Assembly (NCBI RefSeq): GCF_018882155.1
Contig: NZ_JACVPA010000001.1
Span: 992,001 to 1,056,000, forward strand
DNA from: Polynucleobacter nymphae
Lineage (GTDB): Bacteria; Pseudomonadota; Gammaproteobacteria; Burkholderiales; Burkholderiaceae
Direction: 5' to 3'
Length of the DNA: 64,000 nucleotides
Within the stretch, counting starts at the first letter, position 1; each line of letters begins with the position of its first letter. The position numbers were made by a program, and so were the translations under genes. This document shows, piece after piece, positions 1 through 64,000 of the stretch. Below the pieces are notes generated by a model. It saw nothing but the letters and a program-made list of their open reading frames with translations. It ran no database searches and was not told the DNA's origin.

Positions 1-212
1 TTATAGATTTGGTTTGTTTCTACATAGAGCGGAAAAGTTACATCGTGACGCATGAGCTCTAAACGGGGATTGGGTAATAAGTGCGCCAAGTTTTCTTTAG
101 TGCCCGTAAAGTAGTTATCCACCACCAAAACATCATTACCTTCTTTGAGAAGTTTCTCAGTTAAGTGAGAGCCTAAGAAGCCTGCGCCGCCAGTGATGAG
201 GATTTTATTCAT
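1..212 (-). CDS. UDP-glucuronate decarboxylase (UXS-type), N-terminal part
   Basis: This is the first 70 or so residues of an extended-SDR nucleotide-sugar enzyme; the rest lies left of the window. The ATG at 210-212 opens with the NAD-binding Rossmann loop GGAGFLG at residues 8-14. The following segment ([15 protein letters not shown], then [11 protein letters not shown]) is characteristic of UDP-glucuronic acid decarboxylase, which makes UDP-xylose, rather than of dTDP-glucose dehydratase. It lies 29 bp downstream of the DUF2721 gene on the same strand, in line with uppP, so the three may be co-transcribed. Another UDP-sugar epimerase or decarboxylase of the same family cannot be fully excluded from a fragment. 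Confidence 0.8.
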
Positions 213-241
213 GATCTATTCTTTATAAAAGTTATTTTATT

Positions 242-697
242 TTAACGGCGATGGAGGTGCCAACCAGCAGACCAATAGGCATAAACAACTTCGCCTAAAA
301 CAATGGATAAGGAGGTCATGAAAGAGGTTAATCCCAGTACGAAGGTCCATACAACATAATCGGTCTTTAAAGAACGCACTGCACCGGCCTGAAAAAAGAA
401 GAGCTCTAATACTGTGACAGAAATAAATACCCCACTTAAGACGACAAAAAAGATAGCCAGCGTGCACAAGCGTCCCCGAATCTTTGCTTCGTTAGCTTCA
501 ATTCGCATATGCCTAATCACACTCTCGTCGGTGACTAAACCGTCTTGAATCTTTTCCTGAATTGCTCGCATGCGATCAACCGTTCTAGCCAGACGAGTAG
601 AAATGGCGTTAAACAGAGTAGCAACTGCAGTCAGCAAGAAAACCGGCGCTAGTGCTAACTGAATATTATTAGTAATTGTGTCAATTGATGGATCCAT
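242..697 (-). CDS. DUF2721 family membrane protein
   Basis: A 151-residue integral membrane protein of unknown function that matches the DUF2721 pattern: a first hydrophobic segment at about residues 12-32, a conserved polar stretch (STRLARTVDRMRAI), then two more membrane segments at about 78-102 and 115-140. It sits 35 bp after uppP on the same strand, within the left-hand envelope cluster. The family is common in proteobacteria, but I know of no assigned biochemical role, so only the membrane location is inferred. Confidence 0.75.
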   Translation of the reverse strand: MDPSIDTITNNIQLALAPVFLLTAVATLFNAISTRLARTVDRMRAIQEKIQDGLVTDESVIRHMRIEANEAKIRGRLCTLAIFFVVLSGVFISVTVLELFFFQAGAVRSLKTDYVVWTFVLGLTSFMTSLSIVLGEVVYAYWSAGWHLHRR

Positions 698-732
698 CTT
701 GAGTTCTGTTTTCCTTATAATTTTTTAAATGG

Positions 733-1578
733 TTAATGCGACCAGGCGATCAAACCACTATAGGCAGTAATTAACACCAAAAGCCCGAATGCAATTCGGT
801 ACCAAGCAAATGGAATGAAATTGTGGTGCGCTACATAATGAATGAGCCAGCGAACACAAATAAATGCAGAGATAAAGGCGGCAACAAAACCAATGACTGT
901 TGCAAGTGCAAATTCTCCTGAGAATGGAACTGGCGCCTTCCAAAGCTTCAGTAACTCGTAAGCAGTGGCCCCACCTATGACTGGAATCGCCAGGAAGAAA
1001 GAAAATTCTGTAGCTACTGCCCGAGGCAATCCAAATAGCATGCCACCAATAATGGTTGCTCCTGAGCGTGAGGTACCAGGTATTAATGCAGCACACTGCG
1101 CTAGACCAACTTTTAGCGCATCCAATGGTGAAAGATCGTCAACTGAATGGATGTGACTCTTAGCAAGAGTGATTTTTTCTTGACGACGCTCTGCCCAGAA
1201 AATAATTAAACCGCCCACGATGAAAGCACTCGCTACTGGTATCGGTGAAAACAAAACTGCTTTGATATGCTTGCCAAATATAAATGCCAGCCCCATTGCC
1301 GGAGCCGATGCGATTAACAAGTTCAGAATAAAGCGGCGGGAATTAGCACTGGTGGTAATAGATAGCGCAACTTTTAGAAGCTTTTCGCGAAACTCCCAGC
1401 AGACCGCCAAAATTGCACCGAACTGAATAATGACTTCAAAGGCCTTACCTCGCTCATCGTTGAAATCAAGCAAATCGCCCACCAAGATAAGATGCCCAGT
1501 GCTGGAGATTGGCAAAAACTCGGTTAAGCCCTCTACCACCCCCAGAATGACTACCTTTATTAATAAAATTAGATCCAT
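733..1578 (-). CDS. uppP: Undecaprenyl-diphosphatase UppP (BacA)
   Basis: An integral membrane phosphatase that dephosphorylates undecaprenyl pyrophosphate and so recycles the lipid carrier for peptidoglycan and O-antigen synthesis. Family hallmarks are the N-terminal [18 protein letters not shown] motif with its catalytic glutamate, and PGTSRSGAT near residue 170 with the catalytic arginine and serine. Several hydrophobic helices fill the rest, and about 281 residues is normal. I chose the ATG at 1576-1578; a TTG two codons upstream (1584) is possible, and neither has a strong Shine-Dalgarno sequence. It is divergent from the TolC-like gene. Confidence 0.95.
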
Positions 1579-1696
1579 CAGCAAATTTTATAGACTTATG
1601 GGCAATGCAAGTGAATTTGGCAAAATAGTAGCTAAATAGGCAGTTTGAATGAATTGGCTTTAAACTTCATGGCACATTGAAAAGTATCCGAATTAG

Positions 1697-3319
1697 ATGA
1701 CCCAAGCCCGTTTTCGCCGCTCCCAGATAAGTACTATTGGTTTAATCCTGAGCCAGGCGCTCGGCCTCAATTTCTTGTCATTGAATGCTGTTGCCCAAAG
1801 CCCAAATGATGCAGCTAGACCTGCCCTACCAACCCCAATAAGTATTTCTACGCTCATTGGTCTTGAGCAGCCTCCTCAGTTTGTGATGCCCACAAAACCT
1901 GCGCTTCCCAGAACTTCGGCGCCTTCAAATGTTACTGGGAATCAAGCATTCAGTGCCCCAGGTCAATCAGTCGATTTAATTGAGCTCTATCAAGAAGCCG
2001 CATTTAGCGATCCAGTATTAAACGCGGCTCGCTTTAATTATGTCGCTAGTAAAGAACTCTATTGGCAAGGACTGTCTCTATTGCTACCACAGACTAATGC
2101 CACTCCTACCGGCACGCGCTACTACCAGCATGGAGCAAATACCACCATAGTATCTAGCAACCCAGGAAACTCTCGGGTATTTGATCAAAAAAGTTATACG
2201 GTTACCTTAACGCAACCCGTATTCAACGTTGCTGCCCTTGAAGCATTCAAACAAGGTGACCTTAATACCAAGATCGCAGATATGCGTTTTTTCTTGGCAC
2301 AACAAGATCTGATTATTCGTGTTTCACAAGCTTACTTTGATACGCTTACGAGTCAAGATAACGTTGAGCTATTCCTCAATAAAAAAGACTTAATTAAACA
2401 GCAGTTAGATGTTGCTCAAGCTAAATTTGATGCGGGGCTTGCCACCATTGTTGATGTCAACACAGCGCAAGCCGCTCTTGATTTAGCTAACTCCCAAGAA
2501 ATCGCAGCACAAGCAGATCTCATCGTAAAGCGCGGAGTATTAGAGCAATTGGTTGGACGTCCGGTTGGGCCTATTAGACCTCTAGTGAAGGAGGCTAAAA
2601 TTGATGGTGTTTTGAAGGATCCACGCTCTAAAAACAAAGATAGTAGGGGTATTCCAATTGCTGAGTCTGTTAATCCTCAATTACCTCCAGGTCAAACCTT
2701 GAATGATTGGATTAACCAAGCAGAAGCGGCAAACTTTAATGTCTTAGCCACTCAACTTTCAGTCAGTCTTGCCGAGAGTACTTACCGCTCTGCGCAAGCT
2801 TTAAATTACCCATCAGTAAACTTTGTGGGAACTAGTGGATACAACACTTCAAACGGTACACCTAATAGTTATACCCCAGCTAATACCAATGTCTTTAATA
2901 ACACTATCGCACTGCAAATGACAATACCTTTGGTATCAGGTGGATTCAATAGTTCAGTCATTCGTCAAAATGCTGCGCTCGTAGATCAAGCTAAAGCAAA
3001 CTATGACAATGCTCGTCGTACTGCAGCCCAAAATACGAGAACGGCGTTTACTGGTTTTTATGGTGGACTTGCTAGTGTTAAGGCTTTTGAAGCTGCTGAA
3101 CGCTCATCAAGCTCTGCTCTAGAGTCAAGCAAACTTGGGTTCCAAGTGGGCACCTTAATCAATATTGATGTATTGATTGCCCTTGATACCGTCATTACCA
3201 CTCGATCACAGCTTCAACAAGCACGTTACAGCACCATCTTGAATGCGATTAAATTAAAAGCGCATGCCGCTGCCTTATCAGATGAAGATTTAATCTCCAT
3301 TAATACTTTGCTGCGTTAA
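1697..3319 (+). CDS. TolC-family outer membrane efflux channel
   Basis: A 540-residue outer-membrane factor forming the exit duct of a tripartite efflux or type I secretion system. It has a signal peptide ending around AVA at residues 31-33, then a linker of about 60 residues rich in Pro and Ala, then two repeated OEP halves with long coiled-coil helices. Typical motifs include LTQPVFN, AQAKFDAGLATIVDVNTAQAAL and, in the second half, GFQVGTLINIDVLIALD. No periplasmic adaptor or inner-membrane pump gene is adjacent, so its partner is unknown. Its stop is one base from the end of the convergent waaC. Confidence 0.88.
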   Translation: MTQARFRRSQISTIGLILSQALGLNFLSLNAVAQSPNDAARPALPTPISISTLIGLEQPPQFVMPTKPALPRTSAPSNVTGNQAFSAPGQSVDLIELYQEAAFSDPVLNAARFNYVASKELYWQGLSLLLPQTNATPTGTRYYQHGANTTIVSSNPGNSRVFDQKSYTVTLTQPVFNVAALEAFKQGDLNTKIADMRFFLAQQDLIIRVSQAYFDTLTSQDNVELFLNKKDLIKQQLDVAQAKFDAGLATIVDVNTAQAALDLANSQEIAAQADLIVKRGVLEQLVGRPVGPIRPLVKEAKIDGVLKDPRSKNKDSRGIPIAESVNPQLPPGQTLNDWINQAEAANFNVLATQLSVSLAESTYRSAQALNYPSVNFVGTSGYNTSNGTPNSYTPANTNVFNNTIALQMTIPLVSGGFNSSVIRQNAALVDQAKANYDNARRTAAQNTRTAFTGFYGGLASVKAFEAAERSSSSALESSKLGFQVGTLINIDVLIALDTVITTRSQLQQARYSTILNAIKLKAHAAALSDEDLISINTLLR

Positions 3320-3320
3320 A

Positions 3321-4370
3321 TCAGGGCAGCAAACTCAAGGCAGCACCTACTACCTCTGAAGTGCTTGGTGGAGACCCAATATCACCAACATTATAAATAT
3401 TTTTGGCCCAATAGCCCTCAGTTTTCCAGAGCGGTGAATCACAATAAATTTCTACAGTCGGCTTACCCAATACTGCAGCTAAATGCGTCAGGCCAGTATC
3501 AACACCGACAGTGAGTGCAGCATCAGCAATAACAGAAAAAGCATCTCCAATTGAAAATGCCGGAGGGACGAACGAACCTGGTATTTGCTTGGCAATTTCT
3601 TCACTCACTACCTTCTCACTAGAATTCCCCCAAGGTAAGACCACTTGGTAGCCACGAGTAGAAAGTGCTTTTCCTAAAGTGATCCAGTGTTGATTTGACC
3701 AACGCTTAGCCGCTCTTGCAGTTGAGTGAAAACATAATACATAAGGGCTTTTTATACCTTCTATTTTCTTTTCAGGCAGCGCATCAGTAAAGGATTCTGG
3801 GTAGAACAAGGGCGTATTTGTTCGCTCTAGTAAGGGCCAGTCTAGCGCGGAGCACATTACTCGGCGGGAGCGATCAACCGCATGGCAGTCAATAGGCACT
3901 TGTACACACTGGTTATAGAAAGATTTAGCAATAGGCTCATATCCAGAAAATTGCGTAGCATTAGCAAGTCCTGCAATCACAGCATCACTGGATTTATTGG
4001 CTAGAGCACAAACTAATGCTGACTTTAAAAGACCTTGAGTTTCAATAATGTAGTTGTATTGAGTGGACTGCAATTGCTTCTTAAATGCAAAGAATTGCTG
4101 CCATGTAGAGGGTTTCAACAGATTCTTTTTCCAGCGACGTAACCCAAATGGAATGATGTGATCAATGCCTTTAAATCCATCTCTACTTAAAAGAGGCTCA
4201 AGTAAATGCACATACCCTTCCTCAACTACCCAATCAATTTGTGCACCCGGTAAACGTGCCCGTAAATCCCAAAGAATTGGTAAGTTATGCAATACATCGC
4301 CCAGTGAAGAGAGTTTCACCAGTAGAATTTTTGGGGAAGAAATCAAATTGTTGGAGGATAAATTGCTCAT
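3321..4370 (-). CDS. waaC: Lipopolysaccharide heptosyltransferase I
   Basis: A GT9 glycosyltransferase that adds the first L-glycero-D-manno-heptose from ADP-heptose to Kdo2-lipid A in the LPS inner core. The N-terminal VKLSSLGDVLHNLP (residues 18-31) and WVVEEGY motifs and the C-terminal GVDTGLTHLAAVLGKP acceptor/nucleotide motif are typical of WaaC, and 349 residues is close to the usual length. It follows rfbC by only 6 bp and is probably the last gene of the rfb operon, linking rhamnose precursor supply to core assembly. Confidence 0.92.
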   Translation of the reverse strand: MSNLSSNNLISSPKILLVKLSSLGDVLHNLPILWDLRARLPGAQIDWVVEEGYVHLLEPLLSRDGFKGIDHIIPFGLRRWKKNLLKPSTWQQFFAFKKQLQSTQYNYIIETQGLLKSALVCALANKSSDAVIAGLANATQFSGYEPIAKSFYNQCVQVPIDCHAVDRSRRVMCSALDWPLLERTNTPLFYPESFTDALPEKKIEGIKSPYVLCFHSTARAAKRWSNQHWITLGKALSTRGYQVVLPWGNSSEKVVSEEIAKQIPGSFVPPAFSIGDAFSVIADAALTVGVDTGLTHLAAVLGKPTVEIYCDSPLWKTEGYWAKNIYNVGDIGSPPSTSEVVGAALSLLP

Positions 4371-4376
4371 AGGAGC

Positions 4377-4943
4377 TTAAAACTTCGGCGCAAGGTCCCA
4401 ATGCAAGCCTGCCGCATCTTTAGCATTCATATTGGGTGATATTCCTGCTGGTAGGGGCCACTTAATATCCACTACTGAATCATTCCACGCCAGACATACT
4501 TCACTTTGCGGGTGATAGTAGTCAGTTGTCTTATAGAGAAACTCAGCCGATTCTGAAAGCACTAAGAAACCATGGGCTAATTTTGGCGGAATCCAAAGTT
4601 GCTTGTGGTTTTGGGCGCTGAGCTCAAGCCCAAGCCACTTGCCATAACTTGGTGAATCTTTACGAATATCAACTACCACGTCAAACACGCTGCCAGCAAC
4701 AACACGCACTAACTTACCCTGAGTTTGCTCTAGCTGATAGTGCAAACCCCTCAAAGTCCACTGACGAGAAAACGAATGGTTATCTTGGACAAATTCAAAG
4801 TCGAGTCTGGTGGCATCGAAAAAATCATTTGCATTAAATGACTCAGTAAACCAACCACGCTCATCACCAAAAACCTTAGGCTCAATCAGCAGTACATCAT
4901 GAATTGCAGTGGGGCTTACTTGTAACTTAGCTGGCACAGTCAT
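4377..4943 (-). CDS. rfbC: dTDP-4-dehydrorhamnose 3,5-epimerase
   Basis: A cupin-fold epimerase that inverts C3 and C5 of dTDP-4-keto-6-deoxyglucose, the third step of dTDP-L-rhamnose synthesis. RGLHYQ carries the catalytic histidine (His68), [17 protein letters not shown] is the family core, and TTDYYHP carries the general-acid tyrosine. The length of 188 residues is normal. Its ATG overlaps the rfbA stop in an ATGA arrangement (4940-4943), which indicates translational coupling. The product is the substrate of RfbD. Confidence 0.96.
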
Positions 4944-5869
4944 TTACTAGGTTTCTTTGTAAAGAACGAGCTAGCCTGAGCTGAACTATTAATCTCATTC
5001 AGAATTTTGTTCAGGTATTGGCCATAACTATTTTTACTGAGCTGAGCGGCTACTTTTTGGACCACATCAGCACTGATCCAACCCTGACGATAAGCAATCT
5101 CTTCAGGGCAGGCCACCATCAAACCTTGGCGCTTCTGCAAGGTAGCAATAAAACCTGCAGCATCCAATAAAGAATCATGCGTACCGGTATCTAACCAAGC
5201 AAAACCCCGACCCATGATTTCTACGCTAAGCTCATTCTTATCCAGATACACACGATTGATGTCAGTAATCTCTAATTCACCACGGGCACTCGGTTTAATT
5301 GATGCAGCAATATCACAAACTTGCTTGTCATAAAAATATAGTCCGGTAACAGCGTAGTTACTTTTAGGGCTTACAGGCTTTTCTTCAATTGAAAGCGCTT
5401 TATTGTCTTTATCAAACTCCACTACACCGTAACGCTCTGGATCATTCACGTGATAAGCAAATACGGTAGCGCCAACACTTCTATCATCGGCACTACTGAG
5501 TTGATCTACTAATTCATGGCCATAGAAAATGTTATCGCCCAAGACTAAAGCGCTCGGATGATTGCCAACAAAGTTCTTGCCTAAAGTAAAGGCCTGAGCA
5601 AGACCATCTGGAGATGGCTGTACGCAATACTCAATATTTAACCCCCACTGCGAACCATCACCTAAGAGCTCAGAAAATCGAGGGGTGTCGTGTGGAGTAG
5701 AAATCAACAAGATGTCACGAATACCAGCCAGCATTAAAGTGCTCAATGGGTAATACACCATTGGCTTATCGTAGACTGGCATCAACTGTTTAGAAACTGC
5801 TTGAGTCACTGGATACAGACGAGTACCAGACCCGCCTGCCAAGATAATCCCCTTACGATTTACCGCCAT
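4940..5869 (-). CDS. rfbA: Glucose-1-phosphate thymidylyltransferase
   Basis: Makes dTDP-glucose from glucose-1-phosphate and dTTP, the first step of the rhamnose pathway. The N-terminal nucleotide-binding loop [10 protein letters not shown] lies at residues 11-20, followed by [17 protein letters not shown] and LGDNIFYGH. The length of 309 residues is slightly longer than the common 290-295 because of a Ser-rich C-terminal tail. It is 11 bp downstream of rfbD and overlaps rfbC by 4 bp, so it sits inside the rfbBDAC operon. Confidence 0.96.
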
Positions 5870-5880
5870 ACTTTTAACCT

Positions 5881-6831
5881 TTAAATGAGTCCATCTTGGG
5901 CAAGCTCAGCAACATAGGCCCGAACCTCATCGCTCCAGTCCTGCTTACAATGCTGCAATTTTGACATATCGCCAATATGCTCTAGGGTAAGGTGCAATTT
6001 AGCTGTATCCATACGTGAATTCATGGGTCTGGGGGCTGGCAGTGGGTATTCCACTGCCAGGATAGGCTGGATTACCTCAGGACCCACCTTCAGAATGACA
6101 CCAGCATCAATAGCAGCTTGGGCAGTGAACCTGGCTAAGCCATGCCAGGTAGTTTCTCCAGTAGGAACTGAATGATAAATACCAGAGGTAAATTTTCTGA
6201 GATTGAGCTGCTGATCTAATACCAAATTTAAGCTGACTTGCGCTAACCACCCTGCGCTAGTTGGTACGCCATATTGATCATTAATGACCTTGAGCTCTTC
6301 GCGATCTTTTGCTAAACGTAAAATTGTCCGAATGAAATTATTGCCATCTCCATAGACCCAGCTCGTTCGCAAAATAGCATATTGCCCATTTGCAGAATTG
6401 GCAAAAACTTTTTCTATTGCCTCTTCCCCTGCAGCTTTGCTTTTGCCATAAATACCTAATGGGTTGCGAGAATCATCCTCTACATAAAAACTATTTTTAC
6501 TACCGTCAAAAACATAGTCAGTTGAGTAATGTAAAAAAGTAGCGCCCTGCTCTACTGCATAATGAGCCATCAGTTCAGGTGCTTTAGCATTGATAGCAAA
6601 AGCCAGCTCTGCCTCTGTCTCAGCTTTATCTACCGCAGTATATGCAGCGGTATTGATAATGAGATCTGCTTTAGATTGACTCAGAAAATGAGACAGGGCG
6701 GCGGGGTTGCTGAGATCACATTGATCACGGCCTACATATTGAATATTTGCCTCTGAAAAATGCATAGAGCCAAATAGTTTTTGAAATGCTTTTCCTAGTT
6801 GACCATCTTTGCCAAATACGAGGATATTCAT
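5881..6831 (-). CDS. rfbD: dTDP-4-dehydrorhamnose reductase
   Basis: An NAD(P)H-dependent SDR that reduces dTDP-4-keto-rhamnose to dTDP-L-rhamnose, the last pathway step. [10 protein letters not shown] at residues 7-16 is the cofactor loop, [10 protein letters not shown] and the YGKSKAAGE catalytic Tyr-Lys pair follow, and [12 protein letters not shown] is the family signature. At 316 residues it is a little longer than most RfbD proteins. It lies 17 bp after rfbB and 11 bp before rfbA on the same strand. Confidence 0.95.
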
Positions 6832-6848
6832 TTACGCATTTCTTAGTA

Positions 6849-7907
6849 TCAGTTGTACTGCTTTTGTAACCAGTCACGATAAGAGCCGCTGACTACACCC
6901 TCAATCCATGCTGGATTATCCAAATACCACTGTATAGTTTTACGAATGCCTGTATCAAAAGTCTCCGTAGGACGCCACCCAAGCTCTCGCTCAAGCTTGC
7001 TAGCATCAATGGCATAGCGGCGATCATGGCCAGGGCGATCTTGAACAAACGTAATTTGCTCAGCATAGGTCTTGCCATCGGCACGAGGTTTTAATTCATC
7101 CAAAATACAGCAAATCGTTTTAACGACATCAATATTGGCTTTTTCATTCCAGCCGCCAATGTTATAGGTCTCGCCTAATTTTCCCTTTTCCAATACTTCG
7201 CGAATAGCGGCGCAGTGATCGCCTACATAAAGCCAATCTCGCACTTGCTGACCATCACCATAGATTGGCAGCGGCTTGCCATTAAGGGCATTTAAGATCA
7301 CCAGTGGAATTAATTTCTCTGGGAAGTGATATGGGCCATAATTATTTGAACAATTGGTCGTCACTACTGGAAACCCGTAGGTATGAAACCAAGCGCGTAC
7401 TAAATGATCTGAGGCGGCCTTGGAAGCAGAATAGGGACTATTCGGTTCGTACGGATTAGTTTCCGTGAAGGCAGGATCTGTGGCAGATAGTGAGCCATAA
7501 ACTTCATCAGTGGAAACATGATGAAAACGAAATGCTTTCTTAGCAGCTGCATCAAGACCGCCCCAATACTCTCTAGCGCACTCCAGTAAATTGAAAGTGC
7601 CCATAATATTCGTTTGCACAAACTCTGCAGGCCCATGAATCGAACGATCGACATGGCTTTCTGCTGCAAAATTCACGATAGCACGCGGCTGATGTTCCTT
7701 GAGTAGTTTAGTGACAAGTTCTTTATCGCCAATATCACCATGAATAAACACATAATGAGAGTTCGCCTTCAAAGGGTCAAGGGTGGCTAAATTACCCGCA
7801 TAGGTCAATTTATCGAGATTAACAATGCCTTCAGCATTCGGATTGGATAACCAATCTAATACAAAATTACCGCCGATAAAGCCGGCGCCACCAGTTACTA
7901 AGATCAT
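6849..7907 (-). CDS. rfbB: dTDP-glucose 4,6-dehydratase
   Basis: Converts dTDP-glucose to dTDP-4-keto-6-deoxyglucose, the branch-point intermediate for rhamnose and for amino-deoxy sugars. TGGAGFIGG near the N terminus binds [12 protein letters not shown] carries the active-site Thr-Asp-Glu, and [12 protein letters not shown] carries the Tyr-x3-Lys pair. The length of 352 residues is typical. It is the first gene of the leftward rfbB-rfbD-rfbA-rfbC-waaC run. Only 30 bp separate it from the divergent gene at 7938. Its product could also feed the VioA-like aminotransferase at 11830-12948. Confidence 0.96.
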
Positions 7908-7937
7908 TGTTAGTAGCCCAATTTATTAAGGTTTATC

Positions 7938-8834
7938 ATGCAAATTATGCCTGAAATTCCCCTGCAAATTTCTGAACTGATCTCTGTTTGCTGCCTTAAG
8001 GATATTGAGGCCTGGGAGGTTACTTCTCGTTTTATGGTTCGCAATATTGCAGCTAAACAATATCGAGTCATTGTCCCCAATCGAGAAATTGAAGAGTTTA
8101 TAAAAAAATCTCCTCCGGAATTCAAAGTAATGGGGGAATCGCGTTATACAGAGCAATTCAAAGATCAACTTTTACAGCTCTTGCCTTTAGATAAGAAAAG
8201 TCAATTTGGCTGGTATCTACAACAATTCATTAAGTTATTTGCCATTAAAGACAATCAAGAAAATGCGGTTGTTTTGATTTGGGATGCGGATACTGCACCC
8301 ATCCATAAACTAGAATTTATCAACCCCGAAGGGAAATTAGTTTATTACAAGGGTACAGAGAATCATGAGCCCTACTTTGAAACCATTCAAAAACTCACCG
8401 GGCTCAAAAAGATAGTCTCCTTTTCTTTTATTGCCCAATGTTTTCCAGTTAGAGTTTCATGGCTTAATGAATTTTGCTTAGAGCTAGAGGAAAGATTCAA
8501 AATGCCTTGGATAGAAGCGCTGTTAAGCCAAATCAATTTTGATGCACCAAATAGCTTCAGCGAGTATGAAACCTTAGGCACCTTTATTTCGCATCGTCAT
8601 GTAGATCAAATAATCTACACCGATAGGCCTTGGTGGCGGCTTGGTAATACATTACTAAATCATGTCGCATTTTTAAGCTCAAAAAAGGCCGCGGAACTTT
8701 CAAAGCAATATGACTTTATTAGCTTTGAGAAGTGGGAAAGGGCGAAACCCTACTTTATTAAGGTAAGCATTCCCTACTTCTTTAAAATATATCTTCCTTC
8801 TCTATTCAATAAGAAGCCAACTCGATATGTTTAA
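7938..8834 (+). CDS. DUF6492 family glycosyltransferase-like protein
   Basis: A 298-residue soluble protein with the look of a GT-A-fold sugar transferase: an N-terminal Rossmann-like segment, then VVLIWDADTAPIHKLEF at about 111-127, where WDADT resembles the DxD nucleotide-sugar/metal motif. The GYLQ-like region before it and the ISHRHVD segment near residue 218 resemble DUF6492. A second DUF6492-like protein lies at 15412-16314. The frame overlaps the next gene by 8 bp, suggesting coupled translation. AT-rich composition compared with the flanking core genes suggests acquisition. Sugar donor and acceptor are unknown. Confidence 0.55.
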   Translation: MQIMPEIPLQISELISVCCLKDIEAWEVTSRFMVRNIAAKQYRVIVPNREIEEFIKKSPPEFKVMGESRYTEQFKDQLLQLLPLDKKSQFGWYLQQFIKLFAIKDNQENAVVLIWDADTAPIHKLEFINPEGKLVYYKGTENHEPYFETIQKLTGLKKIVSFSFIAQCFPVRVSWLNEFCLELEERFKMPWIEALLSQINFDAPNSFSEYETLGTFISHRHVDQIIYTDRPWWRLGNTLLNHVAFLSSKKAAELSKQYDFISFEKWERAKPYFIKVSIPYFFKIYLPSLFNKKPTRYV

Positions 8835-9582
8835 TACATTTCACCAATCCAACTTTAAACGTGCCGTCAAGCACCTGTTTGCAAGGCGTAAAAAGAATGT
8901 GGTGCTGATAGAGGCGCACTTTGGACTAGGTGATAATCTTATCTGCTTAGGTCTCTTGCGCGCCCTTGCAGAGAAGAATCCCGAGATCCGATATCACCTT
9001 GCTTGTTTGCCCCAGTACTATCATTCCATTGCTTGGATGCTCCAGGGCACAAAAAATATTTTCCCTACCGTAGTAACTAGTGGCCGTGAAGCAAGGCAAT
9101 TAGCCACTTTTTTAAATGCGAGCTACCAGACAATCGGTATTGACAATATTGACATCAAACGTTTTGATGAATCTTTTTATGCTGAATATGATGTTCCGTT
9201 TGAATATCGCTGGAGTAAAGCAGCAGTCCCACCAGGCCCAGAATCAGAGGCACTTTATGAGCGCCTCAATCCTCAGGATGAGCCCTACATGTTGGTATGT
9301 AGAACAGAGTCTGGAAACAATACTTACCCACTAAAAATCGAGAATCCATCCAAGTTAAAAGTCATTGAAATTTATCCAGCAACACATAATATCTTTGACT
9401 GGACAAAACTGGTTGAGAAGGCTTCTGAAATTCACTCGATAGATACTTCATTTTTACATTTTGTAGAAAATGTTTTGCATGAGAAATCTAGTGGGCGCTT
9501 GTACTACCATCTTGCCAAGAAAAAGCTGAAAAGCGCATTCACCCGAAAATTACCCTGGGCATTAGTGAACTATGATGACTAA
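8827..9582 (+). CDS. Heptosyltransferase-like (GT9-related) protein
   Basis: A 251-residue protein whose N-terminal AHFGLGDNLICLGLLRAL (about residues 30-47) resembles the opening of GT9 transferases and related GT-B proteins. The C-terminal EIHSIDTSFLHFVENV resembles the DTG/DTS acceptor motif of that family. It is shorter than a full GT9 enzyme (about 320-350), so it may be a minimal or divergent member. It overlaps the preceding DUF6492 gene by 8 bp and precedes the GT10-like gene by 27 bp on the same strand. I infer a role in glycan assembly from this setting. Confidence 0.5.
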   Translation: MFNTFHQSNFKRAVKHLFARRKKNVVLIEAHFGLGDNLICLGLLRALAEKNPEIRYHLACLPQYYHSIAWMLQGTKNIFPTVVTSGREARQLATFLNASYQTIGIDNIDIKRFDESFYAEYDVPFEYRWSKAAVPPGPESEALYERLNPQDEPYMLVCRTESGNNTYPLKIENPSKLKVIEIYPATHNIFDWTKLVEKASEIHSIDTSFLHFVENVLHEKSSGRLYYHLAKKKLKSAFTRKLPWALVNYDD

Positions 9583-9609
9583 GACTCAAACCTTTACTGA
9601 ATAAGCCAC

Positions 9610-10554
9610 ATGAAATCAATCAAGATAGCAACTAAGGGTGTGCCACATGACTATCAGTCGAGTCTTTTGCCTATTATTATTCAGAGTATGGGATACCGGA
9701 TTGACTGGGTAAACCATGATCAAGCAGATTTACTCATTCTTGGACCCTTTTTTAAGGAAAACCAAAAGCCTTATCGATGGCTCCCAAAACCTCTCAGGCC
9801 GCTAGCTAGTAAATCGATGAATGCTATTAGCACCAAGAGGCGGCAGGATCCCTTAAAGCTTTTCCACACCCAAGAGAACGAGCGACATGATTTTGTAAAC
9901 GCTGAATACTCCATCTCATTTGACCTTGGCGTGCAATCAAACAATCACATGAGATTTCCCTATTGGATGGAAATGCTCGATTGGTCTCATGAGGGCATCC
10001 TAGGCAATACTAATCCTAGATATGGCGAACTATTAAGCATATCCACTTTAATGTCTCCGCTTGGGGATCAATACCTCAAAAGAGGCGGAATATGCACCCT
10101 TCTTTCTTCACATCTCAGAGAGCCGAGGGGGTCACTCTTTAAAGCGCTAGAAAAAGTGATTCCAATCCAGGGTTTTGGCGCCTTCTTCAACAAAGAAATT
10201 AAAAGTCATCACTCTAGTGGATTTCTGAAAATGGATATCCTCAAAGATTTTTCTTTTAACTTGTGCCCTGAGAATGGTTTATACCCAGGTTACTACACAG
10301 AAAAGATACCGGAAGCATTTTATTCTGGCTGTTTGCCTATTACTTGGGCAGATGACAATATCAGCGTCGACTTTAATCCAAGCGCATTCTTAAATCTCGA
10401 GCCGCTATTTAAAAGTGATTTTCAAGAACTTCCGGATTTGTTTCGAAATAAAGAAAAGCTTGAGGCCTATCAATCCGAAGCTTTATTGCAAAAGAAACCT
10501 TCAATAGAGCCGCTTAAAGACTATTTAAAAGTCATTTTGAGCGATTTATCTTAA
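9610..10554 (+). CDS. GT10 fucosyltransferase-like protein
   Basis: A 314-residue protein with the alpha-(1,3)-fucosyltransferase GT10 signature at about residues 215-246: FNLCPENGLYPGYYTEKIPE followed by AFYSGCLPITW. That segment binds GDP-fucose in the family. The N-terminal half is poorly conserved, as usual for GT10, where it recognises the acceptor. It ends the rightward three-gene run from 7938 and converges with the ATP-grasp gene 5 bp away. No GDP-fucose synthesis genes (gmd, fcl) are in the window, so the donor sugar is either made elsewhere or differs. Confidence 0.72.
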   Translation: MKSIKIATKGVPHDYQSSLLPIIIQSMGYRIDWVNHDQADLLILGPFFKENQKPYRWLPKPLRPLASKSMNAISTKRRQDPLKLFHTQENERHDFVNAEYSISFDLGVQSNNHMRFPYWMEMLDWSHEGILGNTNPRYGELLSISTLMSPLGDQYLKRGGICTLLSSHLREPRGSLFKALEKVIPIQGFGAFFNKEIKSHHSSGFLKMDILKDFSFNLCPENGLYPGYYTEKIPEAFYSGCLPITWADDNISVDFNPSAFLNLEPLFKSDFQELPDLFRNKEKLEAYQSEALLQKKPSIEPLKDYLKVILSDLS

Positions 10555-10559
10555 GAAAA

Positions 10560-11828
10560 TTATTGGTCTAGCAAAAACTCCATCATTGAACAATCAAAAG
10601 TAGGAATTTTTTTAACCTTTTGAACATCTCTTCGCTCCGAAAAACTATCATCTATAAAAATAGCATTCTTATGAGTGATTGCCGATGATTTTTTCTCATC
10701 TTTCTTAAGGTGAATAATTTTGTCAAATAAGTGATTCAAGCGATATTTACTTAATGTCTTTGATAAATCGCCGGCATGCCTAGTGATCAAGATAATTTCT
10801 ATGCCTTTATTTACACACTTATATAAAAATTGAATTACCTGTAAATTAATTTGACTACCTAAGAGAATAGTGTCATCAAAATCAACGTACACACTATCAA
10901 AATCAATACTCTTTTTATACTTGTTTTTTAGGGCTCTATCTAACAAAACTGGATAGGAATTCTTCAAAATAGATAAGGGCAATCGCTCTGCTTCAAAAAT
11001 ACTCAACAGTGGAAAATTAACACCCTGAACACGGTTGGCAGCCATTGACCCTGCAATTCTTGGGCCAATTTCTAAAAGCGTTAATTCACTATTTATATCT
11101 TCTTTAACCTGAAAAAACCAAGCTCCTTGCATGCTTAGTTCATCTGAAATTTTTTGGGCAAATGAGTTAAAAATGGGGCTCTCAATTATCTGAGTACTTA
11201 CTGCAATCCCATTACGCATTCTCAGACGTTGTCGGGCCCCACTAAATAGTAATCCTTTTTCCCTATCTGAAAAACAATCAACGGTATATTCATTGCCTGG
11301 CAAATATTCCGAAATAATAGGGCTTTCAATTTCTTCTATTGATTGCTGCAATTCTTCTCTAGATTTAACGAGCTTGATTCCAAAGGATCCTTGGCCTTTA
11401 TCAGGTTTAATAAAAACAGGAAAAGTCACTACATCATCAGTGTCCTTGTAAACCTTTGGTGTTTTAACTACAGATTTCAGTTTTTGATAGGTTTCGCTTT
11501 TGCTACGTGTTAATAAGCAGATTTCATGGGATGGAATAAGAATTGTGGCTGGTATTTTTTCTCTGTTTGCGCTTAGCGCCACGATAACATCATCATAAGC
11601 TGGAAAAATATAATCTATATCCAGTTTTTTGACGACAGAAATAAGTTCGTCTAGCCATTGATCAGAGTGAATACTTGGAATTTGATGATAATTATCGTAT
11701 AGCAATTCAGCATGATTCGAGATTGCCTGTCCCGCAGCAAATAATTCCACCTCTTTACAAGAATGGAGGGCTGAGTAAATCTCAAGTCCAATCTCAGTGC
11801 CTGCAGGAAAAACTAAAACCTTTCTCAT
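10560..11828 (-). CDS. ATP-grasp ligase fused to a HAD-like domain
   Basis: A 422-residue two-domain protein. Residues 1-95 form the pre-ATP-grasp domain, and about 100-295 the ATP-grasp domain, with PVFIKPDKGQGSFGIK at 137-152 and LLEIGPRIAGSMAANR at 251-266 (metal/phosphate-binding). From about 310 comes a HAD-type domain: VYVDFDDTILLG at 313-324 with Asp316 and Asp318, ILITRHAGD at 346-354, a Lys cluster near 378, and FIDDSFSERR at 391-400. ATP-grasp enzymes join a carboxylate to an amine or thiol through an acyl phosphate. Its ATG begins one base after the aminotransferase stop, implying coupled expression. Substrate unknown; the pairing suggests modification of an amino sugar. Confidence 0.7.
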   Translation of the reverse strand: MRKVLVFPAGTEIGLEIYSALHSCKEVELFAAGQAISNHAELLYDNYHQIPSIHSDQWLDELISVVKKLDIDYIFPAYDDVIVALSANREKIPATILIPSHEICLLTRSKSETYQKLKSVVKTPKVYKDTDDVVTFPVFIKPDKGQGSFGIKLVKSREELQQSIEEIESPIISEYLPGNEYTVDCFSDREKGLLFSGARQRLRMRNGIAVSTQIIESPIFNSFAQKISDELSMQGAWFFQVKEDINSELTLLEIGPRIAGSMAANRVQGVNFPLLSIFEAERLPLSILKNSYPVLLDRALKNKYKKSIDFDSVYVDFDDTILLGSQINLQVIQFLYKCVNKGIEIILITRHAGDLSKTLSKYRLNHLFDKIIHLKKDEKKSSAITHKNAIFIDDSFSERRDVQKVKKIPTFDCSMMEFLLDQ

Positions 11829-11829
11829 A

Positions 11830-12948
11830 TCAACTTGCCGATGCTTTTATTATGCTAATAATTTTAGAGATGCTATCTTCACCCAATCCAGGATAAATAG
11901 GTAGGCACAAGACTTCATTAGCTATTTCGGTAGCAATTGGCAAGTTTGATGGTGTGGAGGAGGGAAGATTTTGATACATTGGAAACTCTGAAATCAAAGG
12001 ATAGAAATATCGTCTCGAAAAAATGTCTTCACTCTTAAGTTTTTCATATAGTTGATCCCTGCTAATTCGGTAATTTTTCGTTACCAGTATCGGGTAATAA
12101 GAGTGGTTACTTTCATCCGACAGATTATTCTGCGCAATGACGATGCCCTCTATAGCTTTAAGGCCGCGATTGTAGAGCTCGGCAACCTGCTTTCGCTCAG
12201 AGAGCACCTCTTTAGCATGTTTCAGCTGCAAAAGTCCAAAAGCAGCATTAATTTCACTCATTTTTCCATTGATGCCAGACTCAACTACGGTAACCTCATC
12301 CACAAAACCAAAATTCTTAAGCTGGTCAATGCGACGCTTCATTTCGGGAGTGTGACTAATAATCGCCCCGCCCTCAAAAGTATTAAAAATTTTGGTTGCA
12401 TGGAAACTAAGCACAGATAAATCACCATGCTTCAAAATACTCCCACAATGGCATTGCACTCCAAAAGCATGTGCTGCGTCATAAATAACTTTTAAATTAT
12501 GACGATCAGCTATTTCTTGGATTGCCTCTACATCGCAAGGAGTCCCATAGCAATGAACAGGAAGAATTGCCTGAGTATTTTTAGTGATGGCAGATTCAAT
12601 TTTTTCAGGGTCTAAATTCATTGAAACTGGATCTATATCAGAAAATACCGGAGAAATATTGTTCCACACTAGAGAATTTGTAGTGGCAACAAATGAAAAT
12701 GGGCTTGTAATAACCTCGCCCCGTATACCAAGAGCTTGCAAAGCAACGACTAATGCTATGGTTCCATTACTAAAAAGCGAGATATATTCAACCCCAAGGT
12801 AGCGACATAACTCTTTCTCCAACTGCTGGTGAAATACTCCACCATTGGTAAGATTTTTACTCTCCCAGATTGCTTCTAAGTAGGGGTAAAATTCCTTTAA
12901 ATCAGGAAGATAGGGCTGAGTAACGTAAATTGGCTTTTTACTATTCAT
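11830..12948 (-). CDS. VioA-like sugar aminotransferase (DegT/DnrJ/EryC1/StrS)
   Basis: A PLP-dependent enzyme that transaminates a keto-sugar nucleotide. LFSNGTIALVVALQAL is the cofactor phosphate region, VIYDAAHAFGV carries the PLP-binding aspartate (Asp157), and SFHATKIFNTFEGG carries the Schiff-base lysine (Lys186). The N-terminal TQPYLPDL and LTNGGVFHQQLE resemble dTDP-4-amino-4,6-dideoxyglucose transaminase VioA, which uses the product of RfbB. The substrate is therefore plausibly dTDP-4-keto-6-deoxyglucose, but this is inference. The length of 372 residues is normal. It precedes the ATP-grasp/HAD gene with a one-base gap. Confidence 0.82.
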   Translation of the reverse strand: MNSKKPIYVTQPYLPDLKEFYPYLEAIWESKNLTNGGVFHQQLEKELCRYLGVEYISLFSNGTIALVVALQALGIRGEVITSPFSFVATTNSLVWNNISPVFSDIDPVSMNLDPEKIESAITKNTQAILPVHCYGTPCDVEAIQEIADRHNLKVIYDAAHAFGVQCHCGSILKHGDLSVLSFHATKIFNTFEGGAIISHTPEMKRRIDQLKNFGFVDEVTVVESGINGKMSEINAAFGLLQLKHAKEVLSERKQVAELYNRGLKAIEGIVIAQNNLSDESNHSYYPILVTKNYRISRDQLYEKLKSEDIFSRRYFYPLISEFPMYQNLPSSTPSNLPIATEIANEVLCLPIYPGLGEDSISKIISIIKASAS

Positions 12949-13007
12949 AACTGTATTCTAACAACCTTACTATAAAAATTAAGCCCCTCATTTAGATAGC
13001 GCTAACC

Positions 13008-13775
13008 ATGTTTTTAGATAAATTTTTCAAGAAAAAACTGCATATCTTCTTCCGCCACGTTCATATTTATGAGCCGGCAACCAAAGCTAGGCCAGACTGG
13101 TTTTCAATGGAGTCCTGCTTTCTGAATCTAATATCCACCCTTTCGAATAAGGAACTCCCATTAAAGGTAGATTTAACCATCATGTTTGATGGCAATGATG
13201 CTTCATTTGATGACGATTTTCTTTCATCTTATATGAAATCCAGAGGAGAGCAGTCCCCTATCAAAATTAAAATTATTCAATTTAATGGAGGCTCTGATGC
13301 CAAATCTTTCCATCAAACCATTGACCATATCTTGGATCAAAAATACTCAGATGATGATTGGATTTACTTTTTAGAAAACGATTATCTACATGATGCCAAC
13401 TGGATTGTTAAGTTATCAAACCTGATTAATCTAGGTAAAAATCTTGAGTATGTTTCTCTATATGATCATTTTGATAAGTATCTATATAAGCAATACGACG
13501 ATTTAGAATCTAAATTATTTTTTTATGGGAATCACCACTGGAGAAGCACCCCTAGTACCTGCGCATCTTTTCTAGTTAGCTCGCACATTCTTAATCAAGA
13601 TGCTCAAATTATCAAAAGTAGTGGTGGAGATCATGATTTTTTTACAGCGCTAGCTGAAAAAAAATCTAGGAAAATAATCAGTCCGATTCCGGGGCTCTCA
13701 ACCCACTGCATGATAGATTTTTTATCCCCTGGCATTGATTGGGAAAAGATCAGTAATTCTGAAAAATTGAATTAA
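13008..13775 (+). CDS. Putative glycosyltransferase, GT-A-like
   Basis: A 255-residue protein with no clear named family. The region WIYFLENDYLHDANWI (about 118-133) looks like the acidic donor/metal motif of GT-A transferases, and GGDHDFFTAL near residue 206 resembles the late catalytic region of such enzymes. No signal peptide or membrane segment is evident. It precedes a GT2 gene by 11 bp on the same strand and is divergent from the aminotransferase gene, with 59 bp between. A role in surface glycan synthesis is inferred mainly from neighbours. Confidence 0.5.
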   Translation: MFLDKFFKKKLHIFFRHVHIYEPATKARPDWFSMESCFLNLISTLSNKELPLKVDLTIMFDGNDASFDDDFLSSYMKSRGEQSPIKIKIIQFNGGSDAKSFHQTIDHILDQKYSDDDWIYFLENDYLHDANWIVKLSNLINLGKNLEYVSLYDHFDKYLYKQYDDLESKLFFYGNHHWRSTPSTCASFLVSSHILNQDAQIIKSSGGDHDFFTALAEKKSRKIISPIPGLSTHCMIDFLSPGIDWEKISNSEKLN

Positions 13776-13786
13776 ATTACTGCCAA

Positions 13787-14659
13787 ATGCTCTTTTCTAA
13801 TTTCTATCAAAAAGCTAGAAGCCTTCATCGACGACTTCGCAATGGTATTAAAGAGACATTCAGACCTGAAATATCTCAAAGAAAAATTCGTACCTTTATC
13901 AAAAATACACAGATCGTAGATAAATCAGAGCCTCCTTCTTCTGAGCGCTCATCTATTGCAGTTATAGTTCCTTGCTATGGCCATGCTCCATTTCTACAGG
14001 AGATGTTTGAGAGCATTCAACGACAAACCATCCCTCCAAACGAAGTCATTTTTGTTGTGGATCGATCGCCTGATAACACTCTACCAATTCTTGAAGGACT
14101 TGTTCAAGAAAATCAGTCTAATAGTTCATCGCGCTTTACCATTCTAGAAAATGAAAGTAATTTAGGCCAAGCAGCGAGCCTAAATAAAGGGGTTGAATAC
14201 TCAAGCTCTGATCTCATTATGATTTTGAATGATGATGACTACCTCATGCATGACAGCATTGAAGTGACGCATAAAATCCTAAAAAAATATCCCCAGGCGG
14301 TATTACTTGGTGGACATTCGCTTCATTTTGGAGGCAATAGCCTTGGAAGTACTCCAAAACTAATTCAATCCATTTGCCCAGTTGAAAATATTGAAATCGA
14401 CTTGCGCCTTCCAAATCAGGTAAAGAGATACCGCAAATATAACGACATTAATATGACTCACAGCGGTAGTAGCTTTTACAAATTCGCCTGGAAAACTATC
14501 GGCGGCTATTACCCTGATAAATCAAAGAGGCTAGTTCATTTTTCGGATAGAGACTTTCAATTAAGAATGAATGCTCTATTTCCAGTCGCACTAAGCAATA
14601 TTACGCCCCTCAGTTGCTGGAGAAATGACAGTAGCGTTGATCAAGGAGTCAACTCGTAA
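13787..14659 (+). CDS. Family 2 glycosyltransferase
   Basis: A 290-residue GT-A enzyme. IAVIVPCYGHAPFLQEMFES begins the nucleotide-binding fold near residue 57, NESNLGQAASLNKGVEY at 122-138 is the standard second motif, and MILNDDDYLM at 145-154 carries the metal-binding Asp triad. The first 50 residues are a basic leader without an obvious signal peptide. It follows the 13008 gene by 11 bp and converges with the GT25 gene 3 bp away. Donor and acceptor sugars cannot be read from the sequence. Confidence 0.82.
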   Translation: MLFSNFYQKARSLHRRLRNGIKETFRPEISQRKIRTFIKNTQIVDKSEPPSSERSSIAVIVPCYGHAPFLQEMFESIQRQTIPPNEVIFVVDRSPDNTLPILEGLVQENQSNSSSRFTILENESNLGQAASLNKGVEYSSSDLIMILNDDDYLMHDSIEVTHKILKKYPQAVLLGGHSLHFGGNSLGSTPKLIQSICPVENIEIDLRLPNQVKRYRKYNDINMTHSGSSFYKFAWKTIGGYYPDKSKRLVHFSDRDFQLRMNALFPVALSNITPLSCWRNDSSVDQGVNS

Positions 14660-14662
14660 TAA

Positions 14663-15394
14663 CTACCTTGGAAACCAAGGTCTTTTACTAAATGCGCGAT
14701 CAAGAGCTCGAGCAACAGAGCGTAAACGTTTTCTGAGACCCTGAACTGGAGCTCGCTCATCTCTATCATCAATCGTAGACTTAGCCCGAGTGATGTCGAC
14801 TGGATAAGGGCGTACAGCCAAAAATTCTAGGCCATGCTTTTTTTGATGCTCTAAAAAATGATCTACTGGCTCATAAATATCAGATGATTCATGAACTAAA
14901 GTATGGGCTACTTCTGGCTTTAAGAGATATGCGGTTGCACCAACAGCATCGCCCATATTTTTGACCAAGCGAACGCCATCAATCAAGGCCACTTCTTCAT
15001 ACGAAACTTCATAAAGCCCTTGCAGCCTCACAAAACTCCAAGTATCTGGGTTGCTTAGAAGGGTCTGAATAACACGTCCGAACTCTGGAGCTAAGACAAA
15101 GTCATCCTCAAGGATTAATGTCGGAGTATTTTTCTCAACACAGCGCTTCCAGGCTTCCTTATGAGAAAGATAGCAACCAATTTCATTGGGCGTTAACTCA
15201 TAACCCTGCAAGCATTTAACTTTGAAGGCTTTATATTCAGCTGGAGGGCTCTGCAAGGCAGAACCATCAACTGCATCTAAGAAGGCCCATGGCAGAGAAA
15301 TCTGCTGCATCTCTTGCTCGACCTTTGCCCTTCGATCGAGTGATCTACGCAAAGATATAACTAAGATCTGGAATGGTAAAGGGGTAGCTGTCAT
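14663..15394 (-). CDS. Family 25 glycosyltransferase (LPS type)
   Basis: A 243-residue protein of the GT25 LPS glycosyltransferase family. The N-terminal ILVISLRRSLDRR and the following FLDAVDGS motif, ELTPNEIGCYLSHKEAWKRC and then TLILEDDFVLAPEF (with the acidic EDD motif) appear in the family's usual order. The C-terminal tail is strongly basic. I start it at the ATG at 15392-15394; a TTG one codon earlier is also open. It is the last gene of the leftward run that starts at the DUF218 gene, and probably adds a hexose to LPS outer core. Confidence 0.85.
   Translation of the reverse strand: MTATPLPFQILVISLRRSLDRRAKVEQEMQQISLPWAFLDAVDGSALQSPPAEYKAFKVKCLQGYELTPNEIGCYLSHKEAWKRCVEKNTPTLILEDDFVLAPEFGRVIQTLLSNPDTWSFVRLQGLYEVSYEEVALIDGVRLVKNMGDAVGATAYLLKPEVAHTLVHESSDIYEPVDHFLEHQKKHGLEFLAVRPYPVDITRAKSTIDDRDERAPVQGLRKRLRSVARALDRAFSKRPWFPR
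14666..14686 (+). terminator. Possible intrinsic terminator after GT2 gene
   Basis: CCTTGG-AAA-CCAAGG (14666-14680) forms a 6-bp stem with a 3-nt loop and is followed by TCTTTT. It lies just past the GT2 stop and inside the last codons of the convergent GT25 gene. The short stem and interrupted U tract make it a weak candidate. Confidence 0.35.
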
Positions 15395-15411
15395 CAATCG
15401 AAATTCATCTT

Positions 15412-16314
15412 CTAGAGATAGCTTTGTAAATAGCGCAAAAATCTTTTTACTTTTTTGTTTGCCCTTGAAAGCAATGATTTTTCAGGCACCCCAAGATCTA
15501 AATCCGAATCCCAGTTAGATTGATAAATAACTCCCAAGTAATTCTTGGTAAGCCTATTTTCAGACTCCCCCAACCTTTGCAATAAATAAAACTGCCAGTC
15601 ATAGTAGTAAATCCGGAACAACTGCTCTATGGGTTTTAATGGAATAGCTTGGAAATTCAAGAGCGCTTCAAGATACAGCAGTGTCTCTGGATGGTCTGTA
15701 GTAGAAATATCCCAGAAGGTCAGATCCTTAGGAATGAGAAATTGCTCATCGAGCGAGCGCCAAACTTTGGCTGACCAAATAAACGGTGGGCAAGGGCAAT
15801 AATAATTAGGTCCATTTCTACCAAATAAAGCTTTAACTCGATCTCCTTCAAGGCATAAATTTTCCACAACCTTCGAATGATTTCGGTCAATTGCCAACTG
15901 AAAAAATTCTTTATTCTGGTAAATAACGGTATACGGATTGCCATCTGGCGCAATGAAATCCTTACGGCCAAATTCTTTGAGAAAGATGCAGTCTGAATCA
16001 AGACAAACATAGGTTTCAGAGATTCCTAGTCTCCAGAACTCAGACTTGATCGCTTGCTGTGCTAAAGAACCAGACCTAGTTTTCTCTATTCCTGCTTTTA
16101 CTCTTGGATTAGCTGCAATGATGGATTCATCGGATACCCAGTGGTATTCGATATTCGAACCAAGAATATTCTTTAGTTCCTCACATTGATCTTGTGGGGT
16201 TGAAATATACAATGGGATTTGATCTACGTTATATTTCTGAATTGACTCTAGCAAACGCTTTAGACGTAGAAAATCCCGTCGATATGACTTGCAATAGAGA
16301 ACGAGATCTTTCAA
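15412..16314 (-). CDS. DUF6492 family glycosyltransferase-like protein
   Basis: A 300-residue protein of the same type as the one at 7938-8834. The opening LVLYCKSYRRDFLRLKRLLE and IPLYISTP match DUF6492, and TYVCLDSDCIFLKEF (about 101-115) supplies a DxD-like motif. The segment CPCPPFIWSAKVW and the late TTDHPETLLYLEAL resemble a GT-A acceptor region. Its ATG overlaps the GT4 stop (16311-16314), so the two are translationally coupled. It lies 17 bp before the GT25 gene. Donor and acceptor are unknown. Confidence 0.6.
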   Translation of the reverse strand: MKDLVLYCKSYRRDFLRLKRLLESIQKYNVDQIPLYISTPQDQCEELKNILGSNIEYHWVSDESIIAANPRVKAGIEKTRSGSLAQQAIKSEFWRLGISETYVCLDSDCIFLKEFGRKDFIAPDGNPYTVIYQNKEFFQLAIDRNHSKVVENLCLEGDRVKALFGRNGPNYYCPCPPFIWSAKVWRSLDEQFLIPKDLTFWDISTTDHPETLLYLEALLNFQAIPLKPIEQLFRIYYYDWQFYLLQRLGESENRLTKNYLGVIYQSNWDSDLDLGVPEKSLLSRANKKVKRFLRYLQSYL

Positions 16315-17681
16315 ATGCTTTCCTTATTTTTCTGAACTTCAGAAAGTATTTTATACACTGCCTGCTTTACCCCAATGGGCTTACCACCAGGAATGCGTAG
16401 CTGCTTTTGTTGCCAGTCTAACCAGATTCTTTCTAGCGCCATAGAAATTCCCGCTTTATCGCCTTCTAAGCTAAGGTAAGCACCGCGGTCTTGCAACATC
16501 TGATCTAACTGTGGATTTCGATGCGTAATGGCCCAAATAGGGCGACCAGTCCACAGGTATTCATAAAACTTGGAAGGTATATATTCAGCGCACCACTCAT
16601 CATTACCATGCAGCAGTATCAATACATCTGCCTCTTGCATCTTTTCTACTACACGCTCACGCCCAGACTTACCAGTGTCTGGATCTTTTTCAAGTCGGCC
16701 ATGAGATTGCAGCACATCACTAAATCCTAGGCTCTGAATAGCGTCAATCGTTAAAGAATCTAAGGGTGCACCGTAAGCATGAACTCGAATCAAATCTCTT
16801 GCCTCTGGATATTTTTTAAACAAAGGAACTAAAGCATTGAGGATAGTAGATAAAGAACGATCATTAGCTAAAGAACCGAAATGACATAGATTTAATTTGT
16901 CTGAATAGGTATGGGGCTTGGCAGAAGATAGCCCGCCCGGTGGCTCCGCTCCCGGTAGCACCATAAACCCGTGCGCATTATTTGGAGTATTTAAATTGGG
17001 ATTGCGCACCTTTGCATAATGCAGCGCGCCTTCAGTAAACCACCACACCTGATCTGCGTATTTGGCCAATTGGCTTTCTAAGTAATGTCTAAAGCGAGCA
17101 TCGCGGTTTTTAGGCTTTTCAAAACCTTGATCATTGGGATCTTTACGAATCACTAAGGGATCATGAATTTCAGCAATCCAAATTGCGCCTGTTGCCTTCT
17201 TTAACCAGAGACCAGCCAAGTGGGCGGACCAAGCACCCCCAGTACTGAAAACCAAATCCACCTTACCTGATTTAACTAAGCCCCGGCCATGCATAAATGC
17301 AGGCATTGCCCATGACCATTGACTCGAATAACCTAAAAAAAGTTTTTCTAGAGCAATAAAGGGGGCCAGCAATACTGAAACTACACTTGTCAAAAGCTTA
17401 TAGATAAAACCGCGGCCGTATTGATTGGCAATCCAGTGACGGAAATCAAAACGAAATGCCGCAGGACCCCAAGCTAAAAACTGGCGATGAGGAAAGCGTT
17501 GATCTTTGATGCCAGTGATCGCACTAAAGACAATCGGCTGAATACCTGCCTCTAAAAGATAGGGAATTTTGTCTGTGATAGTCTGACTAGAGGCTCGGCC
17601 ATCCATATTAAAACCATGCGACAAAATCAGCCAAGATTTTTTTGCTGGCACGGCATTCATCTCTGCTGTATTTTGTGTCAC
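16311..17681 (-). CDS. Family 4-like glycosyltransferase
   Basis: A 456-residue GT-B protein. KKSWLILSHGFNMDGRASSQ opens the N-terminal Rossmann domain. The C-terminal donor domain shows LNLCHFGSLANDRSLSTIL (the usual G-x-L after the linker), then a late YIPSKFYEYLWTGRPIWAI segment, which matches the E-x7-E-like nucleotide-sugar motif of glycosyl transferases group 1. A hydrophobic stretch around residues 90-115 may contact the membrane. It begins 8 bp after pyrB, so surface-glycan genes are read through from the pyrimidine operon. The substrate is unknown. Confidence 0.75.
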   Translation of the reverse strand: MTQNTAEMNAVPAKKSWLILSHGFNMDGRASSQTITDKIPYLLEAGIQPIVFSAITGIKDQRFPHRQFLAWGPAAFRFDFRHWIANQYGRGFIYKLLTSVVSVLLAPFIALEKLFLGYSSQWSWAMPAFMHGRGLVKSGKVDLVFSTGGAWSAHLAGLWLKKATGAIWIAEIHDPLVIRKDPNDQGFEKPKNRDARFRHYLESQLAKYADQVWWFTEGALHYAKVRNPNLNTPNNAHGFMVLPGAEPPGGLSSAKPHTYSDKLNLCHFGSLANDRSLSTILNALVPLFKKYPEARDLIRVHAYGAPLDSLTIDAIQSLGFSDVLQSHGRLEKDPDTGKSGRERVVEKMQEADVLILLHGNDEWCAEYIPSKFYEYLWTGRPIWAITHRNPQLDQMLQDRGAYLSLEGDKAGISMALERIWLDWQQKQLRIPGGKPIGVKQAVYKILSEVQKNKESI

Positions 17682-17689
17682 GTGCTAAC

Positions 17690-18646
17690 TTAATTACTCG
17701 CAACAATCGACATTACAGCCATGCGCACAGCAATTCCAAAGGTCACTTGATTCAAGATCACTGATTGGGGGCCATCAGCTACTACTGAATCGATTTCGAC
17801 ACCACGATTCATGGGGCCAGGATGCATCACGATGGCATCTGATTTCGCCAACCCTAGGCGGACAGGGTTCAAGCCATATTGCTTAAAGAATGCATCACCT
17901 TCAGGAACTTGACCAGCCTCCATGCGCTCCTTCTGAATACGCAGGGTCATCACAACATCAACACCTTTGAGCCCTTCTTCCATACTATGGAATACCTTAA
18001 CACCGAGCATATCCAAATTACTTGGCAGCAAACTTTCCGGGCCAATCACACGTATATCTTCACAACCTAAGGTGGTGAGAGCATGAATATTCGATTTAGC
18101 TACCCGACTATGAACAATGTCACCAACAATAGCAACCTTCAAGCCTTTAAAGGTTTTCTTAAAGTGGCGCATCGTGTACATATCTAACAAACCTTGAGTA
18201 GGATGCTGGTTGCTACCGTCACCTGCATTGACTACGTGGACATGTGCTGGTACATGATTTGCAATTTCAATTGGCGCCTTAGAAACACCGTGGCGTACAA
18301 CAAAGATATCTGCCTGCATCGCTACTAAGTTATCAATTGTATCTAAAAGACTTTCGCCCTTAGCAGTCGAGGAAGTAGAGATATCTAAATTAATGACATC
18401 TGCAGATAAGCGTTTTGCAGCAATCTCAAAAGTAGTGCGCGTACGGGTTGAGTTTTCAAAGAAAAGATTGAATACGCTCTTGCCTCGCAATAAGGGAACC
18501 TTCTTCACCTCTCTCGATGGATTGGTAACACTGACAAACTGTTTAGTAGTATCCAAAATATGGAGAATTTGCTCTTTTGGTAAACCCTCTAAGGTCAGAA
18601 GATGGGTTAACTCGCCGGCTGAATTAAATTGATTTGCTGAGTTCAT
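17690..18646 (-). CDS. pyrB: Aspartate carbamoyltransferase catalytic chain
   Basis: Catalyses carbamoyl phosphate plus aspartate to N-carbamoyl-aspartate, the committed step of UMP synthesis. [13 protein letters not shown] at about 62-74 is the carbamoyl-phosphate site, [17 protein letters not shown] and [14 protein letters not shown] are further signatures, and 318 residues is normal for the pyrR-linked type. The ATG overlaps the pyrR stop (18643-18646), showing coupling. pyrC, often the next gene in relatives, is absent here; a glycosyltransferase gene follows after 8 bp. Confidence 0.97.
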
Positions 18647-19146
18647 GATTCACGCTCCTCAAGCTGAAAGCTGAACTTGCCAGCTGCATCTTTTTCTAGC
18701 ACCAAGATTTTTTGATCCGGAACTTCAATTGCTTCACCTACAAAATTGGCGCTGATAGGTAATTCACGTTTACCGCGATCAGCCAAGACCATCAATTCGA
18801 CTTGTGCGGGCCGACCAAAATCGAATAATTCATTTAAAGCTGCCCTCACTGTTCTACCCGTAAACAAAACATCATCAATCAAGATGATGTTTGCTCCATT
18901 AACATCAAAAGGTAGCTTAGTAGGCATGGTGCTCGACGTTCTTAAAGCAGTCATCCCTTTTTCTGCGTAATCATCCCGATGAAAGGCCACATTAATCACG
19001 CCATAGTGAGGTAATTCCAAATCTTGGGCTAAACGCTGAGCAATCCATGCTCCTCCCATAGCCAGGCCAGCAAGCTCAAAAGGTCCGCACTGCAACCTAC
19101 TACGCAGATTTTCTAGTAATTTTTGATATAAGGATTCAGCGTTCAT
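18643..19146 (-). CDS. pyrR: PyrR-like uracil phosphoribosyltransferase/regulator
   Basis: A 167-residue type I phosphoribosyltransferase. The PRPP loop [18 protein letters not shown] (about 87-104) is clear, and the N-terminal region and [12 protein letters not shown] match PyrR. Gram-positive PyrR attenuates pyr mRNA and has uracil phosphoribosyltransferase activity; whether this beta-proteobacterial copy binds RNA is not visible, and I saw no obvious attenuator before pyrB, whose start overlaps the pyrR stop. It overlaps the upstream ruvX by 11 bp. Confidence 0.9.
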
Positions 19147-19573
19147 TCTTTAGCCCTGATACTGATTGATATTCTGCAAAATATTGCTCCAAAATGAGCG
19201 CAGCAGAATGCGCATCTAGATTGTCATGCATCTGGGGATCCCCCTCCAAAACTACTGATGTGTAGCGCTCATCTACCCAACTGACGGGCAAATTGAAGCG
19301 CCCATGCAGCTGATTGCCAAAACGCTTCGCTTTGGCGGTCATTTCATGCTCAGAACCGTCAGGGTGAGTTGGGAGCCCCACTACGATCTGATCTGGCTGC
19401 CACTCTTTCACAAGATTTTCAAGCTCCTGAAAGAGTACATCTGCATTAGCAGCGGCTATGGTCTTTAATGCCTGACTTACCTTAGTCTCTGTATTGCCCA
19501 CTGCCACGCCAACCCGACGCGTTCCATAATCAAAAGCCAGTATTGTCATCGGCCTATTGATTGGATTAGGCAT
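19136..19573 (-). CDS. ruvX: Holliday junction resolvase-like RuvX (YqgF)
   Basis: A 145-residue RNase H-fold protein of the YqgF family, linked to pre-16S rRNA 5'-end maturation. ILAFDYGTRRVGVAVG carries the first catalytic Asp, IVVGLPTHPDGSEH the second motif, and WVDERYTSV the Glu motif. The ATG at 19573 overlaps yqgE by 8 bp and has a purine-rich GGAGAGG upstream; an internal ATG at 19549 gives the more usual family start. The yqgE-ruvX-pyrR-pyrB order is a known proteobacterial arrangement. Confidence 0.94.
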   Translation of the reverse strand: MPNPINRPMTILAFDYGTRRVGVAVGNTETKVSQALKTIAAANADVLFQELENLVKEWQPDQIVVGLPTHPDGSEHEMTAKAKRFGNQLHGRFNLPVSWVDERYTSVVLEGDPQMHDNLDAHSAALILEQYFAEYQSVSGLKNER

Positions 19574-20210
19574 GCCCTGCCTCTCCAGATAAATGTGATG
19601 GATCGAAGCCTAAATGGCTCATTGCTTTTTCATAGCGTTGACTCGAGGGGGTATCAAAAATAATCTCACCCATCTGTTGACGTGAAAGAGGGACATTCAT
19701 CCATCCATTCAATGTAATCTCTTCTTCAAGCTGGCCAGCACTCCAGCCGGCATAGCCTAAGGTCATCAAAAACTTGCGGGGCCCATTGCCAATAGCTAAG
19801 GCTTCTAAAACATCTTTAGAGGTTGTCATTGTTAAACCGCCAGGAATAATCAATGAGGAGCTATAAGATGGGCTGGAGTGAGATTCATGCAAAACAAAAC
19901 CTCGCTCTACTTGAACTGGGCCGCCAAAATACACTGATTGCTTCAACAAAGGAGCAATTTCTAATTTAAGTTCAATCTTGTCAAACAAAGTTGCGAGATC
20001 TAATTCGGTTGGCCGGTTAACAACCAAGCCCATTGCACCTCTCTCGGTATGCTCAAAAAGATAGATAACAGACCGTGAAAAATTAGGATCGACCATGCCA
20101 GGCATAGCAACTAGAAATTGATTTGCTAAATGGGTGGCTGAAAAAGAAATCGAAGGCTGTAGCGCAGACGCTGGGTCTGAAGCAGGGGGTGCTTTTTTGG
20201 CCGAAGTCAT
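19566..20210 (-). CDS. yqgE: YqgE/AlgH family protein
   Basis: A 214-residue member of UPF0301 (YqgE/AlgH). The N-terminal 25-30 residues are a low-complexity Ala/Ser/Pro leader; the conserved fold starts at LANQFLVAMPGMVDPNFSRSVIYL and includes GAMGLVVNRP, VYFGGPVQVERGFVLH and FLMTLGYAGWSAGQLEEEI. The biochemical role is not settled; the name AlgH comes from alginate regulation in Pseudomonas. It lies 22 bp after the DUF218 gene and overlaps ruvX by 8 bp. Confidence 0.93.
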   Translation of the reverse strand: MTSAKKAPPASDPASALQPSISFSATHLANQFLVAMPGMVDPNFSRSVIYLFEHTERGAMGLVVNRPTELDLATLFDKIELKLEIAPLLKQSVYFGGPVQVERGFVLHESHSSPSYSSSLIIPGGLTMTTSKDVLEALAIGNGPRKFLMTLGYAGWSAGQLEEEITLNGWMNVPLSRQQMGEIIFDTPSSQRYEKAMSHLGFDPSHLSGEAGHA

Positions 20211-20232
20211 ATAGGTCTATTTTACAGAATAT

Positions 20233-21033
20233 CTAAAGCTTTCCAGTAACCCAATAAGCTGCTAAACCAACACTTTCGTGAATTAATTTATTCCATTGAT
20301 GGGCACCCTCTTCAAGGTCAAAAGAAGCCCAATTGAGACTATTCCCTGTTTGGTAATCCACTGGTACAGGGATGACATCTATTCCCTGCTTATGAAAAAT
20401 TAAAGTTGAGCGATACATATGCCTGGCAGAGGTGACCAGCAACCATGGTTTTGGAGGATCGCTTTTATCAATCTCACGTATCATCGGCTTCATGAAAATC
20501 ACATTTTCATAAGTATTACGTGACTGATTTTCATAATATCCGGGCCTATCTATGAACCCCTGCTCAATCACTAGCTGCTTAAAAGCCTCAGACTCCGAAA
20601 CACCCTGCGGAGAGATTTTGTCTGAATAGCCGCTAAAAATAAAAGGTAAATCTGGGTATTTACGCATGAGTTCAAATGCTTTGGTGATTCGCTCAGCAGA
20701 TGCCCCAAGAGAAACCTCTCCTCGTTCTGGGCCAATCCTCCCACTACGAACAGCACCACCCAAAATAATGATCCCCCCAAGACCCTTTTCAGGTATAGAA
20801 GCAAGATCAGCTTTAGGAATCTTATCTTCCAACGCTCGCACAAAAGCCTCTGAAGTAGGCAACCATCCAACAATCAGTAAATCCAGAAGTGCAAAGACTA
20901 AAAACCGTTTACAAAGATGGGGCTTTCTTAGGCTCAAAAAGAGCAAGCTAAGTAAAACAAAAATAATGACCCAGTTAAGGGGTTCTATGCAGAAATGCAG
21001 CAATTTTGAAATTAGAAAAAATAGGTTATCCAT
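20233..21033 (-). CDS. DUF218 (YdcF/ElyC-like) membrane protein
   Basis: A 266-residue inner-membrane protein with two hydrophobic segments near residues 17-35 and 42-60 and a DUF218 domain behind them. IIILGGAVRSGR, FIFSGYSDKISPQG and the late LLVTSARHMYRSTLIFHKQG are characteristic of this family, whose ElyC member affects envelope integrity and lipid-carrier use in E. coli. It begins the leftward DUF218-yqgE-ruvX-pyrR-pyrB run and is divergent from phr. Exact function is unassigned. Confidence 0.85.
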   Translation of the reverse strand: MDNLFFLISKLLHFCIEPLNWVIIFVLLSLLFLSLRKPHLCKRFLVFALLDLLIVGWLPTSEAFVRALEDKIPKADLASIPEKGLGGIIILGGAVRSGRIGPERGEVSLGASAERITKAFELMRKYPDLPFIFSGYSDKISPQGVSESEAFKQLVIEQGFIDRPGYYENQSRNTYENVIFMKPMIREIDKSDPPKPWLLVTSARHMYRSTLIFHKQGIDVIPVPVDYQTGNSLNWASFDLEEGAHQWNKLIHESVGLAAYWVTGKL

Positions 21034-21095
21034 AATGCAATAGATATTACCTTGGTGCCAGGCAAATCTTGTAAATTAGCCCTAATATAGGGTCT

Positions 21096-22571
21096 ATGCA
21101 AAAAGCTCTCGTTTGGCTCCGTCGCGATCTTCGTCTTTATGACAACGCCGCACTTTCCCACGCCCTGAAAGAAGCCAAACAGGTTTGGATAGCCTTTATT
21201 TTTGATACCGATATTCTCAAACCCCTCATCCAGGGAGAGTTAGATGCTAAAGGCTTAAAACATGAGCGCCGTGTTGACTTCATATGGCAAGGCCTAAAAC
21301 AAATAGATGAGGAACTGCGCGCTTTAGGTGGTGGCCTGATCGTTCGCTTTGGCAAGCCTATTGAATGTATTCCACAGATTGCTAAGGAACTTGGTGCTAA
21401 TACCGTATTTACTAATCACGACTATGAGCCATCCGCAATTGCAAGAGATGGGGCCGTTAAATCTCTCTTAGAGAAGCTCGGTATTCAGTTTGAAGACTTT
21501 AAAGATCAAGTCATTTTTGAGAAGAAAGAAATTCTCACCAACTCAAATACTGTGTTTTCTATCTTCACGCCCTATAAAAATAATTGGCTCAAAACGCTGC
21601 AAGAAAAAGATTTAGCTGCATATGAATGTAATCCTCAGCCTGGCCAATTTGCTGCCATTCCAAAAAAGCTAGATACCCCATTCCCCTCATTAGAGTCTAT
21701 GGGCTTTTGCGCCACCGGGATTGAGACCTATTTACCACCAGGCTCTGAGGGTGGACAAGCATTTTTAGAAGACTTCCTTTCTCGTATTGATCAATACCAA
21801 ATTGGCAGAGACTTTCCTGCGATTAAAGGGGTTAGTTATTTATCAACCCATTTACGCTTTGGGATGCTTTCGATTAGAGGCTTAGTCCGCGAAGCGCATC
21901 GTCGCATGCTAGCTGGCAGTATGGGTGCGACGATCTGGTTAAGCGAACTGATTTGGCGTGATTTTTATTTCATGATTTTGGCTAATCACCCAAGACTAGC
22001 CAAAGGTGCTTCCTTCAAACCAGACTATGACAACATTGCCTGGGAAAGTGGCGCTAATGCCAAGAAACTCTTTGCAGCTTGGTGTGAAGGAAAAACGGGT
22101 TATCCACTGATCGACGCAGCAATGCATCAACTGAATCAAAGTGGCTATATGCACAATCGTCTGCGCATGGTGGTAGCTAGCTTTCTCACCAAAGATCTCG
22201 GCATTGATTGGCGCTGGGGCGAAGCCTATTTTGCCCAGCACCTCAACGACTTTGAACTCTCATCAAATAATGGTGGTTGGCAATGGGCATCTTCATCAGG
22301 CTGCGATGCCCAGCCTTATTTCCGCATCTTTAATCCCATTACACAATCTGAAAAGTTTGATTCTGAGGGCAAATTTATCAGACGCTATCTTCCGCAACTC
22401 GACAAGCTCTCGAAAAAATCGATTCATGCCCCGTGGGAGTCTGGCCATATTGAACTTGAGGCTGCTGGTGTAGCGCTAGGCAGAGACTATCCAATGCCTA
22501 TCGTTGACCACGATGAGGCCCGCAAGAAAACTTTGGTGCGCTATAGCGTGGTCAAAAAAGTCAACTCCTGA
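21096..22571 (+). CDS. phr: Deoxyribodipyrimidine photolyase
   Basis: A 491-residue FAD enzyme of the cryptochrome/photolyase family that repairs UV-induced cyclobutane pyrimidine dimers with blue light. ALVWLRRDLRLYDNAALSHA opens the N-terminal antenna domain. The C-terminal FAD domain has LRFGMLSIRGLVREA, the WLSELIWRDFYFMI helix, the RMVVASFLTKDLGIDWRWGE segment and WQWASSSGCDAQPYFRIFNP. The gene is divergent from the DUF218 gene and 33 bp before apaH on the same strand. A surface-water lifestyle would fit, but that is inference. Confidence 0.95.
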   Translation: MQKALVWLRRDLRLYDNAALSHALKEAKQVWIAFIFDTDILKPLIQGELDAKGLKHERRVDFIWQGLKQIDEELRALGGGLIVRFGKPIECIPQIAKELGANTVFTNHDYEPSAIARDGAVKSLLEKLGIQFEDFKDQVIFEKKEILTNSNTVFSIFTPYKNNWLKTLQEKDLAAYECNPQPGQFAAIPKKLDTPFPSLESMGFCATGIETYLPPGSEGGQAFLEDFLSRIDQYQIGRDFPAIKGVSYLSTHLRFGMLSIRGLVREAHRRMLAGSMGATIWLSELIWRDFYFMILANHPRLAKGASFKPDYDNIAWESGANAKKLFAAWCEGKTGYPLIDAAMHQLNQSGYMHNRLRMVVASFLTKDLGIDWRWGEAYFAQHLNDFELSSNNGGWQWASSSGCDAQPYFRIFNPITQSEKFDSEGKFIRRYLPQLDKLSKKSIHAPWESGHIELEAAGVALGRDYPMPIVDHDEARKKTLVRYSVVKKVNS

Positions 22572-22604
22572 GGGCCTAGCTTCGCTTTTCCACTAAGATA
22601 GGGT

Positions 22605-23444
22605 ATGAGCAAAATCTATGCTGTGGGCGATGTTCAAGGATGCGGCCCCTCACTCAAAGCCTTACTCAAAAAGCTTCCCACAAAATCTAATCTGATTTTT
22701 TTAGGAGACCTGGTTAACCGCGGCCCTGATTCGCTTGGCGCCTTGAGGAAACTTAAATCCCTGCAAGAGTCTGGCCGCACCGAATGCATCTTAGGCAATC
22801 ATGACCTGCACTTATTAGCCATTGATGCTGGGCTACGTAAGACCAAGGGTTTAGATACGGTGGACGCCATCTTAAAAGCGCCTGATCGTAAAGAACTCAT
22901 CGATTGGATACGCAAGCGCCCAATGGCACTTAGCAATGGCAAAGTGCTTACAGTACATGCTGGCGTACTTCCCCAATGGGACTTGCAGCAAACCCTCGAA
23001 TGCGCACAAGAAGTTGAGAAGGCTCTACGCAGTAAATCCTATAAAGAATTTTTAGCCAACATGTATGGCAATACTCCAAACAAATGGAGTAATTCATTAA
23101 AAGGTGATGAGCGTTTACGTCTCATCACTAACACGCTCACCCGTATGCGTTTTTGCACGCCAACCGGACAGATGGAGTTTGAAAGCAAAGAAGGCTTAGA
23201 GAATGGCCCTAAAGGCTACATCCCTTGGTTTAATGTGCCTAAACGCAAAACTGCAGATACCCTGATTTACTTTGGTCATTGGTCTACATTGGGCCTACTA
23301 AGACATAACAATGTCATTGGCCTAGATACTGGTTGTGTATGGGGTGGAAAATTGACAGCCTTGGAAATTTCCAACACTAACAAAGATTCAAAAAGTCTTG
23401 AGATTGTTCAAGTGGATGGCTATGACCATCCACTCAGAATGTAA
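22605..23444 (+). CDS. apaH: Symmetrical bis(5'-nucleosyl)-tetraphosphatase
   Basis: A metallophosphatase that hydrolyses Ap4A to two ADP and thereby removes alarmone nucleotides and NpN caps. YAVGDVQGCGPSLKALL, FLGDLVNRGPDSLGAL and LGNHDLHLLAI are the three consecutive calcineurin-fold metal motifs, VHAGVLPQWDL the fourth, and GLDTGCVWGGKLTAL the C-terminal one. The length of 279 residues is normal. It follows phr by 33 bp and converges with hemL, 27 bp away. Confidence 0.97.
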   Translation: MSKIYAVGDVQGCGPSLKALLKKLPTKSNLIFLGDLVNRGPDSLGALRKLKSLQESGRTECILGNHDLHLLAIDAGLRKTKGLDTVDAILKAPDRKELIDWIRKRPMALSNGKVLTVHAGVLPQWDLQQTLECAQEVEKALRSKSYKEFLANMYGNTPNKWSNSLKGDERLRLITNTLTRMRFCTPTGQMEFESKEGLENGPKGYIPWFNVPKRKTADTLIYFGHWSTLGLLRHNNVIGLDTGCVWGGKLTALEISNTNKDSKSLEIVQVDGYDHPLRM

Positions 23445-23471
23445 TTACTGCATCAATGAAGTGTTAGCAGT

Positions 23472-24773
23472 TTATAGCTTTTTAAATGAGCTCTCGGCTG
23501 CAGCAATGATGGCATTAACTACTTCATTGTCATGCGCAATTGAGGTAAATCCAGCTTCGTAAGCTGATGGCGCAAGATACACACCCTCATCTAACATTAA
23601 ATGGAAGAATTTCTTAAACGCTTCGATATCAGATTGGGTAACTGCTTTATAAGAAGTCGGAATCCGGCTAGTAAAGTAAAAACCAAACATGCCACCTACG
23701 TTATCAACTGCAAATGGAATATTGGCTTTATCTGCAGCCTGCTTTATACCCATCATTAACTTTTCAGTTTGACCAGTAAGGCACTCATAGAATCCTGCTC
23801 GAGAAATAATCTCTAAAGTCTTAAGGCCCGCTGCCACCGCCACTGGATTACCAGACAAAGTACCTGCTTGGTAGACACTGCCCAAAGGAGCTAGCTTTGA
23901 CATGATTTCTTTTTTACCACCAAAAGCTGCCATAGGCATGCCACCACCCATCACCTTACCTAAGCAAGTAAGGTCAGGAGTAATGCCTTGCAGCGACTGA
24001 GCGCCGCCTAAAGCAACCCTAAAGCCAGTCATGACTTCATCGTAAATTAAAACACTACCGTACTTGCTAGTGAGATTACGAATCGCTGATAAAAATTCTG
24101 TTGAGGGCTTAATCAAATTCATATTGCCAGCAATGGGCTCTATGATTACAGCTGCAATCTGATCACCCTGCTTTTTGAATACCTCCTCAATTGCGGCAAC
24201 ATCGTTATATGGCAACACCAATGTGTGCTTCACTAAATCTTGCGGTACGCCACCAGAAGACGGGGCATTTTGAGTGGAATCAGCGAAAGTCAACAAGCCA
24301 GACCCTGCCTTCACTAAAAGACTATCGGCATGACCGTGATAACAACCTTCGAACTTAATAATTAAATCACGACCGGTATAGCCACGCGCAAGGCGCAGGG
24401 CACTCATCGTCGCCTCGGTACCACTTGAGACCATTCGCACTTGCTCAACGCTAGGCATTAAGGCGCAGATACGCTCTGCAAGCTCAATCTCGCCTTCAGT
24501 TGGAGCGCCATAACTAAAACTCGTTTCTGCGGCCTTTTGAACTGCCTCCACTACCTCTGGGTTTGCATGGCCAACAATCATGGGGCCCCAAGACATAATC
24601 AAATCGATATAACGCTTGTTCTCTGCATCCCAAAAGTAAGGTCCTTTAGCTTTAGTAATAAAGCGGGGTGTACCTCCTACCTGACGAAAAGCCCGTACTG
24701 GAGAATTCACGCCCCCAGGTATCGTTTTTTGGGCGCGCTCAAATAAAACTTCGTTTTTGTCTACTTTTGCCAC
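23472..24773 (-). CDS. hemL: Glutamate-1-semialdehyde 2,1-aminomutase
   Basis: A PLP enzyme that converts glutamate-1-semialdehyde to 5-aminolevulinate in the C5 haem pathway. [16 protein letters not shown] is at the N terminus, [10 protein letters not shown] carries the PLP aspartate, [16 protein letters not shown] the Schiff-base lysine, and [16 protein letters not shown] the phosphate region. I chose the GTG at 24771-24773: an AGGA lies seven bases before it, whereas the TTG at 24779 directly abuts that AGGA. The result is 433 residues. It follows the rubredoxin gene by 13 bp. Confidence 0.95.
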
Positions 24774-24786
24774 AATCAATTCCTAA

Positions 24787-24957
24787 TTAAATCGCCATCA
24801 TTTCAAAATCATCTTTACGAGCGCCACATTCTGGGCATGACCAATTCATCGGCACATCTTTCCAGAGAGTGCCTGGAGCAATACCCTCTTCAGGCAAGCC
24901 AGCAGCTTCATCGTAGACCCAGCCACAGATGAGGCACATATACGTTTTAAATTCCAT
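24787..24957 (-). CDS. Rubredoxin
   Basis: A 56-residue one-iron electron carrier. The two metal motifs are MCLICGWVYDE at about 7-17 and SCPECGARKDDFEM near 39-52, giving four cysteine ligands in the canonical CxxCG pairs with the usual spacing. The ATG is at 24955-24957. It sits between rlmL and hemL in the same orientation, with 50 bp and 13 bp gaps, so it is probably co-expressed with haem genes. The redox partner is not visible. Confidence 0.96.
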   Translation of the reverse strand: MEFKTYMCLICGWVYDEAAGLPEEGIAPGTLWKDVPMNWSCPECGARKDDFEMMAI

Positions 24958-25007
24958 TTACTGACTCTCCGCTTTATTTCTTCATTAATCACTTTATTCT
25001 AAAGCAC

Positions 25008-26468
25008 CTAGTCTTCGCTTGAAGATGGGCGCTTTGCATGCATCTCAAATTTAAACAAACGGCATTCGAGTGGGCCATTAAATAATGGGGTGCGCTTAGA
25101 TTCCTTAATACGCAATTGTCCTGGCAAAGCCATATCAGCAGTCAATACAAAGACATTCCATCCACCAAAAGCATCTTTCAGGTGTTGACCAAATTGACGC
25201 AAGAATTCTACAAACTTGGGATCTTGCTCCTCCTGGGCTTGAAGTTTTTTCAAAGACTCACGACTAGAGCGCTTGGCACTCTGACGGCCTGTTTCTAAAT
25301 TCATCTCAAAGCGATTTTCTGGCTCAGCGTCATAGTCAGTATCACCTTCGTCACGGGCATCACGATCTTGACCACCTCCTCTGCCGCCTTTAATGACAAG
25401 GCGCTCGCCATAAGGTGGATTTAATAACATCACACCTTCTTTAGTATTAGTCGGGGGTTTACTTGCCAGAGCATCAACTTGTCGAACAAGCGGTTGATCT
25501 GGTAACTGCGCTCTCTGCCAATTAGCTCTAGACATAGAGACTAGTTTTTCATTAATATCACCACCGCTAATTCTCAAGGAATCCACATTAGGGTATTGCT
25601 TTCGCTTTTCTAGTATTTCTGAAAGCGATGCTTCTTTTAAATTACTCCAACGCTTTTGTTCTGCAGCCTCCTGAAATGGCTTGAGTCTCTGAAAACCAAA
25701 ACCATTTGCAGAAGTTACTAAGGGGCGATAGGCCAATCTACTAGATTTGCTATCGTCACCATACATTCCAGCCCTTATCGCTCCAGGCGGAATAGACAGG
25801 GCTATCTGAGCGGCCTCGATCAAAAAAGTACCGCTGCCACACATTGGATCGAACAAGGACTGGCCTGGCTTCCAACCGGTAATGGACAAAATACCTGCAG
25901 CTAAATTCTCTTTAAGAGGTGCATCACCTTTTTCATCACGCCAACCACGCTTGAAGAGCGCTTCACCAGAAGTATCTAAATAGATCGTAATTTGAGTTGC
26001 AGTTAAATGTGCTTGTACACGTACATCTGGAAATGCTGTATCAATACTGGGACGATCACCGGTAACATCGCGCAAGCGATCCACAATAGCATCTTTAATC
26101 TTTAGAGTGGCAAAGTTCAAACTCTTCAGTGGAGATCGATGGGCAGTCACGTCAACACGCAAAGTCTGCTGAGAGGTAAACCAATCTTCCCAGGCTAAGC
26201 CGCTTGCCAATTTATACAGATCTTCTTCTTGTCGATAAGAGGCTTGCGCCATCTGCAATAAAACACGACTGGCAATTCTGGAATGTAAATTCAGGGCCAT
26301 TGCTGCAGAAATCGGAGCGGCAAGACCAATTCCACCGGTTGGGCTGGTCGGGGTTGGATCAATCACCCAAGTCCCCAAGGCTTTAGAATCGGGGCGCTGA
26401 GCAATCTCTGCGAGCTCCTGAGCAAGCGGTACTTCTAAACCGCCTGGACAAACAACAAAAAATCTCAT
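25008..26468 (-). CDS. rlmL: 23S rRNA guanine-N2 methyltransferase, RlmL-like
   Basis: A THUMP-plus-SAM methyltransferase of the COG0116 type, like the N-terminal half of E. coli RlmKL, which methylates G2445 of 23S rRNA. The THUMP region is at about 60-170, LFDPMCGSGTFLIEAAQIAL is the SAM-binding motif near 213-232, and LLNPPYGERL is the NPPY catalytic motif. A charged, Gly- and Arg-rich insert of about 65 residues (roughly 355-420) separates NPPY from the last strand. It follows hemJ by 59 bp. The RlmK half is absent. Confidence 0.85.
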   Translation of the reverse strand: MRFFVVCPGGLEVPLAQELAEIAQRPDSKALGTWVIDPTPTSPTGGIGLAAPISAAMALNLHSRIASRVLLQMAQASYRQEEDLYKLASGLAWEDWFTSQQTLRVDVTAHRSPLKSLNFATLKIKDAIVDRLRDVTGDRPSIDTAFPDVRVQAHLTATQITIYLDTSGEALFKRGWRDEKGDAPLKENLAAGILSITGWKPGQSLFDPMCGSGTFLIEAAQIALSIPPGAIRAGMYGDDSKSSRLAYRPLVTSANGFGFQRLKPFQEAAEQKRWSNLKEASLSEILEKRKQYPNVDSLRISGGDINEKLVSMSRANWQRAQLPDQPLVRQVDALASKPPTNTKEGVMLLNPPYGERLVIKGGRGGGQDRDARDEGDTDYDAEPENRFEMNLETGRQSAKRSSRESLKKLQAQEEQDPKFVEFLRQFGQHLKDAFGGWNVFVLTADMALPGQLRIKESKRTPLFNGPLECRLFKFEMHAKRPSSSED

Positions 26469-26527
26469 GGGGCTAACAGTCTAAAAAGAGTAATAAAAAA
26501 TACAGGGGTCGTAATATTGAGTCGAAC

Positions 26528-26953
26528 TCAGGGCTTAAAAATAACTAGAGTAACAATGACTAGCAGCAGAATGACTGGCACTTCATTAAACCAGCGATAC
26601 CAAATGCCTGACTTCGTATTCACGCCAGCACGGAACTTCTTGAGCAAGCTATAGCAAATATGATGGTAAGCAATGAGTAAAAGAACAAAAAATAACTTCG
26701 CGTGCATCCAGATATCGCCTGCACCAACGCCAAAGTAAAGCCAAAGTGTTATCCCAAGCAATAGAGCCGGAACAGCCAAGATGGTCATAAAGCGGTAGAG
26801 ACGATCAGCCATCCCCAAAAGACGTGCATAAGCATCTGGATTTTTCTCATCAGCCAAGTTCACAAAGATACGAGGCAAATAAAATAAGCCAGCAAACCAT
26901 GAAGTGATCAAGACGATGTGGAAAGTTTTAACCCAGAGGTAAGGATTCGTCAT
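26528..26953 (-). CDS. hemJ: Protoporphyrinogen IX oxidase HemJ
   Basis: A 141-residue, four-helix inner-membrane protein of the HemJ family, which oxidises protoporphyrinogen IX to protoporphyrin IX in bacteria without HemG or HemY. LWVKTFHIVLITSWFAGLFYLPRIFV at the N terminus carries a conserved His and the Trp-Phe pair; WMHAKLFFVLLLIAYHH and RWFNEVPVILL follow in order. It is 5 bp after proA on the same strand and close to hemL in the same run, which supports a haem role. Confidence 0.88.
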   Translation of the reverse strand: MTNPYLWVKTFHIVLITSWFAGLFYLPRIFVNLADEKNPDAYARLLGMADRLYRFMTILAVPALLLGITLWLYFGVGAGDIWMHAKLFFVLLLIAYHHICYSLLKKFRAGVNTKSGIWYRWFNEVPVILLLVIVTLVIFKP

Positions 26954-26958
26954 ATTTT

Positions 26959-28248
26959 TTAACTACGAATTTCGCCATGACCCATAACGATGTATTTCAG
27001 CGAGGTCAAGCCATCCAACCCAACTGGACCGCGGGCATGTAACTTGTCATTAGAAATGCCGATCTCTGCACCCAAGCCATATTCAAAGCCATCAGCAAAA
27101 CGAGTGCTGGCGTTCACCATCACGCTAGCGCTATCAACTTCCCGCAAGAAACGCTCTGCAAGAGCTTTGTTATTAGTAATAATCGCATCAGTATGCTTAC
27201 TGCCATAGCGCTCGATATGATTCATCGCTTCGTCGATATCAACCACCGTCTTAATAGATAGAATTGGAGCCAAATATTCTGTATACCAATCTTCTTCTGT
27301 GGCATCGACTAAATCTTTAAAGCCATTTGACTCAAGCATATTGCGGGTCAAGCTATCTACTCGTAATTCGACACCTTTATCTTGATAGATTTTACAAAGT
27401 GTTGGCAACACTTTTTGCGCAATATCTTGATTTACCAAAAGCGTTTCCATCGCATTGCAAGGTGCGTAACGCTGAGTTTTGGCGTTATCACACACTTTGA
27501 TCGCCATCGCAATATCGGCGTCGGCATCAATATAGGTATGGCAGATACCATCCAAATGTTTAATCATTGGTACGCGTGCTTCAGCCATTAGTAAAGCGAT
27601 TAAACTCTTGCCGCCTCGTGGAACGATGACATCAATATATTGAGTCATGGTGATCATTTCACCCACAGCACTGCGGTCTGTAGTAGTGACAACCTGCACA
27701 GCATCCTTAGGCAGACCGGCTGTAGCTAAGCCCTCTTGAATCATTTGCGCCAATAAGGTATTGGAATCAATTGCTTCTGAACCACCGCGCAAGATTACAG
27801 CATTGCCTGATTTCAGACAAAGCGCTGCCGCATCAATTGTGACGTTTGGCCGCGACTCATAGATGATGCCAATCACGCCCAGTGGCACACGCATTTGGCC
27901 AATCTCAATACCAGAAGCTTGTTTTTGAAAAGCAGAAACCTTCCCAATAGGATCTTCTAAAGAAATAATTTGTTCGAGACCTAAAGCCATAGTTTCGATT
28001 GTCTTAGGGGTCATCGTCAAACGATCCACAAAGGCAGCATCTTGACCATTTGCTTTTGCACGTTCTACATCTATCAGATTGACCTTCTGAATCTCACCTG
28101 CTTTTTGACGAATAAGCTTAGCGATATGCAAGAGCGCTTGATTTTTTTGCTCTGATGATGAACGTGCCATTGCACGCGATGCACTACGTGCTCGCTTACC
28201 AATATCTTGCATCATCTCTTGAATATTTAAACCCATCGCTACACTCAT
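26959..28248 (-). CDS. proA: Glutamate-5-semialdehyde dehydrogenase (gamma-glutamyl phosphate reductase)
   Basis: The NADPH-dependent second step of proline synthesis, making glutamate-5-semialdehyde from gamma-glutamyl phosphate. [36 protein letters not shown] and the catalytic-Cys region [19 protein letters not shown] are in order, and [20 protein letters not shown] closes the enzyme. The length of 429 residues is typical. It follows holA by 20 bp and precedes hemJ by 5 bp. proB is not in the window. Confidence 0.96.
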
Positions 28249-28268
28249 ATTCCTATTTTTCTAAACCA

Positions 28269-29330
28269 TTACCGTAATAAATTTCCAAGCAAGCGTAAAC
28301 CATCCCATGGATCTGCCGGCAATTCTGCCGCATGCAAACCCTTCGACTGTCGATCCAAACCTGCAGCAACCTGCATTGCCCTGCGCAACTTTGGCGCCTG
28401 CACCCTTCTAATAGCAGCCGGGTATAAACGCTCTTTATTGCCCCAAATACGATTGGCTCGCATGAGTTGTTGAACGGATTCGCCAGCATCACTTGCAGCC
28501 TTCAATTTAGATAGTAGCCGAAGCTCTTCAGTTACGCTCCATAAAATTAACACCAAAGGCTCACCCTCGCCTTTTAAGCCATCTAGCATGCGATTTAGCC
28601 TTGGTAAATCGCCAGCAAGCATCGCTTCGGTTAATTCAAAAACGTTATAGCGCGCTACCTTCAAAATCGAAGAACGAATTTGCTCTTCAGTTAATTTGCC
28701 AGTGGGGTAGAGCAAGCCTAATTTCAATATTTCTTGATGGGCAGCGATAAGATTACCTTCAACCTGATCAGCAATAAACTCTAAAGAACGCTGACCCTCA
28801 GGTCCTGCCTCAACTTCTTGTCCTTGCTTCTTCAGCCGACCAGCAATCCATTGCGGCAAGTGACTACGATCCAAGGTATCTACCTGAATAGCCATACCAG
28901 CATCGTCTAAAGCACTGAACCAAGCTGATGTTTTAGTTTTGCCATCTAATCTTGGCAACACAATACAAAATACCGTATCAGGGCCATCTGCACCATCATG
29001 CTGAGAAGCTATTTGTGCAGCAAATTGTTTTAAAGCATCCGCCCCATCACGACCAGGCTTGCCAGTTGGCATGCGTAACTCTACCCATCTCTTATCGCCA
29101 AACAAAGACATCGTCTGGCCAGCATTCATTAAGCCACCCCAGTCAAACCCGCGTTCTTGCAACATCACTTCACGATCAGTAAAGCCTAATTTTCTGGCAG
29201 TTGAACGTAATTGATCCATTGCCTCCATCATTAATAATGGTTCATCACCACTAAAAATATAGAGCGGCAACATAGCACCACCAGAACTGAGTGATTTGAA
29301 GTGCGCTTGCAAAGCATCAACTTTGACCAT
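28269..29330 (-). CDS. holA: DNA polymerase III delta subunit
   Basis: The delta subunit of the clamp loader, which opens the beta sliding clamp. The N-terminal LPLYIFSGDEPLLMMEAMDQLR region and the LFGDKRWVELRMPTGKPG segment are standard for HolA; the central and C-terminal parts (FIADQVEGNLIAAHQEILKL, RRAMQVAAGLDRQSKG) match the AAA-like and collar domains. The length of 353 residues is normal. lptE is 19 bp upstream and proA 20 bp downstream, the conserved leuS-lptE-holA arrangement. Confidence 0.93.
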   Translation of the reverse strand: MVKVDALQAHFKSLSSGGAMLPLYIFSGDEPLLMMEAMDQLRSTARKLGFTDREVMLQERGFDWGGLMNAGQTMSLFGDKRWVELRMPTGKPGRDGADALKQFAAQIASQHDGADGPDTVFCIVLPRLDGKTKTSAWFSALDDAGMAIQVDTLDRSHLPQWIAGRLKKQGQEVEAGPEGQRSLEFIADQVEGNLIAAHQEILKLGLLYPTGKLTEEQIRSSILKVARYNVFELTEAMLAGDLPRLNRMLDGLKGEGEPLVLILWSVTEELRLLSKLKAASDAGESVQQLMRANRIWGNKERLYPAAIRRVQAPKLRRAMQVAAGLDRQSKGLHAAELPADPWDGLRLLGNLLR

Positions 29331-29349
29331 GCGAGTTCTATATCTATCT

Positions 29350-29877
29350 TTAGAAAGATCTTGCTTGTGGATTTTTAGCTGCAGCAGAAATACGGCGCAG
29401 AATCTGCAGAGCTAAATCTTTACGCATCAAGGTTATAAATTGCTGCTGCTGAACATCCGTTGCTAAAACAGTGGTGTTTGAGAAGTCCATATCCCTAGTG
29501 ATGTAAATGTCACTCTCAGGAACAATATCTGCGCCAGCAATATCATAGGCTCTAAATGTAACGCGAATCGTTAGTCGATAAGCAGAAATTTGACCATTAG
29601 AGGTGTAAGCCAAAATTTCTCGGCCGTTAATTTCATTGCTGATATCCAAAATTAAGTCTGCGTCTTTCGGATTAATAGCAACCTTGACATCGGTACCCGT
29701 CAAAATTGCGACTTGTAAATCAGCGCGCAATGGAGGTGATGGGTTGCCTGTAATCGCAATCACCTTAAAGGGTAAATCGACTACTCCACGCATGCGATAG
29801 CCACAGGCGATTAATCCACTCAATGGCGTTACGGCCATTACACCTAGCAATGTACGTCGAATGTGATTTACGCTCAT
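29350..29877 (-). CDS. lptE: LPS assembly lipoprotein LptE
   Basis: A 175-residue outer-membrane lipoprotein that plugs the LptD barrel during LPS export. The N terminus is a signal sequence ending in the lipobox LIAC (Cys25), directly followed by GYRMRGVVDLPF, the usual LptE start. NGREILAYTSNGQISAYRLT and VLATDVQQQQFITLMRKDLA match the family. The position between leuS and holA is the standard one, with 14 bp and 19 bp gaps. Confidence 0.92.
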   Translation of the reverse strand: MSVNHIRRTLLGVMAVTPLSGLIACGYRMRGVVDLPFKVIAITGNPSPPLRADLQVAILTGTDVKVAINPKDADLILDISNEINGREILAYTSNGQISAYRLTIRVTFRAYDIAGADIVPESDIYITRDMDFSNTTVLATDVQQQQFITLMRKDLALQILRRISAAAKNPQARSF

Positions 29878-29891
29878 GGATTTACTTTCCT

Positions 29892-32564
<2,673 letters not shown>

Positions 32565-32621
32565 TCAAGACAACTCTTTTCTTCTATTTTGATGGTTTAG
32601 CTGATCAGTGACTATCGGCTC

Positions 32622-33425
32622 TTATTTACGCAAACCTAAAACATCTTGCATGTCATATAGGCCACAAGCCTGTGTTTGCAAGAAGCGAGCGGCGCGCAAT
32701 GAACCCTGCGCATAAGATTGGCGACTGGAGGACTTATGGCTAATTTCAATGCGCTCGCCATCACCCGCGAACAGAACGGTATGGTCGCCAACAATATCGC
32801 CACCGCGAATAGTTGCAAACCCAATTGAGCCTTCTTTGCGTTCGCCGGTATGGCCTTCGCGTGTATACACAGCAAGGTCATCCAATTTTTTACCCAGGGC
32901 CTCAGAAATCACTTCACCCATCTTGAGAGCAGTGCCTGAAGGCGCATCTACTTTGTGGCGATGGTGGGCTTCAATGATTTCAATGTCATACCCTTGATTG
33001 AGCATCTTGGCCGCAATCTCCAGTAATTTGAATGTGGCATTCACACCGACACTCATATTGGGAGCAAAGACAATTGCCAATTTTTCGGATGCTTTCTTCA
33101 GACTGGCAATCTGCTCAGTGCTTAAACCGGTCGTGCCAATAATCATTTTGGTACCTGATTTCTCAGCAATGGCTAAATGCGCCATCGTGCCTTCAGGCCT
33201 AGTGAAGTCAATCAAAAACTCTGCGTTTGCTAAAACCTGAGCAATGTCAGCAGAAATTATTACGCCTGTTTTTTTGCCCAAGAATGCGCCAGCATCCTCG
33301 CTCAGCAAGGGGCAAGCAGTATGCTCAAGCGCACCAACTAATTGGGCGTCAGGGGTATTAAGCACGGCCTCAATTAACATCTTGCCCATGCGACCAGTTG
33401 CTCCAGCGATTGCAATCTTCATCAT
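32622..33425 (-). CDS. dapB: 4-hydroxy-tetrahydrodipicolinate reductase
   Basis: Reduces hydroxy-tetrahydrodipicolinate with NAD(P)H in the diaminopimelate/lysine pathway. [20 protein letters not shown] is the nucleotide-binding start, [13 protein letters not shown] and [13 protein letters not shown] follow, and [20 protein letters not shown] carries the catalytic His/Lys. The length of 267 residues is normal. An ATGATG start is present. It lies 64 bp after bamE and 57 bp before leuS on the same strand. The product also feeds peptidoglycan. Confidence 0.97.
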
Positions 33426-33489
33426 TTTTTCATCACTTCACATTAAAGGTAGATACAGACCTCATTGGGTATTAATGCAAAAATCATTC

Positions 33490-34227
33490 TTACTGTTTAG
33501 TCTCTTTTGTCTGCGGAACATTCATAGCACCAGGTCCTAAAGTTTCTGCTGCTGGTACAACTTGTGTATCACCTGGCTGTTTTGAAAAGCTAAAATAATC
33601 CCAAAATGAACCTTTGCTTGCGGGAGGCACTGCTGGTATGGCCGCGCCCTTCGCTAAGTTATCTGTTGGGCTCGGAACTAGTAACTCTGGTTGCTGTAAT
33701 CGAGGTGTTACTGGCGGCTTATTAGCCCCCGTAAAGATATCCCAGAATGAGCGCTTATTTTTGGCATAGCCATCAATCTCTGCAACCAACTCAACATCCG
33801 TTGGTAAGGCATCGCCCTCAAACTTCGCAACTTTATCGCCATCAAAAAAGATAGTAACGCGGCGCTCTTTACCAACTACTTGATTTTGACGCTTGAATTC
33901 AAAGATGTAATCCCAGCGATTAACGTGAAAATAACTCGCTAACAAAGGTGTACCTAAAATTTGACGCACTTGCTCGCGACTCATGCCTAATTGCAATTTC
34001 GCATATTGCTCGCTAGAAATAAAATTACCTTGAACAATATCTGGAACATAAGGTCTAAATACTTTATTTACCCAGGCCCGCTGGGTATCGTCAACTGCAG
34101 ACGTACAAGCAGAAACACCTAATAAAGCAGCGATGGCAAAAGCAGCTAAGCCGAGGCGAGAAGGGGTAGAAACCCCTTTTAAACGCGGGTTCAAAAAACA
34201 ATTAAAAAGTTCAAGGCAATTTCGCAT
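33490..34227 (-). CDS. bamE: BamE/OmlA outer-membrane assembly lipoprotein, extended C terminus
   Basis: The BamE (SmpA/OmlA) lipoprotein of the beta-barrel assembly machine. Starting at the ATG 34225-34227, a signal peptide ends in the lipobox VSAC (Cys41). The core fold follows, with QGNFISSEQYAKLQLGMSRE, QVRQILGTPLL and RWDYIFEFKR. About 245 residues is long: beyond the core there is a Pro-rich tail with two SFWDxF repeats at about 160-165 and 207-212. A longer open frame to 34341 would overlap fur, so the internal start is preferred. fur is divergent, 43 bp away. Confidence 0.88.
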   Translation of the reverse strand: MRNCLELFNCFLNPRLKGVSTPSRLGLAAFAIAALLGVSACTSAVDDTQRAWVNKVFRPYVPDIVQGNFISSEQYAKLQLGMSREQVRQILGTPLLASYFHVNRWDYIFEFKRQNQVVGKERRVTIFFDGDKVAKFEGDALPTDVELVAEIDGYAKNKRSFWDIFTGANKPPVTPRLQQPELLVPSPTDNLAKGAAIPAVPPASKGSFWDYFSFSKQPGDTQVVPAAETLGPGAMNVPQTKETKQ

Positions 34228-34270
34228 GGCTGGCCGTATCATTAAGACATTGATTTTAGCTCCCAAAGCC

Positions 34271-34726
34271 ATGAATACGAACCAAAACCCTAGCCCTGCA
34301 AATTTACGCGACATTGGCCTAAAAGCTACTGGGCCACGCATGAAAATTCTGGATTTTTTTCATCAGAATGGTGGTACCCACTTTAGCGCTGAGGACGTCT
34401 TTATGGCTCTGGCTAAAGATGACCAAGAAATCGGTCTTGCTACAGTCTATCGTGTTCTCACCCAATTTGAACAGGCTGGGCTCCTACTTCGTAGCCATTT
34501 TGAGTCCAGTAAAGGTGATGGCAGGGCAATCTATGAGCTCAATGAGGGTCAACACCACGACCACCTGGTTTGCCTGGATTGCGGCCATGTAGAGGAGTTT
34601 GTAGATGAGGCTATTGAAAAAAGGCAGCGGGATATTGCTAAAAACCTAGGATTTAAGCTTCAGGAGCATTCTTTAGCAATGTATGGCCACTGCCAAAAGA
34701 AAAATTGTCGAAATAAGCCAAAATAA
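34271..34726 (+). CDS. fur: Ferric uptake regulator Fur
   Basis: A 151-residue metalloregulator that represses iron-uptake genes when bound to Fe(II). LRDIGLKATGPRMKILDFF is the start of the winged helix, EDVFMALAKDDQEIGLATVYRVLTQFEQAGL the recognition helix region, HHDHLVCLDCGHVEEF the metal site, and GHCQKKNC a C-terminal Cys pair. I start at the ATG 34271, giving the standard Fur N terminus; an upstream in-frame extension lies in the divergent bamE coding region. The fur/bamE divergence is a known arrangement. Confidence 0.96.
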   Translation: MNTNQNPSPANLRDIGLKATGPRMKILDFFHQNGGTHFSAEDVFMALAKDDQEIGLATVYRVLTQFEQAGLLLRSHFESSKGDGRAIYELNEGQHHDHLVCLDCGHVEEFVDEAIEKRQRDIAKNLGFKLQEHSLAMYGHCQKKNCRNKPK

Positions 34727-34750
34727 GCACTTTTAGGCCACCCACTAATG

Positions 34751-34779
34751 AAAAAAGACCTCAATTTGAGGTCTTTTTT
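34751..34779. terminator. Bidirectional intrinsic terminator between fur and gap
   Basis: A near-perfect inverted repeat, AAAAAAGACCTCAA/TTGAGGTCTTTTTT, with 14-bp arms. It gives a stem with six U on either strand, so it can end both the rightward fur transcript and the leftward gap transcript that converges on it. Confidence 0.85.
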
Positions 34780-34798
34780 GCTTTTAGGCGAATTTAAC

Positions 34799-35827
34799 TC
34801 ACTTCACAGCCATCAATGCCTCAGCTGCATTGAGCATTTGTACTGAATAACCCCATTCGTTGTCATACCAAGCCAATACTTTGACCAACTTACCGTCAGC
34901 AGAAACGCGGGTCTGTGAGGCATCGTAAATACTGGGGCGTGGGTCGTGGTTAAAGTCGATCGAAACCAGGGGTAAGGTATTGAAGCCCAAGATTCCCTTG
35001 AGCTCACCTTCGCTAGCAGCCTTCAATACAGAATTTACTTCGTCTACGCTAGTAGCGCGGCTTGCTGCAAAAGTGAGGTCCACTACGGAAACATTAATTA
35101 CTGGCACGCGCATCGCAAAACCATCAAAACGCCCTGCTAAAGCCGGCAACACCAAACCGATCGCCTTTGCTGCGCCAGTTTTCGTTGGAATCATGCTGGT
35201 TACTGCGGAACGCGCGCGACGCATATCTTTGTGATACACATCAGTTAATACTTGATCGTTAGTAAACGCATGGATAGTCGTCATCAAACCAGATTCAATG
35301 CCAATTTTTTCTAACAATGGTTTGACTAGTGGCGCCAAACAATTTGTAGTGCAGCTTGCATTAGAGACGATCACATCACTTGGCTTTAATACATTTTGAT
35401 TCACACCATAAACAATGGTTGCATCCACATCTTTTTCACCAGGAGCAGAAATCAATACTTTCTTTGCGCCTTGCTGAATATGAATCATGGCTTTTTCTTT
35501 AGAGGTAAATTTACCAGTGCACTCTAAAACCAAATCTACACCTAATTCCCCCCATGGCGTTTCTGCAGGGTTACGGGTGCAGAACATTTTGATGCGATCA
35601 CCATTAACCACCATGCAATCGCCGTCTACTGAAACGTCTGCCGGAAAGCGCCCATGGGCTGAGTCATACTGGGTAAGGTGAGCATTGATGGCGATATCGC
35701 CCATCGCATTGATCGCTACGATCTTAATATCGCGCCGCGGCTTCCCATTGACTTGATCTTCATACAGGGCACGCAATACCATGCGCCCGATACGTCCATA
35801 ACCATTAATTGCGACACGAATTGTCAT
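34799..35827 (-). CDS. gap: Glyceraldehyde-3-phosphate dehydrogenase, type I
   Basis: A 342-residue glycolytic enzyme. [19 protein letters not shown] is the NAD fold, [13 protein letters not shown] carries the active-site Cys, [20 protein letters not shown] the phosphate region, and [18 protein letters not shown] the C terminus. I choose the ATG at 35825-35827, which is preceded by AAGGGG; an upstream in-frame extension (to 35899) has no such support. It lies 34 bp after tkt on the same strand, so tkt-gap are likely co-expressed. Confidence 0.97.
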
Positions 35828-35861
35828 TTGTTGCCCCTTACTAATTTTAAATTCTTTACGA

Positions 35862-37856
35862 TTATTTCTTCGCGATACATTGCTCAACAGTCTTGGCAAT
35901 TTGATCTACTGTTAAGCCAAAATATTCATATAGCTGGCCCGCAGGTGCTGACTCCCCAAAGGTATCTACACCATGCACTGCTGCGCAGCCATACTTCCAC
36001 CAGAAATCTGTTACGCCTGCTTCAACTGCAATACGCGGAATACGCGCTGGTAATACTTTTGCTTTATATGTGGCATCTTGCTGATCAAAGACCGTAGTTG
36101 ATGGCATTGAAACCACCCGAATACCATAGCCCTCTTTTTCTAAACGCTCAGCAGTTTGTAGTGCCAGAGCAATTTCAGAGCCAGTGGCGATGATGACTGC
36201 ATCCATCTTTCCAGATGGATGGTCACGCAATACATAGCCGCCACGTGCAATATCCTTAATTTGTTGGCTATTACGAGTAACAAATGGGCAGTTCTGACGA
36301 CTGAAGATCAAGGCGCTAGGGCCATTCTTACGCTCAATGGCAGAACCCCAAGCTACAGCGCTCTCAGTGGTGTCACAAGGACGCCAAACCATGAGATTGG
36401 GGATCAGGCGCAAGCTGGCAACATGCTCTACAGATTGGTGGGTTGGACCATCTTCACCAAGACCGATAGAGTCATGCGTAAAGACAAAGATACTACGTAA
36501 CTTCATTAGTGCGGCCATACGCAAAGCATTACGACTGTAATCTGAGAAGGTTAGGAAGGTTCCACCAAACGGAATGTAGCCACCATGCAAAGCGATGCCA
36601 TTCATGATGGCGCTCATACCAAATTCACGTACGCCATAATTAATGTGATTACCCCATTGATCAGCACGAACTGCTTTACATGCAGACCAATTGGTTAAGT
36701 TAGAACCCGTTAAATCAGCAGAGCCACCCATGAATTCTGGCAACACCGGTGCTAAAGCTTCGATCGCATTTTGACTGGCTTTACGGGTAGCAACAGTCTC
36801 CGCTTTCGATTGGCAGGTTTTTAAATAGGTATTTAATGTTGTAGCAAAATCTTTTGAGAGATCGCCTTGCATGCGACGCTGCAATTCCGAGGCAAGCTCT
36901 GGAAATTGAGTTTTATATTTCTGAAATTCTTTATTCCACTCATGCTCAGCTGCTTGACCACGCTTTTTAAAATCCCAAGCAGCATAAATATCTTTTGGAA
37001 CTTCAAAAGGTGCATACGGCCAGTTCAAAGCAACCCGGGTTTCTGTAATTTCAGCGGCACCTAGTGGTGAGCCATGAACTTTATAGCTGCCAGCCATATT
37101 CGGCGAGCCCTTACCAATGGCGGTCTTACAGCAAATCAGGGTAGGCTTATCGCTCTTTTTAGTCTTAGTAATAGCATCTGATACAGCCTTTGCATCGTGA
37201 CCATCAACATTACGAATGACGTTCCAGTGGTATGCCTCAAAGCGCTTGGGCGTATCTTCGTTAAACCAAGAAACGACTTTACCATCAATCGAGATGCCAT
37301 TGTCATCCCAAAATGCAATCAACTTGTTGAGTTTCAATGTGCCAGCTAGTGAACAAACTTCATGACTAATGCCTTCCATCAAACAACCATCACCTAAAAA
37401 TACATAGGTGTAATGGTCAATGACTTTATGGCCAGGGCGATTAAATTCTTCTGCTAATAATTTTTCCGCAAGTGCCATACCTACTGCATTGGCAATGCCT
37501 TGACCAAGTGGCCCAGTTGTTGTTTCGACACCGGGTGTAATTCCATACTCAGGATGCCCTGGGGTTTTACTATGCAATTGACGGAAGTTCTTCAACTCTG
37601 CAATGGGCAAGTCATAACCTGAAAGATGTAAGAGTGAATACAACAACATCGAACCGTGGCCATTGGATAAGACAAAACGATCGCGATCAATCCAATGCGG
37701 ATCGGTTGGATTATGTTTTAAATGTTCATTCCAAAGCCCAACGGCAATATCTGCCATACCCATTGGCATGCCAGGATGGCCAGAATTTGCCTGTTGAACT
37801 GCATCCATAGATAAAGCACGAATTGCGTTGGCCATGCGGATTTGAAGGTTTGACAT
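35862..37856 (-). CDS. tkt: Transketolase
   Basis: A thiamine-diphosphate enzyme of the pentose phosphate and Calvin-type pathways. With the ATG at 37854-37856 it has 664 residues, the normal length. [21 protein letters not shown] is the N-terminal signature, [20 protein letters not shown] the ThDP-Mg motif, and [30 protein letters not shown] (from about residue 450) the later signature. An in-frame extension to 37949 overlaps the divergent rsmE, so the later start is preferred. Confidence 0.97.
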
Positions 37857-37900
37857 CGTAAAATTGTTCTCGAGGAAAATAAATTGGCTATATTGCAGTA

Positions 37901-38662
37901 ATGCCTCAATTTTATCTTCCCGGGCCATGGGAATCCCAAAAGCCAACAACTCTCTCCGCCGAGGTCGCCCATCACTTACGTGTCCGGCGCATCCAAGTTG
38001 GGGAGTCTTTTCCCGTATTTGATGGAAAAGGCCAGGTGGCCCAAGCTGAACTGCTCTTATTAAGCGGAAAAACGGGGCAAGTTCAGCTCAGTAATATCCA
38101 TATAGACACCCACCGCGAGACCACTTATGCCGTTAGCCTAGTCCAAGGCTTGGCCGGCGGCGACAAAATGGACTGGATTATTGAGAAGGCGGTTGAAACT
38201 GGGGCCCAGATTATTGCGCCCATACAGTGCGATCGCTCAATCTTAAAACTCACCCGCCCTAGCGATCAGGAGCGCGCCCAAAAGCGACTTGCCCATTGGG
38301 AGGGAATTGTGCAAGCGGCATGCGAGCAATGTGACCGCACCGTCTTTGCCACCTTAGAACCCATTCAAACTTTTGAAACTTATTTAAAAGTAAATCTAAA
38401 GCCAAGCTTAAAGCTTCTCTTAAGTCCTGATGCGACTAAAAGTATGTATTCGGTTTTGATAGAAAATGCTCCGCAAGACATTGTCTTGATGATTGGGCCC
38501 GAAGGTGGCCACTCTCCAGAAGAAGAGGCGCAAGCAGAAGCGGCGGGCTACCAAATCGTTTCCCTGGGAGAGCGCGTACTCAGAACTGAAACCGCCGGAA
38601 CCGTTGCGATTACAGCCGTTCACAGCATCTGGAATCCTGAAATGCAAAATCGCCTCAGATAG
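37901..38662 (+). CDS. rsmE: 16S rRNA m3U1498 methyltransferase
   Basis: A 253-residue SPOUT methyltransferase acting on U1498 of 16S rRNA in the 30S subunit. [34 protein letters not shown] (PUA-like start), [23 protein letters not shown], and the knot region [15 protein letters not shown] and [19 protein letters not shown] match in order. It is divergent from tkt with 44 bp between. Its stop lies inside the hairpin that probably terminates the facing barstar-like gene. Confidence 0.95.
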
Positions 38663-38670
38663 AGGCGATT
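38648..38670 (-). terminator. Terminator of barstar-like gene, overlapping rsmE end
   Basis: AATCGCCTC-AGATA-GAGGCGATT forms a 9-bp stem with a 5-nt loop. On the minus strand it is followed by a TTTT tract, so it fits the end of the leftward barstar-like gene. The rsmE stop codon (38660-38662) lies in the hairpin itself; the plus strand has no U tract. Confidence 0.6.
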
Positions 38671-38695
38671 CCAAGGGTTCAGCTTACTTTAGCAA

Positions 38696-39316
38696 TTAAG
38701 CAAAAGAGTAGAAGACCCGATAAGGAGTGCGGCGCTCAGCCCAAAAATCTACAGCATCACGGAAAACATCTAAAAGAGTTTCACGTGCTTCTTTATCGAA
38801 TTTTTGAGTACAAGGCAAGCCTTCAAGCACCACCACAAATCCAGGCTGTTGACCAGTCTTATCAATTGTTGTCGTCAAGGCGTCCAACAAAGGGTCAAAA
38901 TTTTTGGCCTGTTGTTTTGTAAATGAGTAAGCAATCGCGATGGCTTCTAATACTTCACCTTTAGTCATGGCATTTGCGCAATTTGCATAAATGAAATGCT
39001 GACCGAGCTCAGTAGCCGCCTCCTGAAGATCTGGAGTGCGGAACGCACGAATAGATTGGACGATGTTAGTGCGCACACTGCGCAACATTGCCGGCGGTCC
39101 GGCATCGCGAACGGCCAAAGCGGCACGCCAAGAAGCAGTCACTTTTTTCCCCGAAACTTGATTTGCTGCATAGGTTTGTAAACGAGATAAACCACCCTGG
39201 GCATAAATATTGGCAGCGGATGATTCAGTCTCAAGTCGATCATTACTGCCCCAACTTTCAGCCCGACTATGTTCTTCGAAGCTGGCTAAATCGGTATTGT
39301 CAGTGCGATTATTCAT
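38696..39316 (-). CDS. Barstar-family protein
   Basis: A 206-residue protein whose C-terminal half fits the barstar (barnase inhibitor) fold: AMTKGEVLEAIAIAYSF, the NFDPLLDALTTTID segment (barstar's N-x-D-A-L region), GFVVVLEGL, and the ending LLDVFRDAVDFWAERRTPYRVFYSFA. The first 90 residues are a polar, Ser/Ala-rich extension not found in classical barstar. No barnase-like ribonuclease is next to it. Its neighbours rsmE and maeB are housekeeping genes, so it may be an orphan inhibitor or have an intracellular role. Confidence 0.72.
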   Translation of the reverse strand: MNNRTDNTDLASFEEHSRAESWGSNDRLETESSAANIYAQGGLSRLQTYAANQVSGKKVTASWRAALAVRDAGPPAMLRSVRTNIVQSIRAFRTPDLQEAATELGQHFIYANCANAMTKGEVLEAIAIAYSFTKQQAKNFDPLLDALTTTIDKTGQQPGFVVVLEGLPCTQKFDKEARETLLDVFRDAVDFWAERRTPYRVFYSFA

Positions 39317-39444
39317 GATGGGTGCTAGGTTACCCGTAACACGCCATCAAATCAAGCCCAAATACACTGCATTTTATATAAACCATTGATTTATATAAAA
39401 TAAATATATGTTAGTTTTTGCTAACTTAGATATATTTAATTGGC
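39317..39444. other. AT-rich spacer between maeB and the barstar gene
   Basis: A 128-bp spacer after maeB. TTTATATAAA-type direct repeats occur near 39374 and 39390. Further right is an AT-rich imperfect hairpin: AAATATAT/ATATATTT arms (39402-39409, 39430-39437) around GTTAG-TTTTTG-CTAAC. It could act as a weak terminator for maeB or hold the barstar promoter. No gene is visible. Confidence 0.4.
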
Positions 39445-41766
39445 TTAAGCAATGCCTCTAGCGTTGCTAGCAGCCTCTACAACTGCCAAAGTTGTCACAT
39501 TCACAATCCTGCGAACAGTAGCCGCAGGAGTCAGGATATGAATTGGTTTTGCCACACCCAATAACAAGGGTCCAATAGCGATTCCATTACCTGCTGCTGT
39601 TTTTAACAAATTGTAAGAAATGTTAGCAGCGTCAATATTGGGCAAAACCAAGAGATTTGCGTCACCCTTCAAAGGGGACGAGGTTACCGCACCCTCACGA
39701 ATGCTCGCATCCAAGGCGCTATCGCCATGCATTTCACCATCTACCTCTAAATCAGGTGCTGCTTTTTGAATGAGGGCCAATACTTCACGCATTTTGATGG
39801 CAGAAGGGGCATTACTCGATCCAAAGTTAGAGTGGGAAAGTAGCGCCACTTTTGGAATCAATCCAAGTTTGCGCATTTCGCTAGCAGCCATCAAAGTCAA
39901 CTCAGCCAACTCTTGCGCTGTTGGATCAATATTAATATGCGTGTCCACTAAGAACACTTGACGACCTGGAAGAATCAATCCAGACATCGCACCATAGACA
40001 TTAGCGCCTGGCTCACGACCAACTACTTCATCAATATATTTCAGATGCGTTGCGCAATTGCCAATCGTTCCACAAATCATGCCGTCAGCCATGCCCTTAG
40101 TAATCATGATCGAGCCAATCAAACTATTGCGACGACGCATCTCGAGTTTTGCAAAAGACTCTGTAACACCCTTGCGCTCAGTCAGCCCAAGATAGATTTG
40201 CCAGAATTCACGGAAGCGAGAATCATTTTCAGGATTTACAAGCTCGAAGTCATCGCCCATCTTCATGCGCAGACCAAACTTTTCAATTCGATGCTCGATC
40301 ACAGCTGGGCGACCAATCAAAATTGGAGTAGCAAGCTGTTCATCAAGGAGGATTTGGACTGCGCGCAATACACGCTCATCTTCACCTTCAGCAAACACAA
40401 TGCGTTTTTGATTTGCTGGCACGCCCTTGGCAATACTAAAGAGTGGCTTCATCAAAGTACCAGAGTGGTACACAAACTGCTGTAGCTGATTACGATAAGC
40501 CTCGAAATCTTTAATCGGGCGGGTTGCTACGCCGTCATCCATGGCGGCCTGTGCCACTGCAGGAGCAATGACTGTAATCAAACGGGGGTCAAACGGTTTT
40601 GGAATTAAGTATTCCGGGCCAAAGGACAAATTCTCAATGCCATATACAGAGGTCACTATTTCACTCTGCTCTGCTTGCGCCAGCTCGGCAACCGCCTTCA
40701 CTGCAGCCACTTCCATGCCACGTGTAATCGTTGTAGCGCCTACGTCTAAAGCACCACGGAAAATAAATGGGAAGCATAAGACGTTGTTGACTTGATTTGG
40801 ATAATCAGTACGGCCTGTAGCCATCACTGCATCAGGGCGCACTGCCTTTACCTCTTCAGGCAAAATTTCTGGGGTTGGATTTGCTAAGGCAAAGACCAAT
40901 GGCTTAGGAGCCATCTTCTTGACCATCTCTTGCTTTAATACGCCGCCAGCAGATAGCCCCAAGAAAATATCAGCACCTTCAATTGCTTGATCCAAAGTGC
41001 GCAGTTCGGTCTCTTGGCAGAATGGCTCCTTCTCGGGATCCATTAATTCTTTACGGCCTTTATAGGCAACACCTGCTAAATCAGTTACCCAAATATTTTT
41101 GCGGGGGATCCCAAGATCAACTAATAAGTCCAAACAGGCCAATGCTGCAGCACCAGCGCCAGATGTAACCAGCTTTACATTACTCGCATCTTTGCCAACT
41201 ACCTTAAGACCATTAATGATTGCTGCTGCAACCACAATCGCGGTGCCATGCTGGTCATCATGAAAGACCGGAATCTTCATGCGGGCTTGCAACTTACGCT
41301 CGACTACAAAACAATCAGGCGCTTTGATGTCCTCTAAATTGATGCCGCCAAATGTTGGCTCTAATGCCGCAATGATTTCAACTAACTTATCAGGATCGTT
41401 TTCATTTACTTCAATATCGAAAACATCAATGCCTGCAAACTTTTTGAAGAGAACAGCTTTTCCCTCCATCACAGGCTTACTTGCCAGCGGTCCAATGTTT
41501 CCCAAACCGAGCACAGCGGTGCCATTGGTAATCACGCCAACTAAATTTCCGCGAGCGGTGTATTTAAATGCATTAGCGGGATCTTTAACAATCTCTTCGC
41601 AAGGAAAGGCAACACCTGGGGTATAGGCAAGCGCTAAATCCCGCTGGTTGGTCAGCTGTTTCGTTGGGGCAATCTCAATCTTGCCTGGAGTTGGAAACTC
41701 GTGGTACTGGAGGGCAGCCTCTCTTAGGGCTGCAATTTGTTGCTCTCTATTCGTTTCTTTGCTCAT
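39445..41766 (-). CDS. maeB: NADP-dependent malic enzyme with phosphotransacetylase-like domain
   Basis: A 773-residue MaeB-type enzyme that decarboxylates malate to pyruvate. The N-terminal catalytic domain (about 1-430) has [56 protein letters not shown] and a [14 protein letters not shown] Rossmann loop. The C-terminal 320 residues are a phosphotransacetylase-like domain ([20 protein letters not shown]), usually regulatory in MaeB. It faces the barstar gene across the AT-rich spacer and is divergent from thiL. Confidence 0.95.
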
Positions 41767-41850
41767 CAGCGTACTCTTTGGTAAGACGTATTGAAGACTC
41801 CAATTCTATTCCTCTCAAGCGCGCCCTCCCCAAGAGCCATAAAATGGGGA

Positions 41851-42876
41851 ATGCATTCTGAATCTAGCCCCCTTGGTGAGTTTGATCTCATTCAGCGTTT
41901 TTTTAAAGCGGGTGCAGATGCCATGCGCTCAAATAACGAGAAAGTAATTGCTCTGGGCATTGGTGACGATTGCGCCCTTCTTACGCCAGTTGCAGGAGAG
42001 GAAATTGCGATTACGAGCGATATGCTGGTCGCAGGCAGGCATTTTTTTGTTGATGCTAATCCTGAGCTATTGGGCCGCAAAGCCCTAGCAGTCAACCTTT
42101 CAGACCTAGCAGCCATGGGGGCACAGCCGCTAGGATTCACTTTAGCAATCGCTCTCCCCACAGTGGATGAGCTTTGGCTTGGTGCTTTTGCTAAAGGCCT
42201 CTTTGCTATTGCTAATCAGTATTCCTGCCCCCTCATCGGTGGTGATACCACTGCTGGCCCCCTCACTATTTCTATTACGGCATTCGGCAGCATTCCAACT
42301 GGAAAAGCGATTCGCAGATCAGGTGCAAAAGTGGGTGATGACATCTGGGTTTCTGGAACTGTCGGTGATGCAAGGCTCGCTCTTGCTGCACTGCGTCATG
42401 AAATTCATCTACCTGAGAGTGACTTAAAGCAAATAGAACATCGTATGCATAGCCCCACTCCTCGCATAGGGCTCGGCATCAGAGTGCGCGACAGTGCAAG
42501 CGCTGCCCTCGATATATCAGACGGCTTACTTGGTGATCTACAGCACATTCTCAAACAATCTCAAGTGAGCGCAGAAATATTTTTAGATCAACTCCCAAAA
42601 TCTGCCACTTTGCACAAACAGAGCGAGGATATTCAAAATCAATTTGCTGCTAGGGGTGGTGATGATTATGAAATTTGCTTCACTGCACCAGCTGAGAAGA
42701 GAAATAGCATTAATGAAATCAGTAAGGCGCTGAATTTGCCCCTCACTAAAATTGGCCGCATTACAGACAAAGTTTCCGCAATAGAAAAATTGTCTTTACT
42801 CAATAAGAATGGTGACTTACTAGATGACGCCATAACAGCGGCATTACTGAAATCATTTGACCACTTTGCAAAATGA
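41851..42876 (+). CDS. thiL: Thiamine-monophosphate kinase
   Basis: Phosphorylates thiamine monophosphate to thiamine pyrophosphate with ATP. GEFDLIQRFF, ALGIGDDCALLTP, ITSDMLVAGRHFF, LGRKALAVNLSDLAAMGAQP and later LDISDGLLGDLQHIL match ThiL in order. I take the ATG at 41851 (341 residues); an upstream TTG at 41791 only adds a non-conserved leader. Its stop overlaps the pgpA ATG (42873-42876). The thiL-pgpA-pncC order is normal in related genomes. Confidence 0.93.
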   Translation: MHSESSPLGEFDLIQRFFKAGADAMRSNNEKVIALGIGDDCALLTPVAGEEIAITSDMLVAGRHFFVDANPELLGRKALAVNLSDLAAMGAQPLGFTLAIALPTVDELWLGAFAKGLFAIANQYSCPLIGGDTTAGPLTISITAFGSIPTGKAIRRSGAKVGDDIWVSGTVGDARLALAALRHEIHLPESDLKQIEHRMHSPTPRIGLGIRVRDSASAALDISDGLLGDLQHILKQSQVSAEIFLDQLPKSATLHKQSEDIQNQFAARGGDDYEICFTAPAEKRNSINEISKALNLPLTKIGRITDKVSAIEKLSLLNKNGDLLDDAITAALLKSFDHFAK

Positions 42877-43436
42877 ACGCTACTGAAGATCTGAATTCGG
42901 TGAGCCCCACCTTTAGGTGGGTGAGGCAAACCGCCAGTCGCACCATCGCCTTTGGTTTTGGTAGTGGTCTAAGTCCTATTGCGCCCGGGACCGCAGGTAC
43001 TCTCTGGGCTTGGGCAGCCTTCTTGGTAGGTGAGTATTTCCTTTCTACTGAAGAGTTTATTTGGATTATTGGTGACGGATTTCTCTTGGGGTGCTGGGTC
43101 TGTGGTCACGTCAGCGAAGAATTAGGCAAAAAAGATTTCGGAGGGATTGTTTGGGATGAAATCATTGCCTTTTGGATTGTGCTTATTTTTATCATGCCAG
43201 CCAATATTTGGATGCAGGTAATCGCTTTTGGACTCTTCCGTTTTTTTGATGCCGTCAAACCTGGACCCATTGGAATGATTGATCGCCACTTTAAAAATTG
43301 GGAGGGCAACGAGCATGTCTCATCCTCTATCTTAAAAATCATTTGGCGTGGGTTTGGGATCATGGTCGATGATCTTGCTGCAGCCTTCTTCACACTCTTA
43401 GTCATTGCTTTGATACAAAAGATGGTCCCACTATGA
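42873..43436 (+). CDS. pgpA: Phosphatidylglycerophosphatase A
   Basis: A 187-residue inner-membrane enzyme that dephosphorylates phosphatidylglycerophosphate to phosphatidylglycerol. GSGLSPIAPGTAGTLWAW, FGGIVWDEIIAFWIV and FRFFDAVKPGPIGMIDRHF are the PgpA motifs, and the hydrophobic segments around 45-65, 95-125 and at the C terminus fit a multi-pass protein. It overlaps thiL and pncC by 4 bp each, which implies tight coupling. Confidence 0.94.
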   Translation: MNATEDLNSVSPTFRWVRQTASRTIAFGFGSGLSPIAPGTAGTLWAWAAFLVGEYFLSTEEFIWIIGDGFLLGCWVCGHVSEELGKKDFGGIVWDEIIAFWIVLIFIMPANIWMQVIAFGLFRFFDAVKPGPIGMIDRHFKNWEGNEHVSSSILKIIWRGFGIMVDDLAAAFFTLLVIALIQKMVPL

Positions 43437-43927
43437 TTTCGATTGATCACGCTAAAACACTTGCGCAACTTTTACTTGCTAGAGGCTGGAAGCTTGCGCT
43501 GGCCGAATCTTGCACGGGTGGCCTCGTCTGCGCCACCCTCACAGAATTATCTGGATCCAGTGAGTGGTTTGAGCGCGGCTACATCACCTATAGCAACCAA
43601 GCAAAGACGGAGTGCTTAGGGGTTCCTGCAGAGTTGATAGCGTCTCATGGGGCAGTCAGCGAGCCTGTGGCTAGGGCTATGGCACAGGGAGCGCAGCGCA
43701 ATGCTGGCGCTAATGTGGGCGTCTCTATTACTGGGATTGCTGGACCAACAGGAGGTACTGCAGAAAAACCTGTCGGTACAGTTTGCTTTGGGTGGACCAT
43801 AGCAAATGCTGCGGGTGAAAATATCACCGCTTGTCAAACCAAAGTATTTAGTGGGGATAGATCAGCAATACGGCAACAGGCAACTGAGTATGCTTTGGCT
43901 GGCTTGGTTCAACTACTCAATAACTAA
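43433..43927 (+). CDS. pncC: CinA-type nicotinamide-nucleotide amidohydrolase PncC
   Basis: A 164-residue stand-alone CinA C-terminal domain that deamidates NMN to nicotinate mononucleotide in pyridine nucleotide recycling. KLALAESCTGGLVCATLTEL, GYITYSNQAKTECLGV, SHGAVSEPVARAMAQGA and VSITGIAGPTGGTAEKPVGT match the family. It overlaps pgpA by 4 bp. Its stop directly abuts the end of the convergent corA with no spacer. Confidence 0.94.
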   Translation: MISIDHAKTLAQLLLARGWKLALAESCTGGLVCATLTELSGSSEWFERGYITYSNQAKTECLGVPAELIASHGAVSEPVARAMAQGAQRNAGANVGVSITGIAGPTGGTAEKPVGTVCFGWTIANAAGENITACQTKVFSGDRSAIRQQATEYALAGLVQLLNN

Positions 43928-44893
43928 TTACTTCATCCAACCTTTGCTATAGAAGTAGCCTAGTGGAATAACAGCTGAAATAATCATCGCACCAATTGCC
44001 ATTGGGTAGCCCCAAGTCGCATCTAATTCAGGCATATGTTTGTAGTTCATACCCCAAACACTGGCCAATAAAGTAGGCGGCATTAAAGCAACTGATACCA
44101 CCGAGAAGATCTTGATAATCTTAGATTGGTTCAAGTTAATGAAGCCGACAGTGGCATCCATTAAGAAGTTAATCTTATCGAATAAGAACGCTGTATGGTT
44201 CTCTAAAGAATCAATGTCGCGCAAAATTTGACGCGCCTCTTCCTGCTGTTCATCGGATAGCAGCTTGCTACGCATCAAGAAAGATAAGGCTCTGCGGGTA
44301 TCCATCACATTACGACGGATACGCCCATTGGTATCTTCTTCCTTGGCAATTGTCTCGAGCACTTGCTCTGCATCAGCATCATTAATGTCGTCTTGCAATA
44401 CTCGCTTACCAGCCTGTTCGAGGTTTTCATAAACCTCTTCCAAGGCATCAGCAGAATACTCGGCATCAGTGGAGTACAAATCGAGCAATACGTCTTTTGC
44501 ATTGCTGACTGAACCAGGACGCAAACGAGCACGCAGTCGAACCAAGCGGAACACTGGTAAATCTTCATCGTGAATCGAGAACAATACTTGCTTGGTCAGA
44601 ACAAAAGCCACTCGCACGTTGCGAGAGGTTTCCTCTTCATCTAATAAGAAATCAGTACGAATATGGAGGTGGCCATCGTCAGCCTCAAAGTAGCGAGCAG
44701 AGGCTTCTAAGTCTCCCAAGTCATCTAACTCAGGCAAAAGCACCCCAAATGCCTCTTTAATCCAAATAAGTTCTTCTTCCTCTGGATCAACGACGTCGAT
44801 CCAGATAGGATTAGCGTATTGCAACAATTCATTGCGATCTTCGACTTGCTCTTGAGAGAGGCGGCCATTTTGCAGGACGAACAAGTTGATCAT
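43928..44893 (-). CDS. corA: Magnesium/cobalt transporter CorA
   Basis: A 321-residue pentameric inner-membrane Mg2+/Co2+ channel. The long N-terminal cytoplasmic domain is acidic and helical, and the C terminus has two membrane segments around 262-285 and 298-316. Between them is the signature SVWGMNYKHMPEL with the GMN selectivity motif. It lies on the opposite strand between pncC and pyrF and converges directly on pncC. Confidence 0.95.
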   Translation of the reverse strand: MINLFVLQNGRLSQEQVEDRNELLQYANPIWIDVVDPEEEELIWIKEAFGVLLPELDDLGDLEASARYFEADDGHLHIRTDFLLDEEETSRNVRVAFVLTKQVLFSIHDEDLPVFRLVRLRARLRPGSVSNAKDVLLDLYSTDAEYSADALEEVYENLEQAGKRVLQDDINDADAEQVLETIAKEEDTNGRIRRNVMDTRRALSFLMRSKLLSDEQQEEARQILRDIDSLENHTAFLFDKINFLMDATVGFINLNQSKIIKIFSVVSVALMPPTLLASVWGMNYKHMPELDATWGYPMAIGAMIISAVIPLGYFYSKGWMK

Positions 44894-44966
44894 GGTGAAC
44901 TCCTAAGGAATGTGCGCTAGTTTATCCTATACAACATGACAATTTCACTAAAATAAGCCAAATCCA

Positions 44967-45809
44967 ATGAACTCTCGCTCAAATACCTTTAACCAGCAAC
45001 TCCAATCTGCATGGGCTTCCCAAGGTAGCATGTTGTGTGTTGGTTTTGATCCAGACCCTAAGCGGCTGCCCTCATCCCTTCAAGGTAAACCTGAGGGGAT
45101 ATTTGAATTCTGCCGAGAAATCGCTGATGCCACTGCAGATTTAGTGTGCTCATTTAAACCACAGTTCGCTTACTTTGCTTCCCAAAAAGCCGAGGCCCAA
45201 TTAGAAAAGCTCATTAAGCACCTGAAGGATAAATACCCTCATATTCCCGTCATCCTAGATTCCAAACGCGGAGATATTGGCAGTACTGCTGACCACTACG
45301 CCCTAGAGGCCTTTGATCGCTATGGGGCTGATGCAGTGACTGTGAACCCCTACATGGGCTTTGACACCATCGAACCCTACCTCAAGCATGCTGGCAAAGG
45401 GGTTATCGTGCTTTGCCGTACCTCCAACCCTGGTGGCTCAGATTTGCAATTTCTGAAGGTTGATTCAGGTGAGCCACTCTATTTGCATGTAGCCAAGCTA
45501 GCCTCACAACAGTGGAATAGTTCCGGTCAGATCAGCCTCGTAGTTGGCGCTACTTTCCCTGAAGAAATTGCCAAAGTACGTGCCATTGTTGGTGACATGC
45601 CTTTACTAATTCCAGGTATTGGTGCTCAAGGGGGTGACATCGATGCAACCGTTAAAGCAGGTTGCATTGCTGGGGCGCCTGGGACTGGAATGATCATCAA
45701 TTCATCAAGGGCTATTTTGTATGCAAGCTCTGGTAGTGATTTTGCACAAGCCGCAAGAAATGTAGCGCAAAGTACACGCGATGCGCTCAGAGCCGCTAGC
45801 GCAAAATAA
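44967..45809 (+). CDS. pyrF: Orotidine-5'-phosphate decarboxylase
   Basis: The final step of UMP synthesis. It is the group II (about 280-residue) type: [17 protein letters not shown] at the N terminus, [29 protein letters not shown] with the catalytic Lys/Asp set, and [17 protein letters not shown] with the phosphate loop. It diverges from corA with 73 bp between and converges with mtgA. Confidence 0.96.
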
Positions 45810-45837
45810 TCTACGCACCCACGAATGATAGGGCTAT

Positions 45838-46581
45838 TTATTTACTGCTTTGAGGTGCTGGATAGGGCGCTAAGGCAACCCGATCCATATTCTCCAAGAT
45901 AAAGTCTTGTCGAGTTGGAAAGTGGATATTGGCCTTACGACAGTACTGAGGTTTATCAAAACACTTAGGGGCTGGCAAGGCAGAACCTAAAGCAGCGGCT
46001 TGATCTCGATCTAATGTCGCTGGTGTCCTTGCAAAATAATAATGGGAAGCGGATCCGATGCCGAAGATTCCTTCACCCCATTCCACGGAGTTGAGATAAA
46101 TCTCAAACAACCTCTGCTTTGACAGGGTTAACTCCAGAAGTCCAGTAATGATGAACTCTTGCCCTTTGCGAAAATAATTTTGCTCGGAAGAAAGAAAGAG
46201 ATTTTTTGCCAATTGCTGCGTGATCGTTGAACCGCCTCGTAAAGCGGCCTTAGAACTATTACCCAACTGGGTTTTTTGCTGATTCTTTTCCCAAGCTTTT
46301 TTCATATCTTCAAAGCGAAAGCCTTTGTGCTGAAAAAAGATATCGTCTTCACTAACCAGTACAGCGCGTTTGAGATTATTGGAGATCTTATCGTAAGGCG
46401 TCCATTCAGAATAAACAGGACAAGACCAATGCCAGGTACATAAACGCCAACGCTCGGCTCTCTGAAACGCCGTGCTAGCTGGATCAAGGCCAATCCATAA
46501 AACGATCTGAATAGCAAAGTAGAGCTGCATCGCCAAAAAACCACAGAGCAAGCATTTGACTAAATAAGTGAGCCAACGCAT
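45838..46581 (-). CDS. mtgA: Monofunctional peptidoglycan transglycosylase
   Basis: A 247-residue inner-membrane GT51 enzyme that polymerises lipid II glycan strands. A single membrane segment sits at about 8-30. VLVSEDDIFFQHKGFRFEDM carries the catalytic Glu, GGSTITQQLAKNLFLSSEQNY and QRLFEIYLNSVEWGEGIFGI are the next family motifs, and ALGSALPAPKCF closes the domain. It lies 25 bp after aroE on the same strand. Confidence 0.95.
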   Translation of the reverse strand: MRWLTYLVKCLLCGFLAMQLYFAIQIVLWIGLDPASTAFQRAERWRLCTWHWSCPVYSEWTPYDKISNNLKRAVLVSEDDIFFQHKGFRFEDMKKAWEKNQQKTQLGNSSKAALRGGSTITQQLAKNLFLSSEQNYFRKGQEFIITGLLELTLSKQRLFEIYLNSVEWGEGIFGIGSASHYYFARTPATLDRDQAAALGSALPAPKCFDKPQYCRKANIHFPTRQDFILENMDRVALAPYPAPQSSK

Positions 46582-46606
46582 CGAAAAATTCAGCTAAGTG
46601 AGCAAG

Positions 46607-47512
46607 TTAACTGCGAAGTTTAGCTAATACTGCGCGTGGGTCAATTGCCGTAGCCAGCTGTTCGCCTCGCCACAATAAGAAAGCATCGGCAGCCTGTTCT
46701 ACTAGCATTCCTAAGCCATCACTGACGCGTGCACCTTTTTGCAAAGCTTGTTGCATAAATGCGGTAGATTTTCCGTAAACCATATCGTATGCAAAAGAGC
46801 TTGGTACAAAAATATTAGCTACTGCCTGAGCGCTTAAAGGAGATTCATCAATTAAGCCAGCAGCGGTAGCATTAATGATCAGATCAAATGGATATGGCGT
46901 TGTGGTGGCATTCTCCAGCTCTAATAAAGTTCTAGCCTCGAGAGCAACTTCTTGAGAGGCCGCAAGATCAGCAAATAACTTCACTAATTCATCTGCTTTC
47001 GCATTAGAACGATTGGCAATCACAAGACACTTCGGCGACTGCTGTAGTAATGGGCCAATCACTCCACGGGCAGCGCCACCCGCGCCCAATAGCAAGATTC
47101 TGGATTGATGAAGTGCAATTCCCTGAGCCAATAAATCGCGCACAAGACCAGCACCATCAGTATTGTCACCATAAATCTTGCTATCTTTTATCCACAATGT
47201 ATTTACGGCACCAGCAAGCTGGGCACGGGAAGTTAATACATCGGCAAAAGCTTGAGCATCTAACTTAAAGGGTACGGTGACGTTCATACCCTTACCACCA
47301 GCATCAAAGAAAGATTTTGCTGCTACAGCAAAAGCATTGATGTCAGGTTGTAAACGCCCATAGTGCATTTTTTGCTTGGCCTGTTCTGCGAAGCGTCGAT
47401 GAATGTCTGGAGACTTGGTATGAGAAATGGGATTACCCGTAACTGCGTAGACATCTGTTCCCACAAAAAGACTTGGGTCAGTATGCAGATCAGCGGGATT
47501 TAATGGATTCAT
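46607..47512 (-). CDS. aroE: Shikimate dehydrogenase
   Basis: The NADP-dependent reduction of 3-dehydroshikimate to shikimate. YAVTGNPISHTKSPDIHRRF binds shikimate, GMNVTVPFKLDA carries the catalytic Lys, GADNTDGAGLVRDL-like DNTDGAGLV contains the shikimate-binding Asp, and LLLGAGGAARGV is the NADP loop. The length of 301 residues is a little above the norm. It is 44 bp after the TonB-like gene and 25 bp before mtgA. Confidence 0.95.
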   Translation of the reverse strand: MNPLNPADLHTDPSLFVGTDVYAVTGNPISHTKSPDIHRRFAEQAKQKMHYGRLQPDINAFAVAAKSFFDAGGKGMNVTVPFKLDAQAFADVLTSRAQLAGAVNTLWIKDSKIYGDNTDGAGLVRDLLAQGIALHQSRILLLGAGGAARGVIGPLLQQSPKCLVIANRSNAKADELVKLFADLAASQEVALEARTLLELENATTTPYPFDLIINATAAGLIDESPLSAQAVANIFVPSSFAYDMVYGKSTAFMQQALQKGARVSDGLGMLVEQAADAFLLWRGEQLATAIDPRAVLAKLRS

Positions 47513-47556
47513 GATGACTACAGAATAAGCGAATTTATGAACTATTTTTCAAAAAA

Positions 47557-48411
47557 TTAATGCCGCAACTCTAGGCGGTCAGCGCCATCGCGAGAAAATT
47601 CAAAGGTAGAGACCCAATCGAGTACATCGATCTGATTGCGCATTTCAGACGGAAATGGGCCGAAGGGAGCTGAAGCGCGCACGATAGCAATTGCCTGTCG
47701 GTCTAACTCCGGGTTACCTGAGCTGCGACCGATCGATAGGCCATCCTTACCTTGAGCATTCGTCGTAATGCGGCCTTGATCATCAACGCTCACCACAATC
47801 ACTAAGCTGCCATATAGAGGGCGGCCATTGGCACGTGGAAAAAATGCGCTTCCATAAGCTTCAATCTTTTGACGCATTGCATCGTAGTAATGTGCAAAAG
47901 TCACTGCTTTGGCATTGCTGCCTGTTAAGACTTTGCGTCGTGGTTCGCGCCCATCTGCCTGTAACCGTTTAGCCAACTCAGCTTCTAGAGAGTTCAGTTG
48001 TGGAGTGATTTTTTGATCCTCCCCACTCTTGCGCCCACCCGAACGAAATCTCTCTTCATTCAACCTTGCCAGCATCTGTTTTTGCTGCTTCTCCAAAATC
48101 TCAAGGCGAGCCTCGGCTCCCAAGCGAGCGCGGTGCAAAGCAGTTGCATCTTGATTTTCGGTTTTACCACCGCCCTGCAAATCAGCTTGCGCTAACTTAT
48201 TCGCTTCTTTAGGGGGAGTTTTATTGCTAGCGTTGACCAGCACTACGCTAAGAGGTGTATTGAGGCGACGACTCTCAATCCCTCCAAATCCCCAACGAAC
48301 GGATAAAAAAATCAGGTGAATTAAAAGTGATATGCAAAGCGCCAAGCGGAATGGGTAGCGCTGCCAAGTGGTCTGAAGATAAAGCATTGCTTTGCTTAAT
48401 TTTTCAGGCAT
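47557..48411 (-). CDS. TonB-like energy transducer
   Basis: A 284-residue periplasm-spanning protein with an N-terminal membrane anchor (about 22-40: FRLALCISLLIHLIFLSVRW), a charged coiled-coil-rich middle (about 75-130), and a C-terminal TonB-like domain (LVIVVSVDDQGRITTNAQGK, LDRQAIAIVRASAPFGPFP). The ATG at 48409-48411 is preceded by AGGA at proper spacing; an earlier ATG overlaps the RNase gene. No ExbB/ExbD genes are next to it. It may transduce energy or help envelope assembly. Confidence 0.75.
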   Translation of the reverse strand: MPEKLSKAMLYLQTTWQRYPFRLALCISLLIHLIFLSVRWGFGGIESRRLNTPLSVVLVNASNKTPPKEANKLAQADLQGGGKTENQDATALHRARLGAEARLEILEKQQKQMLARLNEERFRSGGRKSGEDQKITPQLNSLEAELAKRLQADGREPRRKVLTGSNAKAVTFAHYYDAMRQKIEAYGSAFFPRANGRPLYGSLVIVVSVDDQGRITTNAQGKDGLSIGRSSGNPELDRQAIAIVRASAPFGPFPSEMRNQIDVLDWVSTFEFSRDGADRLELRH

Positions 48412-48427
48412 CACGAATCCTGACACT

Positions 48428-50431
48428 TTAGCCTGCGCTACCATTTTCTTCGGAACTTACTTCAGGTACTTCGACTTTAGCTTCAATTTCTAGCACCCTG
48501 ACCGCAGCGCTCAATTGCAGTAAGTCAATATCTGCCAATAGAACCTGGGCACGAGTCATGCGCGGATGGCTTGCCAATTCTGGAATCGGTAGATGCAGTG
48601 GCACTAACTCTACTCTCGACATGCCTTCTTTTAAATGGCGTACATGCATATTTTTAGATTCACCATCTTGCAGAGCCCAGCGCAAGCACCAGTACTTCTC
48701 TAACCTATCTTGATATTCACCATAAGCTTGATAACAAGACTCAAAATCCGCGGCAATGCCCATCAACGTAGCATCTTGAGGCGGAAACGGGGCAACCATC
48801 TTGGCAGTCACACCATGTTTTGCTAAAGCAATGAGCTGCCATTGATTCACTAAATCAGAATAACGACGCAACGGGGATGTGCACCACGCGTAGTGATCTA
48901 AACCCAAGCCTTCATGAGGTCCTGGTGTAGTTTGCATACGTGTGCGCAAAGGACCCCAACCTTTCTGAGTTCTAAATAAGCCTGGTAAACCATGATCAGC
49001 CAAGAGTTGACCGGAAGCGCTATTACAGAAAATCATCCATTCAGCAACAATCGTATCGAGAATAGATCCACGCTGACGCGCTACGATCTCTACGCGCTCT
49101 AAGCCATTCACATCTTTAATTTGAAAATAGAAATCTCTTGCTAAGGTATTAGGATCGATAAACCCCAATTGCTCTGCACGAAGGCCATTAGCTACTCGCT
49201 TTTCTTGGCGCCCAGCATGTAAATGTTGAGCAGCCCTCCATAAAACGGAGAGCTCTTTACGATAAGGATAGGAAGCGCCTTCATCAGCCAAGCTTTCCTC
49301 ACTGACAAGATGCTCAATATTCTCTAGGCGTAAGTTGGCTACCATTGGCACCATCTCGGTTCGCATTTGCAGCGAATCTTTATTTATTACACCTACCGCA
49401 TCAATATCAACGTAGATCGATAAGGCGGGTCTGGGAGCGCCCTCATCTAAAGAAAATTGCTCAATGACGGAGTCAGGCAACATCGTGATTTTGTCGCCAG
49501 GAAAATACACCGTCGACATCCGACTTCGCGCTACCTGATCTAAGGGATCATCTTTAGTAATCACTAAACCAGGCGCAGCAATATGAACACCAATACGATG
49601 ACCCCCATCGGCTAGCTCCGTGACGGATAAGGCGTCATCAATCTCTGTAGTGCCAGCATCATCAATGGAGAAAGCTTTTACATCTGCAAGTGGAAGCTCA
49701 GCAATAGCAGCAGCATAAGCCGCTGGGTCAACAGCAATACTTTGACTATGTGCAGACCCATTAGGAAAATGTGCTTTGAGGAACATGCCTTGGTGATAAG
49801 CCAAAGGAGAATCAATCGCGCCGCAACGAATCATTAATTGCGCAGGAGACTCACCAGTCTCATTGCAGGCAGCTATCAAGGCTTTATAGGCAGAGGTATT
49901 TTTATCGGCTGAGAACAATAACTGCTGAGCGGAAGACTTGAGCGCCTCTGGGAATCTACCAGCTACCAACTCTTGTTGCCAAGCAGACTGCTGCTCCAAC
50001 TCTTTTTGCTTACGCTCAAGTGCGGCTAAGCCAGCCTGCAATTGCTCAAGCGGTGCTCTCTGAAAACGTCCGCGCCCCTTGCGACGGAAAAATACTGGGG
50101 CGCCTTGCAAAGCAATCCCTAAAGAGACTTGCTGAGGAATAGTAGCTTGTGCGCCAAAATACTCTTGAGATACATCGACTAAACCAAACTCTTCATCTGG
50201 TGCGCAATCCCAGAGCAACTGTAAATCAATCTCTTGAGATAAAGTAGTGGCCTCATCCATTACAGCTTGAGCCTCAGGCCTTTCAAAGCGCAGCCAAACT
50301 TCCTTAGCCTTGAGTTTGATCTTTTTTCCAGTTAGGCTGGTAGCCTGCCAAGACTCAGCATCTCCTGCTCCCGATGCAGACTGCACTGTGGCAATCTTGA
50401 TATCGCCACCTTCTTCGTATACGAGGTTCAT
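48428..50431 (-). CDS. RNase II-family exoribonuclease
   Basis: A 667-residue RNB-domain 3'-5' exoribonuclease. The catalytic Asp cluster is in AFSIDDAGTTEIDDALSV around residues 256-273, followed by GVHIAAPGLVI, RMSTVYFPGDKITMLPDSVIEQFS and the YAWCTSPLRRYSDLVNQWQL motif with the catalytic Arg. The N-terminal region has an unusual long Gln/Glu-rich coiled-coil segment, and the C-terminal S1 region is reduced. It is an RNase II-like form rather than a full RNase R. It lies 2 bp after the fabG-like gene. Confidence 0.88.
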   Translation of the reverse strand: MNLVYEEGGDIKIATVQSASGAGDAESWQATSLTGKKIKLKAKEVWLRFERPEAQAVMDEATTLSQEIDLQLLWDCAPDEEFGLVDVSQEYFGAQATIPQQVSLGIALQGAPVFFRRKGRGRFQRAPLEQLQAGLAALERKQKELEQQSAWQQELVAGRFPEALKSSAQQLLFSADKNTSAYKALIAACNETGESPAQLMIRCGAIDSPLAYHQGMFLKAHFPNGSAHSQSIAVDPAAYAAAIAELPLADVKAFSIDDAGTTEIDDALSVTELADGGHRIGVHIAAPGLVITKDDPLDQVARSRMSTVYFPGDKITMLPDSVIEQFSLDEGAPRPALSIYVDIDAVGVINKDSLQMRTEMVPMVANLRLENIEHLVSEESLADEGASYPYRKELSVLWRAAQHLHAGRQEKRVANGLRAEQLGFIDPNTLARDFYFQIKDVNGLERVEIVARQRGSILDTIVAEWMIFCNSASGQLLADHGLPGLFRTQKGWGPLRTRMQTTPGPHEGLGLDHYAWCTSPLRRYSDLVNQWQLIALAKHGVTAKMVAPFPPQDATLMGIAADFESCYQAYGEYQDRLEKYWCLRWALQDGESKNMHVRHLKEGMSRVELVPLHLPIPELASHPRMTRAQVLLADIDLLQLSAAVRVLEIEAKVEVPEVSSEENGSAG

Positions 50432-50433
50432 GC

Positions 50434-51168
50434 TTAGAGAGAGATCCCGCCGCTAACCTCTAAAGCAACTCCATTGACAAAGCTGGCCTCGTGACTAGCC
50501 AAGAATAAATACACATTTGCTATTTCTTCAGGAGTGCCCAGACGACCAAGCCAGCTGCGCCTTTCAATATCTTGCAAAATATTTTCTGGCATTGCTTTAA
50601 CCATTTCAGTTGCAATAAATCCTGGGCAAATAGCATTCACCCGAATCCCTTTAGGGCCAAGCTCGCGTGCCCAAGTCTTGGTAAAGCCAATCACGCCAAA
50701 TTTAGTCGCTGAATAATTGGTTTGACCAAAGTTACCGTAAATACCAACGACACTAGATGCATTCACAATCGATCCTGAGCCCGCTTCTAGCATATGCGGA
50801 ACAATTAACTGCGCACAATTAAATACGCCTTTGAGATTGACATCAATCACCGCATCAAATTGGGCTTCTGTCATCTTTACCAAACGGGCATCTTGCGTAA
50901 TGCCAGCGTTGTTAATCAAGATATCAATACGGCCATGTTTTTGCATTACTTGATCTACGACCGCCTGAATGCTGGCTCGATCGGTCACATTCATGGCATA
51001 AGCCTGGGCATGTGGAATTTGTGCAGCAGCAGTCTTTACAGACTCTAGATTCACGTCTGCAAGGATGACCATTGCACCCTCCTGAGCAAAGCGCTGTGCT
51101 GTAGAAAACCCAATTCCTTTTGCAGCGCCCGTAATGATTGCTACCTTATCTTTTAATCTGTCACCCAT
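50434..51168 (-). CDS. fabG: 3-oxoacyl-ACP reductase-like SDR
   Basis: A 244-residue classical short-chain dehydrogenase. [20 protein letters not shown] is the NADP loop, [17 protein letters not shown] the NNAG motif, and the Ser/Tyr/Lys set is in [23 protein letters not shown] (motif from about residue 136). EVSGGISL ends it. The sequence resembles FabG, but a second specific SDR is possible because it is not next to fab genes. It precedes the RNase II-type gene by 2 bp. Confidence 0.75.
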
Positions 51169-51208
51169 TATTTATTCTCTGTATTTTGATTTGCCATGAT
51201 CCTACCTA

Positions 51209-52606
51209 TTAAACACCAATCGCTTTTAATATTTTTTGATGTACGCCACCAAATCCGCCATTGCTCATTACCAGGATGTGATCACCAGGCTTAGCTTCTT
51301 TTGCAACTGCATTGACTAAAGCATCAAGATCATCAAAAGCGTGGGCCTTGCCCTGCTCTTTTATGTTCAGCGGGGATAACACTTCAGCCAAGTCCCAGCC
51401 TAAAGACTCTTTACCAGCATTGGCGCCGTAGGCAAAGACTTGATCAGCTTGCTCCAGGCTACCCGGAAGCTGAGCCTTCATCACACCAAGCTTCATCGTA
51501 TTGGAGCGAGGCTCCAATACGGCCAAGATGCGCGCTTGACCAACGCGACGACGTAAGCCATCTACAGTGGTTGCAATAGCAGTTGGGTGGTGGGCAAAAT
51601 CATCATAGACGGTAATGTCATTTGCAATACCAATCGTTTCAAGGCGTCGTTTGACATTCTTAAATTGCGCCAAAGCGCGCGCAGAATCAGCTGGTGCAAT
51701 ACCAATGTGATTTGCTGATGCAATTGCTGCCAATGCATTGAGTTGATTATGTCGCCCCATCACTCCAGAATCTGGAGCCCACTTCACAGTAGCAACTTCT
51801 TGACCAGATTTGCGCACAATGAATCCATCGCCTGCTTGGGAAATTAATGACCACTCGTTACTGGCCTCCTGGCCGAAGCGCTCTACAGGCGCCCAAGCAC
51901 CGCGTGTGATCACACTCGCTAAGGCTGGCTCTTCGCCGTTCACCACTAATAAACCATCGCTCGGCACAGTGCGCACGAGATGATGAAATTGGGTTTCAAT
52001 GGCAGCAAGATCGGCAAAAATATCGGCATGATCAAACTCCAAATTATTTAATAAAGCAGTGCGTGGCCTATAGTGCACAAACTTACTGCGCTTATCAAAA
52101 AAAGCAGTGTCGTATTCATCAGCCTCAATCACGAAATATTGGCTCTCACCTAAGCGTGCAGATACGGTGAAATTGAGAGGCACACCACCAATCAAATAAC
52201 CCGGTTTATAACCACTAAATTCCAAAATCCAAGTGAGCATGGCTGATGTTGTTGTCTTGCCATGCGTGCCGGCAACCGCTAAAACATGCCTGCCATACAA
52301 AACTTGTTCGCCTAGCCATTGTGGGCCCGAGATATAAGGGAGCCCTTGATTCAGAATGGCCTCCATCAATGGATTGCCACGAGAAACCACATTGCCGATC
52401 ACAAATAAATCAGGCATCGTTTCAAACTGCAATAATTGATCTGGTGAAAATCCTTCAATGAGTTTGATACCCTGAGCCTCAAGTTGTGTACTCATCGGCG
52501 GATACACGTTAGCATCACAACCAGTGACACGATGTCCGGCTTGCCGAGCGATTGCGGCAATGCCGCCCATAAAAGTACCGCAGATGCCCAAGATATGAAT
52601 ATGCAT
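51209..52606 (-). CDS. mpl: UDP-MurNAc:L-Ala-D-Glu-mDAP tripeptide ligase
   Basis: A 465-residue Mur ligase that joins recycled murein tripeptide to UDP-MurNAc, saving cell-wall precursors. ILGICGTFMGGIAAIARQAGH at the N terminus, AVAGTHGKTTTSAMLTWILE as the P-loop, FVIEADEYDTAFFDKRSKF as the Mpl-specific central motif, and VYDDFAHHPTAIATT at the C-terminal domain are all present. The position next to aroE, mtgA and ampD at the far end fits a recycling role. It diverges from tlpA, 26 bp away. Confidence 0.95.
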   Translation of the reverse strand: MHIHILGICGTFMGGIAAIARQAGHRVTGCDANVYPPMSTQLEAQGIKLIEGFSPDQLLQFETMPDLFVIGNVVSRGNPLMEAILNQGLPYISGPQWLGEQVLYGRHVLAVAGTHGKTTTSAMLTWILEFSGYKPGYLIGGVPLNFTVSARLGESQYFVIEADEYDTAFFDKRSKFVHYRPRTALLNNLEFDHADIFADLAAIETQFHHLVRTVPSDGLLVVNGEEPALASVITRGAWAPVERFGQEASNEWSLISQAGDGFIVRKSGQEVATVKWAPDSGVMGRHNQLNALAAIASANHIGIAPADSARALAQFKNVKRRLETIGIANDITVYDDFAHHPTAIATTVDGLRRRVGQARILAVLEPRSNTMKLGVMKAQLPGSLEQADQVFAYGANAGKESLGWDLAEVLSPLNIKEQGKAHAFDDLDALVNAVAKEAKPGDHILVMSNGGFGGVHQKILKAIGV

Positions 52607-52632
52607 CTACGAATTTTAGCGAAGGAGTTGCA

Positions 52633-53160
52633 ATGAACCGAAGACAATTAGTGGCCATTTGCGGAATTAGTCTTTTGGCACTTCTGGCTGGCGTGCTGAC
52701 TTCGCAGTGGATTTCTAAAACTGGCTTAGCTAGCGAACCTTCTGTAAAAGCGTTTTTTGCTAATCCTTGGCAGACCCCTGATGGAAAACCAGCAAATACT
52801 GCACAATGGCAGGGAAAAGTCCTGATTGTGAACTTTTGGGCCTCCTGGTGCCCCCCTTGCGTTGAAGAAATGCCCACTTTAGACCTGCTTTCGCAAGAGT
52901 ATTTGCAGCAAAATGTCTTATTTGTCGGTATCGGTATCGATTCACCCTCTAATATTCGTGAATTCCTGAAAAGTACCCCTGTCACCTATCCGATTGTGAT
53001 TGGTGGCTTAGAAGGGAGTAATCTTTCTAAGCAAATGGGCAATACCCAGGGAGCCCTCCCATACACAGTAATTATCAATTCCAAGGGAAAGGCAATATAT
53101 ACAAAATTAGGAAAGATAAGCGAAGAAGAGCTCAGAAAATCGATTAAATCTGCTTTATAG
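52633..53160 (+). CDS. TlpA-like periplasmic thioredoxin
   Basis: A 175-residue membrane-anchored thiol-disulfide protein. The N-terminal signal/anchor (about 8-24) is followed by a TlpA-type thioredoxin domain with the active site FWASWCPPCVEEMP (Cys73, Cys76), GIGIDSPSNIREFLK and LPYTVIINSKGKAIYTKLG with the cis-Pro loop. Such proteins reduce apocytochrome c or other periplasmic thiols. It diverges from mpl and is upstream of aroQ, as in relatives. Confidence 0.9.
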   Translation: MNRRQLVAICGISLLALLAGVLTSQWISKTGLASEPSVKAFFANPWQTPDGKPANTAQWQGKVLIVNFWASWCPPCVEEMPTLDLLSQEYLQQNVLFVGIGIDSPSNIREFLKSTPVTYPIVIGGLEGSNLSKQMGNTQGALPYTVIINSKGKAIYTKLGKISEEELRKSIKSAL

Positions 53161-53351
53161 CGAATGATCCAGCTTTTTGCATGTTGCAAACCCCCTTTTA
53201 AATGCTCAAAAACAAGGCAATTAGGACATTTCACATCAATATCTCCTCCTAACAATGCTCAAGCTTCCTTTTTTCAGAATCTTGAGAAGGTATACTTATT
53301 TCATAGCATTCGAAGCAATGAATACCAAACTGCCTCTAAAAACAGGGATCT

Positions 53352-53795
53352 ATGTCGAAAAAAGCTTCAATTCTCGTAATTCAGGGTCCTAACCTCAATC
53401 TATTGGGTACTCGTGAGCCAGAGGTTTATGGGACAACCACCCTTAAAGACATTCATCAAAAACTAGAGGAGCTGGCAAAAGCTCAATCTATTGACCTGAG
53501 CACCTACCAAAGTAATCATGAAGGCGAGTTAATTGACCGTATTCAAAAAGCCAAACAAGATGGGGTGAATTTCATCATCATCAATCCAGGCGCATTTACC
53601 CATACTAGCGTTGCCTTACGTGACGTTTTAGCCGGAGTGGCCATCCCTTTTATAGAAATCCATTTGTCCAATATTCATCAGCGCGAAGAGTTCCGCAAAC
53701 ATTCCTATTTATCGGACATCGCAACTGGTGTCATTTGTGGCCTAGGCGCCATTGGTTATGAACTGGCATTGCAAGCAGCGATTGCCCGCTTATAA
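53352..53795 (+). CDS. aroQ: 3-dehydroquinate dehydratase, type II
   Basis: A 147-residue dodecameric enzyme that dehydrates 3-dehydroquinate in the shikimate pathway. [21 protein letters not shown] carries the catalytic Tyr/Arg, [16 protein letters not shown] the next conserved set, [20 protein letters not shown] the Asn site, and [19 protein letters not shown] the catalytic His. AGGGA lies before the ATG. The spacer upstream (53161-53351) shows no gene on the plus strand. It leads the aroQ-accB-accC run. Confidence 0.96.
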
Positions 53796-53837
53796 AACTA
53801 AGTTAATTTAAAGCATTACAAAAGAGGAAGCACTCAC

Positions 53838-54305
53838 ATGGATCTGAGAAAACTAAAAACCTTGATCGACCTCGTTTCTGAGTCGGGCATTTCTGAGTTA
53901 GAGGTTAACGAAGGTGAAGACCGTGTACGCATCGTTAATGGTGGCTCCCCAGTACCCGCTGGACAAGCGGTTCATGCAAATCTAGCGCCTATTCATGCTG
54001 CGCAAGCTACTCCCGTAGCAAATCTGGCACCAGCAGCAACTCCAGTTATTGAAGTGCCCGCTGGTGAATCTGGATTTGTTGCTCGCTCCCCAATGGTTGG
54101 CACTTTCTATCGCGCCCCAAATCCAGAATCTCCAAATTTTGTCAGTATTGGCGATACGGTAAAAGTAGGTCAGACACTTTGCATCATTGAAGCGATGAAA
54201 TTACTCAATGAGATTGAGTCAGAACACGCCGGCGTGGTTAAAGAAATTCTTTGCGAAAACGGTCAAGGCGTTGAATTTGACCAACCACTATTCATCATTG
54301 CTTAA
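53838..54305 (+). CDS. accB: Acetyl-CoA carboxylase biotin carboxyl carrier protein
   Basis: A 155-residue carrier subunit of acetyl-CoA carboxylase. The N terminus ([13 protein letters not shown]) is the AccB leader, then an Ala/Pro-rich linker (about 40-75), then the biotinyl domain with [20 protein letters not shown]; Lys121 within EAMK is the biotinylation site. GAGGAAG lies just before the ATG. accC follows 48 bp downstream. Confidence 0.96.
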
Positions 54306-54353
54306 TTTTTTAAGCTTCTTTACTAATCCATATTTACCTAACTCACAGCCGAC

Positions 54354-55718
54354 ATGTTCGATAAGATTCTGATTGCCAATCGGGGAGAAATTGCTCTCCG
54401 TATCCAACGCGCATGCCGTGAGTTGGGAATTAAAACTGTAGTGGTCTACTCCACGGCAGATAAAGAAGCAAAGTACGTAAAGCTGGCTGATGAGGCCGTT
54501 TGTATTGGGCCTGCCCCATCACCACAGAGTTATCTCAATATGCCAGCGATTATTTCTGCGGCTGAAGTGACTGATGCTGAAGCAATTCATCCGGGTTATG
54601 GATTCCTTTCTGAGAATGCTGACTTTGCTGAGCGTGTAGAGAAATCTGGCTTTGCCTTCATAGGCCCTAAAGCTGAAACAATCCGCTTAATGGGCGATAA
54701 GGTTTCTGCTAAACGTGCCATGATCAAAGCAGGGGTGCCTTGTGTCCCTGGATCTGAGGGGGCTTTAACTGATAACCCAAAAGAAATTATTGCTACTGCG
54801 AAAAAAGTAGGTTATCCGGTCATCATCAAAGCTGCTGGCGGAGGTGGTGGTCGTGGTATGCGGGTTGTGCATACCGAGGCAGCCCTTCTCAATGCCGTCA
54901 ATATGACGCGTGAAGAAGCAGGCCGCGCTTTTGGTAACCCAGAAGTCTATATGGAGAAGTTTTTAGAAAAACCTCGTCACGTTGAGATTCAGATTTTGGC
55001 CGATACCCATGGCAATGCGATTTGGTTAGGCGAGCGCGATTGCTCGATGCAGCGCCGCCATCAAAAAGTGATTGAAGAAGCACCAGCTCCAGGTATTGAT
55101 CGTCGCTTGATTGCCAAAATTGGTGAGCGTTGTGCAGAAGCCTGTCGAAAAATGGCTTACCGTGGCGCAGGAACCTTTGAGTTTCTTTATGAGGATGGCG
55201 AATTCTTCTTTATCGAGATGAATACCCGCGTTCAAGTGGAGCACCCCGTTACTGAAATGATTACTGGTGTCGACATCGTTCAAGAACAGATTCGGATTGC
55301 TGCTGGCCTGAAATTAGCCTACCGCCAGAAAGATATTGTGTTCCGAGGCCATGCAATTGAATGCCGTTTGAACGCAGAAGATCCATTCAAGTTCACTCCA
55401 AGCCCAGGAAAAATTGGCTCCTTCCATATGCCAGGCGGCCCTGGCATTCGAGTTGATTCCCATGCCTATAGCGGATATGTTGTTCCCTCGAACTATGACT
55501 CAATGATCGGCAAATTAATTTCTTATGGCAACACTCGTGAACAAGCGATCCGCCGCATGCAAATTGCCTTATCAGAGATGGTGATTGATGGCATCACCAC
55601 CAACGTGCCCTTGCACCGAGAATTAATGTTGGATCCTAACTTCATGGAAGGCGGCACCAGCATTCACTACCTGGAGCATCGCTTAGAAGAGCAAGCCGCA
55701 AGCCGCGGAAAATCTTAA
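54354..55718 (+). CDS. accC: Acetyl-CoA carboxylase biotin carboxylase subunit
   Basis: A 454-residue ATP-grasp enzyme that carboxylates biotin on Acc[21 protein letters not shown] at the N terminus, [28 protein letters not shown] as the glycine-rich loop, and [28 protein letters not shown] as the catalytic segment. It is in the conserved aroQ-accB-accC-prmA order, and the prmA fusion gene follows after 16 bp. Confidence 0.97.
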
Positions 55719-55734
55719 CTAATGCGAGTGCCTC

Positions 55735-57264
55735 ATGTCTTACCGTGAACTGGTCTTCACGGTAGTTGCTGAAACAGCTGAACCATTAGGCGATGTGCTA
55801 CTGGAGTTGGGAGCGCTATCTGTCACCGTAGAAGATGATTCGGCCGGTGGATATGATGAGAACCCACTCTATGGAGAGCCTGGCCTATCACCTGAAGTAC
55901 AAGCCTGGGATAGATCCGCAGTAACAGCCCTCTTTAATCCAGATATGGATGCCTCAGCCAGCACACAATTTATTCCTGAATTAATGGCTTCCTTAAAAGA
56001 GGCTGGCTTTAACTTAGCAGCTCCCCAAGAAAAAATCGTTGAAGAGCAAGATTGGGTAAGACTTACCCAAAGCCAATTCGCACCCATTCAAATTGGTAAA
56101 CGCATTTGGGTAGTGCCATCTTGGCATGAGGCCCCGACCGATCCAAATGCAATCTGCTTGGCTGTTGATCCAGGCTTAGCTTTTGGAACGGGCAGTCACC
56201 CCACTACGCATTTGTGTTTGTTATGGCTCGAAGAGCATCACAAACTTGAGCAACTCAGTCTTTTAGATTACGGATGTGGCTCAGGTATTTTAGCCATTGC
56301 AGCCGCAAAGCTTGGCTGTAGTACTGTTGTCGGCACCGATATTGATCCTCAGGCAATGGTTGCGGCACGGAGTAATGCCCAAATCAACAACACCATCATT
56401 CAGTTTGTTTTGCCAAATGACGATGCTCCACAGCTTGCAGCAGAAACGAAATACGACATTGTGATGGCCAATATTTTGGCTAATCCTCTGCAAGTGCTCG
56501 CCCCAGCATTGGTAAACAAAATAAGCCCCGGCGGAAAAATTGTTTTGTCTGGAGTGCTTGCTCGCCAAGCTGATGAAGTCATTGCCACCTATAGTCAATG
56601 GCTAAAACTCTCAATCTGGAAAGAAAGTGATGGTTGGGTTTGCTTGCATGGCGTTCTACCCAAAGACAAACAGAAGATCACTAATACTCTTTTTGCTGCA
56701 CCTGCGCAAAAAAAAGGATTGAAGTTCGCTTTACTAGCCTGCTTTTTTGCTCTCCTTCTCGTATTTAGCGAGCATCTTTCCAGAAATTCTTTGCTTCCAG
56801 CATTAGCACCGCAGGTAGATGGCACATCAAATTCTTTTTCAGTGACTGCATTTTCTATTTTGCAGGCTATAGATGAAAAAATATGTGGCGCACTAGGATG
56901 CGTAAATCGCCCTGTGAGCGATTTTGCTGCATGGAAAATAACTTCAGCCACACTATCGCCTGAAAACGCGCGAGAAGGCCTTAAAAGCGGCGCAAATCAA
57001 TCAATACTGCAAGTTGAAATACAAAATCGACTTGCACTCGCTGTTTTACCCCCAGATTTGGAAATTTCTCTCACGGATGCAGAAGAATCTGAGATCACAT
57101 CAATTCGCTTAACTCCAAAAGAATGGTTGCCCGTTGCTTGGCAAGAATCTCACCTTGATTTTTTGCGCAAGGGTGTCGCCTCAGGAGAGCTAATCCAAGC
57201 CCAACTACCAATCCAATTGCCGCAGAATGCTGCTGGCTATAGGGTGAGAGTTGTTTACCCCTAA
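55735..57264 (+). CDS. prmA: PrmA (ribosomal protein L11 methyltransferase) fused to DUF3426
   Basis: A 509-residue fusion. Residues 1 to about 307 are a complete PrmA, which trimethylates ribosomal protein L11: RELVFTVVAETAEPLGDVL at the start, LAFGTGSHPTTHLCLLWL, LLDYGCGSGILAIAAAKLG (176-194) and VMANILANPLQVL. From about 308 a linker leads to a membrane segment (about 329-346) and a DUF3426 domain ending in GYRVRVVYP, with ICGALGC near 383-389. Relatives usually have a separate zinc-ribbon DUF3426 gene here; its zinc ribbon is missing and no stop separates the parts. Confidence 0.88.
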   Translation: MSYRELVFTVVAETAEPLGDVLLELGALSVTVEDDSAGGYDENPLYGEPGLSPEVQAWDRSAVTALFNPDMDASASTQFIPELMASLKEAGFNLAAPQEKIVEEQDWVRLTQSQFAPIQIGKRIWVVPSWHEAPTDPNAICLAVDPGLAFGTGSHPTTHLCLLWLEEHHKLEQLSLLDYGCGSGILAIAAAKLGCSTVVGTDIDPQAMVAARSNAQINNTIIQFVLPNDDAPQLAAETKYDIVMANILANPLQVLAPALVNKISPGGKIVLSGVLARQADEVIATYSQWLKLSIWKESDGWVCLHGVLPKDKQKITNTLFAAPAQKKGLKFALLACFFALLLVFSEHLSRNSLLPALAPQVDGTSNSFSVTAFSILQAIDEKICGALGCVNRPVSDFAAWKITSATLSPENAREGLKSGANQSILQVEIQNRLALAVLPPDLEISLTDAEESEITSIRLTPKEWLPVAWQESHLDFLRKGVASGELIQAQLPIQLPQNAAGYRVRVVYP

Positions 57265-57334
57265 AAGATCCTCAATTGTGCTTTTTCTTTATTCTTAACT
57301 CTGATTCATATTTATCTCTTACAGAAAGTAATTT

Positions 57335-58294
57335 ATGGCTAGCTTGATCTGTGGCTCTGTCGCCTACGACACCATCATGAACTTTGAAGGCAAATTTGCT
57401 GATCAAATCCTGCCTGAGCAGATTCACATTCTGAATGTGGCCTTCTTGGTGCCAACGATGCGCCGAGAATTTGGTGGTTGCGCAGGAAATATTGCTTACA
57501 ACCTGAAGCTTTTAGGTGGCGATCCAATCATCATGGCAACTGTTGGCGGGGATGCTATCCCCTACATGAAGCGTCTTGAGCAACTGCAGATTGATACCAG
57601 CCACATTCGTCAAATTGAACACGCATTTACTGCACAGGCGATGATTACGACCGATCAGTCTAATAATCAAATTACAGCCTTCCATCCAGGAGCTATGGAT
57701 GAATCCCATCTCAACCAGGTTTCTGCAGTAATTACCGAGCGCAGCAAAAACGCCAAGGGTGCCGCTAAATTCGGAATTGTTGCGCCAGATGGTCGTCAAG
57801 GGATGTGGGAGCACTGCCATCAATTGGCAGAGGCCAATATCCCATTTATCTTTGACCCAGGCCAAGGTTTACCGATGTTTAATGGTCCAGAACTACTTGA
57901 GTTAGTTGAGATTGCAAGCTATCTGGCTGTAAATGACTATGAAGGTGAAATGCTTTCTCAAAGAACTGGGCTGAGCCTAGCAAAAGTTGCTGAACGAGTG
58001 CAGGCTTTGATTGTGACCAAAGGGGCTGAAGGTGCCGATATCTATTCCGCTGGCAAATGCATTTCTATTACATCCGTGCCAGCAGCAAAAGTGACTGATC
58101 CAACTGGGTGCGGCGACGCTTTTCGTGGCGGATTACTTTTTGGACTAGAAAACGGTATGGACTGGGAAACTACCGGCCGTCTAGCAAGCCTGATGGGCTC
58201 AATCAAAATTAGTCATCAAGGACCACAAAACCACCAATTGAGCAAAGATCAGATTACTGAGCAGTTCAAATCCGCTTTCGGCTTTAGCCTATAA
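57335..58294 (+). CDS. PfkB-family carbohydrate kinase
   Basis: A 319-residue ribokinase-fold sugar or nucleoside kinase, similar to adenosine kinase-like proteins often found beside prmA. SLICGSVAYDTIMNFEGKF opens the fold, EFGGCAGNIAYNLKLLGGDP is the first PfkB signature, and KVTDPTGCGDAFRGGLLFGL (about 251-270) is the second, with the catalytic Asp in the GCGD anion hole. The substrate cannot be set. The DUF3426 fusion gene ends 70 bp upstream. Confidence 0.85.
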   Translation: MASLICGSVAYDTIMNFEGKFADQILPEQIHILNVAFLVPTMRREFGGCAGNIAYNLKLLGGDPIIMATVGGDAIPYMKRLEQLQIDTSHIRQIEHAFTAQAMITTDQSNNQITAFHPGAMDESHLNQVSAVITERSKNAKGAAKFGIVAPDGRQGMWEHCHQLAEANIPFIFDPGQGLPMFNGPELLELVEIASYLAVNDYEGEMLSQRTGLSLAKVAERVQALIVTKGAEGADIYSAGKCISITSVPAAKVTDPTGCGDAFRGGLLFGLENGMDWETTGRLASLMGSIKISHQGPQNHQLSKDQITEQFKSAFGFSL

Positions 58295-58336
58295 GGACGA
58301 CTACATCATCCCAAGCTAGGCTAATTAGGCAATAAA

Positions 58337-58361
58337 AAAGGGGTCTCATAGAGACCCCTTT
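58337..58361 (-). terminator. Terminator downstream of H1-like gene
   Basis: AAAGGGGTCTC-ATA-GAGACCCCTTT forms an 11-bp stem with a 3-nt loop. On the minus strand it is followed by a TTTTT run, as expected at the end of the leftward H1-like gene. It also lies after the PfkB gene on the plus strand, where the tract is weak. Confidence 0.8.
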
Positions 58362-58392
58362 GAACTTCTTACCACCCGTCTAAAGTTAAAAC

Positions 58393-58694
58393 TTAAGGAC
58401 GAGTGCCAGTTGGGAAGGGCCAAGCAGCGGCAGTTGTTACTGATGCAGCTTTCTTAGCCGCGGGCTTTTTTACAGCAGGGCCCGCTTTCTTCGCAGCAGG
58501 TTTACTTACTTTTTTTTAGCTACACGCTTCTTTTTAGCAGCTGGACGCTTTTTAGCGGCTGGCTTCTTTTTAGCAGCTGGACGCTTCTTAGCAGCAGGCT
58601 TCTTCTTAGCTACTTTTTTAGCAGCTGGTTTCTTTGCAGCTACTTTTTTCTTAGCAGCTGGTTTCTTTGCAGCAGGTTTTTTCTTTGTTGCCAT
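58393..58694 (-). CDS. Histone H1-like Lys/Ala-rich DNA-binding protein, -1 frameshift
   Basis: A low-complexity nucleoid protein built of repeated PAAKK units, as in betaproteobacterial HctB/H1-like proteins. The ATG at 58692-58694 follows AAGGAG. The zero frame gives 62 residues and stops at 58506-58508. The preceding codons are GCT AAA AAA AAG TAA. A -1 slip at that A AAA AAG heptamer continues as VSKPAAKKAGPAVKKPAAKK and on to AAAWPFPTGTRP, stopping at 58393-58395, for a 100-residue product. The tail ends in a pattern I recognise from related proteins. A one-base homopolymer loss is the alternative reading. Confidence 0.82.
58509..58515 (-). promoter_or_regulatory. A AAA AAG slippery heptamer (candidate -1 frameshift site)
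   Basis: On the minus strand the zero-frame codons are AAA AAG, preceded by A, and followed at once by TAA. This is the same heptamer as in E. coli dnaX. A -1 slip makes the next codon GTA and opens the 38-residue tail. A GC-rich pairing, GCGGGC with GCCCGC, lies some 20-45 bases downstream but farther than typical for a stimulator. Confidence 0.6.
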
Positions 58695-59029
58695 GTGTGT
58701 TACTCCTTCACGTGAGGATTAGTACGAACTAACGATTAAGAAGACCCGACCATTCATTTCCGCCTGGTTTTGCAACCAATTGGGCCTGACGAGCGAGCCA
58801 TTCATCGGCGCGCGGCTTGATGCTAAGTGCTGCACGCTAATGAATCCTGGAAAAAAAGCCGTGGCCCCAAAGGACAACGGCTTTTTAAATGTGCTGGAAA
58901 AAATAGAGAGAATAGCCCAGACACCCTTGAGCAAGGGTTTTCGGATTTGAGTCTGATTTTGCTGACTTCTTAAACTATCCAACCGTCTAATCTCCTATTT
59001 AGCCGACTATGCGCTTGATACTTGCCTTA
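58695..59029. other. Spacer between H1-like gene and nrdB
   Basis: A 335-bp stretch without a clear gene. It holds the AAGGAG ribosome-binding site of the H1-like gene at its left end, a 35-codon coding-like fragment without a start codon (58729-58836, minus), the hairpin at 58853-58886, and a smaller CCCTTG/CAAGGG hairpin near 58924-58937 followed by TTTT on the plus strand. A small RNA is possible but not supported. Confidence 0.5.
58853..58886 (-). terminator. Terminator downstream of nrdB
   Basis: AAAAAGCCGT and ACGGCTTTTT arms of 10 bp enclose a 14-nt loop. On the minus strand a run of seven T follows, so it fits the end of the leftward nrdA-nrdB transcript, about 145 bp after the nrdB stop. 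Confidence 0.8.
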
Positions 59030-60208
59030 CTATTCCCAACTAAGCGCACCACCGGTTTGATACTCAATAACGCGTGTCTCAAAAAAGTTTCGTTCTTTCT
59101 TCAGATCAATCATTTCTGACATCCATGGAAATGGATTCTCTTCATTTGGGAACATTGCGTCAAGTCCTATTTGCAAACATCTGCGATTACAGATGTATCT
59201 TAGGTACCCTTTGAACATCGGAGCGTTCAATCCGAGCACTCCGCGAGGCATCGTATCTTCGGCATAACGGTACTCTAATTCGACCGCTTTTTCGAAGATC
59301 GCTTTGATCTCGTCTTTGAACGCGGAAGTCCATAACTGCGGGTTCTCCAGCTTGATTTGATTAATTAAATCGATGCCAAAATTACAGTGCATTGACTCGT
59401 CGCGAAGGATGTATTGATACTGCTCAGCAGCACCCGTCATTTTGTTTTGACGACCCATTGCAAGTATTTGCGTAAAACCAACATAAAAGAACAAACCTTC
59501 CATTACGCAGGCAAAAACAATCAGCGAACGAAGTAATTTTTGGTCAGCTTCTAATGTGCCAGTCTTGAAATTTGGGTCTGTTAATACGTCAATATAAGGA
59601 ATTAAGAACTGGTCTTTGGCGCGAATCGACTCAATTTCGTTATACGCATTGAAGATTTCGCTCTGGTCTAAACCCAAAGATTCGACAATATATTGATATG
59701 CATGGGTATGAATTGCCTCTTCAAAAGCCTGGCGCAATAGGTATTGACGGCATTCTGGAGCGGTAATGTGGCGATAGGTACCCAAAACAATATTGTTTGC
59801 AGCCAAAGAATCTGCGGTAGTAAAGAAACCGAGGTTGCGCTTAATAATGCGACGCTCATCTTCAGTTAGACCATTTGGATCTTTCCAAAGCGCGATATCG
59901 CGGTTCATATTGATTTCTTGTGGCATCCAATGGTTTGCGCAACCAGCCAAATACTTCTCCCAAGCCCACTTATATTTAAATGGAACCAGCTGGTTTACGT
60001 CAGTCTTAGCATTAATCACGCGCTTATCAGCAGCATTTACACGCAAAGCTGCGCCACCAGATAATTTGGCGGCTTCTACTGGTGCAGATGCGGCGGTTTG
60101 TGGTGCCACTTGATCTGGCTGCGGGCGTTGTGGCTCAGCTGCAATCGGCTGCGGTGCAAGGCTAACTTTCGCTAGCGCTGGAGCAACTTCCTCTTCCCAA
60201 TTCAACAT
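59030..60208 (-). CDS. nrdB: Ribonucleotide reductase class Ia, beta subunit
   Basis: A 392-residue di-iron subunit that holds the tyrosyl radical for dNTP synthesis. Ligands appear as [14 protein letters not shown] (Asp), [16 protein letters not shown] (Glu, His, and radical Tyr seven residues after the Glu), [11 protein letters not shown] (Glu) and [10 protein letters not shown] (Glu, His). The ATG at 60206-60208 has a strong GAGGAG six bases upstream, so the longer frame to 60241 is not used. The first 80 residues are a Pro/Ala-rich extension. nrdA is 45 bp upstream. Confidence 0.96.
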
Positions 60209-60253
60209 AACTTTCTCCTCAATTCTTCTATTTCCAACCAATCGCCAAATGGC

Positions 60254-63226
<2,973 letters not shown>

Positions 63227-63297
63227 GTTTCTCCTGCTTATATATAGTTATTTGGACAAAATATCGTTAAAAAACAAAGGGGTATTGCTGCAATCAA

Positions 63298-63313
63298 ACA
63301 CTACATCTAGTGT
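63298..63313. promoter_or_regulatory. NrdR box 1 upstream of nrdA
   Basis: ACACTACATCTAGTGT is a near-perfect palindrome and a close match to the NrdR operator pattern ACACTATATATAGTGT. It lies about 70 bp before the nrdA start. NrdR represses ribonucleotide reductase genes when dATP is abundant. Confidence 0.85.
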
Positions 63314-63328
63314 TTTGAAGCGCATTGG

Positions 63329-63344
63329 GTACTAAGTATAGGGA
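63329..63344. promoter_or_regulatory. NrdR box 2 (weaker) upstream of nrdA
   Basis: GTACTAAGTATAGGGA matches 11 of 16 positions of the NrdR pattern and begins exactly 31 bp after box 1, the three-turn spacing of paired NrdR boxes. It overlaps a TATACT (63335-63340, minus) that could be a -10 element. Confidence 0.65.
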
Positions 63345-63349
63345 AATAT

Positions 63350-63377
63350 TTAATATTTGGTAAGTTTTTTCTGACAA
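63350..63377 (-). promoter_or_regulatory. Candidate nrdA promoter
   Basis: On the minus strand TTGTCA (63372-63377) and TATTAA (63350-63355) are spaced by 16 bp, just upstream of the NrdR boxes. An alternative pair, TTACCA and TATACT with 17 bp, would place box 2 on the -10 element. Either geometry allows NrdR to repress. Confidence 0.4.
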
Positions 63378-63499
63378 ATACTGATAAGTATTGGTAGTAA
63401 TTTTTACTCTAATTTCGGGGTCATTTTGGTGCCGATTTTTTAGCCCTTTTTAGTTAAAGGCTAAAAAAGTGAGCGTATGCTCACATACAAAGATTTGGC

Positions 63500-64000
63500 C
63501 TACCGAGAAACCAATCCATAGGGTATTTTTTCTTGCGAAATACCTGTCTCTTTTTGGAACTTTTCCCAATCAAAATATTTTCCAGGGTCCGTTTTTCGAT
63601 CTGGAGCGATATCGCTATGCCCTGCAAATTGCAAGTTAGGGTATGCAAGTCCCAATTTCTGAATAAGCTTTGCCAAAGATTGGTATTGAATGCCCTCAAA
63701 TGGCGTGTCGCTGTCACCCTCTAATTCAACGCCAATTGAAAAATCATTACATCTTTCTCTGCCCATAAAATTCGATACACCAGCATGCCACGCCCGATCT
63801 CGAGTGGAGACAAACTGGATTAATTCTCCTGTACGGGTAATGAAAAAATGGCTAGAAACTTTTTGATTTGCGATCTGGGAAAAATAGGGATGTACATTTG
63901 GATCTAATGTGTTTTGGAAAAAATTCACAATGTGCTGACTAGATGCCTGCCTTTTAAATTCACTGGGCGGCAAACTAATATGATGAATCACGACTAAGTC
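63500..64000 (-). CDS. ampD: N-acetyl-anhydromuramyl-L-alanine amidase, 5' end beyond window
   Basis: A cytoplasmic zinc amidase that cuts the stem peptide from 1,6-anhydro-MurNAc during peptidoglycan recycling. VVIHHISLPPSEF at the visible N terminus includes a zinc His, RERCNDFSIGVELEG the catalytic Glu, and LQFAGHSDIAPDRKTDPG the second His, Lys and Asp. The frame stays open to the right edge; the usual AmpD N terminus has about 25 more residues, so the GTG at 63991 is not the true start. It works with mpl at 51209. Confidence 0.93.
   Translation of the reverse strand, partial: DLVVIHHISLPPSEFKRQASSQHIVNFFQNTLDPNVHPYFSQIANQKVSSHFFITRTGELIQFVSTRDRAWHAGVSNFMGRERCNDFSIGVELEGDSDTPFEGIQYQSLAKLIQKLGLAYPNLQFAGHSDIAPDRKTDPGKYFDWEKFQKETGISQEKIPYGLVSR

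What the first reader, a model, noticed from the sequence alone, without database searches (positions are those of the whole stretch)
10560..12948. VioA-like aminotransferase coupled to an ATP-grasp/HAD fusion: possible new amino-sugar modification
The aminotransferase can use the RfbB product to give a 4-amino sugar nucleotide, usually N-acetylated by a partner such as VioB. Here the next gene, one base away, is an ATP-grasp ligase with a full C-terminal HAD domain instead of an acetyltransferase. A ligase could attach an amino acid or other acyl group to the amine, and the HAD domain could remove a phosphate. This combination is not one I recognise.
Basis: inference. Interest (0 to 1): 0.65.

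Follow-up and report, generated by a model that had tools for sequence, protein, structure and literature searches.

The report
Sugar-tagging ligase fused to a phosphatase
A bacterium carries a gene for an amino-sugar maker next to a gene that joins a bond-forming enzyme to a phosphate-removing enzyme, and the pair recurs in unrelated bacteria, which suggests an undescribed way of decorating a surface sugar.

Summary
A VioA/DesI-type DegT aminotransferase (11830-12948, -) is followed after one base by a 422-aa protein (10560-11828, -). Its first ~305 residues fold as an ATP-grasp ligase (2pn1, Z 29.8) and its last ~115 as a small, apparently capless HAD phosphatase (Z 14.2) that no Pfam HAD model recognises. 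I found the fusion full length in 11 further loci of three phyla, searching by the fusion alone. All 12 loci, window included, hold a DegT aminotransferase within about 4 kb, 7 of 12 within 100 bases or overlapping. In 299 Pseudomonadota genomes the HAD domain was found only inside the fusion (5 of 5). Relatives of the aminotransferase elsewhere sit beside other acyl-type genes. Two precedents fit: Neisseria PglB2 (ATP-grasp; a HAD gene next door in 18 of 20 loci examined) makes a 4-glyceramido sugar, and Campylobacter Cj1438C/Cj1435 ligate a phosphorylated building block, then remove the phosphate. Best reading: the fusion acylates the 4-amine of dTDP-viosamine with a phospho-acid, perhaps phosphoglycerate, and dephosphorylates it. 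No data here show the acyl group or the substrate. New variant of a known kind.

The parts
11830..12948 (-). VioA/DesI-type DegT aminotransferase, 372 aa; predicted to turn dTDP-4-keto-6-deoxyglucose into dTDP-4-amino-4,6-dideoxyglucose (dTDP-viosamine)
   Evidence: the HATK stretch with K186 is invariant in 13 aligned relatives
10560..11828 (-). ATP-grasp/HAD fusion, 422 aa, one base downstream of the aminotransferase
10914..11828 (-). ATP-grasp ligase part, residues 1-305
   Evidence: PF15632, PF02655, PF13535, PF21360 and PF07478 above gathering scores; 2pn1 Z 29.8, rmsd 2.2, 274 aligned; PylC 4ffr Z 28.2, rmsd 2.8, 285 aligned
10563..10913 (-). Small HAD phosphatase part, residues 306-422; motif I VDFDDT (D316, D318, D319), K380, motif IV D393
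   Evidence: Invariant columns in 12 homologs; separate model pLDDT 95.3; 3e58 Z 14.2, rmsd 2.2, 115 aligned; MDP-1 1u7o Z 13.6, rmsd 2.4, 114 aligned
6849..7907 (-). rmlB, dTDP-glucose 4,6-dehydratase: source of the aminotransferase's presumed substrate
   Evidence: TIGR01181 506 bits, cut-off 365
4940..5869 (-). rmlA, glucose-1-phosphate thymidylyltransferase
   Evidence: TIGR01207 513 bits, cut-off 361

Best explanation
A two-gene acylation module for an amino sugar. RmlA and RmlB make dTDP-4-keto-6-deoxyglucose (inferred from family membership). The VioA-type aminotransferase makes dTDP-4-amino-4,6-dideoxyglucose (inferred). The ATP-grasp part activates the carboxylate of a small phosphorylated acid with ATP and joins it to the 4-amine as an amide (inferred from fold, conserved pairing and precedent). 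The small HAD part, on the same chain, removes the phosphate from the new amide (inferred from kept motifs and the Cj1438C/Cj1435 precedent). The likeliest acid is 3-phosphoglycerate, giving an N-glyceroyl sugar as reported for the Neisseria PglB2 pathway; for that last step alone I would say about 0.3. The finished sugar would be placed on LPS or, in some relatives, flagellin (inferred from neighbours).
For: A DegT aminotransferase lies near the fusion in 12 of 12 loci, across Pseudomonadota, Spirochaetota and Actinomycetota. 11 of the 12 aminotransferases are 44-100% identical to the window's, and all 12 match the DesI model at E <= 1e-30 (which also shows that all match PseC and LegC models; that DesI is the best was shown for the window only). 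Seven of the genomes hold only 1 to 5 DegT genes each at E <= 1e-20, so random placement would rarely put one so near. The active-site residues are kept in 12 of 12, apart from one Asp-to-Asn in motif IV of the Cupriavidus member. In 299 Pseudomonadota genomes (drawn like, and overlapping, those) the HAD domain was found in 5, each time inside the fusion. Relatives of the aminotransferase sit beside other acyl-type genes: ketoacyl synthase, ACP and acetyltransferase in B. glumae, WbqC and GNAT in Rhizobium and Tateyamaria, GNAT and an ATP-grasp in an E. coli plasmid, two ATP-grasps in Bacteroides finegoldii. In Neisseria, 18 of the 20 best-scoring ATP-grasp loci have a HAD gene next door, and PglB2 is reported to make GATDH, a 4-glyceramido sugar (passages). 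Cj1438C ligates serinol phosphate, after which the HAD enzyme Cj1435 removes the phosphate (passages).
Against: No substrate is shown. The window's ATP-grasp is no closer to the Neisseria ones than to other family members: the main hit of each of the 25 Neisseria genomes scores 66-91 bits and three further hits 31-33, against 94 for 2pn1 with the same profile. The HAD parts differ: the Neisseria one tested is a longer HAD_2 type, the window's is about 115 residues. Two of 20 Neisseria loci lack the HAD gene next door. Cj1438C is a TupA-like ATP-grasp, its phosphate is on the amine and not on the acid, and it acts on the growing chain, not on the sugar nucleotide. Aminotransferase and fusion distances correlate weakly over 12 loci (Pearson r 0.37, 202 of 20000 permutations reach it; Spearman 0.0003), and not once the near-duplicate L002 is left out (r 0.04, 8163 of 20000). 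One of the 12 partners (L033) is a distant aminotransferase (28%), and that locus has a weak VioB-like acyltransferase match about 8 kb from the fusion.
Confidence: 0.5

Rival explanations
1. The ATP-grasp part attaches an acid that is not phosphorylated at the time of ligation (an amino acid, or glycerate already freed of phosphate). The HAD part supplies that acid by dephosphorylating a precursor such as phosphoserine or 3-phosphoglycerate, so the order is phosphatase first.
For: PylC and an L-amino acid ligase are among the structural or sequence relatives. A Bacteroides VioA relative sits beside two ATP-grasps whose lengths and sequences show no HAD part (read by eye), and two of 20 Neisseria loci lack the HAD gene next door.
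Against: In the one biochemically worked-out parallel that I read passages of, ligation comes first. Fusion in cis is explained as well by either order.
Confidence: 0.25
2. The fusion works on another substrate of the same surface polysaccharide, for example a glycerol-phosphate or CDP-alditol decoration, and the aminotransferase is a frequent neighbour only because both belong to glycan islands.
For: A TagD-like cytidylyltransferase lies within about 4 kb in 4 of 12 loci (L005, L023, L025, L026), and a LicD gene in L005. The genes between aminotransferase and fusion vary, and the co-inheritance test was null without L002.
Against: With the L005 query at E <= 1e-4, TagD-like genes were not found in the other 8 loci as held, while an aminotransferase is in 12 of 12. 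11 of the 12 aminotransferases are 44% or more identical to the window's.
Confidence: 0.15
3. The HAD part has an activity like FkbH, handling a glyceryl group from 1,3-bisphosphoglycerate, and hands it to the ligase or the sugar.
For: Only a sub-threshold match of one of six domain members to FkbH (E 0.078) and the FIDDS..ER stretch; the FkbH chemistry is recalled, not looked up.
Against: Matches to Cof-type HADs are better though also far under cut-off (best E 0.0007, 4 of 6 members), and the ATP-grasp part would then be unnecessary.
Confidence: 0.04

Closest known systems
Neisseria PglB2 plus adjacent HAD gene (GATDH pathway)
   Same: ATP-grasp and HAD genes lie together with a DegT aminotransferase (6 of 6 wide stretches around the main hits); the published PglB2 product is a 4-glyceramido amino sugar (PMC6959607, PMC11130364, passages). 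The ATP-grasp part is a remote homolog (hhalign 99.3%, 25% identity over 278 columns).
   Different: In Neisseria the ATP-grasp follows, or in L063 is fused to, a phosphoglycosyltransferase; the HAD is a separate, larger gene; the sugar is a 2-acetamido trideoxyhexose on UDP. The window's HAD is small and fused, and the pair has no phosphoglycosyltransferase.
Campylobacter jejuni Cj1438C and Cj1435
   Same: ATP-grasp amide ligase using a phosphorylated building block, followed by a HAD phosphatase that removes the phosphate (PMC11800397, PMC11800379, passages).
   Different: Separate proteins, TupA-like ATP-grasp; the sugar supplies the acid and the small molecule the amine; it acts on the growing chain.
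Viosamine island (vioA, vioM, vioT, vioS, vioB, vioR, acp) of Pseudomonas syringae
   Same: VioA-type aminotransferase making a 4-amino-4,6-dideoxyglucose that is N-acylated before transfer to flagellin (PMC3927599, passages).
   Different: The acyl group is 3-hydroxybutyryl from an acyl-carrier route; no ATP-grasp or HAD is among the seven genes of its Table 1. I did not compare its VioA sequence; the annotated vioA that I compared is from B. glumae.
PRK12767 / 2pn1 carbamoyl-phosphate-synthase-like ATP-grasp proteins
   Same: Same fold in residues 1-305.
   Different: Scores far under the equivalog cut-offs (best 110 against 390). The weak relatives L027, L028 and L029 are 344, 327 and 336 aa, without room for the HAD part.

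Membership tests
VioA/DesI dTDP-4-keto-6-deoxyglucose 4-aminotransferase | DegT family with the PLP-binding lysine | tested here: met
   PF01041 339 bits; HATK with K186 invariant in 13 of 13. That this lysine binds PLP is recalled.
VioA/DesI dTDP-4-keto-6-deoxyglucose 4-aminotransferase | Score above the DesI equivalog cut-off (TIGR04427) | tested here: not met
   294 bits against a cut-off of 650, though it is the best model for the window protein. 64% identity to an annotated vioA.
VioA/DesI dTDP-4-keto-6-deoxyglucose 4-aminotransferase | Activity on dTDP-4-keto-6-deoxyglucose | not testable with these tools
   Needs an enzyme assay.
ATP-grasp superfamily | ATP-grasp fold with ATP lysines and metal-binding residues | tested here: met
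   2pn1 Z 29.8; K110, K141, E174, Q240, E253 invariant in 12 of 12. Assignment of these residues to ATP and metal is recalled from CarB and PurK.
PRK12767 carbamoyl-phosphate-synthase-like equivalogs | Score above the NCBIfam cut-off | tested here: not met
   Best 110 bits against 390.
HAD phosphatases | HAD motifs and Rossmann-like HAD core | tested here: met
   D316, D318, K380, D393 invariant in 12 of 12; motif II Thr/Ser by eye; fold Z 14.2, 115 of 118 residues aligned.
HAD phosphatases | Match to a curated Pfam HAD family | tested here: not met
   None of 6 members above a cut-off; one Acid_phosphat_B match at E 0.25.
HAD phosphatases | Phosphatase activity | not testable with these tools
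   Needs an assay.
PglB2 / GATDH module | ATP-grasp joined to a phosphoglycosyltransferase | tested here: not met
   No such domain in the window fusion; L063 has ATP-grasp and phosphoglycosyltransferase in one 527-aa ORF.
PglB2 / GATDH module | ATP-grasp, HAD and DegT coding parts together | tested here: met
   Window. Neisseria: HAD next door in 18 of 20 loci, DegT in 6 of 6 wide stretches.
PglB2 / GATDH module | Glyceroyl product | not testable with these tools
   Needs glycan analysis.
Cj1438C-type amide ligase | TupA-like ATP-grasp fold | not tested
   No Cj1438 sequence or model was compared.

The most novel reading that the evidence does not exclude
A single-chain ligase-phosphatase that loads a phosphate-bearing acid onto dTDP-viosamine and removes the phosphate in cis, its small HAD using the ATP-grasp part as its lid: a further, unnamed class of viosamine N-acylation beside the VioB/ketoacyl-synthase and WbqC modules, shared by horizontal transfer across three phyla for LPS and flagellin glycans.
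Probability: 0.35. Interest if true: 0.65.

Novelty: new variant of a known kind. Interest (0 to 1): 0.5.

Why it matters
If true it names a surface-sugar modification enzyme that is recognisable from sequence alone, predicts a specific N-acyl viosamine in scattered bacteria of three phyla, and gives a testable role to the HAD gene that lies beside the PglB2-type ATP-grasp in Neisseria.

Tried and rejected
The idea that the pairing is a chance neighbour was tested by fetching relatives of the fusion only and then looking for the aminotransferase: 12 of 12 have one. A distance-correlation test for co-inheritance gave r 0.37 over 12 loci (202 of 20000 permutations reach it; Spearman 0.0003), which fell to 0.04 without L002 (8163 of 20000) and 0.15 without L002 and L033 (4824 of 20000). 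I do not claim co-inheritance; fusion distances are near saturation, so power is low.

VioB-type acyltransferase in the same genomes: with the B. glumae acetyltransferase as query, all 7 genomes searched have some match at E <= 1e-5. In G000 the matches score 48, 38 and 31 bits, the best one about 64 kb from the window's aminotransferase and nearer to another DegT gene. In G783 a match of 30 bits lies about 8 kb from the fusion. An acetyltransferase acting on the same sugar is thus not excluded.

An orthology argument for glycerate through PglB2 was rejected: the Neisseria ATP-grasp is no closer than others. Structure comparison of the whole model said little about the HAD part, so the HAD was folded alone. 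In the HAD's own comparison many HAD families lie within Z 2 of each other, so no subfamily can be named from it.

Literature: no paper on an ATP-grasp/HAD fusion beside VioA appeared in the listings of searches of the open library. Those of 21 and 51 were cut to 20 of 363 and 20 of 3,525 papers, and subscription papers are mostly not held, so this is no proof of absence in print. Chamot-Rooke 2007 and Viburiene 2013 were not held. Passages, not whole texts, were seen of PMC6959607, PMC11130364, PMC4569582, PMC11800397, PMC11800379, PMC3927599, PMC9933511 and PMC4000134.
Full report
What is there. Two minus-strand ORFs match the finding exactly: 11830-12948 (372 aa) and 10560-11828 (422 aa), with one base between them. 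The first is a DegT/DnrJ/EryC1 aminotransferase. Its best NCBIfam model is DesI (294 bits, cut-off 650, so not an equivalog call), its best solved relative is 2po3 (that this is DesI is recalled), and it is 63.8% identical to a gene annotated vioA in Burkholderia glumae. RmlB, RmlD and RmlA lie 4-6 kb from it on the same strand. The seven genes from 7938 to 14659 have 35-41% G+C, against 44% for the whole window. Among 121 genomes of the window's kin, its own included, only its own has the fusion, although a near relative from another collection (L002, 93% identical) carries the same region. This suggests a horizontally gained island.

The fusion. Residues 1-305 match five ATP-grasp-related Pfam families above gathering scores (PF15632, PF02655, PF13535, PF21360, PF07478). 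A model made from six sequences (pLDDT 88.4, pTM 0.86) aligns with 2pn1 at Z 29.8 (rmsd 2.2, 274 residues) and with PylC 4ffr at Z 28.2 (rmsd 2.8, 285 residues). The last ~115 residues reach no Pfam HAD cut-off in six members. Folded alone (pLDDT 95.3) they align with HAD enzymes at Z up to 14.2 (3e58, rmsd 2.2, 115 residues; MDP-1 1u7o 13.6). Foldseek's best hits are MDP-1 and 2pr7 (137 aa), with a KDN-9-phosphate phosphatase also listed. 3e58 has 208 residues, so some 90 of them, presumably its cap, have no counterpart here. Over 12 homologs D316, D318, D319, K380, D393, E398 and R399 of the HAD and K110, K141, E174, Q240, E253, R257 and N271 of the ligase do not vary. In the Cupriavidus member the residue after D393 is Asn, not Asp. 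R266 and R298 are also invariant; R266 is opposite tyrosine in a Neisseria ATP-grasp. Such extra arginines could hold a phosphate, but that is inference.

Is it chance? I collected relatives with the fusion alone. A genome-contig scan gave five full-length loci and one partial. Searches with the alignment gave 5 full-length hits (own genome included) and 2 partial ones in 398 Pseudomonadota (E <= 1e-20), 1 full-length (already known) and 2 partial in 198 genomes of the Treponema phylum (E <= 1e-20), and 2 full-length (one known) and 1 partial in 246 genomes of the Acidimicrobiales phylum (E <= 1e-30). Plasmid records gave two full-length Cupriavidus hits, of which I used one, and four partial ones; phages gave none. 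That makes 12 full-length loci with the window. tblastn with the window aminotransferase then found a DegT gene in 12 of 12, at 100, 96, 65, 62, 62, 61, 57, 56, 56, 45, 44 and 28% identity. From the coordinates the gap is at most about 4 kb, and 7 of 12 are within 100 bases or overlap (window, L002, L004, L005, L023, L024, L026). One pair (L006/L030) is on opposite strands. Seven of the genomes have 1-5 DegT genes each in 2.1-5.1 Mb at E <= 1e-20; by hand, random placement within 5 kb would happen in roughly 0.3-1.6% of cases per genome. Glycan genes cluster, so the true baseline is higher. All 13 aminotransferases aligned (12 partners and one Rhizobium) match the DesI model at E <= 1e-30, but all also match PseC and LegC models; DesI is shown as best for the window only. 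In 299 Pseudomonadota genomes, drawn like those, the HAD domain was found in 5, each time inside the fusion (E <= 1e-4).

Context in relatives. L024 lies beside flagellin and fliD, and L023 beside flg genes (read by eye). TagD-like cytidylyltransferases are within about 4 kb in 4 of 12 loci and a LicD gene in 1. A WbqC gene is in the Cupriavidus locus. I looked at seven annotated loci with relatives of the aminotransferase but without the fusion, of 38 plasmid records matched. Six have acyl-type neighbours: ketoacyl-ACP synthase III, ACP, an SDR reductase and an acetyltransferase beside flagellin in B. glumae, WbqC and GNAT in two Rhizobium records and in Tateyamaria, GNAT, a PLP enzyme and an ATP-grasp in an E. 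coli plasmid, and two ATP-grasps in Bacteroides finegoldii. The seventh, Parabacteroides, has rfbA and a dehydratase upstream and an acetyltransferase only 5.5 kb downstream. The aminotransferase thus looks like a fixed entry step with exchangeable acyl modules, of which the fusion would be one. The published viosamine island has vioA with vioM, vioT, vioS, vioB, vioR and acp and gives Qui4N(3-hydroxybutyryl)2Me (PMC3927599, passages).

Precedents for mechanism. Passages of PMC6959607 and PMC11130364 say that PglB2 joins an ATP-grasp part to a phosphoglycosyltransferase and makes GATDH, a 4-glyceramido sugar; one figure legend lists a HAD hydrolase among the genes drawn for N. oralis. In 46 genomes of the genus that I take for Neisseria by its uptake signal, 25 have an ATP-grasp hit at E <= 1e-5. 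In the 20 best-scoring of these places, which came as loci, 20 have the phosphoglycosyltransferase next door and 18 a HAD gene next door (missing in L048 and L057). Six wider stretches around main hits (L061, L062, L063, L065, L066, L067) all hold a DegT gene as well; three stretches around weak second hits (L064, L068, L069) showed none of these genes. A Neisseria-like trio occurs in L027, and an ATP-grasp with a HAD gene in L022 among neuB- and neuC-like genes (read by eye). For C. jejuni, passages of PMC11800397 and PMC11800379 report that Cj1438C makes an amide with (S)-serinol phosphate on the growing chain and that the HAD enzyme Cj1435 then removes the phosphate. In a table of PMC4000134 (passages) a Clostridium acetobutylicum glycan locus holds an ATP-grasp ligase and, as another protein, an amino-sugar acetyltransferase fused to a HAD phosphatase: amide-making and HAD parts have thus been noted together elsewhere too.

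How it most likely works. Shown: gene order, predicted folds, kept motifs, conserved pairing. Inferred: the aminotransferase makes dTDP-viosamine; the ATP-grasp part joins a phosphorylated acid to its amine; the HAD part removes the phosphate. The acid is guessed as 3-phosphoglycerate because PglB2 yields a glyceramide and 3-phosphoglycerate is common in cells; this is the weakest step. Against it: sequence gives no special link to PglB2, the HAD types differ, two Neisseria loci lack the HAD next door, and the co-inheritance test was null without L002.

Verdict. A real, conserved two-domain enzyme, unnamed in the libraries and listings I searched, in a known kind of pathway.

Noticed in passing
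L022 (G641), 1492-2980: An ATP-grasp gene overlaps a HAD gene, with neuB-like and neuC-like genes on either side (by eye), hinting at the same ligase/phosphatase pairing in a nonulosonic acid pathway.
   Followed up: no
L036, L038, L074: The same aminotransferase subfamily is followed by a conserved set: WbqC, a glycosylase-like protein, a hypothetical protein, GNAT and a methyltransferase; in L038 an IS3 transposase lies between aminotransferase and WbqC.
   Followed up: partly
L005, L023, L025, L026: TagD-like cytidylyltransferase near the fusion in 4 of 12 loci, with LicD in L005; its link to the module is unexplained.
   Followed up: partly
L006 and L030 (same contig): The Coriobacteriales locus also carries an IspD-like cytidylyltransferase, an SDR and a large protein whose C-terminal half looks like a CDP-glycerol phosphotransferase (read by eye).
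   Followed up: no
window 9610-10554: A GT10 (fucosyltransferase-type) gene converges on the fusion, with 5 bases between their ends; two DUF6492 genes flank the region (7938-8834, 15412-16314).
   Followed up: no
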